Assembly (NCBI GenBank): GCA_025617745.1
Contig: CM046861.1
Coordinates: forward strand, 12,858,516 to 12,922,515
Direction of reading: 5' to 3'
DNA length: 64,000 bases
Source of the DNA: Heliocidaris erythrogramma
Lineage: Eukaryota; Echinodermata; Echinoidea; Camarodonta; Echinometridae
Shown piece after piece: positions 1 through 64,000 of the stretch (the first letter of the stretch is position 1; each line of letters begins with the position of its first letter). A model generated the notes under the pieces. It was not told the DNA's origin and searched no databases. It saw nothing but the letters and a program-made list of their open reading frames with translations. The position numbers were made by a program, and so were the translations under genes.

Positions 1-235
1 GTAGACAAAAGAACATCCCTTCATTGCTATTATGTAAAATAAGTAGTACATGTGAATATGCATGTGACACCTGTTCTACATATTTTTACATAATAGCAAT
101 GAAGGGATGTTATATTGTCTACCAAAGCAAGTGTGGAAGGTACAATGAGGAGCTGTATATTTTGTCCGCTTCTTTGTTCCGCCATGTTCATAGTGATATG
201 CACATGCGAATTTGAATGAACGCATTACGAATTCG
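1..235. repeat. Foldback MITE fragment
   Basis: Arms at about 3-41 and 82-121 are inverted copies of each other (tagacaaaagaacatccc and its complement). The same sequence recurs in the large foldback element at 34,363-36,207, so this is probably a remnant or arm of the same family cut by the window edge. Bases 200-400 hold short repeats of a 'gcgaatttgaatg' motif and no gene. Confidence 0.6.
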
Positions 236-446
236 AATGCCCACGTGCGAATTTGAATGATCGAAAAGGTGCTTCCCGGCGAGGTTGCGAATTTGAATGC
301 CCTCGACGGGCATTTTAAATTGAAAAATGTTAATGCTAAATTACTTGACCAAAGTGCGAATTTGAACGACTAACTTCATGGTGCGGATTTATTTTTAGAA
401 TTTGAATGACTTCTTTATTGAATGACCACAAAAACCTATACTATAG

Positions 447-500
447 GCCTACTACTACTACTACTACAACACTACTACTTCTGTTGCTGCTATATACTAT
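447..500. repeat. CTA-rich microsatellite
   Basis: An irregular run of CTA triplets, with no coding support. Confidence 0.7.
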
Positions 501-504
501 ACCA

Positions 505-1790
505 TCTTTGATGACTCCAGTCCTTGTGATTAATGTTCGTAACACTTTCTTCACACTGTCACAGTGCTTCTGGAGGTCTCTACTGAGATATCAGGCCAAT
601 ACCTGGTCTCCAATGGCCCAATCTCCTTGAGGATGTTGTCCACACATGCCATCACCTGGTCTTCAGGGGATTCGATGGATTTAAAGCAGATTTTGTGTTT
701 GCAGGTGGTGTAGTTTTAGACGTCATGAGGATAGGACTATGATATTGATATTTTCGTTAATATTCCTTACATTTTAATGACAATTCTGTATCTAAGTTGA
801 AACATTTAGCACTCTTCCTGGAGAGACTTCCCTAGAGGCATTCACTGTTGCACTGTCAAGGGAAGGTATTTCCTGATACTTTTGTTCCATTATTATTAAG
901 AATGTTTAGGGAGGCCATGGTAGTTGTCTAAAGGTTGGATGGTGCCAATTTTATCAGTTTATTCAGTTACACTGACTGACACATTTTTGATATGGACACC
1001 TGCAAGTGGGTACTCTAGTGAAGCTTAAAATACTGATCTTTATGTTCCAGTGCACTGTCAAAGTGGTAGCATTTTGTGCACTGCAGCTGGTAACATGGAG
1101 GGCATATGGTATAAATTTGGTTTGCATTCAATTTGATATCAAGGATTGTAGCTTTCATACCAAAGATACAAAGAATATACCATATCGTGTGTTGAGAGCC
1201 AGAAGGGCGTTAACTCTGTGTTGAAACATACGAGTTAACGCCCTTCTGGCTCTCAACACACGATATGAAGATTGATATACAGTAACAGTCAATGTGGGAT
1301 GTGTATGGTACTCAAAGGTTACATACTGTTATTCATGGTGACCTGACGTTAGAGACATGCAATGACTTTAATATCACCAACATGGCCTTCCTGAGCACTC
1401 TGATTAAGAATGGGGCCAATGAATAAAGGTGAACCCTCCCACAGGCAGTGCAAAAGGGAAGGGCTCTTCAGGAATGGTGCTTTGCTTGATAAGTAGATAC
1501 AGAATTTTCATTAAAATGCATCGAATAAATGACCGAAAATTTCAATATCATAGTCCTGTCATCATGAAGTCGATAACTGCATCACCTGTAGGACACGAAA
1601 TCTAATGAACTCCCTGAAGGTCAGGTGAAGGCATGTGTGGACACATCCTCAAGGAGATTGAGCCATTGGAGAACAGGTACTGGCCTGATATCCCAGCAGA
1701 GACCCCTCCGGAAGCCTTGTGACGGTGTATTAAAATAGAGTGAATTACAAGCATTAATCACAAGGATCGGATTCATACTGATTGACAAAG
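505..1790. mobile_element. Foldback element with ~300-bp inverted arms
   Basis: The left arm (about 505-865) and right arm (about 1,430-1,790) are imperfect inverted copies. For example ccttgtgattaatg at about 515 and its complement near 1,755, and ctccttgaggatg near 625 and its complement near 1,650. The interior carries a separate perfect palindrome at 1,181-1,267. No transposase was recognised. It is probably a non-autonomous DNA transposon. Confidence 0.55.
1181..1267. repeat. 36-bp perfect palindrome
   Basis: Arms at 1,181-1,216 and 1,232-1,267 are exact inverted repeats around a 15-nt loop. They include agccagaagggcgttaactc and its complement. The palindrome lies inside the larger foldback element. 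Confidence 0.85.
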
Positions 1791-2018
1791 TCAATAAATC
1801 ACCAAGGGTATGAATAATTTTGAACATCGCCCAGTTTGGATAACTCACCTTTTCTATTGTTATGCAAATGAGGTGAAACCGGAAACGGCATTCATTTGCA
1901 GATGATAACTAAATGTATTCAAGTGATGTGCAAGTAACTTCATTTGACCATTCATTTTTAGGAAAAATGCAAAATACTAGAATTTTCCAAGGGGTATGAA
2001 TAATTTTGTTGTTAACTG

Positions 2019-2088
2019 TATATATATATATATATATTAACGCTCTGCTCCTGCATTGAGCACTTTAACTGCTGGATTGATAACCCAA

Positions 2089-2122
<34 letters not shown>

Positions 2123-2301
2123 CGCAAAAGTCAATGATGAATAAGACAACCGTTAAGAGATGAAAGAATTCAAATTTTCGCCCATAGGGCTTCATCAGGA
2201 ATGATGACTTTATTAAAAAATGCATCCAGCATCAGCAAAGCGCAATGCGCTAAAGGATAAGCGCATCAAAAGCAAAAGTGCAAAGGAGGGAGACGCCAGA
2301 A

Positions 2302-2334
<33 letters not shown>

Positions 2335-2460
2335 TCGCGCGCACTAGAGAGAAGAGAGAGAGAGAGAGTTTCACAGAGGAGAAATAGAGAGAAAGAGAGG
2401 AAAAGAGACAGAAAAGGGAGAATAAGAAACAGAAAAAAAAAAGAAGAGTCATATATTATA
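2019..2460. repeat. TA and GA microsatellites
   Basis: TA runs at about 2,019-2,036 and 2,091-2,120, and a GA-rich tract at about 2,299-2,440. Similarity to the other units starts only at about 2,465, so 1-2,464 is unit-specific sequence that probably fills intron 1 of gene 1. No first exon like those at 26,666 and 53,197 is seen here. Confidence 0.75.
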
Positions 2461-2603
2461 TGTATATATATAGGCCTAAAGTTTATAGTTAATCTTCTTT
2501 CTATAATCTTATGACTGAAAACAGCTGAACGAAAACCAAGTCAAGGAAAGGTCAATGATGGATTTTTAGGCAAAATTTAAATCTGTCCGAATTGTCATTT
2601 CAG

Positions 2604-2891
2604 GGCCAGCTTCAGATATAGTGATAGCTCCTCTTAGCAATGCTTCAGGAAAGAGATCACTTTACTACGCGTATAGATCGGCCGATGAGACTCCTCTTAA
2701 CACCACGTATTCGGAGATACCGGGTACACTTGATGAGGATGACCAGGGAGGTGGAAGATGGGATGATGTAGAATTTGATCCTGTCAACTGGTGGATCTAT
2801 TGGTCGCAGTCATCAACCCTCTCGGGGAGCAGCTCCATTAGAAGATCTGATCTCTTGGGAAACACAGAAACCATACTGGAATCACTAGCTA
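2604..2891 (+). CDS. Gene 1 exon 2: YWTD-like propeller start
   Basis: A 288-nt exon bordered by tcatttcag and gtgagt, entering and leaving in phase 1, so it is symmetric. It encodes 96 residues with an LDL-receptor class B style blade: WWIYWSQ, then SSIRRSDLLGN and TETIL, matching the YWTD...IxRxxLdG pattern. An N-glycosylation sequon (NTT) and an acidic stretch (DEDDQ) precede it. The exon is identical by eye to exon 2 of gene 2. The upstream first exon is not in view. YWTD propellers are extracellular ligand-binding domains; the ligand here is unknown. Confidence 0.75.
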
Positions 2892-3000
2892 GTGAGTATT
2901 AATATCATCATAATGTAACATTTCCCAAAATTGTAAATTATAATAACAATAATATGTCCATTATATACTCCACTGCCCTTAATACAAAGTATCACATTAT

Positions 3001-3212
3001 TACCCCGGCTTTAGCCGAGCCGCCATGATAGGCGCTAAGACATTCAAGGAATTTCTTCCTACCGGGTACCGGCCCATTTACTTCACCTGGGTGGAGAGTG
3101 GCAAATGTAGATGAATGTCTTGCCAAGGGACATTAGCACCGCGTCGGGATTCGAACCGCGAACCATGTGATCCACAGTCCGGTGACGTATCCACTAGACC
3201 ACGACACCTCAG
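3001..3212 (-). mobile_element. tRNA-derived SINE (minus)
   Basis: Read on the minus strand it starts with a tRNA-like head: an A-box-like tggtctagtgg, then the B box ggttcgaatcc (complement at about 3,145-3,160). The body contains cttggcaagac and ccactctccacccaggtg. Copies lie at the same intron position in units 2 and 3, so the insertion predates the duplication. Confidence 0.75.
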
Positions 3213-3503
3213 ACCATCGTTTATACCTCAATGCATGCCTTTGGCGTTGGCTAGAATATCAATATGATTTTCATGAATAGCCAGTTGTTTCAAAATTCCC
3301 TTCTTGGGAATATAACAAATGGTACAAAAATTGTATCCAAAAAGAACATTACGCGACCCATCATTCCCTTGGACCCATGAAATATAATCTGCATATTCTA
3401 GTAAAATTAATTAATAAATCATTAATCAATGAAAAACGGACCAGTCAAAGGTAGAACCACTCACACCCCTAGCTCCATGTATGGGATGATTATGTAGTCT
3501 TAA

Positions 3504-3947
3504 AGACCTCAGCCTGACCGAATTTTGAAATATACCCTTTATTCATCCACGGGGAGCTATATATTTTCTGAACAAATTGAAACCAACTTCATGAGATTCC
3601 GTTTCCTGTGGAATGAGTAACAGCGTCCCGAATGTTGAGCCCCGGTGGTTTTTCTGACGAGGCCCCGTCTCTGAGGAACGCTACTTTGCGGGGGGTGAAA
3701 ATTTGATGACGACATATCGTGTAGACGCACTCGGAGCTGTATACATGACATGTCGTCACACGTCTAGCGACCCCCTGCAGTTTCCTCTGTTGTTACGCCA
3801 TAGGAAGGGGGCGGACCAAAAAAAATTATCTTTTTTATTTTTTATGGATAAACGGAGACGAAAATTTATGAATACCCAGGGTAATTATATTCTTTGTTTA
3901 CTAAGCTTTACGTCAATATATGGTTGTTTTGGGTCAGGCTGAGGTCT
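3504..3947. mobile_element. TTAA-flanked MITE, AGACCTCAGCC family
   Basis: A 444-bp insert bounded by TTAA at 3,500-3,503 and 3,948-3,951, with a perfect 16-bp terminal inverted repeat AGACCTCAGCCTGACC. The TTAA target duplication is characteristic of piggyBac-type transposition. Units 2 and 3 carry a different TTAA MITE at the same site. Confidence 0.8.
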
Positions 3948-3951
3948 TTAA

Positions 3952-4734
3952 AGATTTTCTTTCCAGTTCATGACGTATCATGTTTTTTGTCTCGCCTGTC
4001 AAAAAAAAAAAAAAAAAAAAAAAAAAACGAACTCTATTTTACACGATTGGCGTAAAATCGGGAGATTTACAATGCGTGGCGCGAGAGCGGGAGGAAGATC
4101 GTGGTGGCGGGAGTCTCCCACCACGACGCTGGTGGGACGGCGGGAGAATGAGCGTGCATGGTGGCGTGAGACTCCCGCCAAAAGCGGGAGGGTTGACAGC
4201 CCTGATCATACTAGTTGGGCTGAAGAATCATTTTCCGCAGGAACATCACTACTTCGAAGATTTAGTATTGCTCAGTATTCCTAAAAATAAAACAGTCAGG
4301 GTGCTCGACATTGAAAAGAAAGGGGAAATGGGTTCTGTTTTCCTTTAGCCTATAATTTTCTAAATAACGTTTTCTATTTGATGAAGGAATTATCAAAGAG
4401 CCATAAGTTTGATTTTACTAATAACGAACCCTATTATATTCCAGTCCAATACCCTACAAATTCCAAAAAGCCAATAAGCCAACAAAAAAAGGAGGGGCTA
4501 GTCAGATTATTTTTCTCGATGGGGAAATCTCTGTCGGGAAGAAAAAACAGAAAGAAAAAGAAAAAGGCCAAAAGGGGGAGGGGTCCAAGACCTAAAAAAA
4601 AGGAACACAAGAACATTATGACAAGTCACCCGAAAGGGGGTCCGGACCCCCGTTAACCCCCCAACCCCCCCCCCCCCTTTGGATCCGCCCCTGAATTGAT
4701 AGTTGCTTTTGTTGTTGTATTCCTTTCTCAATAG
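3952..4734. other. Intron 2 of gene 1, GC-flanked MITE debris
   Basis: No exon is seen. The stretch holds an A-run at 4,001-4,026, inverted-repeat-rich sequence with 'gcgggag' motifs, and a poly-C tract before a ttggatccgcccctg end at about 4,680-4,694. That end is typical of the GGATCC MITEs that recur in the window. Confidence 0.5.
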
Positions 4735-4936
4735 AACTGATCTTCGCACTGGATTTGACTGACCAGTGTATTTTCTACACTCAGTACGAATCAGATGACG
4801 GGTTTGGGATCAGGAGCTTCAGTCTGAGTGCTCCTAATTCCTGCCATGAACGGCCAAGCTATTTCGATAAGAAGCCTTGGTTTGCATTACATATGGACAA
4901 CCGCGGAAGGCAAGTAATGTGTAAGCTATACGGCGT
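4735..4936 (+). CDS. Gene 1 exon 3: propeller blades (3' end uncertain)
   Basis: The acceptor is ttctcaatag. The exon supplies the two bases needed after the phase-1 end of exon 2, so the reading is LIFALDLTDQCIFYTQ, then FGIRSFSLSAPNS, then KKPWFALHMDNRGRQ. These are two degenerate YWTD-type strands (ALDLTDQCIFYT and ALHMDNRGRQVMC). Three ends are possible: 4,913 (caa/gtaatg, phase 0), 4,920 (t/gtaagc, phase 1, best donor), or 4,936 (weak donor gtctct). Only the last gives the phase that exon 4 needs. Gene 3 has the same choices. Gene 2 lacks the exon. Confidence 0.65.
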
Positions 4937-5713
4937 GTCTCTAAAAAAATGCAACAAAATTTTCATTGGCAATATCTTAAAAAGCGATGTATTATCCTCA
5001 ATGAAATGCCCCCCCCCCCCCTATTCAGGCACACACAAAAAAAAGCCAGAGCGAAAAATCAGGGGAAAGCGGGGTTAGTGAGAGAAAAAGGCCTAAAAAG
5101 GCGCTACAAGCCGTTATCTTTCTCGCGAAATTCGCGCGGGAAGGGGAAAATAACTCTCCTCTCCCTTCACCCACCTCTATTACATACAGTGAAATGTTGC
5201 GTCCAAATAATGGAAAAGCAGTCGGGGCATCGAACTATAACTTTCCGCCTATAAAAAATGTACGAGCCGTTATATTTCTCTCAAATTTGCTAAAATGTCA
5301 GAGTTAATGTCCCGCTTCGCGCTGGAAGGAGGAAACTCCCCCCTCCCTGCACCCACCCCTGTTACATACAGTGCAGTATTGCGTCCAAATAACTGAAAAG
5401 CAGCCAGGGCGTCGAACTAACTTTCCGCCTAAAAAAAAGTGTTACGAGCCGTTATCTTTCTCTCAAATTTGCTGTAAAACATAAGAGCTTTCGCGCTTTG
5501 CTCGTGAGGGGGTTTAAACCACTCGACTACGATAGCTCTACATTATGGACTAATTCAAACAGCAAAAACAAGAATGACTGTCTACTATAATTATCGATTA
5601 ATGTTGAAAAGAGATAGTAATCATAATAGTAACAAACAATTGATTATTTAGAGAAAAAAAGGGGGGGGGGTTAAATCATATAGACAGCCACATGTGAGGG
5701 GAGGGGGTCCACG

Positions 5714-5893
5714 GCAGTGGCGGATCCAGAATTTTGAGAGGGAGGGGCACAATATTCTAAAAAATTCTCTGACAAGCAAGCAAGCAACAGCAACAACAAA
5801 GAGGGTCATCAGCGTTTTTTGTTTTTTTCTTGATGTCTTTTTTTTTTGCCAGGGAAGGGTGCCCCACGCCCCGGATCTGCCCCTGATCCACGC
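5714..5893. mobile_element. GGATCC-ended MITE
   Basis: It starts with agtggcggatccagaatttt and ends near gatctgcccctgatcc, with a G-rich/C-rich interior. Related copies are at 32,696-32,875 and 59,032-59,213. Just upstream, 5,100-5,500 holds two to three diverged direct repeats of about 150 bp (acatacagtg, cgtccaaataa, tttccgcct motifs), expanded differently in units 2 and 3. Confidence 0.55.
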
Positions 5894-5979
5894 TCCTGAA
5901 TATTTGGATGAAGTGCAAAGGATGAAGAATTGCAAAGGCATTCATTTTTCCCCCATTTTTGTCATCTATTTTCATGCAG

Positions 5980-6101
5980 GCTTTTTTTTGGATTGGCACG
6001 TGATCAAATAACCGCGGTGTCTTTCAATCATGGTCCTATTAGGAATATGATGACACGCGGGGACCTTGTGAAAGTAACGAGTGTGGCACCAGATGACCAA
6101 G
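5980..6101 (+). CDS. Gene 1 exon 4: variable propeller loop
   Basis: A 122-nt exon between ttttcatgcag and gtagcg. Its open frame reads LFFGLARDQITAVSFNHG, then PIRNMMTRGD, then LVKVTSVAPDDQ. It enters in phase 2 and leaves in phase 1. The other two frames contain stops. ARDQITAVSF and LVKVTSVA look like propeller strands around a loop. That loop differs sharply from gene 2 and gene 3, which read GGIIAK(S/N)TYRA, without any length change. Confidence 0.7.
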
Positions 6102-7503
6102 GTAGCGGCCTAAATATTCAACCAAAAAAGAATTCCCCCGACACTTTTTAGTATGAATCGAGAAATATTTGATCAAGTTTTTTTCATTCTCAAAACAAAG
6201 TATGCAGAATTTTCTAACCAACATTTTGATTGGTTATTTGTAACAAACGATTATGTTGTCATAATGAAATTGTGGTTTTAATTGCAGTCGGTACTAGAAA
6301 AATTGTTGCACTTTGTGTTTCACAATGCCATGAAGGGTGCATGTGTTTATACTCTTTTCAATTCTTCCTTCATGTACATACAAATTACGTGCCTGTATAA
6401 TTTCATGAACAAAATATGAATTGGAAGGAGAATACCAGGTAAATCCTGTATTGCATTATGAAACGCAAAATGCAACCTTTTTTCAACCGACTGCAATAAA
6501 TACCACAATTTCATTACGAAAACAAAATGTTCATACATAATGTGGATAAGAAATGTCTGCATTTTAAAATCGAATGAACAAAATTTATCAAATATTTCTC
6601 GAGTTATTAATGTTTGTCAAGGGGAATTACTTTTTTGTTGAGTTTATGTGTTCTTAGTGTTTTTTTTATTAATTTATGATTATTTCCATGACTTCCTTTC
6701 ACTTAGTTTTAAGGCGGGATTAAGGACCGCGGTATAGATGAAAAAAGTACGGGCTTAAGCGTGTTTTTTTTTTTTTTAAATGAACACTTATATAAAATCC
6801 TTTCAGTTAGTTTCAAGGGGGTTGGAATGCGAAAAGAAATCTTGGGTTAGTAAAATAAACCGCAAAGTAGTAGACAAACGTATGATTCCGGGTACCAATA
6901 AAATCAGTGGTTGAAAACCAAAGATTCATTGGATATAAACACATTGATTATCAAAATGATTAACGCAGCAATAAGTGAATTTATATTTGTATTTGTCATA
7001 GTAATGAGCAGGATTTGACTGCTCTTCATCTGTTGAAAATTTTCGTTTAAACGTTTGCGTTACCATTGAAATGTCAAAGATGCATGAACACTTCGAACCT
7101 ATGGTAAGAAGATTCCTTTTTCCTTTTACCACACTTCTTAATGCTTTTGTCACTGTTAATAAGGAATTTTGCCTGTTACAGAAATTAACATAAAAGTACC
7201 ATGATTGCTTTTTAAATTGGTTCCTCTTTATATTATGCCATGTGTATAACGAAATGTTCTCTACAAAAGAATTCGGAAATATTATGCATTTTTTAATGAA
7301 ATCAAGGAAAATGAAAATGAGTTCACTTGTTCTTAATGTTCTCTTACATTTTTTAAAAACTACTGCATGCCTATAGTTTAGGGCCTAACTGCGAAAAGAT
7401 CTTGTGCAATATCTGCAAATTTCTCCAAAACCGATTTCACTATCCTGGTGAAAGAATTTGTGACCAAACATAATTTTAGGCGTCAAACAGACATAGACAA
7501 AGT
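6102..7503. other. Intron 4 of gene 1, proximal part
   Basis: No exon recognised. The sequence aligns with unit 3 (59,446-61,165) and partly with unit 2. Unit 2 has a 2.3-kb insertion replacing about 6,805-7,002, and unit 3 has a MITE at the point equivalent to about 7,003. Confidence 0.5.
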
Positions 7504-7617
7504 ACCTCGCTATTCATAAGGACCACTATTCATAACTATTCATAAGGACTGCTATTCATAATGCGTGTCAATGAATAGCGGTTTTCTATGAATAACGGTC
7601 CTTATGAATAGCGAGGT
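7504..7617. repeat. Hairpin ACCTCGCTATTCATAAGGACC type
   Basis: Begins acctcgctattcataagg and ends with the exact complement ccttatgaatagcgaggt. Inside, the motif 'attcataaggac' is repeated in both orientations. It forms the outer end of the larger foldback element that follows. The copy at 61,168-61,272 (unit 3) is shorter. Confidence 0.75.
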
Positions 7618-9209
7618 AATTTGCCTATGGTTTGTTTGCGCGTTATTTAGAAGAACCGCTATTAGTCCGTTGTCAAGTGGTAAAAAAATAGCCTTTTTTG
7701 AAAATGTTGTGAGAACTTTTGGAAACATACATTTTTAGAAAGATAATGTCATGTATAAAACTATAAATGTTGTTTCCAAATGGGTCTAAACTTCCTTTTC
7801 AGGTATCTTTAGAATGCTGACTTTGGTCAAATTTATATTTTTAAAATTATTTTTTAGAAAACGTTCTTAAGTGCAATATAGGGATACAGGAATTTCCACT
7901 GTTTTTCCATATAAATGATATTAGCGATGACTTTCATGAAAAAATAATGCAGAAAAATATATAATTATGTAATTTCATGAATAAAACTATAAATGTTGTT
8001 TCCAAATGGGTCTAAACTTCCTTTTCAGGTATCTTTAAAATGCTGATTTTGGTAAAATTTATATTTTTTAAATTATTTTTTAGAAAACATTCTTAAGTGC
8101 AATATAGGGATACAGAAATTTCCACTGTTTTTGCATATAAATGATATTAGCGATGACTTTCATGAAAAAATAATGCAGAAAAATATATAATTATATAAAT
8201 ATAAGCTTTTATTCATATCTTATTTTATACGCCCTCTGTGAAATTATGAAACATTGTCTTAAATGCTCTCATGACTGTTTACTATACCGTGTTGAACATC
8301 AAATCGTATATTAGTGACCAATAATACATCAATGGCATAATTCATTAAACCATATACTTTGAAAGTGTTTTGGCACATGGAGTGACAGTCAAAATCAACA
8401 GTGGTATAAAAGAAGGTATCAACATAATTAGAAGAGTGATATGCAACAGGATCAACACTGATTGTGCCGGGTCCGCTCGCTGTAAGGACCGCTATTTATA
8501 GAAAACCGCTATTCATTTAACACGCATTATGAATAACGGTCCTTATGAATAGTTATGAATAGTGGTCCTTATGCATGGAGGTCCTTGTGAATCGCGAGGA
8601 AATTTGTATATGGTTTGCTCGCTATTATTTTAGAACGCTATTCATACAAAGCCACGCGCGTTGTGGATAGCGGTCCTTATGAATAAGTGCAGCGGTCCTT
8701 ATGACTAGCGAGGTTACCCCGATTGTACAACAAACAATTTTCGTCTTGATAATGATAGCTGTCTCCCCTTTTTCTTGGTATTCTCTACATGAATTGTTTC
8801 CAAAATTACGATTCATCACAAAGTTATCTGTCATTCCATCCTGGCGTTATGCTTATAATAAATAATAACTTGCCCTTACCATGAAACAAAAAAAAAACTT
8901 CCATTCATTCAAGAAGATCCATATGGTGTTTTTTTTAATGGTTCTCGTTGGCTATCGGTTTAGGGAACCTTTTGTACATGTCGGTCTAGTGGGCTGTCGG
9001 TCTACTGAAATATGAACCCGATATATAAGGCCGGTTCCCATTTTGAAACAACGCCAGAATGTAATGCAATGACAGAGAAAATGAGATATATATTTATTTA
9101 AAAGAAAACAATGGGGAAAATGGGCATACCGTCCACTGGTGCGCAAGAGATTGGTAGAAGCCAAAAAGAGGGGAAGAGTATGCTGTTTAAAAACACCTTT
9201 GTATGTTAA

Positions 9210-9336
9210 GAACTAAATGTGTCGATGAAAACCTTTTCAAAAGGTGCTTAGGGACACCCTAAAAGGTGGCACTGGTGTGGCAAATATAAGCACCTTTTAA
9301 AGGTGCTCAAACAAACCTTTTTTCTAAGAGTGGAGG
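9210..9336. mobile_element. CACTCTTAG-type MITE, left-truncated
   Basis: The right end ttttttctaagagtg matches the right end of the complete element at 63,005-63,674. The interior contains the short palindromic motif aaaggtgctt/gcacctttta. The left end is missing. Confidence 0.6.
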
Positions 9337-10145
9337 GTTACAGTGATTAAGTTTGCTTTTCCCCTCCCACGCACATGTGACGCCAAATCATTATTAATAA
9401 TAATAATAATAAAAATACATGAGAAAAAAAGTAAAACTATGAAGAAGAGAATTCATTGTCTAAGTGCGGATCGTGTTGTATAGCACTCTTCTTGTGATTC
9501 TTTTTACATATATAACTTTTGAATTTGACTGTCACTCAAATAAATGTGCCAACATATTTTCAAATAACTAATAAAATGAATGTTATTTAATATTGTATTA
9601 TATTTTATCATATTGTCTAATATAATGAGTATTATGACGCTAATTTATTACTTTTTACTGATATACGATTTAATGTAAATACAGTGCATCGATCTCTATC
9701 ACGTACACTGTCGGAAACAGTCTGAGAGCAGAAGACAATGCTTCATAATTATCGGAGAGGGCGTATAAGATAAAATATGATTAAAAGCCTATTTTTTACA
9801 TATTAAATATATTTTCTGCATTTTTTTTTTCACAAAGGTCATCTCTAATATCATTTCTATACAAACAGTGGGAATTCTTATCCCTATTTCAATTAAGGTT
9901 ATTTTTTAAAGAAATAATTCGAAAATCATAAATTTGACAAAAAGTAACTTTAGACCCATTTTAAAAATTGGAAACAACGTTTGTAGTTTTATAGTGATGA
10001 CATTATCTTTCTAAAAAAATGTATGTTTCCAAAAATCCTCACAAAATTTCCCATGTTTGACCATTTGACAACGGACTATATACATCCAAAACCGCTATCC
10101 ATTTGGTCACGCATTATAGATAGCTGTCCTTATGAATAAGTGGTC

Positions 10146-10334
10146 CATGGCACAATATTGGTAACAAAAAGTTTTCACGTTATCCCGCGAAGGAAACATG
10201 CTCAATCTTAAAAAATATAAACATGAGGAAAATGTGAAAAATTTGGCTCTGAAACGGGTAGCCTATTGGAAATAGAAGATTCCCCTTTACTTGTGACTTT
10301 AAATTTTACCCCTTTAACCAGTGTTAACTAACTA
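10146..10334. repeat. ~190-bp direct repeat, copy 1
   Basis: Starts catggcacaatattggtaac and closely repeats 12,349-12,535. Unit 2 has only the second copy (42,456-42,650), so this is an extra copy specific to unit 1, placed at the truncated end of the foldback element. Confidence 0.75.
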
Positions 10335-11137
10335 ACTAATGTGTGCAAATTTTATACATACCTTTCAAAGGTAAAACCTGACAGATTGCCGGACATAGCA
10401 ACAAATTATGTATGCAAACTGGATTCCAAGCATTGATGCTTAGAAACAGCAGGTTAATGGAATAGCTCATCACTAGGTGCTCAGAGAAATTATGTGCATA
10501 AATTTGTATACACTACAGAAGCGGTCTATAATTATGATAAACTGATTGGACAAAGTTCGAAAATGAATGACCCAAAGACGAAATTGACCTTGAGATGTGC
10601 AAAATCATGAAGATATGGGACGACTTGGTTGGAAAAAAAATTATGAAATTAGCTTTAAAAAGTGTGAAAATGGTCGGGAAATCCTATATTAAGCCAGGAT
10701 TTTGGTAAAAAAAAAAAAAAAAAAAAAAGGGGGGGGGGAATATATATCTTTTTGCTCCAGTTTTCCTCCAAAATTCTCTGACAAGCAAAAAAAAGGGGAG
10801 AAAAGAGGTTATTACACATTCTTGGCTCTCTTTGTCGTTCCAAATGCTCTGACAAGCAAAAAATAAATAAATAAAATGGGGAACAATGAACACAATGAAC
10901 ATTTTCTTTTCAAAGGGGATGGGGCACAGGCCGGAAGTGCCCCTAAATCCGCGATTTTATTAAGCTACAGTCACATATATCTAAAACCTATTTTAAAAAA
11001 ACATGACTGCCTTCGAGAAATATGAATAATCTCAAGCGTTTTCTTACAACTATACCAGCCGAGCAGTCCTTCTCTTCTTGGAATTTTTCAAATTATGAAT
11101 CTATATATTAATACCCCTTTCCCCATTTTCTATGCAG
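10335..11137. other. Intron 4 of gene 1, distal part
   Basis: No exon recognised. It includes poly-A/poly-G debris at about 10,705-10,740 and a tyrimidine-rich run ending in tatgcag, the acceptor of the last exon. Confidence 0.45.
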
Positions 11138-11424
11138 CTCTCAAGTTTTATTTTGTTGTCGGTCCAGACATCCGTTATACAGCATATTTAGCAATTGGTT
11201 TCCAAACTGTGAAGACTTTCGAAGGCACGACCAAGATTGAATCTGTGGCAGTTTATGGACACCACCTGTACGCTGTGCTCACCCGAAACAACGTGACGCG
11301 TGAGCTTCATATGATTGACACCCAGACCAAACGTCCTATCTCTATTACATCTTCACTGAAGGGAACATATAGACAACTAGAGTTGGATCACTGTTCGAGG
11401 TTGTACATGTATGAGATAAACTGA
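11138..11424 (+). CDS. Gene 1 exon 5: C-terminal propeller, stop
   Basis: Acceptor ttttctatgcag. Its first two bases complete the phase-1 codon left by exon 4, so a direct 4-5 splice is in frame. The exon reads LKFYFVVGPDIRYTAYLAIG, then QTVKTFEGTTKIESVAVYG, HHLYAVLTRNNVTRELHMID, and ends LDHCSRLYMYEIN before TGA. HHLYAV and ELHMID are propeller-like strands, and NVT is a glycosylation sequon. A possible AATAAA signal is at 12,113-12,118. Versus gene 2, the first ~35 codons carry many replacements while the rest is almost identical. Confidence 0.75.
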
Positions 11425-11465
11425 ACGGCTTGTTAGTAAATGTGCCACCCCATACTCTTTATACA

Positions 11466-12075
11466 GTGTGTCCCAGATACAATCAGTATTTGGGTATCAG
11501 TTACAAAGTAAATCGGTTTGCAATATGGAAAGTCATACTGGATTATGATGCTACAACTATTTTTCTATCAGCCAGTGAAGACCCGGTCTGATTTGGTCCT
11601 GTCGTTACGAAGAAATCAGATGTTTTTGTAATGTCATAAGTCCCTTCCATCCAAGATTTGACAGAAGGGAGACTCGCAAAGCACAGTGAACAATTAATTC
11701 CATACTCCTTTTTAATGGTTTGAAAGGGAATACTGTTTTGTGTTTATCAGCTGTAATTGTTATGAAAATGCTACATTTTATCATAATCATCACCGTTCTT
11801 GGCCTTGTTATTGTAGTTTCAAAAAAGGGCATACAATTTGAAAATGTTAGTAAACCCGTTTATCTTGAACAAATATAGATGCCAAGAACTTCCAAGTGAT
11901 AAAAGATGGAAGAAAGGGACCCATATTTCTTCCTAACTACTGGACCAAATCGGACGGGGCCTTCACTGACTGATGAAGAAATAACTATATTTTCATAACC
12001 CAGTAAAATTTTCATATTGCAAAACGATTTCTTTCGTAATTGATACCCAAATGCCGACTGTAATTTTTTGACAAT
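11466..12075. repeat. Foldback repeat after gene 1 stop
   Basis: About 11,466-11,605 and about 11,930-12,075 are imperfect inverted copies (atttgggtatcagttac against its complement gtaattgatacccaaat; cagtgaagacccggtc against gacggggccttcactg). If transcribed in the 3' UTR it would fold as a long hairpin. The same structure follows gene 2. Confidence 0.7.
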
Positions 12076-12348
12076 ACTGCATGTTTTACACCACTTCCAG
12101 ACATTAGGTCGGAATAAACCCTTTGTATAGGCTGAGTAAAATCAGAAAATGATTTTAATGATTTCTCCACATGTAATTTTAAAAGGTCGGATGTACAATC
12201 TATTTGGGATAGCCGAGATCAATGAAAATGTGGGAATTTCTCCATTGCTAATTAAGTGACATGTGTGATGTCACTCTGAGAGCACTATTATTCACGTATA
12301 TTCAAAATACACCTTTATTTTTCAGAGTTAGAAAGCAATCCCTCTGTT

Positions 12349-12535
12349 CATGGCACAATATTGGTAACAAAAAGTTTTCACGTTATCCCGCGAAGGAAAC
12401 ATGCTCAATCTTAAAAAATATAAACATGAGGAAAATATGAAAAATTTGGCTCTGAAACGGGTAGCCTATTGGAAATAGAAGATTCCCCTTTACTTGTGAC
12501 TTTAACTTTTACCCCTTTAACCAGTGTTAACTAAC
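12349..12535. repeat. ~190-bp direct repeat, copy 2
   Basis: Partner of 10,146-10,334, and collinear with 42,456-42,650 in unit 2, so this is the original position. Confidence 0.75.
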
Positions 12536-12562
12536 TGACGTGCAACTGATCACTTAGATTCA

Positions 12563-12568
12563 AACACA

Positions 12569-12610
<42 letters not shown>

Positions 12611-12612
12611 CG
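12563..12612. repeat. CA microsatellite
   Basis: A CA run. It is followed at 12,617-12,790 by short inverted 'cgaggac' motifs that unit 2 lacks. Confidence 0.8.
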
Positions 12613-12866
12613 TTTACATGGCTTTACTTCCGAGGACAACTATTGTTCCTCTATTGTTACTCGTCCTCGGACAGTCGACGGAATAAGGCATAAATTCATT
12701 GTTCGACGTTCGAGGACTATTGTCCGGCTTCCGAGGACCATTGTTGTCATGATTTTTTTTTTGTTCTCTGTCCGAAAATGTCCTCGGACATAATGCTAAA
12801 CAAACGCATGCGCGCATATATATATATATATATAAGTATATATGAAGAAAAGTACACAACTACGTG

Positions 12867-12911
12867 TACCCGACAAGCCTGTTTCGTAGATCTCTCCACT
12901 CTTCAGGGTTA
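12867..12911 (-). ncRNA. Hammerhead-like motif, - copy
   Basis: The mirror arm read on the minus strand has core CTGAAGA (complement at 12,900-12,906), which fits CUGANGA with the tolerant position 7 changed. It also has the same stem II, GAAA, short stem III and GTC. Stem I has a mismatch at its third pair. Confidence 0.5.
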
Positions 12912-12954
12912 CCCCTAATGAGTGGAGAGATCTACGAAACAGGCTTGTCGGGTA
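12910..12954 (+). ncRNA. Degenerate hammerhead ribozyme, + copy
   Basis: All parts of a type-I hammerhead are in order. Stem I TACCC (12,910-12,914) pairs with GGGTA (12,950-12,954). The core is CTAATGA (12,915-12,921; canonical CUGAUGA). Stem II is GTGG/CTAC with a six-base loop, followed by GAAA (12,936-12,939). A three-pair stem III with loop GGCT precedes the cleavage triplet GTC (12,947-12,949). The only core departure seen is G5 to A. Such minimal stem III forms are known from hammerheads of Penelope-like and related retroelements; that origin is inferred. Probably inactive or weak as a monomer. Confidence 0.6.
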
Positions 12955-13170
12955 CACGTAGTTGTGTACTTTTCTTCATATATACTTATTTAGCTCTACA
13001 TTATGTATTGAGCACTGTTTAGTACCGAAAGTCGACCAATCCTGACTTATATTTATAAATTTATATTTGTGAGCAATGAAAATGAGAAAATAATAGTTGC
13101 GTAGCTTAAATCAAAGTTCCCCATAGCTGTCCTCCCCTTTGGAATTTTTTGCAAAGGTTTAAAAAAAAAA

Positions 13171-13254
13171 TGTCTCCGCCGGGAATCGAACCCGGGTCAT
13201 CGAACCCGGATAACTGGCTTAGAACGCCAATGCCTTAACCACAAGACCACGGTC
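13171..13254 (-). repeat. tRNA-Arg(TCT)-like SINE head
   Basis: On the minus strand: A-box region tggtcttgtggttaaggc, anticodon arm ggcgttctaagcc with loop centre TCT (complement at 13,221-13,223), and B box ggttcgattcc. A second ggttcga copy 14 nt upstream duplicates the B box, so this is a derived SINE rather than a functional tRNA. Confidence 0.7.
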
Positions 13255-13483
13255 AATGGTTTCGGCGTATAAATGTTTATAATGATATACAAAGAATTTT
13301 AAAGTTCTGCGACGGAGATTCACAAAATAGAGACACCTGATAGAATAAAATACTCTTTTAAACAGAAATATTGTCCATATATATATATATATGTATAATA
13401 TATCTATTTTATTTTGTTCATTTTTTAAAATATTTTTTTAAGGAAGGAAATAAGGCAAGGAAATAACATAGACAGGTATATAT

Positions 13484-14627
13484 ACAGGGTGGTCCAGAAA
13501 AAATGGAACACTTGAGGATCTGCAATTTCAACGACATCAATGACACAATATTCTTAGTTCGTGTTTTATAAGGTAAAAAATCTTTAAAAACAAACAAAGA
13601 TCCTTAATTTTGGTTAAAGCGTTTCGATTCTATGGCTATTTTAGTGAGGCAATGTCATCATCCCATAATATAACTCTCCCATAAATTCTACACAGGGATA
13701 ACAAAACTAACATCTACCTTACCATACTGGCTATGTCTGTGCTACTAACCTTGCGTTTAATTATATTACATGAAGTATCACCGCATGGACTCCTTTGTAA
13801 AAGTAAAGTATTCTTCGTAATATTGTTAATCTTTAGAATACCTCTCGAGAATTACTGATTTATTCCAAACTCGTTCGCAAAGACTTTCGCAAAACCAACG
13901 TAGGACAATTGCAATAGCCTTGTCCATATATATATATATATATATTTATGTATAATATATGTATTTTATTTTTTTTTCATTTTGTAAAATATTTTTTTTA
14001 AGGAAGGAAATAAGGCAAGGAAATAACATAGACAGGTATATAAACAGGGTGGTCCAGAAAAATGGAACACCTGAGGATCTGCAATTTCAACGACATCAAT
14101 GACACCTTATTCTTAGTTCGTGTTTTATAAGGTAAAAATTCTTAAAAAACAAAGCTCCTTAATTTTGGTTAAAGCGTTTCGATTCTATGGCTATTTTTTT
14201 TTTTTTTTTTTCTATGGCTATTTTAGTGAGGCAATGTCATTTTTTGAAAAATTTGCTACTTTTGTAACCGTATAGTCATGTTAGAAGCAGTGAGAAATTT
14301 GAGCATGAAGGCTTTCCATACAATCTCCGTTTCATTTATATCTTCGTTTTGAAAGTGAGAACAGTCATTTGTGAACAAAGCTAATTGTATTGTTCAAGTG
14401 TGGCCATGATTGTGAAAGTAGCAAATTTGGAAAATGACATTGCCTCACTAAAAGAGCCCTAGAATCCGAAAACGCCTGACCCAAAATTGATGATCATGGT
14501 GTCCTTTTACTCGGAAAAGAATTTCTACCTATTACAATAGTAATAAAATATAAACTAATGATACTGTGTCATCGATGTTGAAAATTGCAGATCTCAGGTG
14601 TTGTGCTCTTTCTGGGCCACCCTGTAT
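13484..14627. mobile_element. mariner-like elements, partly duplicated
   Basis: The terminal repeat acagggtggtccagaaaaa occurs at 13,484 and again at 14,044. The complementary end gggccaccctgtata closes at about 14,627, flanked by TA. The inner sequence ctgcaatttcaacgacatc matches the complement of the right end. A block of about 190 bp with a TA microsatellite (13,373-13,560) is repeated at 13,921-14,110. No transposase frame is seen. Confidence 0.65.
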
Positions 14628-15055
14628 ATAAAGAAAGAGAGAAATTATCACTATGAGACGGTCGTAGCTTTTATTATCCTCCTTTATTTGAATGTGCATA
14701 TCTTTTAAAGAATAAATGAATATTTGATGATATATTTACAGGCTTATATTTTTATACAGACATACATGTATTTCGCTAAACATGCTAAATATGCCTACCG
14801 TAATGGCACCAGTCGTGGAGGGGTTTGACGTTTTTAGAGTCATAATTTTCAAAAAAATACCACGGTTGTTGAGGAATCACCCATTCGATGCCGAAAATAC
14901 TTGTGAATAAAATTCACCCGAAATATTGCATCTTGCTTCTACGGCGCGAACGCTACTGTGGCGCTTCTGCGGGGCTTCTGCTGCTCCAATGTCGCCGCAC
15001 TTTGCACCAGTGGTGGCGCACCCTTCGCAAATGATATTGCGAAGGAAGGATTAAT

Positions 15056-15287
15056 TATATAATATTGACTGGCCTTGAGGGGGACATCGAAAAATGTTGC
15101 CCGCAACAGAATCATATTGCCCCGAGTCGAAGACGAGGGCAATATGGTTCTTTTAAGGGCAACATTTTCGATATTCCCTGAAAGTAGAGCCAGTAAATAT
15201 TATTATTATTACCAATATCATGTATATCATGTATATGCCTATCTTAAAAATAAAATGTGCCCAAAAATTTTTTTGGGCACATTTTAT
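15056..15287. repeat. Hairpins at the left edge of the inserted block
   Basis: Arms at about 15,059-15,102 and 15,159-15,205 are inverted copies (gggcaacattttcgat and its complement), with an inner hairpin around ccccgagtcgaagacgaggg. A second palindrome at 15,252-15,287 is gtgcccaaaaa/tttttgggcac. Confidence 0.7.
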
Positions 15288-15494
15288 GCAAATGAGGTTA
15301 CTCAGCTGCTTTCTAACAGTGGCACACGCGAAGCCTCCCGATGGTTCGGCTACCCCCGGCTATGTAACACTGCAGTGTCCGCTCGTTCAGCTGAAAAGTC
15401 GTATTGAAGAATTTGGCGCACAAACGGAAGCAACTTTTTTTGTGTGTACGTGTGTGTGAGGTCGAGAGGTAAGATTTGTTTACAAACAGACAAG

Positions 15495-15812
15495 ATGGCT
15501 GCGTCCAGTGCACTCGGAAATGCATCGAGATTTAAACTTATTGAAAATGAGGACATTGAAGAATTCATCAACTCTGTGGATAGTACGAATACGAGAAAAA
15601 CTGTAAGGTATGGTTTAGCAATATTCAGGGAGTTCTGTGACACGATTGGTGTGAATTTTGATGATCTAGACAGTGTAGAAATTGCCGAACTCGATTCAAT
15701 CCTTTCTCGATTCTATGCCGGGGCACGTAATAAGTCGGGACAAGATTACAGTGTTGATCTTGCTCTTGTCAACATTTGGACACGTAGTTATGTACTATAT
15801 GTTTTCATCTAG
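15495..15812 (+). CDS. Crypton/DUF3504-like recombinase N-terminal fragment
   Basis: ATG in a good context (caagATGG). The protein reads MAASSALGNASRFKLIENE, then DIEEFINSVDSTNTRKTVRY, then GLAIFREFCDTIGV, then AELDSILSRFYAGARNKSGQ. This pattern (E-FI---S-NT-K-T---L--F--F, then ELD--L--FY---R-K-G) is that of the N-terminal core-binding part of Crypton-derived tyrosine-recombinase-like proteins (DUF3504, as in KIAA1958/ZMYM-type proteins). The similarity stops after about residue 87, at GQDYS; beyond that the frame looks intronic. No catalytic R-H-R-Y part is seen, so it is a fragment or a first coding exon of a mobile element. Absent from unit 2. Confidence 0.5.
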   Translation: MAASSALGNASRFKLIENEDIEEFINSVDSTNTRKTVRYGLAIFREFCDTIGVNFDDLDSVEIAELDSILSRFYAGARNKSGQDYSVDLALVNIWTRSYVLYVFI

Positions 15813-16077
15813 TTTTTTGCATTTGACATTGAATGGATGGAGTTTTTAAAACGTGAAGTGGATTTAAACATGGATTTCAAGTATTTTTTTTTCATTTTAC
15901 CTGGAATGAATCCTGGATACAAACAGCACAAGGCAATAATGGAGAATGGTGAGTTAGAAAATATTTATCATTTATTTTGCATTCTTTCAATAATTAGCAT
16001 TGTTTGTATTTTTAGGTGGTCTGTCGTAGTCGACAGACCACCTCTTAATTTCGTCAGAATTTTCTTTATTATTATTA

Positions 16078-17941
16078 GGTGATCTGTCGATATCGACAGA
16101 TCACCTATTAATTTTGTCCGAATTTTCTTCTTTATTTTTATTTATTTATTTTTATAACAAATTGTTGTGGCCACCAAATCTCAAAATCGGCCAGGTCAAT
16201 ATCATCGAATTTCATGTCATGTATGAGGTCAATCATGGACATGGTCCATTAAGCTTTTGGAGGTCATCATGTCATCGTGACGTCATCAAGACGCCATTTT
16301 GTAAATTTACAAGATCGATTATATCTTCATAATCGATCATCAAAAATCAACTATATTCACACCACATAAACTTCACATGACGGGTCATCAAGTCATGTCC
16401 TCACACGTCATCTAGAGGTCAGGACGTGCGCGTACGCGCGCGTCAAAATTTAAAAATGCTCAAAATCACGTAGGATCAAGTCTGCACACGTTTCAGGTCA
16501 TTTTGAGCATTTCAAAAATGTCCGTGCGTAAGCGTCCGCGCGCGCGCTTTACGCGCGCACAAGTCGTAAATAACGTTAAAACGCTGTTTTTTCTATTGAT
16601 TTGCAATCCTGACACTTTTCTTCATCATTTCCATCAACTTGGAATCAATTTCAAACAATAATAAGGTCGTACGGGCGCGTCAAACTTCAAAATCCGTGCG
16701 CGCATCTATGGCGAAAATAACGTAAAAACGTGCAAAAACATGCCTCTACAAAATTAACTCTAGCTCTTTAAATAGTCCACAAACCCCCCAATTTTTTGTC
16801 ATCATCAGGTAGGGTATGAATCACAGATTTCATTTCATGTATCATTTGACCCTTATAAACATTATGATGTCATAAAAATGGCGCCAGAAATCAAAATTTC
16901 CATTTTTCATGTTTTGACGTCATCACATTTATGCAAATTTGGCTCTAGATTCGTAATTATTGGTCGTTTTTCGCCCAGATTTTGATATGTTATAGCTGAG
17001 ACAATTCTCTACAAGATCAGTTACCACCATTTTCCATTTTGATGACGTAATCATATTGAAATTTTCAATTAAAAACGACATGTCAGAATTTCCCCTTTTT
17101 GCGTGTTATGTCTATGGAAGATGATTTTTTTTCGAATCATGAATCTACATGACATCGTTCTCTGAGCAGTATCTCAGTTATTTTTGGTCTATTTCCTTCC
17201 AGATTTTAATATGTTGTAGCTGAGACTATAAGCTTTTATTAGTAAGCCCTCCAATTTTTGATCAGATGTCGGGATCATGCCCAATTTTGAACTACCAAAT
17301 GGGATTTGAGAATCCCGTTTTTCGTTTACGTGTTATCTCTATGGGAAATATTTTGGTCTATTGGTCAAAGCACTTGCCTCCCATGCAGGTGACCCAGGTT
17401 CGATCCCCGGCGGGTCCATAACAATTTTTTTTTTTTTTTTGCTTTTTTTTGCCTGTCATTTTACCATCCTCTTCGACTATTGTAACATAAACAATCACAA
17501 ATCATGTAATAAACTGCCATATTTTCCGTATTATGTCTATTAGAAAGTAGTGTACAGTAGTTTGTGTACAACCCTACGGAAATTGTGATTTCCTGTCCTG
17601 TATTAGAGCTATATGGTTAATCTCCCAAGTATCCTGTATCATCATCATTATTATCATCACCATCATGATCATCGTCGCTATTATTATATCATCATCATCA
17701 TCATTCTATCATTATAATCATCATAATCACCATTATCATCATCACCATAAACATTTTACAATGACCGTTACACATTTTGCTACATTCCTGACCTCACGAA
17801 ACATCTCCATTCATGGTATTCTTGACATCCTATCTTCAGTTTACCATTTCCCCATTATTATGATCATCCTGATTACAATCATGATCGTACAAATTGAAAG
17901 ACAGATCACTTAATTCGTCCTCATGACGAATTAAATTCTAG
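16078..17941 (+). mobile_element. Inner Helentron-like element, nested
   Basis: The same structure with its own variant ends: 5' hairpin GGTGATCTGTCG-atat-CGACAGATCACC (16,078-16,105), 3' subterminal ACAGATCAC (17,901-17,909), and terminal CTAG at 17,938-17,941. The flanking outer sequence resumes immediately (tttattatttattttta). The interior (CG-rich tracts with cgcgcgtcaaa, gacgtcatc motifs, CAT/ATC microsatellite near 17,640-17,740) aligns with the outer copy. Confidence 0.65.
17355..17418 (+). repeat. tRNA-Gly(CCC)-like segment
   Basis: Reads ggtctattggtcaaagc (A box), gcctcccatgc (anticodon-like CCC in an arm resembling tRNA-Gly), then ggttcgatccc (B box). It is followed by a T-run, as in a SINE or Pol III terminator. 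Embedded in the inner Helentron-like element. Confidence 0.6.
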
Positions 17942-19164
17942 TTTATTATTTATTTTTATTTTTCCACCACTTTCTTGTTACCATGATTCCTCAATATCGG
18001 CTGAGTCAATTTTTATCAAAATCTCTACAGTCATGAGGACATATCAGATCAAGGTCGGGTATCTATTTCAAGGTCATCAGGTCATCGTGACGTCATCCAG
18101 GCGCCATTTTGTGAAATCACATTATCAATCATATCTTCATAACGAGTCATCAAAAATGAACCATATTTGACATACATTAAATTCAGGTCAAGGGTCGACA
18201 TAAAATGTCATCAAAATCCGCGCGCACATCATGACGCGCACGTACGCGCGCGTCAAAATTTTAAAATGGTCAAAATCACTTTTTAATCAAATTAGAGTAT
18301 TGTTCAGGACATTTTAAGCATTTTAAAATTTTCCGTCCGTGCGCGTCCGTGCGCGCGTTATGCGCGCACGCAGCGCGTAGAGAACGTAAAAACGCTGTTT
18401 TTTCGCATGCTACGTCTTCCTGATACTATTCTTGACGATTTCCAACTATTTACAGTCAATATCGACCTTCCATAATGCCACACGCGCGCGTCAAATTTCA
18501 AAATCCGTGCGCGCGTCTATGGCAAAAATAACGTCAAACGTGAAAAAACATGCCTCAACAAAATTCACTCTAGCTCATTAAAAAGTCCAGAAACCTCCCA
18601 ATTTTTTTTCATCATCAGGTAGAGTATAAATCATAGATTTCATTTCATGTATCATTTGACCCATATATACATTATGACGTCATCAAAATGGCGCCAGAAT
18701 TCAAAATTTCCATTTTTCATGTTTTGACGTCATCACATTCATGCAAATTTGGCTCTAGATTCTTAATTATTGGTAGTTTTTCGCCCAGATTTCGATATGT
18801 TATAGCTGAGACAATTCTCTACAACATGAGTGCTCATTATTATTCATTTGGATGACGTCATCACACTGAAATTTTCAATTAAAGACGACATGTCAGAATT
18901 GTCCCTATTTGCGTGTTATGTCTATGGAAGATGATTTTTTTTCGAATCATGAATCTACATGACATCGTTCTCCGAGCTGTATCTCAGTTATTTTTGGTCT
19001 ATTTCCTTCCAGATTTTAATATGTTGTAGCTGAGACTATAAGCTTTCAGTAGGGTGGTCTCCAAATTTTGATCAGATGTCGGGATCATGCCCTATTTTGA
19101 ACTACCAAATGGGATTCGAGAATCCTGTTTTTCGTTTACGTGTTATCTCTATGGGAAATATTTT

Positions 19165-19226
19165 AGTCTATCGGTAAAGCACATGACTACCATGGTCAAG
19201 GTACCTGGTTCGATCCCCGGGGCCGA
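19165..19226 (+). repeat. Diverged tRNA-like segment
   Basis: Homologous position in the outer element. The B box ggttcgatccc is kept, the anticodon arm has decayed, and a T-run follows. Confidence 0.55.
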
Positions 19227-19797
19227 TTTTTTTTTTTTTTTCTTCTTCTTCTTTTTGCCTGTCATTTTAGTATCCTCTTCGACTATTATAACATAAACAA
19301 TCACAAATCATGTAATAAATTGCCTTATTTTCAATGTTATGTCTATTAGAAAGTAATGTGCAGTAGTTTGTGTACAACCCTATGGAAATTATGATTTCCT
19401 GTCCTGTATTAGAGCTATGGGGTTAATCTCCCAAGTATCCTGTATCATCATCACCGTCATGATCATCATCGCTATTATTATATCCATCGCCATCATCATT
19501 ATATCATTATAATCATCATAATCACCATTATCATCTTCACCATAATCGTTTTACAATGACCGTTACACATTTTGCTACATTGCTGTCCTCAAGAAGCATC
19601 TCCATTCATGGCATTTCTTGATATCCTATCTTCAGTTTAGCATTTCCCCATTATTATGATCATCCTGATTACAATCATGATCGTACAAATTGAAAGACAG
19701 ACCACCTAATTCGTCCTCATGACGAATTAAAATCTAGTTGTTATTTGAGTTTTGTGATTAGGATATAAATCAAATATCCCATACATTTTGTTCGACA

Positions 19798-19918
19798 CTC
19801 TGGTTAAAATTATACATTCTCGGAGGCGGTGATATAGTACATTTTTCTTTCGGGGCTACGCCCCTCAAGAAAAATGTACTATACCACCGCCTCCTCGAAT
19901 GTATAATTTTAACCAGAG
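19798..19918. repeat. 60-bp-arm palindrome
   Basis: ctctggttaaaattatacat ... is followed by its complement atgtataattttaaccagag, with a ggggctacgcccc centre. Nearly perfect over about 60 bp per arm. It forms the right edge of the block missing from unit 2. Confidence 0.85.
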
Positions 19919-20654
19919 TCTCTCACTGCATGGGAAATTTGTATAATATATCACTCTGTTGTAAAAATATTCACTCAGTACACGGCGCGCTACTGAAACC
20001 ATACGCAGGAAGCTATCTAGCTATCGCGTTGTCTCTGGGGAATTGTGCATGCGCACTAGTATAATGCGCTTGTCAGGATGCTACGTCATGATTTGTGTGT
20101 TGTAGGAATGGCGCGTCAAGACTGGAGCATAGGCATTCACGGCAAGACAGCTAACTTTGAAGAAAGATAATCTATTTCCAAAGTATTTTTCAGGCAAAAA
20201 AATTGTCTGGCCAACATTTATGGAACTTAAGCTCTGTTACATCGAAAACAGAAAATATGGTACATAATATTTTTTTTGGTTTCAGTCTGCTAATTAAAGA
20301 GGAAGTTCTTGTTTGACAAAAAAAAATAGCAGAACATTAAAAAGCCCCGTGGATAATTCTCTTTGGAAACAAACTTTTCCTGCCCTCATTTTTTGCACGA
20401 TCAGCAGCGAGCGAAACTCCGTATAGTTGTTCTTTGATTATTTTGGTAAAATATCTGCTAGTCAATCGCATCCGTTCATTTCGCTCCAGTGAGACTAGGG
20501 CTAGTTGACACAGGGCGTTGCAGCAATGAAGCTGTATTACAAGGGCGCGCCACGACTGGTGCCATTACGGTATACATGTATAGATAATGAGTATAATGAA
20601 TTACAAATGTAAATTCCGATGTAATAGTAAGTATATCTAATATAATTAATAAGG

Positions 20655-20895
20655 CCACGCAGGGGGATCCGCGCCCGCCCCGGTTGACTTTGCACGCGCT
20701 GCAGGAGGGGGTCTGATGGACTCTATAAAATGTTTTCCCGCTGCCCGCCGCGAGCCGCCTTCCGTCCCGACGGGTCGGCCTGGCCGCCCGCATGTGCAAC
20801 GTCGCCTTCGCGTTGCGCGACGACGTCGCGTTGGCAGCAGGTGAGCGATCTCCTGAACGACCAAATCCCATTGGCCCGCTGCCACTCCTGTGCTC
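20655..20895. other. GC-rich island in the spacer
   Basis: Strongly GC-rich and CpG-rich relative to the surroundings, with repeated 'gtcgccttcgcgttg' motifs. Several frames stay open because of composition; none resembles a known protein. The unit-2 copy (46,755-47,010) has an extra internal repeat of about 18 bp. It could be a CpG island, a promoter, or a mobile-element piece. Confidence 0.4.
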
Positions 20896-21069
20896 AAAAA
20901 CCTTAAACTTTTCAGTTTTGATAGATCCGGAAGAAACATAAAAAGCAAAGCGACCCGGCTTTTGACTGATATTTTCGCGTTTTAAAAGGCCATTGACAAA
21001 ACTATTTCTAATGCACTTTTCATAGATTTGTTTATATAACTCAAATTCTTCCTTTCTCCCCTTTCTCTC

Positions 21070-21132
21070 CGACCCCCTCCCCCCCCCCCCCCCCCTCTCT
21101 CTCTCTCTCTATATATATATCTCTCTCTCTTT
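21070..21132. repeat. C-run and CT microsatellite
   Basis: A poly-C tract followed by CT and TA dinucleotides. Shorter in unit 2 (about 47,545-47,590). Confidence 0.8.
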
Positions 21133-21260
21133 TGCTTTTTGCGCCCCATCCGCGGGCACATGCATGCCTGCATCCCCCTGCCCCGGATTAGGCCACTGTA
21201 TATTGGCTTAATTACGATTCAAACCACCCATTCCTTATAAAAGATTATGACTTCATTAAT

Positions 21261-22577
21261 AACAAGAGCCCCAGGGGGCACGACGCTCACCTGAGGTGGA
21301 TCAATTCACATCTGGTGCATGTTCTCTCTTGCACCACCAGGAGATATGTTAGAAATTGAAACTAGGAGGATGTACATGAGATGATGTTAGAAATTAACAT
21401 AATTCCCCCCCCCACCCCATGGTCTACAATGTCATGTATTATTTGAATCTCCTACATCTAAGGATGATTCCCACCAAGTGTGGTTGAATCATACAACAAA
21501 TCATGCAAAGAATGTACATTTCCCCTCCTGCATATTAACCTCGCCCTCGCAGGACCCCTATGGGGCCACCCTGAGAATGTCATGAACAACATTCATTCTT
21601 CATCTATAGAGGTATCTCCATACACAATACCAAGTCTGAGCTATGCCTGGTTCTGGAGAAGAAGATGCTTGAAATTTACATAGCTTTTACAATTGGGGGC
21701 CTTCCCCCTGGGCCCCCCTGGGGGCCACATGTACCATTTTAGCAACTTTGGGTCCCCTACCCCTAAGGATGATTCCTACCAAGTTTGGTTGAATTCCGAT
21801 CATGTGTTTTGGAGAAGAAGATCAGAATGTACATTTTGCCTGGCAGCGCCCCCCCCCCCCTCTCCAGTATGTTACCCCCACAGGGCCCCTATAGGGCCAC
21901 TCAGAGAAATTTCATGAACAACATTCATTCTTCATCTATAGAGGTATCTCCATACACAATACCAAGTCTGAGCTATGCCTGGTCTGGAGAAGAAGATGTT
22001 TGAAATTTACATAGCTTTTACAATTGGGGGCCTTCCCCCTGGGCCCCTCTGGGGGCCACATGTACCATTTTAGCAACTTTAGGTCCCCTACCCCTAAGGA
22101 TGATTCCTACCAAGTTTGGTTGAATTCCGATCATGTGTTTTGGAGAAGAAGATCAGAATGTACATTTTGCCTGGCAGCGCCCCCCCCCCCTCCAGTATGT
22201 TACCCCCACAGGGCCCCTATAGGGCCACTCAGAGAAATTTCATGAACAACATTCATTCTTCATCTATAGAGGTATCTCCATACACAATACCAAGTCTGAG
22301 CTATGCCTGGTTCTGGAGAAGAAGATGTTTGAAATTTACATAGCTTTTACAATTGGGGGCCCTCCCCCTGGCCCCCCTTGGCCCCCTGGGGGCCACATGT
22401 ACCATTTTAGCAACTTTGGGTCCCCTACCCCTAAGGATGATTCCTACCAAGTTTGGTTGAATTCCGATCATGGGTTTTGGAGAAGAAGATGAAAATGTAA
22501 AAAGTGAACGGACGACGGACGACGGACAAATTTCCATCGCAATAGCTCACTCGAGCCTTAGGCTCAGGTGAGCTAAA
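21261..22577. mobile_element. CTCACCTGAG-ended element with ~330-bp tandem repeats
   Basis: Starts aacaagagccccagggggca, with gctcacctgag at 21,285. Ends with its complement ctcaggtgagc (22,563-22,573) then aaaaa, preceded by a 'ggacgac' repeat. Three tandem units of about 330 bp lie inside (catgaacaacattcattc at 21,581, 21,913 and 22,241). No protein supported. Confidence 0.65.
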
Positions 22578-25200
22578 AATAGACAAAATCGAGTTGGTGG
22601 GGGAGTTGCTCTCTACATCCACAAATCATTTAACTACACTATCTTGGATGAAATCTCAGTTTCTAATATAATTGTTGAATCCCTTTTTATTCAAATTGTG
22701 ATTCCTGGTTATAAGAATATCATTGCCGGTGTTATTTATAGATCTCCTAGCTCAAATGCTCAAGAATTCTTACAATATTTTTCCAATTTGTTAAGAGACG
22801 TCAATTTTGACAATAAAGACTTCTTCTTGATGGGAGATTTCAATATAGATTTATTGAACCATGAACATAACAATATTTCTCAAGACTTTCTTGAATTAAT
22901 TTTATCTGCTTCTTGCTTGCCACTCGTTTCTAAGCCAACGCGTGTTGCTAATGCATCTGCTACTTTAATTGATAATATTTTTTCGAACGTTATTCCACAT
23001 CCTGATTCTTATATTATTTTATCTGACATAACTGATCATTATCCTATTGCAATGTTTTATCCACTAGGTGAATCTAACAGAAATAGTTCCTCAATATATA
23101 GACGTAAAGTTAATGCCGAAAGCCTAGCACGTCTTGCCATTAATCTTGAAAACTTTGATTGGTCGTGTATATATACTAATGAAGACATTAACAGTTCATA
23201 TGAAACTTTTTCCTTAATATTGACCAATCAATTGGATATTAATATGCCGAAACAAAAAATTAAAACCAACTATAAGAAAACACCTAAGCTCCCATGGATT
23301 TCTAAATCCATACTACGCTCAATTAATCGGAAAAATAATCTCTTTTACAAATATAAAATAAAAGGTACTGAAAAATCAAAGGAAAAGTATACATCCTATA
23401 GAAACACATTGACTCAAATCATTCGCCTTGAAAAAAGAAAATACTTCGTAAATCGTTTGGAAATGTTCAAACACGATATGCAAAATACCTGGAAAATTAT
23501 TAAACAAGCGATGAATTTGACAGATAAAAGATCTGAAATAAACAAAATCATGTATAACCATGAAATTATTGAAGATTCCAAAGATATAGCGAATATCTTT
23601 AATACTTACTTTTCGTCAATCGGCAACAATCTCTCTAAAAATATTCCCCCATCAAACAGAAATTATAGTGATTTTTTAGGCCCTGCTAATCCAAATTCTA
23701 TTTTTCTCTTTCCTACGAATAGGCAAGAAGTCATTAATATTGTATCCAACTTACAGAATAAAAAAAGTTCCGGTTTTGATGGAATTAATAACGTAATGTT
23801 GAAAGCCATTATTCATGCATGGTAAATTTCCCAATTCCATGAAACTAGCAAAAATTATTCCCTTATTCAAAAAAGGTGACAAACTTGAAGTAGGTAATTA
23901 TCGGCCAATCTCGTTACTATCTTCTTTTTCCAAAATTTTGGAAAAGATAGTGTTTACTCGAATGATTTCTTTCCTTAAAAAATATGATATCCTCTCTAAT
24001 TTCCAGTTTGGTTTTAGGGAGAAACATAGTACTGTTCATGCTTTGATGTCTTTTGTTGAGAAAGTTGCCCATTCAATTGACTCGTCTTCTCACACAGTAG
24101 GTATATTCCTGGACTTCTCCAAGGCCTTTGATACGATAAATCATGATATTTTACTTTATAAACTTGCTCATATTGGTGTCGGTGGAAAGGCCTTGGAGTG
24201 GTTCAGGAGCTACCTTTCTAACAGAAAACAATTTGTTTTCTTAAACGAGCAAGCATCAGATTTTAAAGATATTTCTTGTGGCGTCCCTCAAGGAAGCCTG
24301 TTAGGCCCATTATTGTTTATACTTTATATAAATGATTTTCATAAATCATCCGATTCCCTGTCATTCATCTTATTTGCAGATGACACCAATTTATTTTTTT
24401 CTCACAGTGATCAAAATGTTCTTGTCGATGTAATCAATAGAGAGCTGCGTAACATATTAGAATGGATAAGGGCTAATAAATTATCATTGAATCTTCTGAA
24501 GACGAATTATATATTGTTTAGTAACTCCTTAGCATCATTACCTACTGATATTGTTTTTGACAATATCCCTCTTGAGCAAGTCTCTCAAACCAAATTTTTA
24601 GGTGTTTTGGTTGACAGTAAACTTTCCTGGAAAATCCACATCGAAAATATTTGTAAAATTATCTCTCGCAATATCGGTATCATTAACAGACTTAAATCAC
24701 ACCTTCCTCAAGCATCTTTACTTATGCTTTACTCATCTCTTATTTTACCATATTTAAACTATGGTCTTTTGGTTTGGGGAAACAGTCATCAAACACTGCT
24801 GGAAAGAGTTTTACTACTACAAAAGAAAGTCATTCGTATAATTTGTAACGCTCCTATACGTGCCCATACGGATTCTCTTTTCCTTGAACATAACATCCTA
24901 AAAATTAAAGATCTGTACTTATTTCATCTTGGTGAATTTATGTATAAATACAATTGTGGTACTCTACCATGTGCGTTTCACGATATGTTTCTAAAAAATC
25001 GTACAATTCACAAATATCCCACCAGACAGTCGGATGAATTTCATTTACCATTTTTGAGAACATTTTCTGCACAAAAAACATTTATTTTTGAAGGTCCTAA
25101 ACTTTGGAATACTTTGCACCATGATTTGGAAAAATCCTCTTCACTCACAATCTTTAAGAGAAATCTAAAGAAATTTTTATTGGCTCCTTACAAAACCTAA
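22578..25200 (+). pseudogene. LINE endonuclease-reverse transcriptase, broken
   Basis: The endonuclease part has LMGDFNIDLL and SDITDHYPI. The reverse transcriptase has YRPISLLSSFSKILEK, FQFGFREKHST, IFLDFSKAFDTINHD, GVPQGSLLGPLLF and the catalytic FADDTN. A 44-bp deletion relative to unit 2 at 23,814/23,815 shifts the frame between the EN-linker half (ending 23,825) and the RT half (open to 25,200). The N-terminal part of EN is missing by 5' truncation. Confidence 0.85.
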
Positions 25201-25285
25201 CTCGCTTTGTCAGTTGTTTGTAGCATTTAGATTACCTCTATATATGCAGCATTTAAATGTGTATGTGTGTCTTATGTATATATGC

Positions 25286-25311
25286 ATCATTATTATTATT
25301 ATTATTATTAT
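25286..25311. repeat. ATT microsatellite in LINE 3' region
   Basis: A run of ATT triplets in the LINE 3' untranslated part. Confidence 0.8.
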
Positions 25312-26490
25312 CCAAAGAACTCGTCACCACTCGTCAACCAGGAACATCCTCATAACTATTTCCCTTTTCACACGAATCGATGTTGCGCGCTACCTTTGTT
25401 TTGATTAGTGACATATATTCATCTTTTATTCGTCATTCCTCAGTCCCACATGCAGTCAATTTCTCTCCTCTTTCTGTCTTTCCTTTTACTTTTCCCTCGT
25501 TACTTTCACACATTTTGTATGATATGTTTATGCTTTCCCCTCTCTGTTGGCCATTATTCTCTTTTTTTTGTTTTGTTATGTAAATTACTATTTTTGAATA
25601 CTTTCACCTGAGGGGTTCACAATTTACAAGCTTACATGTAGCTTCACAGTGGACCTCTCCATTTCCAACCAAACATTGATAAAATTATTTTTCATACTGC
25701 AATAGTTTGATACATCTTATCTAATCTACAATACTGTTATATTTATGTGTTGTATTGCGTGTATCCTACTTTGTTGATTTAATGATGTATGTGAATTGTA
25801 TATTTCTCTTTTGTTGGAAATGAAAAAAAAATAAAAACTGAACTGAAACTAATATCTTTTGAAAAGCGCTCAAAAAACAATGAATTGGGGTGAGCAACTG
25901 AACATTCATTAGACATGCAGCTGAGAGACAAATTTCAACCAAAACTATACATGTACATCTATCTCGATACGGCAACAAATTAAAATGCAAAATAAGAAAA
26001 GAATTAATATTGGTATAGGGTATGTGGAGTGTATCTTGGATGTGAAGACAAGAAAAATATAGGCCTTATTTGAAATATACATGCGAGATAATCGTTCCTT
26101 TTAATTCTTTTAAACTATATTACTATTAAAGAAAGTGACGTACAAACTTTTTTATAGGCAATTATCATTACAAAATATTTTTTTATTATTTCTTCACAAA
26201 TATATTTCTTCACTAAATGTTTGTATAGGCTTTGACCTGTTTGGGGAGAAAATAGGTTTATGACTTTACGATGACAGCCACTATATGGCCATTTGGGCTG
26301 CTGATTCATCGTAATTTAGGTGATAAAACGAATAGCTTCTTTTATCACACAATTAGGATTTTAATTGTTTTCTATCAATAGTGCTTCTTTGCGTCCTCTT
26401 TCAGTATCAATTTTTATATAAATATAATTTCTCTTCGAAAAGGGAATCTTACAGATAAATGCAGGCGATTTTTTTCCTACGCCGCTGGAA

Positions 26491-26532
26491 CCAATAATCA
26501 TCGTATTTACGTTTTGGTACTGTATTATAAAA
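26491..26532 (+). promoter_or_regulatory. Candidate CCAAT/TATA promoter of gene 2
   Basis: CCAAT at 26,491 and TATAAAA at about 26,526, some 135 bp before the start codon, with the same spacing in unit 3 (53,011 and about 53,046). The 640 bp before it (25,851-26,490) hold no gene. Inference only; a 5' noncoding exon could exist instead. Confidence 0.3.
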
Positions 26533-26665
26533 CTGTAAAGACTAATTGGGAGGGTATGGGACTGATGAATACTTACCTCCAGTTTGAAACACGGTCTTCA
26601 TTTTGATACACATAGAAATATATATGAATACAATAATAACTTCAAAGCAGTAAATATTAATTATA

Positions 26666-26900
26666 ATGGGAAAGGGAAGGAGAAAACAAACTTTCTGGAT
26701 GAATTGTTTGGGTTTATTGATGTATTTCATCATTCTGACGACCTCATCATCAAAACCCTGTCTCCAGCCTTCATGTAGGAGGATGGTGATGCGGGATGGG
26801 GTGATGGTGGGGTTAGCTCCGATACGATGGCAGGACCACACCCTTGGAAGCTGTGTAAGTGATGGTTCATCTGCTTGCTACATACGATGTCATGTCACAG
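26666..26900 (+). CDS. Gene 2 exon 1: signal peptide and Cys-rich start
   Basis: ATG at 26,666; a 235-nt exon ending at donor cacag/gtaagc in phase 1. It reads MGKGRRKQTFWMN, a hydrophobic CLGLLMYFIILTTSSS (basic n-region plus h-region, a typical signal peptide likely cut near TSSS), then KPCLQPSC and a stretch ending LGSCVSDGSSACYIRCHVTG, with five cysteines. The spacing vaguely recalls PAN/apple-like or other small disulfide modules, but I do not assign one. The phase joins exon 2 exactly (G then PASDIVIAPLS). It marks a true gene start and a secreted product. Confidence 0.7.
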
Positions 26901-27036
26901 GTAAGCCATTATTGATTTTATCCCAAAACCTTGAAATCAGTACCTGACCTTGAACCTATAGTACACAAGTCATGACAGAATAAGCCTACGCTTAAAGAAT
27001 GCCTATTAGAGTATCTGCTACTTCTGCTTCTATAAT

Positions 27037-27065
27037 ACTACTACTACTACTACTACTACTACTAC
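27037..27065. repeat. CTA microsatellite in intron 1
   Basis: A CTA run. In unit 3 the corresponding run is split by a MITE (53,571-53,737). Confidence 0.8.
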
Positions 27066-27497
27066 GACTATACTACGACATTATACTACTACTGCTATAC
27101 GGTACTGCTACTTCTGTTGCTGCCATCTTCTTCTTCTTTTTCTTTTGTTTCTTTTTTTCCCTTCTCTTCTTCTGCTACTACTATACTACTTCTACGTCTA
27201 TCACAGTTGCTACTTGGCAAAAAAAAAGAAGACTCCAAAAATGTTGATGACCTTTTTCTTTCTTTTTTTTATTGTCAGAAAATTTTCAGAATATTGTGCC
27301 CCCTCCCTCACAGAATCCTGGATCCGCCACTCGCTTTTGCTACTGCTGCTGCTACTATATCATTATAGGCCTAAAGTTTATAGTTCATCTTCTTTCTATA
27401 ATCTTATGACTGAAAACAGCTGAACGCAAAACAAGTCAAGGAAAGGCCAATAATGGATTTGGGCAAGATTTATTATCTGTCCGAAGTGTCATTTCAG

Positions 27498-27785
27498 GGC
27501 CAGCTTCAGATATAGTGATAGCTCCTCTTAGCAATGCTTCAGGAAAGAGATCACTTTACTACGCGTATAGATCGGCCGATGAGACTCCTCTTAACACCAC
27601 GTATTCGGAGATACCGGGTACACTTGATGAGGATGACCAGGGAGGTGGAAGATGGGATGATGTAGAATTTGATCCTGTCAACTGGTGGATCTATTGGTCG
27701 CAGTCATCAACCCTCTCGGGGAGCAGCTCCATTAGAAGATCTGATCTCTTGGGAAACACAGAAACCATACTGGAATCACTAGCTA
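27498..27785 (+). CDS. Gene 2 exon 2: YWTD-like propeller start
   Basis: A 288-nt symmetric phase-1 exon between tcatttcag and gtgagt, joined in frame to exon 1. By eye the sequence is identical to gene 1 exon 2, with WWIYWSQ and SSIRRSDLLGN. Versus gene 3 it shows about eight differences, six of them silent. Adjacent intron sequence is closer to unit 3 than to unit 1. Confidence 0.78.
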
Positions 27786-27900
27786 GTGAGTATTAATATC
27801 ATCAGCATAATGTAACATTTTCCAAAATTGTAAATTATAATAACAATAATATGTCCATTTACAAATATACTCTACTGCGCTTAACAAAGTATCACATTAT

Positions 27901-28126
27901 TACCCCGGCTTTAGCCGAGCCGCCGTGATAGGCGCTAAGACATTCAAGGAATTTCTTCCTACCGGGTACCGGCCCATTTACTTCACCTGGGTGGAGAGTG
28001 GCAAAATGTAGATGAATGTCTTGCCCGGGGTTTTGCCAAAGGACATTAGCACCGCGTCGGGATTCGAACCGCGAACCATGTGATACACAGTCCGGTGACG
28101 TATCCACTAGACCACGACACCTCAGA
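27901..28126 (-). mobile_element. tRNA-derived SINE (minus), unit 2
   Basis: Orthologous to the copy at 3,001-3,212, with B box gattcgaacc on the plus strand. Confidence 0.75.
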
Positions 28127-28407
28127 CCATCGTTAATTACCTCAATGCATGCCTTTGCTGTTGGCTAGAATATCAATATGATTTTCATGAATAGCAAATT
28201 GTTTCGAAATTCCCTTCTTGGGAATATAACAAATGGTACAAAAATTGTATCTAAAAAGAACATTACGCGATGCTTCATTCCATTGGTCCCATGAAATATA
28301 ATCTGCATATTCTTGTAAAATTAATGAGCACCAAACGGACCAGTCAAAGGTAGAACCACTCACACCCCTACAGCTCCATGTATATGAGATGAATTATCTA
28401 GTCTTAA

Positions 28408-29621
28408 AGGAGAATTAACCCCTAATTACAAATTTACTTATATTGGAAGGTGTTGTGGATCAGTGGATAAGTCCCCGGACTGTGAACCACGAGGTCCGGG
28501 GTTCGAATCCCACCGCAGCACTAGCGTCCTTTGGCAAGACGTTAATCTACATTTGCCACTCTCCACCCAGGTGTTAAATGGGTACCCGGTAGGATGGCGA
28601 AAGGGTAATGTCCTTTGCTTAGCACGTGTGCTCTTAACAGGCGACTGGCTGGAATGCTCCCCAGGGAGTGGAGAATGTGCATACACTGTGTGCGGGCGTG
28701 CCAGAATCCAGTGACCGGGGTAATAATATATATCGATATATAGCGCTTTGAGCCAGCACTTGGAAAAGGCGCTTTATAAATGCCAGGTATTATTATTATT
28801 ATTAATATATTCCTACTTATTGGCCTAAATCATTTTCTAATAAGATATCAGAAAAGGGTATAAATAAAGATATTCCAACACCCGGTATCGTCTCCTACTC
28901 ATTTACATGGGGGCTGCCATTTTCTTGCTGATTTGGAGTTGTACATGAATTGATTTTCTAAATTGATTTTCTTCATTACCTAAAATCCCATATGTGACGA
29001 AAAATATAAAGTGGGTGTTTATATGTATTATAAAAGTTAAAGCTTTATAATGATATTTTTAAAGTGTCTGGTTTTGCTTAACAAAAATCTATTTTCTTGG
29101 GTTTGCCAAACAGAGCAGCCCATAATATAAATTATGCAGCATGCATTCTGACTTTCCAAGTCCATTATCCGAAAGCAGGTGAATGCATAGTTTGCCGCTA
29201 TAGATGCTCAGGGAAGAAGCATCCATAAAATTTGAATTAATTTGCTCCGTCCCATACGTCACAGTATCGAGAAAATAGATTTCTATATATCGATTTTCAA
29301 CAGAAATATATAAGGAAATCTTCAGTTAAAAATAAATTGACATATCGATTCTATATTTTTAATCTCAAATGGGTTTTTAATTTTGAAAAAGGCATTTGGG
29401 CATTTGGATTAAGAAAATCTTCTTGTACACATAAACAAAATGGCAGCCCCCATGTGCTGCTAGCAGACGATACATATTGCTAGCAGATGATAAATTTTGC
29501 TCAGAAAATCTTGATTCGTATCGATCTCGTATATTTTGACGCGAAACCATATAGTCTAACAAGTAGGAATAAATAACACCTTTGAACACTATCGTCTTTA
29601 TTTTTTGAGGTTAATTCTCCT
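28408..29621. mobile_element. TTAA-flanked MITE, AGGAGAATTAACC family
   Basis: TTAA at 28,404-28,407 and 29,622-29,625 flank a perfect 13-bp inverted repeat AGGAGAATTAACC. The interior has inverted sequence around 'gggggctgccatttt'/'aaatggcagccccc'. It is longer than the unit-3 copy mainly because of a SINE insertion. Confidence 0.8.
28449..28800 (+). mobile_element. tRNA-derived SINE, unit-2 specific
   Basis: Head tgtggatcagtggataagtc (A box) and ggttcgaatccc (B box), a body with ccactctccacccaggtg, and tail agcgctttgagccagcactt ... aaaggcgctttataaatg then ATT repeats. Unit 3 lacks it: its sequence reads ggaaggtgtaatatattcc straight through, giving the empty site. Confidence 0.8.
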
Positions 29622-30519
29622 TTAAAGATGTTCTTTCCAGTTCATGACGTATCATGTTTTTTTTGTCTCGCCTGTCAAACAAAAAAATTAAAAAAAAACT
29701 AACTCTATTTTACACGATTGGCGTAAAATCGGGAGATTTACATGCGGGAGAGCGGGAGGAAGATCGTGATGGCGAGAGTCTCCCACCACGACGCTGGTAG
29801 GAGGGCGGGAGAATGAGCGTGCATGGTGGCGTGAGACTCCCGCCAAAAGCGGGAGGGTTGACAGCCCTGATTATACTAGTTGGGCTGAAGAATCATTTCC
29901 GCAGGAACATCACAATTTCGAAGATTTAGTATGGCTCAGTATTCCTAAAAATAATATAGTCAGGGTGCTCGACATTGAAAAGAAAGAGAAAAAAATGGTT
30001 CAAACTAGATGGGTTCTGTTTTCCTTTAGCCTATAATTTTCTAAATAACGATTTCTATTTGATGAAGGAATTATCAAAGAACCCGAAGGAATTATCAAAG
30101 AACCCTAAGTTTGATTTCTCTAATAACGAACCCTATATATTCCAGTATTAGAAATACAAACCTAATTCCGGCCGAAAAGAGCTGTAGGGCAAAACATTAT
30201 TAATATTCTATGGGAACAGGTGATCTTTTATCATGTAGTTGCAGAGGCGGCTCCAAGACTAAGTGGGAGGATTGGGGGGGGGGGGGGGTCCAATACCCTA
30301 CAAATTCCAAAAAGCCAAAAAAAAAAAAAAAAAAAAAAAGGAGGGGGTAGTCAGATTTTTTTTCTCGATGGGGAAGTCTCTGTTGGGAAGGGAAAAAAAC
30401 AGAAAGAAAAAGAAAAAGGCCATCAGTTAAAAAAGGGGGAGGGGTCCAAGACCTAAAAAAAACAGAACACAAGAACCTATGACAAGCCACCCAAAAGGGG
30501 GGCCGGACCCTCGTTAACC
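29622..30519. other. Intron remains upstream of the exon 3 deletion
   Basis: Aligns with 3,952-4,650 and 55,955-56,847. No exon. Contains a G-run at about 30,278-30,288 and an A-run at about 30,318-30,339. Confidence 0.5.
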
Positions 30520-30530
30520 TCTATTCTCCC
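30512..30530 (+). other. Deletion junction: exon 3 of gene 2 missing
   Basis: The sequence passes from gttaacct directly to ctattctccc. In unit 3 these two points lie about 515 bp apart (about 56,848 and 57,363) and enclose exon 3 with both splice sites; unit 1 also keeps it. Short matching bases (ct) lie at the join. Gene 2 as drawn cannot encode the middle propeller blades and may be a pseudogene. Confidence 0.8.
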
Positions 30531-31190
30531 TTCACCCACTCCTATTACATACAGTGAAATGTTGCGTCCAAATAATTGAAAAGCAGTCCGGGCATCGAAC
30601 TATAACTTTCCGCCTATAAAAAATGTTTGCTACGAGCCGTTATATTTCTCTCAAATTTGCTAAAATGTCAGAGCTTTCGCTCTTCGCGCGGGAAGGAGGA
30701 AACTCCCCCCTCCCTGCACCCACCCCTGTTACATACAGTGCAGTATTACGTCCAAATAACTGAAAAGCAGCCAGGGCGTCGAACTAACTTTCCGCCTAAA
30801 AAAAAGGATTACGAGCCGTTATCTTTCTCTCATATTATAATTTGGTATAAAACCTAAGAGCTTTGGCGCTTCGCGCAGGAGGGGGGAAACTCCCCCCCCC
30901 CCCCCCCTCCCTGCACCCACCCCTGTTACATACAGTGCAGTATTGCGTCCAAATAACTGAAAAACAGCCAAGGCGTCGAACTATCTTTCCGCCTAAAAAA
31001 AGTGTTACGAGCCATTATCGTTATTTCAAATTTGCTGTAAAACGTAGGGGTAAACTTCCCCCTCCCCCGCACCCACCCCTGGCTATGCGGTTGGATCCTT
31101 CACGTCTGCCCCCCCCCCCCCCCCCCCCTATTGAAAAATCCTGGCTGCGCCTGTGTCTATATACTTTTTGTAAAATTTATTGGGAGTGAG
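30531..31190. repeat. Tandem ~150-bp repeats with C-runs
   Basis: Diverged direct repeats containing gttacatacagtg, cgtccaaataactgaaaa and tttccgcc, about four copies, with C-tracts at about 30,892-30,907 and 31,110-31,128. Copy number differs between units. Confidence 0.6.
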
Positions 31191-31570
31191 TTTTATGACA
31201 TTTCTCGGACTACTAATCTTAAAACAATGCTCTGAATATTTAATTAGATTTTCAATTTTGGAAAAAATCAAAGATAAAAATTTGCGTGTAATGTATTTAA
31301 TTCAGAGCACAACAATTGCCATTGTGCATTGCAAGTGAAATCCCAGAGCGCCTGTTTTAACCCAGAGTCATGAATTATTAATGACACTGGATAGAAAAGA
31401 GTTGGCAGAAATGACAGGTGTAATGCACAATGGTATTGTTGGATTCTGAATTAATGATTGATACGCACAGATTTTATGGCCTTGATATTTTCAAAAGAAA
31501 AAATCTAATTAAATATTCAGAGCATAGTTTTAAGAATATTATTCAAGGAAATTTCATAAAACTATACTAG
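31188..31570. repeat. Foldback repeat, unit 2 only
   Basis: The arms atgctctgaatatttaatta (about 31,228) and its complement taattaaatattcagagcat (about 31,507) are inverted copies. Absent from unit 3. Confidence 0.65.
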
Positions 31571-31700
31571 AAATAAATTTGACATCCTTCAACTTTACAA
31601 TGTGAAAACCTCAGTCTGATACGAGTTATAACTTTTGAGTTTAATATTTACGATCAAAAGGGTCAAATGTTTTTGTTTTGTTATTACACCTAGTACTTAA

Positions 31701-32346
31701 AGGGAAATTAACCTCAGCGTATGAATTAGCTTATTTTGAATGGTGTAGTATATGCCTCTTATTTGATACATGCAATTTCATGTAAAAACACAGGATATAG
31801 ATATAAATCACTATTTTCCAGCCAAGTTATCGTCTGCTAGCAATAATAAGGGGGCTGCCATTACTTTATGTGTACACGAACATATTTTTCATCCCAAGTA
31901 AAATTTCCTTCATCGTTAACTTGTAATTGATTTTTAGAGGACAAATATATATTAGATAAAGTCACATATTCTGAAATGTAAGTTTAGTTTTATATATTTT
32001 TTAAAAGGTCTTAATTTGTTCATAAAAAATATACTTCATAAAAAATATACGTCAAGGACGGAGAATTGACGTCAAGGACGGAGACAATCGTAACAATACC
32101 AAAACAAAGCGAGGAATCTGCTTTACAGGATGGCTATTAGAACTCATGGGTCGTCAATTATCTAGGCCCATGGCCAATAACAATCGTAATACAATCAGAA
32201 CAAAGCGACGTATCTGTTGTAAAGGTAGGCTATTATCAATGCATATGGTACCTAATGATCCGTGTCATGCACAAAATGGCAGCCTCCATGGAAAGACGTA
32301 GCAGACAATAGGTGCATCTAGAATATCACGTGGGGTTAATTGTCCT
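31701..32346. mobile_element. TTAA-flanked MITE related to the AGGAGAATTAACC family
   Basis: TTAA at 31,697-31,700 and 32,347-32,350; ends agggaaattaacc and ggttaattgtcct. Interior with 'gggggctgccatt' and 'aaaatggcagcctcc'. Unit 3 has a different TTAA element at this same site. Confidence 0.7.
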
Positions 32347-32695
32347 TTAAGAATGTGAGTAATCGCAGCGGGGAATCTATATAGTATCATCTATACATTA
32401 ATAATAAAACATACATTAAAGGGGCTTATAGTGGGGCACAATCGGACCACGTCCTGCCTTTTAAAACACAATATGCATACCTTGAATATAGAGGGGAAAA
32501 TTAAAATTGTCCCCTTGATTGTGAACAGCCCCTTAGAAAATCCTGGATCTGCCTCTGTATTTATGTATTACATTATGGACTAATTCAATAACAACAAAAA
32601 CAAGAATGACTGTCTACTATATCGATTATTGTCCATAGCGTGGACTCAATTATTGAGGAGGCATGAGCAACATGCGAGGGGGAGGGGGTCCACGG

Positions 32696-32875
32696 CAGTG
32701 GCGGATCCAGAATTTTGTGAGGGAGGTGCACAATAAAAATCTCTGACAAGCAAGCAAGCAACAACAACAACAAAAAGGGTCATCAGCGTTTTTTGTTTTT
32801 TTCTTGGTGTCTTTTTTGTTGCCGGGGAAGGGTGCCCCCCCCCCCTTGGATCCGCCCCTGGTCCACGGTCCTGAA
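32696..32875. mobile_element. GGATCC-ended MITE, unit 2
   Basis: Starts agtggcggatccagaatttt and ends ttggatccgcccctgg, with a C-run inside. Orthologue of 5,714-5,893. Confidence 0.55.
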
Positions 32876-32981
32876 TATTTGGATGAATTGCAAGGGAGGA
32901 TGGGAGGAAGTCGTCATCCCCCCTTTCTCTATGATCTTTGTCTTCATTTCTTCTCCTTTTTTGTCATCTATTTTCATGCAG

Positions 32982-33103
32982 GTGTTTTTTTGGATTGGCA
33001 CGTGATGAAATAACTGCGGTGTCTTTCAATAATGGTGGTATTATCGCCAAGAGCACATACCGGGCCCTTGTGAAAGTAACGAGTGTGGCACCAGATGACC
33101 AAG
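32982..33103 (+). CDS. Gene 2 exon 4: variable propeller loop
   Basis: 122 nt, with the same borders and phases (2 to 1) as gene 1. Reads CFFGLARDEITAVSFNNG, GIIAKSTYRALVKV, TSVAPDDQ. Without exon 3, joining exon 2 (phase 1) to this exon (needs phase 2) would shift the frame, unless an unseen exon corrects it. Otherwise the exon looks intact. Confidence 0.65.
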
Positions 33104-34362
33104 GTAACGGCCTAAATATATTCAACCCCCCCCCCAAAAAAAAATTCCCCCGACACTTTTTAGTATGACTCGAGAAATATTTGATCAAGTTTTTTTTCAT
33201 TCTCAAAACAAAGTATGCAGAATTTTCTAACCAACATTTTGATTGGTTATTAATTTTTGTAACAAACGATTATGTTGTCATGAAATTGTGGTTTTAATAT
33301 TGCAGTCGGTACTAGAAAAATTGTTGCACTTTGTGTTTCACAATGCCATGAAGGGTGCATGTGTTTATACTCTTTTCAATTCTTCATTCATGTACAAACA
33401 GGCGCATATAGCATGTGATTCTAGTTCATGAACCTGCGTTGAAAAATCGTGATTTTTAAGGCATTTTCATGAATTTGAATTACAAATTACGCGCCTGTAT
33501 ATTTTTATGAAGAAATTATGAATTGGAAGGAGAATACCAGGTAAATCCTGCATTGCCTTATGAAACGCAAAATGCAACCTTTTTTCAACCGACTGCAATT
33601 AATAAAAACCACAATTTCATTAAGAAAACAAAATGTTCATACATAATGTGGATAAGAAATTTCTGCATTCTTTTATTTTCGAATGAACAAAATTTATCAA
33701 ATATTTCTCGAGTTATATTAAAGTTTGTCAAGGGGAATTACTTTTTTGTTGAGTGTATGTGTTCTTAATGTTTTTTTTTTAATTCAAAAAAATTTCCATG
33801 ACTTCCTTTCACTTAGTTTTAAGGCGGTAGTAAGGAGCGTGGTATAGATGAAAAAAGTACGGGCCTAAGCGTGTTTTTCTTATTGTGTTTTTTTAAATGA
33901 ACACTTATATAAAATATTTATAAAAATTTGGGGTAGCGAGAATTGGTATACATGGTCAAAACGCGCGGAAGTTCGTGCACAGGGGTCATATATCATGCGA
34001 AGTTTTTGTTTTGAATAATATTTTATTTTTCTTCATAAATCAACATAATAACACAATAAAAATTAATTTGCAATATCGATAATACAATCAACTAGCAAAT
34101 ACATGTGTTAAAATAATTAATTTTAAATAAACCTTGTACATGTCAACATTGACTGAACTCCAATCTTATACCAAAATAAAACACATGCACACTATTCTCT
34201 GGTAAGCACATGTAAATCAACATCTAAAGACCACATCATATATATATAAAAAGAAAAAGATAAAAGGAAGGAAAACAAAAACACCCCCCTCCCTCCCTTA
34301 CCACACAGTAGCCTACTTACCCCTACATCACATGAATACATACATTTAATACATCAGTTATG
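33104..34362. other. Intron 4 of gene 2, proximal part
   Basis: Aligned with units 1 and 3 up to about 33,917. After that a unit-2-specific AT-rich segment replaces about 200 bp found in units 1 and 3. No exon. Confidence 0.45.
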
Positions 34363-36207
34363 TTTATACGTACTATACATAGCATCGATGCTTTGTAAGT
34401 CTCGAAAACTATTTCCAGTACGTTCAGACAGGCCATGATCGACTTGCTTCTATCACCCACTCGTGACTATCCATCGCTCACTCGCTGCCAAAACAATAAT
34501 TATTTCACTATGAACACAATGACAAAGAGAGCGGACAAAATATACAGCTCCTCATTGTACCCTCCACAATTGCTCTGGTAGACAAAAGAACATCCCTTCA
34601 TTACTATTATGTGAAATAAGTAGAACAGGTGAATATGCATGTGACACCTGTTCTACATATTTTTACATAATAGCAATGAAGGGATGTTCTTTTGTCTACC
34701 AGGGCAATTGTGGAAGGTACAATGAGGAGCTGTATATTTTGTCCGCTTCTTTGTTCGCCATGTTCATAGTTTGTGCACAGGGATCATATCATGCGAAGTT
34801 GCGAGTGAGGATAGCAGCGAGTGAAGCAGCGATTGCGCTCACATTACAAATAGTCACAAGCGCGGTGGGTGGTCTACCGCAAAGCATCGATGCTTTCAGG
34901 GTGTTCAGACGCTAAAAATCTATACCAAAACGGTATAGCTATACTAGAACGGTATAGCTATACGATGAAATTTTGCGTCTGAACGCTGACTAACGAAACG
35001 ACGTATAGCGAAACGACGTATAGCGAAACGAGGGTCAAAGCATCGTTTCGAACTAGAACTCGATAAAGAATCACTGTTCCGTGTCCGTCTGAACGTATGG
35101 CGACCATAGAACGGTATAACTGGGCGGGGCTTAACGGGAGCGCGCGTGAAAGGTGGAAGAGGAAATCCAGGCAGGGGGGCTAGCGGATACCTCGTGATCA
35201 TAACAACACGCGCAGTGGGAAACTGCGCATCTATACCACCTTTTTCACGACGGTCGCAATATGCGTCTGAACGACCCGTTAGCTATACGATGATTCTTTA
35301 TACGTCGTTTCTTTATCGAGTTTCGGTATAAACTGAATAGCGTCTGAACAGGGGGTATGTCGCTGGATCCTGAGATTTACTCCTGCCAAACTCGCTGCCA
35401 GAATAGTTTCGAAACCTAGCTCCAACTCGCTTCTATCTCGTGACTAACTGCGTTCAGACAGCGTTTGGTCTTAAAACTATCTGGTCATGACCAAAATAGT
35501 ATCGAAACCTAGATAGCATCGATGCTATCGCTCTACGTGTGAACGTACCTATTTCTTGTATGTTAATGAAAACTGTGTTAATTGTCATAACAAATTGAAT
35601 TGCGCGCAATAAACACTAATCATTGGTGCTTGCGCAGATGTCTCTGTTAACTTTACGCGGGCACAGTCATCTGCGCAATCATTAACCAATGACTTGTCCT
35701 GATTTTGATTTGTTATGACAATTAACATCGTTTTACTAACATAAAAGTTAACATAGTTTTCAGAATACGGCCCCTTCCGCGCGTTTGACCATACCAATTA
35801 TACTCGGGTCACCGTTTGTGGCGCAGTAATTGTTTTGGCAGCGAGTGAGCGATGAATAGTCACGAGTGGGTGATAGAAGCAAGCACTATGAACACGGTGA
35901 CAAAGAGAGCGGACAATTTATGCAGCTCCTCATTGTACCCTCCACAATAGCTCTAGTAGACAAAAGGACATCCCTTCACTGCTATTATGTGACACCTGTT
36001 CTACATATTTTTACAGGATAGCAATGAATGGATGTTCTTTTGTTAACCAGTGCAATTGTGAAGGGTACAATGAGGAGCAGCATAAATTGTTCGCTTCTTT
36101 GTTCGTCATGTTCATAGTGAAGTCGATCATGGCCTGTCTGAACGCAATGGAAATAGTTTCGAGACTTACATAGCATCAATGCTATGTACTACGTGTAAAC
36201 ATAACTA
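34363..36207. mobile_element. Large foldback element, unit 2 only
   Basis: The ends are inverted: ttatgtttatacgtactata and catagcatcgatgc at left, and the complement gcatcaatgctatgtacta and acgtgtaaacataac at right. Both arms contain the hairpin seen at 1-121 (agaacatcccttcatt...). The centre has clusters of 'cggtatagctata' and 'cgtctgaacg'. No transposase. Units 1 and 3 lack it here. Confidence 0.65.
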
Positions 36208-36695
36208 GTAATGAGCAGGATTTGACTGCTAGCTGTTCCTCTGTTGAGATTTTTCGTTTAAACTTTTGAGTTACCATTGGAATGTCAAAGATATATGAAT
36301 GAACAGTTCGAACCGATATGGTAAAGAGATTGACTTTTCCTTTTACCACACTTCTTAATGTCTTTGTCACTGTTAATAAGGAATTTTGCCTGTTACAGGA
36401 ATTAACATAGAAGTACCATGCTTGCTTTTTAAATTGGTTCCTCTTTATATTATGCCATGTGTATAACGAAATGTTCTCTACAAAAGAAGTCGGAAATATT
36501 ATGCATTTTTTGATGAAATCAAGGAAAATGAAAATGAGTTCATTTATATTAATGTTCTCTTACTGATTTTTTTAAACTACTGCATGCCTCTAGTTTAGGG
36601 CCTAACTGAGAAAAGATCCTGACTGTGCAATATCTGCAAATTTCTCGAAAACCGATTTCACTATCCCGGTGTGACCAAACATAATTTTAGGGGTC

Positions 36696-39600
36696 CGCTC
36701 GCTATTCATTAGGACCGCTATTCATAGAAAACCGCTATTCATTCACACGCGTTATGAATAGCGGTCCTTATGAATAGTGGTCCTTATGAATGGAGGTCCT
36801 TATGAATAGCGAGGTAATTTGTCTATGGTTTTGTGCGTTATTTAGAAGAACCGCTATTAGTCCGTTGTCAAGTGGTAAAAAATAGCATTTTTTGGAAAAT
36901 GTTGTGAGAACGTATGGAAACATACATTTTTAGAAAGATAATGTCATGAATAAAACTATAAACGTTGTTTCCAAATTTTTAAGTGGGTCTAAAATTACTT
37001 TTCAGGATCTTTAGAATGCTGACTTTGGTCGAATTTATGTGTTGTTTTTTTTTTATTAATTTTTAGAAAATGCTCTTGAGTGCAATAGGGATAGGAATTT
37101 CCACTATTTGCATATAAATGATATTAGCGATGACTTTCATGAAAAAAAATGCAGAAAAATATACAATTATATAAATGTATGCTTTTATTCATATCTTATT
37201 TTGTACGCGCTCTGCGATAATTATGAAACATTGTCTTATGCTCTCATGACTGTTGCCAACCGTGTTGAACATCAGCTCGTATATTAGTGACCAATAATAG
37301 ATCAATGGCATAATTCATTAAATCATATACTTTGAAAGTGTTTTGGCACATGGAGTGACAGTCAAAATCAACAGTGGTATAAAATAATGTATCAACATAA
37401 TTAGAAGAGTGATATGCAACAGGATCAACACTGATTGTGCCGGGTCCGCTCGCTATAAGGACCGTTATTTATAGAAAACCGCTATTCATTTAACACGCAT
37501 TATGAATAACGGTCCTTATGAATAGTTATGAATAGTGGTCCTTATGCATGGAGATCTTATGAATAACGAGGTAATTTGTCTACGGTTTGCTCGCTAATAT
37601 TTTAGAAGGACCGCTATTCATACAAAACCGCTATTCATTTAGTGACGCGCGTTGTGGATAGCGGTCCTTATGACTAGCGAGGTTACCCCGATTGTACAAC
37701 AAACAATTTTCGTCTTGATCATGATCGCTGTCTCCCCTTTTTCTTGGTATTCTCTACATGAATTGTTTCCAAAATTACGATTCATCAAAGTTATCTGTCA
37801 TTCCATCCTGGCGTTATGCTTATAATAAATAATAACTTGCCCTTACCATGAAACAAAAAAAAACTTCCATTCATTCAAGAAGATCCAGAGGAGATAAGTT
37901 TTTATACTTTGAGCTTAACATCAACACAATCAAGGTATCGTGATATATAACATCAGATCCTCCATTCTTGGATCTCATATTTAAATTTAAGTATATTTTC
38001 TTGTAAAGCAAATTGAGATAATTATACTGTTGAGCTATTATCAGAATTCCCTCTCCCCAGCTTGCTAAACGATCTCCCCCTCCCCCCCCCCCCTCCCTCT
38101 CTCTCTCTCTCTCATATGCATGATCTACCATATATTCTTATCAAGAGTTGATTTTTGTACTATTTCCATTTAAATGTATTTACAGAGAAATGGATGTTAA
38201 TGTTATATTACATAGAAATGATGGAAGCCCTGAACAAAACAGGCTTAAAACAAATAAGGTAGGCACTGTATAGGTAATCACTATAATAATAAAAGAAATA
38301 AGCTTCTTTTTTTTTCGTTTTAATATATGTACCTATTCTATACATATGAAAGAAGGGAAATATTTCATTCGTAGTGAATAACGTGGAGTTGAAAAACATA
38401 AGAATTACATGTGTTTGGATTTTGGAGAAGAGAGAGAGAGAGTGAGAGAGAGAGAGAGCGCGCGCGTTAAGCGAGGTGGAAGGAGAATTCATTAAGATTT
38501 ATAAAAAAAATCGAAATAATACATTGATTTTATAATACATGTATTTTCAAAGAGTACACTTTAACATTTCCTACATTCAATCACTTCCGTAATAAAGATT
38601 TATTTTCTCAGCTTCATGAGATTTGAACGGTGAGTGGTATGAGGTGCAATAATGTAGGAGCTGATGCCAAAAGCCTACAGCTCAAGGGACCAAAATTCCA
38701 AGAGACCGATAGCCCACCAAGTCTCCCGGGCCTTCAGTTCTGACAGTGTTTTTTTTCATGGTTCACTAGACGGATGGCCAATAAGACTTTTTCCTTTTAT
38801 GAAGGCATATTTCGTTGTTTTATGGTTCTCGATGGCTATCAGTTTAGGCAAGGAGTTATGTGATAACTCCTTGGTTTAGGGTCCCTTTTGTAAATGTCGG
38901 TCTCGTGGGCTGTCGGTCTACTGAAATATGAACCCGATATATTAGGCCGGTTCTCATTTAGAAACATAACGCCAGGATGTAATGCAATGACAGAGAAAAT
39001 GAGATATATATTTATTAGAAAAAAAACAATGGGGAAAATGGGCATACCGTCAACTGGTGCGCAAAAGATTGGTAGAAGCCAAAAAGAGGGGAAGAGTACT
39101 CTGTTTAAAAACACCTTTGTATGTTTAATAAGAACTCACTGAAGAGTATAGGGGAAAACAACGGTGTAGTGGTACACCTGCACATCCCAATCAGTTATAT
39201 CGGGAGGAGAGACAAGAGGGTTACAGTGATTCAGTTTGCTTTTCTCCTCCCAGGCACATGTGACGCCAAATCATTAATAACAATAATAATAATAATAATA
39301 ATGATTAAAATACATGATAGAGAAAAAAGTAAAACTATGAAGAAGAGAATTGTTTAAGTGTGGATCGTGTTGTATACCACTCTTCTACTAATTCTTTTTA
39401 CATACAACTTTCGATTTTGACTGTCACTCAATGTGCCAACATATTTTCAAATAAATAATAAAATGAATATTATTTAATATTGTATTATATTTTATCATAT
39501 TGTCTAATATAATGACTATTATGCCACTAATTTTTTACTTTTTACTGATATACGATTTAATGTAAGTACACTGCATCGATCTCTACCACGTACACTGTCG

Positions 39601-40072
39601 GAAACATTAGAGCAGAAGACAATGCTTCATAACTATCGTATTGGGCGTATAAAATAAGATATGAATAAAAGCCTATTTTTTACATATTTATATATTTTCT
39701 GCAGTATTTTTTTCACGAAGGTCATCTCTAATATCATTTCTATACAAACAGTGGGAATTCATATCCCTATGGCAATTAAGGATATTTATTTTTTTAAATT
39801 CGAAAATCATAAATTTGACCAAAATCAGCATTCTCAAAATACCTAAAAAGTAACTTTAGACCCATTTTAAAAATTGGAAACAACGTTTATAGTTTTATTC
39901 AAGACATTATCTTTCTAAAAATGTATGTTTCCAAAATTTCCCATGTTTGACCATTTGACAACGGACTATATATATATACAAAACCGCTATTCATTTAGTC
40001 ACGCGTTATGGATAACGGTCCTTATGAATAAGTGGTCCTCGTGAATAGCGGTCCTCATGACTAGCGAGGTTA
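36696..40072. mobile_element. Long-TIR foldback element, unit 2
   Basis: Starts cgctcgctattcattaggac and ends ggtcctcatgactagcgagg. Inverted arms at about 36,860-37,210 and 39,655-39,930, with an inner hairpin cluster at 37,443-37,680. The middle (37,700-39,400) holds CT/GA runs (about 38,080-38,112 and 38,428-38,462) and an ATA run near 39,283, with no gene. Confidence 0.55.
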
Positions 40073-40795
40073 CCCCTAATTTTATATAGGTTTTCCCGTC
40101 CATTTCAACACTTTTTCCATTCAGTTTCATCATTGTTCACTTCAATTTCGCCCTTTTAACCCTGGAATGACCAAAATGTCAAAGTTAATTTCGCCATTTG
40201 TCATTCAAGTTGGTCAATGGGCAGTTTCATGACATTTTCACTTTCATGGACGTTTTGTCAAAATGTCAAGACAATGAATCGAATCAAGTTTATTCATAAT
40301 AGAGCTAACGCATGAGTGATGAATTTGAAAGACGTTTTGACGAAATTGAATGGAAAATGATGAAAGTGATTCATGCAATCGTACGTTGGCATCCAGGGAT
40401 GACGAAATTGATTTGACTTCGACGAAATTGGATGCAATAGACCACCGATTATGTGCAAATTTTCAAAGGTTGTTCTTGACAACCTAAAAGATTGCCGGAA
40501 ATAGCAACAAATAATATATGCAAACTGGATTCCAAGCATTGACGGTCATTTATAAACAGCAGGTTAATGGAATAACTCGTCACTAGGTGCTCAGGGAATA
40601 TATGTGCATAATTTTGTATACACTACAGAAGCAGTCTATATGATAAACTGATTGGACAAAGTTCGAAAATGAATGACCAAAAGACGAAATTGACCTTGAG
40701 ATGTGCAAGATCATGTAGTTTTGGGACGACTTGGATGAAATTATGAAATGAAAATTTAAAAGTGTGAAAATGGTCGGGAAATCTTATATTAAGCC

Positions 40796-40825
40796 AGGGG
40801 CGGATCCAGGAGGGGGGGGGCCAAA
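40796..40825. repeat. GGATCC MITE remnant
   Basis: aggggcggatccaggagggg, a fragment of the recurrent MITE, in an otherwise featureless intron stretch (40,073-41,236). Confidence 0.45.
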
Positions 40826-41236
40826 ATATGTATCTTTTTGCTCCAGTTTTCCTCCAAAATTCTCTGACAAATAAAAAAAGGGGAGAAAAGAGGTTATTAC
40901 ACATTCTTGGCTCTCTTTGTCGATCCAAATGCTCTGACAACAAAAAATAAACTTAAATTAAAGTTATCCGTTCTTTTTAAAAAAAGGGGCACAATGAACG
41001 CAATGAATAATTTCTTTTCAAAGGGGGTGGGGCACGGGCCGAAAGTGCCCCTTTATCCGCGATTGTATTAAGCTATAGTCACATATATCAAAACCTATTA
41101 AAAAAACATGACTACCTTCGAGAAATATGAATCTCAAGCGTTTTCTTACTATACCAGCCGAGCAGTCCTTCTCTTCTTGCAATTTTTCAAATTATGAATC
41201 TTTATATTAATACCCTTTTCCCCATTCTCTATGCAG

Positions 41237-41523
41237 CTCTCAAATTTTATTTTGTTATCGGTCCAGACATCCGTTATACAACATATATAGCAATTCGTCT
41301 CCACCTTGTGAAGACTTTCCAAGGCATGATTAAGATTGAATCAGTGGCAGTTTATGGACACCACTTGTACGCTGTGCTCACCCGAAACAACGTGACACGT
41401 GAGCTTCATATGATTGACACCCAGACCAAACGTCCTATCTCTATTACATCTTCGCTGAAGGGAACACATAGACAACTAGAGTTGGATCACTGTTCGAGGT
41501 TGTACATGTATGAGATAAACTGA
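41237..41523 (+). CDS. Gene 2 exon 5: C-terminal propeller, stop
   Basis: 287 nt, acceptor ctctatgcag, in frame with exon 4. Reads LKFYFVIGPDIRYTTYIAI, RLHLVKTFQGMIKIES, then VAVYGHHLYAVLTRNN, through LYMYEIN and TGA. The first ~35 codons differ from gene 1 at about ten residues. The last 60 differ at one (Y/H). A possible AATAAA lies at 42,218-42,223. Confidence 0.72.
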
Positions 41524-41564
41524 ACGGCTTGTTAGTAAATGTGCCACCCCACACTCTTTATACA

Positions 41565-42185
41565 GTGTGTCCCAGATACAATCAGTATTTGGGTATCAGT
41601 TACAAAGTAAATCGGTTTGCAATATGGAAAGTCATACTGGATTATGATGCTACAACTATTTTTCTATCAGCCAGTGAAGACCCGGTCTGATTTGGTCCTG
41701 TCGTTACGAAGAAATCAGGTGTTTTTGTAATGTATGTCATAAGTCCCTTCCATCCAAGATTTGACAGAAGGGAGACTCGCAAAGCACAGTGAATAATATT
41801 AATTCCATACTCCTTTTTAATGGTTTGAAAGGGAATACTGTTTTGTGTTTATCAGCTGTAATTGTTATGAAAATGCTACATTTTATCATAATCATCACCG
41901 TTCTTGGCCTTGTTATTGTAGTTGCAAAAAAGGGCATACAATTTGAAAATGTTAGTAAACCCGTTTATCTTGAACAAATATAGATGCCAAGAACTTCCAA
42001 GTGATAAAAGATGGAAGAAAGGGACCCATATTTCTTCCTAACTACTGGACCAAATCGGACGGGGCCTTCACTGACTGATGAAGAAATAACTATATTTTCA
42101 TAACCCAGTAAAATTTTCATATTGCAAAACGATTTCTTTCGTAATTGATACCCAAATGCCGACTGTAATTTTTTGACAATACTGC
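41565..42185. repeat. Foldback repeat after gene 2 stop
   Basis: Same inverted structure as 11,466-12,075, almost identical in sequence. Confidence 0.7.
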
Positions 42186-42677
42186 ATGTTTTACACCACT
42201 TCCAGACATTAGGTCGGAATAAACCCTTTGTATAGGCTGAGTAAAATCAGAAAATGATTTTAATGATTTCTCCACATGTAATTTTAAAAGGTCGGATGTA
42301 CAATCTATTTGGGATAGCCGAGATCAATGAAAATGTGGGAATTTCTCCATTGCTAATTAAGTGACATGTGTGATGTCACTCTGAGAGCACTATTATTCAC
42401 GTATATTCAAAATACACCTTTATTTTTCAGAGTTAGAAAAGCAATCCCTCTGTTCATGGCACAATATTGGTAACAAAAAGTTTTCACGTTATCCCGCGAA
42501 GGAAACATGCTCAATCTTAAAAAATATAAACATGAGGAAAAAGATATGAAAAATTTGGCTCTGAAACGGGTAGCCTATTGGAAATAGAAGATTCCCCTTT
42601 ACTTGTGACTTTAACTTTTACCCCTTGAACCAGTGTTAACTAACTGACGTGCAACTGATCACTTATATTCAAACACA

Positions 42678-42710
<33 letters not shown>

Positions 42711-42741
42711 GCATGCGCGCATATATATATATATATATATA

Positions 42742-42898
42742 TAAGTATATATGAAGAAAAGTACACAACTACGTGTACCCGACAAGCCTGTTTCGTAGAT
42801 CTCTCCACTCTTCAGGGTTACCTCTAATGAGTGGAGAGATCTACGAAACAGGCTTGTCGGGTACACGTAGTTGTGTACTTTTCTTCATATATACTTAT
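42742..42898. repeat. Hammerhead palindrome, unit 2
   Basis: The orthologue of 12,834-12,990 with TA and CA microsatellites to its left. Confidence 0.85.
42819..42863 (+). ncRNA. Degenerate hammerhead ribozyme, unit 2
   Basis: Stem I TACCT/GGGTA (one G-U pair), core CTAATGA (42,824-42,830), stem II GTGG/CTAC, GAAA (42,845-42,848), short stem III and GTC (42,856-42,858). The C-to-T change against unit 1 keeps stem I paired by wobble. The minus-strand arm carries core CTGAAGA as in unit 1. Confidence 0.58.
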
Positions 42899-43079
42899 TT
42901 AGCTCTACATTATGTATTGAGCACTGTTTAGTACCGAAAGTCGACCAATCCTGACTTATATATATAAATTTATATTTGTGAGCAATGAAAATGAGAAAAT
43001 AATAGTTGCGTAGCTTAAATCAAAGTTCCCCATAGCTGTCCTCCCCTTTGGAATTTTTTGCAAAGGTTTAAAAAAAAAA

Positions 43080-43163
43080 TGTCTCCGCCGGGAATCGAAC
43101 CCGGGTCATCGAACCCGGATAACTGGCTTAGAACGCCAATGCCTTAACCACAAGACCACGGTC
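43080..43163 (-). repeat. tRNA-Arg-like SINE head, unit 2
   Basis: Same as 13,171-13,254, with the duplicated B box. Confidence 0.7.
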
Positions 43164-43374
43164 AATGGTTTCGGCGACACCAGATTCATTTCTCACAATT
43201 GTATTAATTTCCACGAGAGTTGCCAAAGCTTTTGTATATGTTATTACCTCACACTTGTATACACATGTATAAATGTTTATAATGATATACAAAGAATTTT
43301 AAAGTTCTGCGACGGAGATTCACAAAATAGAGACACCTGATAGAATAAAATACTCTTTTAAACAGAAATATTGT

Positions 43375-43378
<4 letters not shown>

Positions 43379-43414
<36 letters not shown>
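43379..43414. repeat. TA microsatellite
   Basis: A long TA run, longer than in unit 1 (about 13,377-13,392). Confidence 0.85.
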
Positions 43415-43418
<4 letters not shown>

Positions 43419-43562
43419 AATATATGTATTTTATTTTGTTCTTTTTTTTAAATATTTTTTTAAGGAAGGAAATAAGGCAAGGAAATAACATAGACAGGTA
43501 TATATACAGGGTGGTCCAGAAAAAATGGAACACTTGAGGATCTGCAATTTCAACGACATCAA

Positions 43563-44526
43563 CCCTGATAGCAGAAAGTGGTAAAAATGACGTGATATTT
43601 ACGTCGTGGTTTTCGTCTTTTTTACGTCCTGTAATTACGTCAATAAGACGACAACTTGCACCAACGCAAGACGTCAAGAGGACGTCTTATTTTGACGTCA
43701 TCTGTACACTGTAAAAACTGAAGTGCTGTATATAGCACTTTTTGAGGGCATGCATAGGGACTGCACTCAGAGTGCTATTGAATGCACACAGCGTGCTATT
43801 TCAGCACTTTCACGGGAGCTGGACCGGCTCCTTAAACATTCATAAAAAAAATGATTTGGGCGAGCTTCGAACCAGGGTCCGCTGATCGAGAATTGCTGGC
43901 ATTACCGCTAGACTAACTTACATTGTACGATTTAGAGGAGATCATATTGTTACATAGTGAATTTACGACACCACATAGTTCATGTTATCTACTTGACTCC
44001 CATGACTAAACTGGATTGCAAGAAGCATTCGTTAGTCCATCGGTAACGTCAGCGCCTCTCAATCAGCGGAACCTGGTTCGAGGCTCGCCTCGGCCACATT
44101 TTTTTTCTCTTTTTTTTTGCTGGTAAATTAGCACACTACAAGTGCTATAAGCAGCATTTCAGGTGCAGTCACTATACATGCCCCTAAAAGTAGCACTTTA
44201 GTTTTTACAGTGTACAAGACGTAGAGATGACGTCAAAATAAGACGCCCTCTTGACGTCTTGCGTTGGTGCAAGTTGTCGTCTTATTGACGTAATTACAGG
44301 ACGTAAAAAAGACGAAAACCGCGACGTAAATATCACGTCATTTTTAACACTTTCTGCTATCAGGGAAGAGGAGTGAAGACGTAGAGATGACGTCAAAATA
44401 AGACGTCCTCTTGACGTCTTGCGTTGGTGCAAGTTGTCGTCTTATTGACGTAATTACAGGACGTAAAAAAGACGAAAACCACGACGTAAATATCACGTCA
44501 TTTTTTAACACTTTCTGCTATCAGGG
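43563..44526. mobile_element. CCCTGATAGCAG-TIR element, unit 2 only
   Basis: Left end CCCTGATAGCAGAAAGTG, right end CACTTTCTGCTATCAGGG, perfect over 18 bp. The arm sequence (gacgtcttattttgacgtca and similar) appears once at left and twice in tandem at right. Unit 1 reads acatcaatgacac across the site, so the empty site is known. Interior occupied by a nested MITE. Confidence 0.78.
43707..44212. mobile_element. Nested MITE with CACTGTAAAAACT ends, TA duplication
   Basis: Starts CACTGTAAAAACTGAAGTGC and ends AGTTTTTACAGTG, flanked by TA on both sides. Inside, two tRNA-like segments face each other: minus strand at about 43,856-43,920 (complement of ggttcgaagc) and plus strand at about 44,030-44,093 (ggttcgaggc). 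Confidence 0.72.
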
Positions 44527-44924
44527 AATGACACAATATTCTTAGTTCGTGTTTTATAAGGTAAAAAATCTTTAAAAACAAACAAAGACCCTTAATTTTG
44601 GTTAAAGCGTTTCGATTCTATGGCTATTTTAGTGAGGCAATGCCATCATCCCATAATATAACTCTCCCATAAATTCTACACAGGGATAACAAAACTAACA
44701 TCTACCTTACCATACTGGCTATGTCTGTGCTACTAACCTTGCGTTTAATTTACTATACGTTATATATTACATGAAGTATCACCGCATGGACTCCTTTGTA
44801 AAAGTAAAGTATTCTTCGTAATATTGTTAATCTTTAGAATACCTCTCGAGAATTACTGATTTATTCCAAACTCGTTCGCAAAGACTTTCGCAAAACCAAC
44901 GTAGGACAATTCCAATAGCCTTGT

Positions 44925-44962
<38 letters not shown>

Positions 44963-45780
44963 GTATAATATATGTATTTTATTTTTTTTTCATTTTTTTA
45001 AATATTTTTTTTAAGGAAGGAAATAAGGCAAGGAAATAACATAGACAGGTATATAAACAGGGTGGTCCAGAAAAAATGGAACACCTGAGGATCTGCAATT
45101 TCAACGACATCAATGACACCTTATTCTTAGTTCGTGTTTTATAAGGTAAAAATTCTTAAAAAACAATGCTCCTTAATTTTGGTTAAAGCGTTTCGATTCT
45201 ATGGCTATTTTAGTGAGGCAATGTCATTTTTTGAAAAATTTGCTACTTTTGTAACCGTATAGTCATGTTAGAAGCAGTGAGAAATTTGAGCATGAAGGCT
45301 TTCCATACAATCTTCGTTTCATTTATATCTTCGTTTTGAAAGTGAGAGCAGTCATTTTGTGAACAAAGCTAATTGTATTGTTCAAGCGTGGCCATGATTG
45401 TGAAAGTAGCAAATTTGGAAAATGACATTGCCTCACTAAAAGAGCCCTAGAATCCGAAAACGCCTGACCCAAAATTGATGATCATGGTGTCCTTTTACTC
45501 GGAAAAGAATTTCTACCTATTACAATAGTAATAAAATATAAACTAATGATACTGTGTCATCGATGTTGAAAATTGCAGATCTCAGGTGTTGTGCTCTTTC
45601 TGGGCCACCCTGTATATAAAGAAAGAGAGAAATTATCACTATGAGACGGTCGTAGCTTTTATTATCCTTTATTTGAATGTGCATATCTTTTAAAGAATAA
45701 ATGAATATTTGATGATATATTTACAGGCTTATATTTTTATACAGACATACATGTATTTCGCTAAACATGCTAAATAGGCC

Positions 45781-46669
45781 TACCGTAATGGCACCAGTCG
45801 TGGAGGGGTTTGACAGCTTTAGAGTCATAATTTTCAGAAAATACCACGGTTGTTGAGGAATCACCCATTCGATGCCGAAAATACTTGTGAATAAAATTCA
45901 CCCGAAATATTGCATCTTGCTTCTACGGCGCGAACGCTACTGTGGCGCTTCTGCGGGGCTTCTGCTGCTCCAGTGTCGCCGCACTTTGCACCAGTGGTGG
46001 CGCACCCTTCGCAAATGATATTGCGAAGGAAGGATTAATCTAAGATATATCACTCTGTTGTAAAAATATTCACTCAGTACACGGCGCGCTACTTAAACCA
46101 TACGCAGGAAGCTATCTAGCTATCGCGTTGTCTTTGGGGGATTGTGCATGCGCACTAGTATAATGCGCTTGTCGGGATGCTACGTCATGATTTGTGTGTT
46201 GTAGGAATGGCGCGTCAAGACTGGAGCATAGGCATTCACGGCAAGACAGCTAACTTTGAAGAAAGATAATCTATTTCCAAAGTATTTTTCATGCAAAAAA
46301 ATTGTCTGGCCAACATCTATGGAACTTAAGCTCTGTTACATCGAAAACAGAAAATATGGTACATAATATTTTTTTTGGTTTCAGTCTGCTAATTAAAGAG
46401 GAAGTTCTTGTTTGACAAAAAAAATAGCAGAACATTAAAAAGCCCGTGGATAATTCTCTTTGGAAACAAACTTTTCCTGCGCTCATTTTTTGCACGATCA
46501 GCAGCGAGCGAAACTCCGTATAGTTGTTCTTTGATTATTTTGGTAAAATATCTGCTAGTCAATCGCATCCGTTCATTTCGCTCCGGTGAGACTAGGGCTA
46601 GTTGACACAGGGCGTTGCAGCAATGAAGCTGTATTACAAGGGCGCGCCACGACTGGTGCCATTACGGTA
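45781..46669. mobile_element. 23-bp-TIR element, uninterrupted
   Basis: TACCGTAATGGCACCAGTCG at left and its complement at 46,647-46,669. It lacks the 4.9-kb insertion present in unit 1. No protein recognised. Confidence 0.75.
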
Positions 46670-46754
46670 TACATGTATAGATAATGAGTATAAATGAATT
46701 ACAAATGTAAATTCCGATGTAATAGTAAGTATATCTAATATAATTAATTCACTA

Positions 46755-47010
46755 AGGCCACGCAGGGGGATCCGCGCCCGCCCCGATTGACTTTGCACGC
46801 GCTGCAGGAGGGGGTCTGATGGACTCTATAAAATGTTTTCCCGCTGCCCGCCGCGAGCCGCCTTCCGTCCCGACGGGTCGGCCTGGCCGCCCGCATGTGC
46901 AACGTCGCTTTCGCGTTGCACGTCGCCTTCGCGTTGCGCGACGACGTCGCGTTGGCAGCAGGTGAGCGATCTCCTGAACGACCAAATCCCATTGGCCCGC
47001 GTGCCACTCC
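46755..47010. other. GC-rich island, unit 2
   Basis: Copy of 20,655-20,895 with an extra internal 'cgtcgctttcgcgttgcac' repeat. Downstream 47,040-47,390 is a unit-2-specific insert containing a GGATCC-type MITE (gtggcggatccaggaatttg ... cttggatctgccactg). Confidence 0.4.
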
Positions 47011-47720
47011 TGTGCTCAAAAACCTTAAACTTTTCAGTGAAGGGCAATTATCCAGTCCTATCATTGAAGTATCGTCTCATATTATTTTTCTATTAGAATG
47101 ATGATTAAGATGACTGTGACAGCTTCCGTTGGTCGTTAATTCCCAATCTTGAAAACGCTAATTGAGGTAAAGTAGTCCTTCCACTAGAGTTCGTGATTCA
47201 ATATGATCATTACGAGTGGCGGATCCAGGAATTTGAAATAGGGAGGGGTGCCAGCGGCGAGGGAGCAGAGGAGGTGATAGGGGTATCCCCCTTCCACGGT
47301 AAAAATCACAAAACAGAAAAAGTAAACGGGGTGCGCGCCCTTGGCGCCCCTGCTTGGATCTGCCACTGCATAAGGATGTATAGTTTGTTTTGATAGATCC
47401 GGAAGAAACATAAAAAGCAAAGCGACCCGGCTTTTGACTGATATTTTCGCGTTTTAAAAGGCCATTGACAAAAATATTTCTAATGCACTTTTCATAGATT
47501 TGTTTATATAACTCAAATTCTTCCTTTCTCCCCTTTCTCTCCGACCCCCTCCCCCTCTCTCTCTCTATATATATATCTGTCTCTCTCTCTTTTGCTTTTT
47601 GCGCCCCCTCCGCGGGCACATGCATGCCTGCATCCCCCTGCCCCGGATTAGGCCACTGTATATTGGCTTAATTACGATTCAAACCACCCATTCCTTATAA
47701 AAGATTATGACTTCATTAAT

Positions 47721-49047
47721 AACAAGAGCCCCAGGGGGCACGACGCTCACCTGAGGTGGATCAATTCACATCTGGTGCATGTTCTCTCTTGCACCACCAG
47801 GAGATATGTTAGAAATTGAAACTAGGAGGATGTACATGAGATGATGTTAGAAATTAACATAATCCCCCCCCCCCCACCCCCATGGTCTACAATGTCATGT
47901 ATTATTTGAATATCCTACATCTAAGGATGATTCCCACCAAGTGTGGTTGAATCATACAACAAATCATGCAAAGAATGTACATTTCCCCTCCTTCATATTA
48001 ACCTCGCCCTCGCAGGACCACTATGGGACCACCCTGAGAATGTCATGAACAACATTCATTCTTCATCTATAGAGGTATCTCCATACACAATACCAAGTCT
48101 GAGCTATGCCTGGTTCTGGAGAAGAAGATGCTTGAAATTTACATAGCTTTTACAATTGGGGGCCTTCCCCCTGGGCCCCCCTGGGGGCCACATGTACCAT
48201 TTTAGCAACTTTGGGTCCCCTACCCCTAAGGATGATTCCTACCAAGTTTGGTTGAATTCCGATCATGTGTTTTGGAGAAGAAGATCAGAATGTACATTTT
48301 GCCTGGCAGCGCCCCCCCCCCCCTCCAGTATGTTACCCCCACAGGGCCCCTATAGGGCCACTCAGAGAAATTTCATGAACAACATTCATTCTTCATCTAT
48401 AGAGGTATCTCCATACACAATACCAAGTCTGAGCTATGCCTGGTCTGGAGAAGAAGATGCTTGAAATTTACATAGCTTTTACAATTGGGGGCCTTCCCCC
48501 TGGGCCCCCCTGGGGGCCACATGTACCATTTTAGCAACTTTAGGTCCCCTACCCCTAAGGATGATTCCTACCAAGTTTGGTTGAATTCCGATCATGTGTT
48601 TTGGAGAAGAAGATCAGAATGTACATTTTGCCTGGCAGCGCCCCCCCCCCCCCCTCCAGTATGTTACCCCCACAGGGCCCCTATAGGGCCACTCAGAGAA
48701 ATTTCATGAACAACATTCATTCTTCATCTATAGAGGTATCTCCATACACAATACCAAGTCTGAGCTATGCCTGGTTCTGGAGAAGAAGATGTTTGAAATT
48801 TACATAGCTTTTACAATTGGGGGCCCTCCCCCTGGCCCCTTTGGCCCCCTGGGGGCCACATGTACCATTTTAGCAAATTTGGGTCCCCTACCCCTAAGGA
48901 TGATTCCTACCAAGTTTGGTTGAATTCCGATCATGGGTTTTGGAGAAGAAGATGAAAATGTAAAAAGTGAACGGACGACGGACGACGGACGACGGACAAA
49001 TTTCCATCGCAATAGCTCACTCGAGCCTTAGGCTCAGGTGAGCTAAA
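47721..49047. mobile_element. CTCACCTGAG-ended element with ~330-bp repeats, unit 2
   Basis: Same ends and three internal units as 21,261-22,577. The 'ggacgac' repeat near 48,975 is one unit longer. Confidence 0.65.
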
Positions 49048-49049
49048 AA

Positions 49050-51715
49050 TAGACAAAATCGAGTTGGTGGGGGAGTTGCTCTCTACATCCTCAAATCATT
49101 TAACTACACTATCTTGGATGAAATCTCAGTTTCTAATACAATTGTTGAATCCCTTTTTATTCAAATTGTGATTCCTGGTAATAAGAATATCATTGCCGGA
49201 CTTATTTATAGATCTCCTAACTCAAATGATCAAGAATTCTTACAATATTTTTCCAATTTGTTAAGAGACGTCAATTTTGACAATAAAGACTTCTTCTTGA
49301 TGGGAGATTTCAATATAGATTTATTGAACCATGAACATAACAATATTTCTCAAGACTTTCTTGAATTAATTTTATCTGCTTCTTGCTTGCCACTCGTTTC
49401 TAAGCCAACGCGTGTTGCTAATGCATCTGCTACGTTAATTGATAATATTTTTTCGAACGTTATTCCACATCCTGATTCTTATATTATTTTATCTGACATA
49501 ACTGATCATTATCCTATTGCAATGTTTTATCGACTAGGTGAATCTAACAGAAATAGTTCTTCAATATATAGACGTAAAGTTAATGCCGAAAGCCTAGCAC
49601 GTCTTGCCATTAATCTTGAAAACTTTGATTGGTCGTGTATATATACTAATGAAGACATTAACAGTTCATATGAAACTTTTTCCTTAATATTGACCAATCA
49701 ATTGGATATTAATATGCCGAAACAAAAAATCAAAACCAACTATAAGAAAACACCTAAGCTCTCATGGATTTCTAAATCCATACTACGCTCAATTAATCGG
49801 AAGAATAATCTCTTTTACAAATATAAAATAAAAGGTACTGAAAAATCGAAGGAAAAGTATACATCCTATAGAAACACATTGACTCAAATCATTCGCCTTG
49901 AAAAAAGAAAATACTTCGTAAATTGTTTGGAAATGTTCAAACACGATATGCAAAATACCTGGAAAATTATTAAACAAGCGATGAATTTGACAGATAAAAG
50001 ATCTGAAATAAACAAAATCATGTATAACCATGAAATTATTGAAGATTCCAAAGATATAGCGAATATCTTTAATACTTACTTTTCGTCAATCGGCAACAAT
50101 CTCTCTAAAAATATTCCCCCATCAAACAGAAATTATAGTGATTTTTTAGGCCCTGCTAATCCAAATTCTATTTTTCTCTTTCCTACGAATAGGCAAGAAG
50201 TCATTAATATTGTATCCAACTTACAGAATAAAAAAAGTTCCGGTTTTGATGGAATTAATAACGTAATGTTGAAAGCCATTATTCCTGTTATTGTAGATCC
50301 TTTGGTGAATATTTTAAATTTATCATTGATGCATGGTAAATTTCCCAATTCCATGAAACTAGCAAAAATTATTCCCTTATTCAAAAAATGTGACAAACTT
50401 GAAGTAGGTAATTATCGGCCAATCTCGTTACTATCTTCTTTTTCCAAAATTTGGGAAAAGATAGTGTTTACTCGAATGATTTCTTTCCTTAAAAAATATG
50501 ATATCCTCTCTAATTTCCAGTTTGGTTTTAGGGAGAAACATAGTACTGTTCATGCTTTGATGTCTTTTGTTGAGAAAGTTGCCCATGCAATTGACTCGTC
50601 TTCTCACACAGTAGGTATATTCCTGGACTTCTCCAAGGCCTTTGATACGATAAATCATGATATTTTACTTTATAAACTTGCTCATATTGGTGTCGGTGGA
50701 AAGGCCTTGGAGTGGTTCAGGAGCTACCTTTCTAACAGAAAACAATTTGTTTTCTTAAACGAGCAAGCATCAGATTTTAAAGATATTTCTTGTGGCGTCC
50801 CTCAAGGAAGCCTGTTAGGCCCATTATTGTTTATACTTTATATAAATGATTTTCATAAATCATCCGATTCCCTGTCATTCATCTTATTTGCAGATGACAC
50901 CAATTTATTTTTTTCTCACAGTGATCCAAATGTTCTTGTCGATGTAATCAATAGAGAGCTGCGTAACATATTAGAATGGATAAGGGCTAATAAATTATCA
51001 TTGAATCTTCTGAAGACGAATTATATATTGTTTAGTAATTCCTTAGCATCATTACATACTGATATTGTTTTGGACAATATCCCTCTTGAGCAAGTCTCTC
51101 AAACCAAATTTTTAGGTGTTTTGGTTGACAGTAAACTTTCCTGGAAAATCCACATCGAAAATATTTGTAAAATTATCTCTCGCAATATCGGTATCATTAA
51201 CAGACTTAAATCACACCTTCCTCAAGCATCTTTACTTATGCTTTACTCATCTCTTATTTTACCATATTTAAACTATGGTCTTTTGGTTTGGGGAAACAGT
51301 CATCAAACACTGCTGGAAAGAGTTTTACTACTACAAAAGAAAGTCATTCGTATAATTTGTAACGCTCCTATACGTGCCCATACGGATTCTCTTTTCCTTG
51401 AACATAACATCCTAAAAATTAAAGATCTGTACTTATTTCATCTTGGTGAATTTATGTATAAATACAATTGTGGTACTCTACCATGTGCGTTTCACGATAT
51501 GTTTCTAAAAAATCGTACAATTCACAAATATCCCACCAGACAGTCGGATGAATTTCATTTACCATTTTTGAGAACATTTTCTGCACAAAAAACATTTATT
51601 TTTGAAGGTCCTAAACTTTGGAATACTTTGCACCATGATTTGGAAAAATCCCCTTTCACTCACAATCTTTAAGAGAAAACTAAAGAAATTTTTATTGGCT
51701 CCTTACAAAACCTAA
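49050..51715 (+). pseudogene. LINE endonuclease-reverse transcriptase, nearly full frame
   Basis: Open without interruption from the EN part (LMGDFNIDLL, SDITDHYPI) through RT (IFLDFSKAFDTINHD, GVPQGSLLGPLLF, FADDTN) and the C-terminal region (YGLLVWGNSH). A one-base insertion near 51,650 (aaatcccctttc against aaatcctcttc in unit 1) causes a stop at 51,672, about 14 codons early. The N-terminal endonuclease part is absent, so it is non-autonomous. Confidence 0.85.
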
Positions 51716-52371
51716 CTCGCTTTGTCAGTTGTTTGTAGCATTTAGATTACCTCTATATATGCAGCACTTAAATGTGTATGTGTGTCTTATGTATATATGC
51801 ATCATTATTATTATTATTATTATTATCCAAAGAACTCGTCACCACTCGTCAACCAGGAACATCCTCATAACTATTTCCCTTTTCACACGAATCGATGTTG
51901 CGCGCTACCTTTGTTTTGATTAGTTACATAATTTATATTCATCTTTTATTCGTCATTCCTCAGTCCCACATGCAGTCAATTTCTCTCCTTTTTCTGTCTT
52001 TCCTTTTACTTTTCCCTCGTTACTTTCACACATTTTGTATGATATGTTTATGCTTTCCCCTCTCTGTTGGCCATTATTCTCTTTTTTTGTTTGTTATGTA
52101 AATTACTATTTTTGAATACTTTCACCTGAGGGGTTCACAATTTACAAGCTTAGCTTCACAGTGGACCTCTCCATTTCCAACCAAACATTGATAAAATTAT
52201 TTTTCATACTGCAATAGTTTGATACATCTTATCTAATCTACAATACTGTTATATTTATGTGTTGTATTGCGTGTATCCTACTTTGTTGATTTAATGATGT
52301 ATGTGAATTGTATATTTCTCTTTTGTTGGAAATGAAAAAAAATAAAAACTGAACTGAAACTAATATCTTTT
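49050..52371 (+). mobile_element. 5'-truncated CR1/L2-type LINE, unit 2
   Basis: Same truncation point and tail as the unit-1 copy. Differences between the two are around one percent by eye. Confidence 0.8.
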
Positions 52372-53010
52372 GAAAAGCGCTCAAAAAACAATGAATTGGG
52401 GTTAGCAACTGAACATTCATTAGACATGCAGCTGAGAGACAAATTTCAACCAAAACTATACATGTACATCTATCTCGATACGGCAACAAATTAAAATGCA
52501 AAATAAGAAAAGAATTAATATTGGTATAGTGTACGTGTGCTTATAGGTGTTTTCATTTTGTGAATTGGATGTGAAGACAAGAAAAATATAGGCCTTATTT
52601 GAAATATACATGCGAGATAATCGTTCCTTTTAATTCTTTTAAACTATATTACTATTAAAGAAAGTGACGTACAAATTTTTTTATAGGCAATTATCATTAC
52701 AAAATATTTTGTATTATTTCTTCACAAATATATTTCTTCACTAAATGTTTGTATAGGCTTTGACCTGTTTGGGGAGAAAATAGGTTTATGACTTTACGAT
52801 GACAGCCACTATGGCCATGGGCAGCTGATTAGTCGTAATTTAGGTGATAAAACGAATAGCTTCTTTTGTCACACAATTAGGATTTGAATGGTTTTCTTTC
52901 AATAGTGCTTCTTTGCGTCCTCTTTCAGTATCAATTTTCATATAAATATAATTTCGAAAAGGGAATCTTACAGATAAATGCAGGCGATTTTTTTTCCTAC
53001 GCCGCTGGGA

Positions 53011-53052
53011 CCAATAATCATCGCATCTGCGTTTTGGCACTGTATTATAAAA
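53011..53052 (+). promoter_or_regulatory. Candidate CCAAT/TATA promoter of gene 3
   Basis: CCAAT at 53,011 and TATAAAA at about 53,046, conserved with unit 2 in sequence and spacing. Inference. The stretch 52,372-53,010 holds no gene. Confidence 0.3.
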
Positions 53053-53196
53053 CTGTAAAGACTAATTGGGAGGGTATGGGATTGATGAATACTTACCTCC
53101 AGTTTGAAACACTTTGAAAATTCAGTCTTCATTTTGATACACATAGAAATATGTATGAATACAATAATAACTTCAAAGCAGTAAATATTAATTATA

Positions 53197-53431
53197 ATGG
53201 GAAAGGGAATGAGAAAACAAACTTTCTGGATGAATTGTTTGGGTTTATTGATGTATTTCATTATTCTGACGACCTCATCATCAAAACCATGTCTCCAGCC
53301 TTCCTGTAGGAGGATGGTGATGCGGGGTGGGGTGATGGTGGGGTTAGCTCCAATACGATGGCAGGACCACACCCTTGGAAGCTGTGTGAGTGATGATTCA
53401 TCTGTTTGCTACATACGATGTCATGTCACAG
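53197..53431 (+). CDS. Gene 3 exon 1: signal peptide and Cys-rich start
   Basis: 235 nt, same start and phase-1 donor (gtaagc) as gene 2. Reads MGKGMRKQTFWMN, CLGLLMYFIILTTSSS, KPCLQPSC, then SCVSDDSSVCYIRCHVTG. The five cysteines are kept. Four replacements (R/M, D/G, G/D, A/V) and about five silent changes against gene 2. Confidence 0.72.
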
Positions 53432-53570
53432 GTAAGCCATGTTGATTTTATCCCAAAACCTTGAAATCAGTAGCTGACCTTAAACCTATTACACAAGTCA
53501 TGACAGAATAAGCCTACGCTTAAAGAATGCCTATTATAGTATCTGTTACTGCTGCTTCTATACTACTACT

Positions 53571-53737
53571 CAAGGCCGTACGCAGCGGGGGGGGGGGGGG
53601 CAGTGCCCCCCCCCCCAGAAATTTCAAAATCATACTTTTTTTTAATCGGGTTTTAGACTTCAAGTTATGGGTTCCTTTGAAAGCGATCATTTTGCCCCCC
53701 CCCCCCCCCCAGGAAAAAATTTCTGCGTACGGCCTTG
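53571..53737. mobile_element. MITE with CAAGGCCGTACGCAG ends
   Basis: Ends CAAGGCCGTACGCAG and CTGCGTACGGCCTTG are perfect inverted repeats, with G- and C-runs inside. It splits a CTA microsatellite; the possible 8-bp duplication ctactact would fit hAT, but the microsatellite makes it ambiguous. Absent from unit 2. Confidence 0.78.
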
Positions 53738-53771
<34 letters not shown>

Positions 53772-54201
53772 GACTATACTACGACACTATAATACTACTG
53801 CTATACGGTACCACTACTTCTGTTGCTGCCATCTTCTTCTTCTTTTTCTTTTTTCTTTTTTCCCCTTCTCTTCTTCTGCTACTACTATACTACTTCTACG
53901 TCTATCACAGTTGCTACTTGGCAAAAAAAAAGAAGACTCCAAAAATGTTGATGACCTTTTTCTTTCTTTTTTTTATTGTCAGAAATTTTTCAGAATATTG
54001 TGCCCCCTCCCTCACAGAATCCTGGATCCGCCACTCGCTTTTGCTGCTGCTGCTGCTACTATATCATTATAGGCCTAAAGTTTATAGTTCATCTTCTTTC
54101 TATAATCTTATGACTGAAAACAGCTGAACGAAAAACAAGTCAATGAAAGGTCAATGATGGATTTGGGCAAGATTTATTATCTGTCCGAAGTGTCATTTCA
54201 G

Positions 54202-54489
54202 GGCCAGCTTCGGATATAGTGATAGCTTCTCTTAGCAATGCTTCAGGAAAGAGATCACTTTACTACGCGTATAGATCGGCCGATGAGACTCCTCTTAACA
54301 CTACCTATTCGGAGATACCGGGTACACTGGATGAGGATGACCAGGGAGGTGGTAGATGGGATGACGTAGAATTTGATCCTGTCAACTGGTGGATCTATTG
54401 GTCGCAGTCATCAACCCTCTCGGGGAGCAGCTCCATTAGAAGATCTGATCTCTTGGGAAACACAGAAACCATACTGGAATCACCAGCTA
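54202..54489 (+). CDS. Gene 3 exon 2: YWTD-like propeller start
   Basis: 288 nt, phase 1 to 1, in frame with exon 1. It has WWIYWSQ and SSIRRSDLLGN. Differs from genes 1 and 2 at about eight sites, two of them replacements (P/S and L/P). Confidence 0.78.
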
Positions 54490-54604
54490 GTGAGTAATAA
54501 TATCATCAGCATAATGTAACATTTTCCAAAATTGTAAATTATAATAATAATAATATGTCCATTTACAAATATACTCTACTGCGCTTAACAAAGTATCACA
54601 TTAT

Positions 54605-54829
54605 TACCCCGGCTTTAGCCGAGCCGCCGTGATAGGCGCTAAGACATTCAAGGAATTTCTTCCTACCGGGTACCGGCCCATTTACTTCACCTGGGTGGAG
54701 AGTGGCAAATGTAGATGAATGTCTTGCCCGGGGTCTTGCCAAAGGACATTAGCACCGCGTCGGGATTCGAACCGCGAACCATGTGATCCACAGTCCGGTG
54801 ACGTATCCACTAGACCACGACACCTCAGA
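54605..54829 (-). mobile_element. tRNA-derived SINE (minus), unit 3
   Basis: Orthologue of 3,001-3,212 and 27,901-28,126. Confidence 0.75.
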
Positions 54830-55113
54830 CCATCGTTAATTACCTCAATGCATGCCTTTGCTGTTGGCTAGAATATCAATATGATTTTCATGAATAGCAA
54901 ATTGTTTCGAAATTCCCTTCTTGGGAATATAACAAATGGTACAAAAATTGTATCTAAAAAGAACATTACGCGATGCTTCATTCCATTGGTCCCATGAAAT
55001 ATAATCTGCATATTCTTGTAAAATTAATGAGCACCAATGAAAACGGACCAGTCAAAGGTAGAACCACTCACACCCCTAGCTCCATGTATATGAGATGAAT
55101 TATCTAGTCTTAA

Positions 55114-55950
55114 AGGAGAATTAACCCCTAATTACAAATTACTTATATTGGAAGGTGTAATATATTCCTACTTATTGGCCGAAATCATTTTCTAATAAGA
55201 TATCAGAAAAGGGTATAAATAAAGATATTCCAACACCCGGTATCGCCTCCTACTCATTTACATGGGGGCTGCCATTTTCTTGCTGATTTGGAGTTGTACA
55301 TGAATTGATTTTCTAAATTGATTTTCTTCATTACCTAAAATCCCATATGTGACGAAAAATATAAAGTGGGTGTTTATATGTATTATAAAAGTTAAATCTT
55401 TATAATGATACTTTTAAATTGTCTGGTTTTGCTTAACAAAAATCTATTTTCTTGGGTTTGCCAAACAGAGCAGAACATAATATATGCAGCATGCATTCTG
55501 ACTTTTCAAGTCCATTATCCGAAGGCAGGTGAATGCATAGTTTGCCGCTATAGATGCTCAGGGAAGAAGCATCCATAAAATTTGAATTAATTTGCTCCGT
55601 CCCATACGTCACAGTATCGATAAAATAGATTTCTATATATCGATTTTCAACAGAAATATATAAGGAAATCTTCAGTTAAAAATAAATTGACATATCGATT
55701 CTATATTTTTAATCTCAAATGGGTTTTTAATTTTGGATTAAGAAAATCTTCTTGTACACATAAACAAAATGGCAGCCCCCATGTGCTGCTAGCAGACGAT
55801 ACATATTGCTAGCAGATGATAAATTTTGCTCAGAAAATCTTGATTCGTATCGATCTCGTATATTTTGACGCGAAACCATATAGTCTAACAAGTAGGAATA
55901 AATAACACCTTTGAACACTATCGTCTTTATTTTTTGAGGTTAATTCTCCT
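55114..55950. mobile_element. TTAA-flanked MITE, AGGAGAATTAACC family, unit 3
   Basis: TTAA at 55,110-55,113 and 55,951-55,954; perfect 13-bp ends. Orthologue of the unit-2 element without its SINE. Confidence 0.8.
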
Positions 55951-55954
55951 TTAA

Positions 55955-56929
55955 AGATGTTCTTTCCAGTTCATGACGTATCATGTTTTTTTTGTCTCGC
56001 CTGTCAAACAAAAATATTTAAAAAAAATAACTCTATTTTACACGATTGGCGTAAAATCGGGAGATTTACATGCGGGAGAGCGGGAGGAAGATCGTGATGG
56101 CGAGAGTCTCCCACCACGACGCTGGTAGGAGGGCGGGAGAATGAGCGTGCATGGTGGCGTGAGACTCCCGCCAAAAGCGGGAGGGTTGACAGCCCTGATT
56201 ATACTAGTTGGGCTGAAGAATCATTTTCCGCAGGAACATCACAATTTCGAAGATTTAGTATGGCTCAGTATTCCTAAAAATAATATAGTCAGGGTGCTCG
56301 ACATTGAAAAGAAAGGGGAAAAAATGGTTCAAACTAGATGGGTTCTGTTTTCCTTTAGCCTATAATTTTCTAAATAACGATTTCTATTTGATGAAGGAAT
56401 TATCAAAGAACCCGAAGGAATTATCAAAGAACCCTAAGTTTGATTTCTCTAATAACGAACCCTATATATTCCAGTATTGGAAATACAAACCTAATTCCGG
56501 CCGAAAAGAGCTGTAGGGCAAAACATTATTAATATTCTATGGGAACAGGTGATCTTTTATCATGTAGTTGCAGAGGCGGCTTCAAGACTAAGTGGGAGGA
56601 TTGGGGGGGGGGGGGGTCCAATACCCTACAAATTCCAAAAAGCCAAAAAAAAAAAAAAAAAAAAAAAGGAGGGGGTAGTCAGATTTTTTTTCTCGATGGG
56701 GAAGTCTCTGTTGGGAAGGGAAAAAACAGAAAGAAAAAGAAAAAGGCCATCAGTTAAAAAAGGGGGAGGGGTCCAAGACCTAAAAAAAAAAGAACACAAG
56801 AACCTATGACAAGCCACCCAAAAGGGGGTCCGGACCCTCGTTAACCTCCCCCCCCCCCCCCCCCCTTCCCCCTTTGGATCCGCCCCTGAGATGATAGTTG
56901 CTTTTGTTGTTGTATTCCTTTCTCAATAG
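55955..56929. other. Intron 2 of gene 3, distal part
   Basis: No exon. Contains a G-run (about 56,604-56,616), an A-run (about 56,646-56,667) and a C-run before ttggatccgcccctg at about 56,874, all as in unit 1. Confidence 0.5.
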
Positions 56930-57131
56930 AACTGATCTTCGCACTGGATTTGGCTGACCAGTGTATTTTCTACACTCAGTACGAATCAGATGACGGGTTT
57001 GGGATCAGGAGCTTCAGTCTGGGTGCTCCCAATTCCTGCCATAAACTGCCAAGCCGTTTAGATAAGAAGCCTTGGTTTGCATTACATATGGACAACCGCG
57101 CAAGGCAAGTAATGTGTAAGCTATACGGCGT
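56930..57131 (+). CDS. Gene 3 exon 3: propeller blades (3' end uncertain)
   Basis: Acceptor ttctcaatag, in frame with exon 2. Reads LIFALDLADQCIFYTQ, FGIRSFSLGAPNSCHK, LPSRLDKKPWFALHMD, NRARQ. Possible ends are 57,108 (phase 0), 57,115 (phase 1, gtaagc) and 57,131 (phase 2, weak donor gtctct). Against gene 1 nearly all substitutions are replacements (T/A, S/G, E/K, R/L, Y/R, F/L, G/A) with about one silent change. Confidence 0.65.
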
Positions 57132-57806
57132 GTCTCTAAAAAAAATGCAACGAAATTTTCATTGGCAATATCTTAAAAAGCGATTTATTATCCTCAATGA
57201 AATGCCCCCCCCCCCCTCCTTATTCAGCCACAAAAAAGCAAGAGAGAAAAAGCGGGGTTAGTGAGAGAAAAAGGCCTAAAAAGGCGCTACAAGCCGTTAT
57301 CTTTCTCTCGAAATTTGCTAAAACGCCAAAGTTTTCCGCTTCGCGCGGGAAGGGGATAATAACTCTATTCTCCCTTCACCCACCCCTATTACATACAGTG
57401 AAATGTTGCGTCCAAATAATTGAAAAGCAGTCCGGGCATCGAACTATAACTTTCCGCCTATAAAAAATGTTTGCTACGAGCCGTTATATTTCTCTCAAAT
57501 TTGCTAAAATGTCAGAGCTTTCGCTCTTCGCGCGGGAAGGAGAAAACTCCCCCCTCCCTGCACCCACCCCTGTTACATACAGTGCAGTATTACGTCCAAA
57601 TAACTGAAAAGCAGCCAGGGCGTCGAACTAACTTTCCGCCTAAAAAAAAGGATTACGAGCCGTTATCTTTCTCTCATATTATAATTTGGTATAAAACCTA
57701 AGAGCTTTGGCGCTTCGCCAAGGGATACGAGTTATAACTTTTGAGTTTAATATTTACGATCAAAAGGGTCAAATGTTTTTGTTTTGTTATTACACCTAGT
57801 AGTTAA
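57132..57806. repeat. ~150-bp repeats in intron 3, unit 3
   Basis: Repeats with gttacatacagtg and tttccgcct motifs. A deletion relative to unit 2 joins gcgcttcgc to caagggatacgag at about 57,720. Confidence 0.5.
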
Positions 57807-58738
57807 AGTAGAACTTTAATGATTTTAAATATTGGCTTAATACTTATTATTGCATAGATGGCATAAATTAAACAAGGTTATCCAAATTCAACGCTTGGAA
57901 ACATTTGAAGTAATGACTATTATGAATTATAAAACGGTAAAATACAGCCCCCGATATAGCAGCTGAAGAATTCCTCGAACGCTGCTGAGATATGTGACGA
58001 CACACCATGGACCAGTCCTGTCTAAGCAGACGATGTCCCATAACATCTTACACATTTTCCAGAGCCTATTTTGTCATCTCCTCTTCACTTATTTCTCTTC
58101 CTTCACTAGCGTCAGTCTTAATGTTAGTCTGTTGCCTCACTCTTAACTTCGTGTATGGTATTATTTTGATGAAAAATGCAGCGTTAAAAAAATAAAGGAA
58201 TCAGTCACTTGTAAACAAAATAAGACGCCATTGTATTTTCAGCTGCTTGCACCGCGGCATGTTCGGCGTTTCAAGAGGGAACGAATACCATCCAGCTATT
58301 ATTCGGAGGGCTTTTCAATTTGAAAATGGGGTTTATTTCATTGATCATTGACCCTTCTCCTGTGTATTTACAATCAAACGGTTTTAGCTATCAGAATCAG
58401 TTTCACTTTCCCTTTATAATGGTGTGAAATAAGGTCATGTTTAAATACACCAAACTCTTTATAATTTGATAAATAATTGCATTGCAATTACGTTCGTTCA
58501 ATATAGGACGTCGTCTGCTTAAGCAGGATCGATCCCGAGTGTGACGACATCAAAACATCGCTATATTTCTGGCGAATCCTCGGATATTCCAGATGCTGAG
58601 AAGAGCTTTTATTTGTGTTGTTTTTATAATCATCAGATACGCAGTTGACATAAAACTTATACGATTGCCATCTGTAAGCTTCCCAGTTTCTAGTGATACA
58701 TTAATTGCCATATTTGTGATTTTCTTTGAATATCTACT
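57807..58738. mobile_element. TTAA-flanked foldback element, AGTAGA ends
   Basis: TTAA at 57,803-57,806 and 58,739-58,742; short ends AGTAGA/TCTACT. Internal inverted segments (gtgacgacacaccatgg and taagcagacgatgtccc at about 57,995-58,040, against ggacgtcgtctgcttaagca and gtgtgacgacatc at about 58,506-58,552). The site is the same one occupied by the 31,701-32,346 element in unit 2. Confidence 0.65.
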
Positions 58739-59031
58739 TTAAGAATGTGAGTAATCGCAGCGGGGAATCTATATAGTATCATCTATACATTAATAATAAA
58801 ACATACATTAAAGGGGAAAAGAGGGGAAAAATAAAATTGTCCCCTTGATTGTGAACAGCCCCTTAGAAAATCCTGGATCTGCCGCTGTATTTATGTATTA
58901 CATTATGGACTAATTCAATAACAGCAAAAACAAGAATGACTGAGTGTCTGCTATATCGATTATTGTCCATAGCGTGGACTCAATTATTGAGGAGGCATGA
59001 GCAACATGCGAGGGGGAGGGGGTCCACGGCA

Positions 59032-59213
59032 GTGGCGGATCCAGAATTTTGTGAGGGAGGTGCACAAAATTCTAAAAAAAAATCTCTGACAAGCAAGCAA
59101 GCAACAACAACAAAAAGGGTCATCAGCGTTTTTTGTTTTTTTTCTTGGTGTCTTTTTTGTTGCCGGGGAAGGGTGCCCCCCCCCCCCTTGGATCCGCCCC
59201 TGGTCCACGGTCC
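59032..59213. mobile_element. GGATCC-ended MITE, unit 3
   Basis: Starts agtggcggatccagaatttt and ends ttggatccgcccctgg; orthologue of the copies at 5,714 and 32,696. Confidence 0.55.
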
Positions 59214-59323
59214 TGAATATTTGGATGAATTGCAAGGGAGGATGGGAGGAAATCGTCATCCCCCCTTTCTCTATGATCTTTGTCTTCATTTCTTCTCCTT
59301 TTTTGTCATCTATTTTCAGGCAG

Positions 59324-59445
59324 GTGTTTTTTTGGATTGGCACGTGATGAAATAACTGCGGTGTCTTTCAATAATGGTGGTATTATCGCCAAGAACACAT
59401 ACCGGGCCCTTGTGAAAGTAACGAGTGTGGCACCAGATGACCAAG
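59324..59445 (+). CDS. Gene 3 exon 4: variable propeller loop
   Basis: 122 nt, phases 2 to 1. Reads CFFGLARDEITAVSFNNG, GIIAKNTYRALVKV, TSVAPDDQ. One residue (N/S) differs from gene 2. The acceptor region reads ttttcaggcag, so a second upstream AG exists only here; the conserved frame uses the second. The last exon is expected beyond 64,000. Confidence 0.68.
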
Positions 59446-60452
59446 GTAACGGCCTAAATATATTCACCCCCCCAAAAAAAAGAATTCCCCGGACACTTTT
59501 TAGTATGACTCGAGAAATATTTGATCAGTTTTTTTTCATTCTCAAAACAAAGTATACAGAATTTTCTAACCAACATTTTGATTGGTTATTTGTAACAAAC
59601 GATTATGTTGTCATAATGAAATTGTGGTTTTAATATTGCAGTCGGTACTAGAAAAATTGTTGCACTTTGTGTTTCACAATGCCATGAAGGGTGCATGTGT
59701 TTATACTCTTTTCAATTCTTCATTCATGTACATACAGGCGCATATAGCATGTGATTCTAGTTCATGAACCTGCGTTGAAAAATCGTGATTTTTAAGGCAT
59801 TTTCATGAATTTGAATGACAAATTACGCGCCTGTATATTTTTATGAACAAATTATGAATTGGAAGGAGAATACCAGGTAAATCCTGCATTGCATTATGAA
59901 ACGCAAAATGCAACCTTTTTTCAACCGACTGCAATTAATAAAAACCACAATTTCATTAAGAAAACAAAATGTTCATACATAATGTGGATAAGAAATTTCT
60001 GCATTCTTTTATTTTCGAATGAACAAAATTTATCAAATATTTCTCGAGTTATATTAAAGTTTGTCAAGGGGAATTACTTTTTTGTTGAGTGTATGTGTTC
60101 TTAATGTTTTTTTTTTTTAATTTATGAATATTTCCATGACTTCCTTTCACTTAGTTTTAAGGCGGGATTAAGGAGCGTGGTATAGATGAAAAAAGTACCG
60201 GCCTAAGCGTGTTTTTCTTATTGTATTTTTTTTAATGAACACTTATATCAGATCCTTTCAGTTAGTTTCCAGGGGGTTGGAAAAGAAATCTTGGGTTAGT
60301 AAAATAAACCGCAAAGTAGTAGACAAACGTATGATTCCGGGTACCAATAATATCAGTGCTTGAAAACCAAAGATTCATTGGACATAAAGACATTGATTAT
60401 CAAAATGATTAACGCAGCAATAAGTGAATTTATATTTGTACTTGTCATACAC
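59446..60452. other. Intron 4 of gene 3, proximal part
   Basis: Aligned with 6,102-7,000 of unit 1. No exon seen. Confidence 0.45.
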
Positions 60453-60659
60453 TCTTAGAAATATTGGGCAAAATTTTACCCAAATTTTACCCAACATGAG
60501 GGTCCTTATGAGTCCGACCAACTTTTGGGTAAACTTTACCAATTTCATTCTTATTTTTGACCAATGTTGGGTAAATGCATGTAAAAGTTGAGCAAGATTT
60601 AACCAACCTATGCCCAATCTTCATTTACCCAGTGGCATTTACCCAACATTTCTAAGAGT
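60453..60659. mobile_element. MITE with CACTCTTAGAAAT ends, TA duplication
   Basis: Ends CACTCTTAGAAAT and ATTTCTAAGAGTG are inverted repeats, flanked by TA on both sides. Internal 'gggtaaa'/'tttaccca' repeats. Unit 1 shows the empty site tgtcatagtaatgagc at about 6,996-7,011. Confidence 0.82.
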
Positions 60660-63004
60660 GTAGTAATGTGCAGGATTTGACTGCTCTTCCTCTGTTGAGA
60701 ATTTTCGTTTAAACGTTCGCGTTACCATTGAAATGTCAAAGATGCATGAACAGTTCGAACCTATAATTATGGTAAAAAGATTCCTTTTTCCTTTTACCAA
60801 ACTTCTTAATGCCTTTGTCACTGAAAAAGGAATTTTGCCTGTTACAGAAATTAACATAAAAGTACTATGATTGCTTTTTAAATTGGTTCCTCTTTATATT
60901 ATGCCATGTGTATAACGAAATGTTCTCTACAGAAGAAGTCGGAAATATTATGCATTTTTTAATGAATCAAGGAAAATGAAAATGAGTTCACTTGTTCTTA
61001 ATGTTCTCTTACATTTTTTTTTAAACTACTGCATGCCTATAGTTTAGGGCCTAACTGAGAAAATATCCTGTGCAATATCTGCAAATTTCTCCAAAACCGA
61101 TTTCACTATTCTGGTGAAAGAATTTGTAACCAAACATAATTTTAGGGGTCAAACAGACATAGACAAAGTACCTCGCTATTCATAAGGACCACTATTCATA
61201 AGGACTGCTATTCATAATGCGTGTCAATGAATAGCGGTTTTCTATGAATAGCGGTCCTTATGAATAGCAAGGTAATTTGTATATGGTTTGTTTGCGCGTT
61301 ATTTAGAAGAACCGCTATTATTCCGTTGTCAAGTGGTAAAAAATAGCCTTTTTTTGAAAATGTGAGAACTTTTGGAAACATACATTTTTAGAAAGATAAT
61401 GTCATGAATAAAACTATAAATGTTGTTTCCAATTGGGTCTGAACTATGGTTTGCTCGCTATTCATACAAAGCCACGCGCGTTATGGATAGCGGTCCTTAT
61501 GAATAAGTGCAGCGGTCCTTATGACTAGCGAGGTTACTCCGATTGTACAACAAACAATTTTCGTCTTGATCATGAGAGCTGCTTCTCTTTTAGTATTGTC
61601 TCCCCTTTTTCTTGGTATCCTCTACGATGAATTGTTTCCAAAATTACGATTCGTCACAAAGTTATCTGTCATTCCATCCTCGCGTTATGCTTATAATAAA
61701 TAATAACTTGCCCTAATACCATGAAACAAAAAAAAACTTCCATTCATTCAAAAAGATCGAGAGGAGATAAGTTTTTATACATTGAGCTTAACATCAACAC
61801 GATCAAGGTATCGTGATATATAAAATCAGATCCTCCATTCTTGGATCTCATATTTAAATTTAAGTAGATAATTTCTTTCGAATCCCCTAAAGCTGTGAAA
61901 TTCCTACACAAGTGATTGTATTAAAGTGTGCTTATTTTCTTGTAAAGCAAATTGAGATATCATATATACTGTTGAGCTATTATCAGAATATTTATCAGAA
62001 TTCCCCCTTTTTTTATTATTTCCATTTAAAAGTCTTTGCAGAGAAATGGATGTTAATGTTATATTACATAGAAATGATGGAAGCCCTAAACGATACAGGT
62101 TTAAAACAAATAAGGTAAGAACGGTTAGGTTATCACTATAACAAAAGAAATAAGCTTTTTTTTTTGTTTAAATATATGTACCTATTCTATATATGAAAGA
62201 AGGGAAATATTTCATTCATAGTGAATAACGTGGAGTTGAAAAACATAAGAATTACATGTGTTTGGATTTTGGAGAAAGTGAAGCAGAAAAGAGAGAGAGA
62301 GAGTGAGAGAGAGCGAGCGAGGAAGGAGAATTCTAATAGCGCATTAAGATTTATATAAAATCGAAATAATACATTGATTTATAATATTTTCAAAGAGTAC
62401 ACTTTAACATTTCCTACATTCAGTCACTTCCGTAATTCAGATTTATTTCACAGCTTCATGAGATTTGAAAGGTGAGTGGTATGAGGTCCAATAATGTAGG
62501 AGCTGATGCCAAAAGCCTACAGCTCAATGGACCAAAATTGCAAGAGACCGACAGCCCACCAAGTCTCCCGGGCTTTCAGTTCTGAAAGGTTTTTTTCATG
62601 GTTCACTAGACGGATGGCCGATAAGACTTTTTCCTTTTATGAAGGCATATTTCTTTGTTTTATGGTTCTCGTTGGCTATCAGTTTAGGGAACCTTTTGTA
62701 AATGTCGGTCTAGTGGGCTGTCGGTCTACTGAAATATGAACCCGATATATCAGGCCGGTTCTCATTTAGAAACAACGCCAGAATGTAATGCAATGACAGA
62801 GAAAATGAGATAATATTTATTTTTTTAAAAATGGGAAAATGGGCATACCGTCCACTGGTGCGCAAGAGATTGGTAGAAGCCAAAAAGAGGGGAAGAGTAT
62901 GCTGTTTAAAAACACCTTTGTATGTTAAGAACTCGCTGAAGAGTAGGGAAAAACGATGGTGTAGTGGTACACCTGCACATCCCAATCAGTTATATCAGGA
63001 GAGA

Positions 63005-63674
63005 CACTCTTAGAAAAAATGGTGCTTATGGGGTACTCATTAGCTCCAAACTGGTGCCGGATTGAAAAGGTGTCTACAAGTTCAAGGACCTTAGCCATTG
63101 AGCTTAGATTTCTCCACCTTTTGTTATGCGTATTAGTCTTTATCATAATCTGTAGATATTATTTAAACATCTCCACGATAATATCTATCTACACTCGTCA
63201 TTTTCAATATACTTTGGATTGATACAAATTGTATAAATGTGTTCTATTGCATGTTGTTATAATTTATTGATTTCAGTTACTATGGATATATTGTATTTTT
63301 TTCGAAAGACGATAAAATATTGCTCAAGAGTAGGCTAGCTCTTTGCCAATGCTCTGGGCGTTGTGGCGTGCGCCTGTAAACCAAGCTGACGGGGCAGTTA
63401 CAAATTGACTTGGGGTGCGGATTCGAGCCCCTGTCACGTCTTTCGGATGGTGACGTTAAAGGTCGGTCCACACAGACGTAAATAATCATATCTGATTGAT
63501 ACACGTCTTAAAACCTCACTATTCATTCATTTTTTTTTTCGTGATGAGCACCTTTAAAGGTGTCGATGAAAACATTTTCAAAAGGTGCTTAGGGACACCC
63601 TAAAAGGTGGCACTGGTGTGGCAAATATAAGCACCTTTTAAAGGTGCTCGAACAAACCCTTTTTTCTAAGAGTG
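63005..63674. mobile_element. CACTCTTAG-type element, complete
   Basis: Left end CACTCTTAGAAAAAA (63,005) and right end TTTTTTCTAAGAGTG (63,674). Unit 2 reads gagagacaagagggttac across the site (about 39,200-39,217). It contains a SINE. Confidence 0.72.
63345..63525 (+). mobile_element. SINE-like segment within the CACTCTTAG element
   Basis: Contains gcgttgtggcgtgcgcctg, a B-box-like ggattcgagcccc and a body gtctttcggatggtgacgtt. This resembles tRNA-derived invertebrate SINEs; the head is diverged. Confidence 0.5.
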
Positions 63675-63726
63675 GAGGGTTACAGTGATTAAGTTTGCTT
63701 TTCCCCTCCCACGCACATGTGACGCC

Positions 63727-63744
63727 ATTATTATTATTATTATT

Positions 63745-63778
<34 letters not shown>
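63727..63778. repeat. ATT/AAT microsatellite
   Basis: ATT repeats followed by AAT repeats, forming a short palindrome. Confidence 0.8.
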
Positions 63779-63781
<3 letters not shown>

Positions 63782-64000
63782 TACATGAAGAGAAAAAAAG
63801 TAAAACTATGAAGAAGAGAATTGTTTGTGTAAGTGCGGATCTTGTTGTATAGCACTTTTCTTGTGATTCTTTTTACATAATAACTTTTGAATTTGACTGC
63901 CACTCAAATGAATGTGCCAACATATTTTCAAATAACTAATAAAATGTTATTTAATGTTATTTAATATTGTATTATATTTTATCATATTGTCTAATATAAT

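What the first reader, a model, noticed from the sequence alone, without database searches (positions are those of the whole stretch)
6018..6065. Hypervariable 46-nt patch in exon 4
Between genes 1 and 2, about 15 of 46 nucleotides differ in this patch (HGPIRNMMTRGD against NGGIIAKSTYRA). There is no indel and nearly every change alters an amino acid. The rest of the exon and nearby intron differ by only a few percent, and the old LINE in the spacer by about one percent. This is the pattern of a binding loop under diversifying selection, or of conversion from an unseen paralogue.
Basis: seen in the sequence. Interest (0 to 1): 0.8.

Follow-up and report, generated by a model that had tools for sequence, protein, structure and literature searches.

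The report
Fast-changing patch in urchin gene cluster
A cluster of near-identical genes, apparently from a sea urchin, encodes proteins that differ mainly in three neighbouring short patches, the pattern expected if natural selection keeps changing one face of a protein that binds something.

Summary
Gene 1 differs from genes 2 and 3 at 15 of 46 bases (6029-6074), all within 35 bases, 14 nonsynonymous, no indel; non-coding background is 4-5%. The exon is real: exon 4 of 5 in a 1107-base frame, open in genes 1 and 4. The assembly (1.06 Gb, bindin-positive, so an echinoderm) gave five copies in about 150 kb and no other exon-4 match. They carry three patch classes. Weaker replacement clusters lie in exons 3 and 5; 25 of 32 variable residues fall in three consecutive inter-repeat segments (boundaries by eye). 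A site model favours positive selection (p=0.007; bootstrap 1 of 67) but rests on exon 4. Around exon 4, gene 4 groups with gene 1; elsewhere with gene 3 or gene 2: the copies are mosaics. Best reading: diversifying selection on one surface of an orphan repeat protein, with exchange between copies shuffling patches. An unseen donor was sought and not found. One-step import is not excluded. Genes 2 and 3 each lack an exon. Ligand, expression and polymorphism are untested.

The parts
6029..6063 (+). Gene 1 hypervariable patch in exon 4 (HGPIRNMMTRGD)
   Evidence: 15 changes against genes 2 and 3, 14 nonsynonymous
5980..6101 (+). Gene 1 exon 4
   Evidence: AG acceptor, GT donor, phases fit, open in all five copies found
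2604..2891 (+). Gene 1 exon 2 (no coding difference from gene 2 in the 95 codons compared)
4735..4909 (+). Gene 1 exon 3, GC-AG intron after it; change cluster 4827-4865 against gene 3
   Evidence: frame requires the GC donor; cluster P=0.027
11138..11424 (+). Gene 1 exon 5 with stop codon; replacement cluster 11182-11232 against gene 2
   Evidence: cluster P=0.0034
26666..26900 (+). Gene 2 exon 1 (start codon, signal-peptide-like stretch by eye); gene 1 counterpart begins upstream of the window at C9:12855967
   Evidence: five homologous copies, GT donor in phase 1
27498..27785 (+). Gene 2 exon 2
32982..33103 (+). Gene 2 exon 4; patch 33031-33065 (NGGIIAKSTYRA)
41237..41523 (+). Gene 2 exon 5
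30519..30520 (+). Deletion point in gene 2 that removes exon 3 (gene 1 4658 to 5154)
   Evidence: split alignment; no exon 3 match in gene 2
53197..53431 (+). Gene 3 exon 1
54202..54489 (+). Gene 3 exon 2
56930..57104 (+). Gene 3 exon 3 (GC donor kept)
59324..59445 (+). Gene 3 exon 4; patch 59373-59407 (NGGIIAKNTYRA). Exon 5 is deleted beyond the window end
   Evidence: deletion
6118..6641 (.). Palindromic repeat in the intron just after exon 4, present in all five copies
   Evidence: inverted-repeat self match; alignment of five copies

Best explanation
Exon 4 belongs to a five-exon gene for a propeller-like repeat protein of 368 residues, probably secreted, with no Pfam relative. In a tandem array of five copies, selection has favoured repeated amino-acid change in three corresponding patches (exons 3, 4, 5): the segment joining one repeat to the next in three consecutive repeats, probably one contiguous surface that meets a changing partner (microbe, parasite or gamete-side ligand). 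Exchange between copies homogenises much of the rest and moves exon-4 blocks, so distinct patch versions sit on similar backbones. Shown: patch, open frame, copies, mosaic structure, no other exon-4 match found in the assembly. Moderately supported: positive selection. Inferred: fold, surface, secretion, partner, function.
For: Patch 14 nonsynonymous to 1 synonymous. Exons 2-5, patches against the rest: 30 N and 3 S on 99.7 and 29.3 sites, against 9 N and 12 S on 564.5 and 164.5 sites (Fisher p=3e-4; patches chosen after seeing the clusters). Patch dS (0.11) is near dS outside (0.077) while dN is 0.38 against 0.016. Gene 4/5 has a third patch, 7 changes from gene 1 in exon 4, counted as 6.5 N and 0.5 S, with codons between gene 1 and gene 2 (CCT-CGT-GGT; AAT-ACT-GCC, read). 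In exon 5 all 5 replacements of gene 4 against gene 1 are among gene 2's 11. 25 of 32 variable residues lie in three successive inter-repeat segments (80 residues) and 2 in the three others (87 residues) (Fisher p=2e-7; boundaries by eye, after the fact). M1a/M2a LRT 9.9, p=0.007, bootstrap 1 of 67; with branches capped at 0.05 per base LRT 21.5. Around exon 4 (-262 to +130) 8 of 8 informative non-coding sites join gene 4 with gene 1, elsewhere 1 of 48 (p=6e-9; block ends chosen after seeing the sites). Genes 1 and 4 have open 1107-base frames.
Against: Without exon 4 the site model shows nothing (LRT 0.17). Overall M0 omega is 0.93; whole exon 5 and exon 2 have dN below dS. In the exon 4 patch alone N to S gives P=0.11, for gene 1/gene 4 exon 4 P=0.15 to 0.48; the pooled patches reach p=0.039. 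Gene 1/gene 4 patch divergence does not exceed their global flank value (P=0.32). Five adjacent bases changed (6042-6046), which hints at a multi-base event, not modelled. Genes 2 and 3, the only carriers of the second class, each lack an exon. No expression, polymorphism, ligand or usable structure (exon models pLDDT 48 and 37). Gene 5 may be the other haplotype of gene 4.
Confidence: 0.6

Rival explanations
1. The patch came in one step: a very short conversion tract from a diverged or lost paralogue, or one multi-base mutation; selection for change played no special part.
For: Five adjacent changed bases and 15 changes in 35 bases at a background of 4-5%. Exchange between copies is demonstrable. 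Without exon 4 there is no site-model signal. N to S in the patch alone is compatible with no selection (P=0.11).
Against: No further exon-4 match returned from the 1.06-Gb assembly by DNA or by protein up to E=10 (the first look is heuristic, and a mismatch-tolerant patch search did not complete). No patch-like stretch in 272 kb around the array beyond shuffle level. Synonymous and flanking divergence not raised in step. Gene 4 carries intermediate codons, and exon 5 shows a nested series.
Confidence: 0.22
2. Relaxed constraint: genes 2 and 3 are decaying pseudogenes and their exon 4 drifted.
For: Gene 2 lacks exon 3 and the frame breaks if exon 2 joins exon 4; gene 3 lacks exon 5.
Against: Exon 4 is open with intact splice sites in both, differs by 1 base between them, and its last 38 bases are identical in all five copies. 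Neutral drift would not give 15 of 35 changed with 0 of 38 beside it. Genes 1 and 4, with open frames, also differ in the same exon 3-5 regions.
Confidence: 0.07
3. A local template switch or repair error at the palindromic repeat beside exon 4 made the cluster.
For: A palindrome of about 0.5 kb starts 17 bases after exon 4.
Against: No template: the longest exact match of either patch elsewhere in the window is 9-10 bases, within the range of 100 shuffles (8-14). Clusters in exons 3 and 5 are not explained.
Confidence: 0.03
4. Assembly or haplotype artefact.
For: Genes 4 and 5 are mirror images across a 500-N gap, 123 of 14625 compared bases apart, so one may be a misplaced haplotype.
Against: Genes 1-4 lie on sequence without N (the only N run in the 272 kb fetched is between genes 4 and 5); the second class is in two copies, the third in genes 4 and 5.
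Confidence: 0.04

Closest known systems
SpTransformer (Sp185/333) family of the purple sea urchin (PMC8634487: abstract, section list and one section read)
   Same: Small clustered echinoderm gene family; changes in the variable exon mostly nonsynonymous; history of duplication, deletion and point mutation.
   Different: There exon 1 is conserved and exon 2 highly variable with element patterns (section headings); here five exons, no indel in the patch, a propeller-like repeat protein. No sequence comparison with SpTrf was made.
Tachylectin-2-like gene of the coral Oculina (PMC2880987: abstract read)
   Same: Putative invertebrate recognition protein with high amino-acid diversity and positive selection; tachylectin-2 is a beta-propeller lectin (recalled).
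   Different: Allelic diversity in a cnidarian gene; here copies in an array. Function here unknown; no sequence comparison made.
RPP8 resistance gene family of Arabidopsis (PMC6771003: abstract read)
   Same: Tandem duplicates, exchange between copies and selection together keep variation.
   Different: Leucine-rich repeat receptors of plants with population data; here one assembly.
YWTD / LDL-receptor class B propeller (recalled)
   Same: About 44-residue repeats of hydrophobic strand, short loop, aromatic strand.
   Different: No Pfam match at E up to 10 and no significant solved relative; motifs here read IYWS, IFYT, LFFG, KFYF, LYAV.

Membership tests
LDL-receptor class B / YWTD propeller | Match to the family profile | tested here: not met
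   0 Pfam families at E up to 10 for the exon 2-5 product of gene 1 and the full products of genes 1 and 4
LDL-receptor class B / YWTD propeller | Six repeats of about 42 residues forming a propeller (recalled) | tested here: inconclusive
   Strand-propensity autocorrelation peaks at lag 45 (then 44), p=0.05 over lags 25-64 in 500 shuffles; seven units marked by eye. Exon 5 model shows strands at low confidence (pLDDT 48)
LDL-receptor class B / YWTD propeller | Sequence relation to a solved propeller | tested here: not met
   No propeller among the PDB matches at E up to 10; best is a tubulin chaperone at E=1 or 0.041
Tandem recognition gene array under diversifying selection | Excess of amino-acid change in part of the protein | tested here: met
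   Fisher p=3e-4, M2a p=0.007; depends on exon 4, and patches were chosen after the fact
Tandem recognition gene array under diversifying selection | Exchange between copies | tested here: met
   Local change of copy relationships around exon 4, p=6e-9
Tandem recognition gene array under diversifying selection | High polymorphism in the population | not testable with these tools
   One assembly only
Tandem recognition gene array under diversifying selection | Binding function of the variable surface | not testable with these tools
   No ligand or expression data
SpTransformer (Sp185/333) | Two-exon gene (recalled, in line) with element pattern in exon 2 | tested here: not met
   Five exons, no indel pattern in the exons compared

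The most novel reading that the evidence does not exclude
The array is a small templated diversification system: structurally incomplete copies (genes 2 and 3, each missing one exon but with a clean exon 4) serve as stores of patch variants, and exon-sized conversion moves patches into complete copies of a new family of recognition propellers.
Probability: 0.1. Interest if true: 0.85.

Novelty: new member of a known kind. Interest (0 to 1): 0.5.

Why it matters
If selection is confirmed, this is a new, compact case of an invertebrate recognition-type gene array: an orphan repeat protein whose variation is concentrated in the same element of three neighbouring repeats, on copies that otherwise stay alike through exchange. 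It would offer a tractable system (five copies, short patches) to ask what such a protein is chasing and whether incomplete copies act as sequence donors.

Tried and rejected
Template switch or local inverted donor: none found (in the first line of that output the gene 1 patch matched its own unmasked place and is ignored). A second spike of sites joining genes 1 and 4 against 2 and 3, 390-510 bases after exon 4, proved to be misalignment around deletions in the palindromic repeat; with gap-adjacent columns removed one such site remains there. Global-alignment flank divergences are inflated by indels; local gap-filtered values are preferred, and both are reported. Exon folds gave low confidence. 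Pfam and PDB searches gave no relative. ARAGORN found no tRNA although Rfam reports two. Literature: seven searches showed no paper on this family in their listings; that does not show that none exists. Dropped before counts: gene 5 in the codon models (same as gene 4 in exons 2-5), exon 1 in the codon models and patch counts, the stop codon, columns near gaps. The bootstrap stopped on time at 67 of 200 planned replicates.

Script slips: one search used a wrong exon 2 end and failed on exon 5, put right; one search stopped with an error after its main output; one search read locus L002 in the wrong orientation, put right.

Full report
What was claimed.

The observation. Self-comparison of the window shows three tandem copies. 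The 46-base window 6029-6074 holds 15 changes against both gene 2 and gene 3; they lie at 6029-6063 and give HGPIRNMMTRGD against NGGIIAKSTYRA (gene 2) or NGGIIAKNTYRA (gene 3), 14 nonsynonymous and 1 synonymous, without indel. The rest of exon 4 has 4 changes in 87 bases, none in the last 38. Non-coding divergence, gap-filtered, is 294 of 5710 sites (gene 1/2) and 178 of 4325 (gene 1/3). The near upstream flank is less tidy than stated: a 27-base indel about 45 bases before the exon with mismatches around it. The LINE in the finding lies before genes 2 and 3 (24 of 2626 sites different) and before gene 4, and was not matched in the 59 kb fetched before the window, so it is no yardstick for gene 1/gene 2.

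The gene. Splice sites and phases fit a five-exon gene: exon 1 with a start codon and a stretch that looks like a signal peptide (by eye), exon 2 (2604-2891 in gene 1), exon 3 (4735-4909, GC donor required by the frame), exon 4 (5980-6101), exon 5 (11138-11424). The spliced frame is 1107 bases with the stop, 368 residues, open in gene 1 and gene 4. It has no Pfam match at E up to 10 and no significant solved relative (best E=0.041, a tubulin chaperone). By eye it has seven units of a hydrophobic strand followed by an aromatic strand, about 44 residues apart; strand propensity peaks at a period of 44-45 (p=0.05). A beta-propeller is likely but not shown; the exon 5 model (pLDDT 48) is only a hint and the exon 2 model (37) is none.

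The array. The window lies at C9:12858516-12922515 of a 1.06-Gb assembly in 26 contigs. A bindin family search of that assembly gives 240 bits, with 0 of 14 control genomes positive, so it is an echinoderm, most likely a sea urchin (the taxon range of bindin is recalled). Exon 4 as DNA and as protein finds five places, all in this array; the tool's first look is heuristic. I fetched 272 kb around it. Gene 4 starts 11.5 kb beyond the window; gene 5 is a mirror copy of gene 4 beyond a 500-N gap, 123 of 14625 compared bases different, without a difference in the codons of exons 2-5, perhaps the other haplotype. From the exon 1 of gene 1 to that of gene 5 is about 150 kb. Gene 2 lacks exon 3; gene 3 lacks exon 5 through a deletion of about 0.9 kb in gene 1 coordinates just beyond the window. 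Joining exon 2 to exon 4 in gene 2 breaks the frame, so genes 2 and 3 may not make the full protein.

Three patch classes. Gene 4/5 reads HGRIRTMMTRDA. It differs from gene 1 at 7 bases of exon 4, counted as 6.5 nonsynonymous and 0.5 synonymous, and from genes 2 and 3 at 20. Some of its codons lie between those of gene 1 and gene 2 (CCT, CGT, GGT; AAT, ACT, GCC). In exon 5, gene 4 has five replacements against gene 1, all shared with gene 2, which has eleven. This looks like stepwise change rather than one import. Against that: gene 1 and gene 4 differ in the patch by 5 of 35 bases, no more than their global flank value (P=0.32), and their N to S ratio in exon 4 is not significant (P=0.15 to 0.48).

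Other patches. Changes are clustered in exon 5 (gene 1/2, 10 of 18 within 46 bases, P=0.0034) and exon 3 (gene 1/3, 7 of 9, P=0.027), but not in exon 2 (gene 1/3, 3 of 8, P=0.94). In the three patches (chosen after seeing the clusters) there are 30 nonsynonymous and 3 synonymous changes; in the rest of exons 2-5, 9 and 12 (Fisher p=3e-4; patches alone p=0.039; the rest looks conserved, p=6e-4). As whole exons, only 3 and 4 have dN above dS. Of 32 variable residues in exons 2-5, 5 lie in the strand 1-2 units (116 of 289 residues, boundaries by eye), 25 in the three consecutive linking segments 192-222, 239-262 and 282-306, and 2 in the three other linking segments (p=2e-7).

Selection test. A codon site model (own code, copies 1-4, one tree per exon, exons 2-5) gives M0 omega 0.93 and M1a/M2a LRT 9.9, p=0.007, omega 3.65 for 29% of sites; in a parametric bootstrap 1 of 67 null replicates reached it. 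Capping branches at 0.05 per base gives LRT 21.5. Leaving out exon 4 gives LRT 0.17, so the test depends on the very exon in question; leaving out exon 5, or using only exons 4 and 5, keeps it (10.1 and 13.6). Multi-base mutation is not modelled.

Exchange between copies. At non-coding sites aligned in genes 1-4 and away from gaps, 8 of 8 informative sites from -262 to +130 around exon 4 (141 columns) join gene 4 with gene 1; in the rest (4462 columns) 1 of 48 does, 27 joining 1 with 2 (so 4 with 3) and 20 joining 1 with 3 (so 4 with 2) (p=6e-9, block ends set after seeing the sites). So the block around exon 4 has its own history, with ends between -3022 and -262 and, apart from one lone site at +457, between +126 and +753. 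Exchange within the array moves exon 4 between backbones.

Mechanism. Most likely: a repeat protein whose linking segments in three neighbouring repeats form one exposed surface; a changing partner selects for replacements there; conversion and unequal exchange keep the rest alike and reassort patches. The partner is not known; microbe recognition and gamete interaction are guesses from analogy with SpTransformer genes (PMC8634487, abstract, section list and one section) and coral tachylectin-2 (PMC2880987, abstract). The main rival, one-step import or multi-base mutation, is weakened by the lack of a found donor, the low synonymous and flanking divergence and the intermediates in gene 4, but not excluded.

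Verdict. The patch is real and lies in a real exon; selection is the better explanation; the unseen donor was looked for and not found; exchange among visible copies is real. This is a new member of a known kind of system, with an orphan protein family and an untested partner.

Noticed in passing
window 4910 and 57105 (also genes 4, 5): Intron 3 has a GC-AG donor (AG|GCAAGT) in all four copies that keep exon 3.
   Followed up: yes
window 30519; C9:12923978: Gene 2 has lost exon 3 and gene 3 has lost exon 5; the two carriers of the second patch class are each one exon short.
   Followed up: yes
C9:12970283-12970782: 500-N gap with genes 4 and 5 as mirror images on either side, 123 of 14625 compared bases apart: inverted duplicate or misplaced haplotype.
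   Followed up: partly
window 49042-51669 and 22572-25197: LINE-like reverse transcriptase: an 876-codon open frame before gene 3, split into two frames before gene 2; a third copy before gene 4.
   Followed up: partly
window 6118-6641, 33136-33747, 59476-60083: Palindromic repeat of about 0.5-0.6 kb in intron 4 with copy-specific deletions near its centre.
   Followed up: partly
window 13171-13256 and 43080-43165, minus strand: tRNA matches in Rfam (32.9 bits) in both spacers; ARAGORN reports none, so possibly tRNA-like repeats.
   Followed up: partly
window 21517-22475 and 47980-48939: Three tandem units of about 330 bases in each of two spacers.
   Followed up: no
window exon 1 copies 26666-26900, 53197-53431 and outside: Exon 1 also varies mostly by replacements between gene 1 and genes 2, 4 and 5 (7.5-9.5 N to 1.5 S), less so against gene 3 (7.5 to 4.5).
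   Followed up: partly
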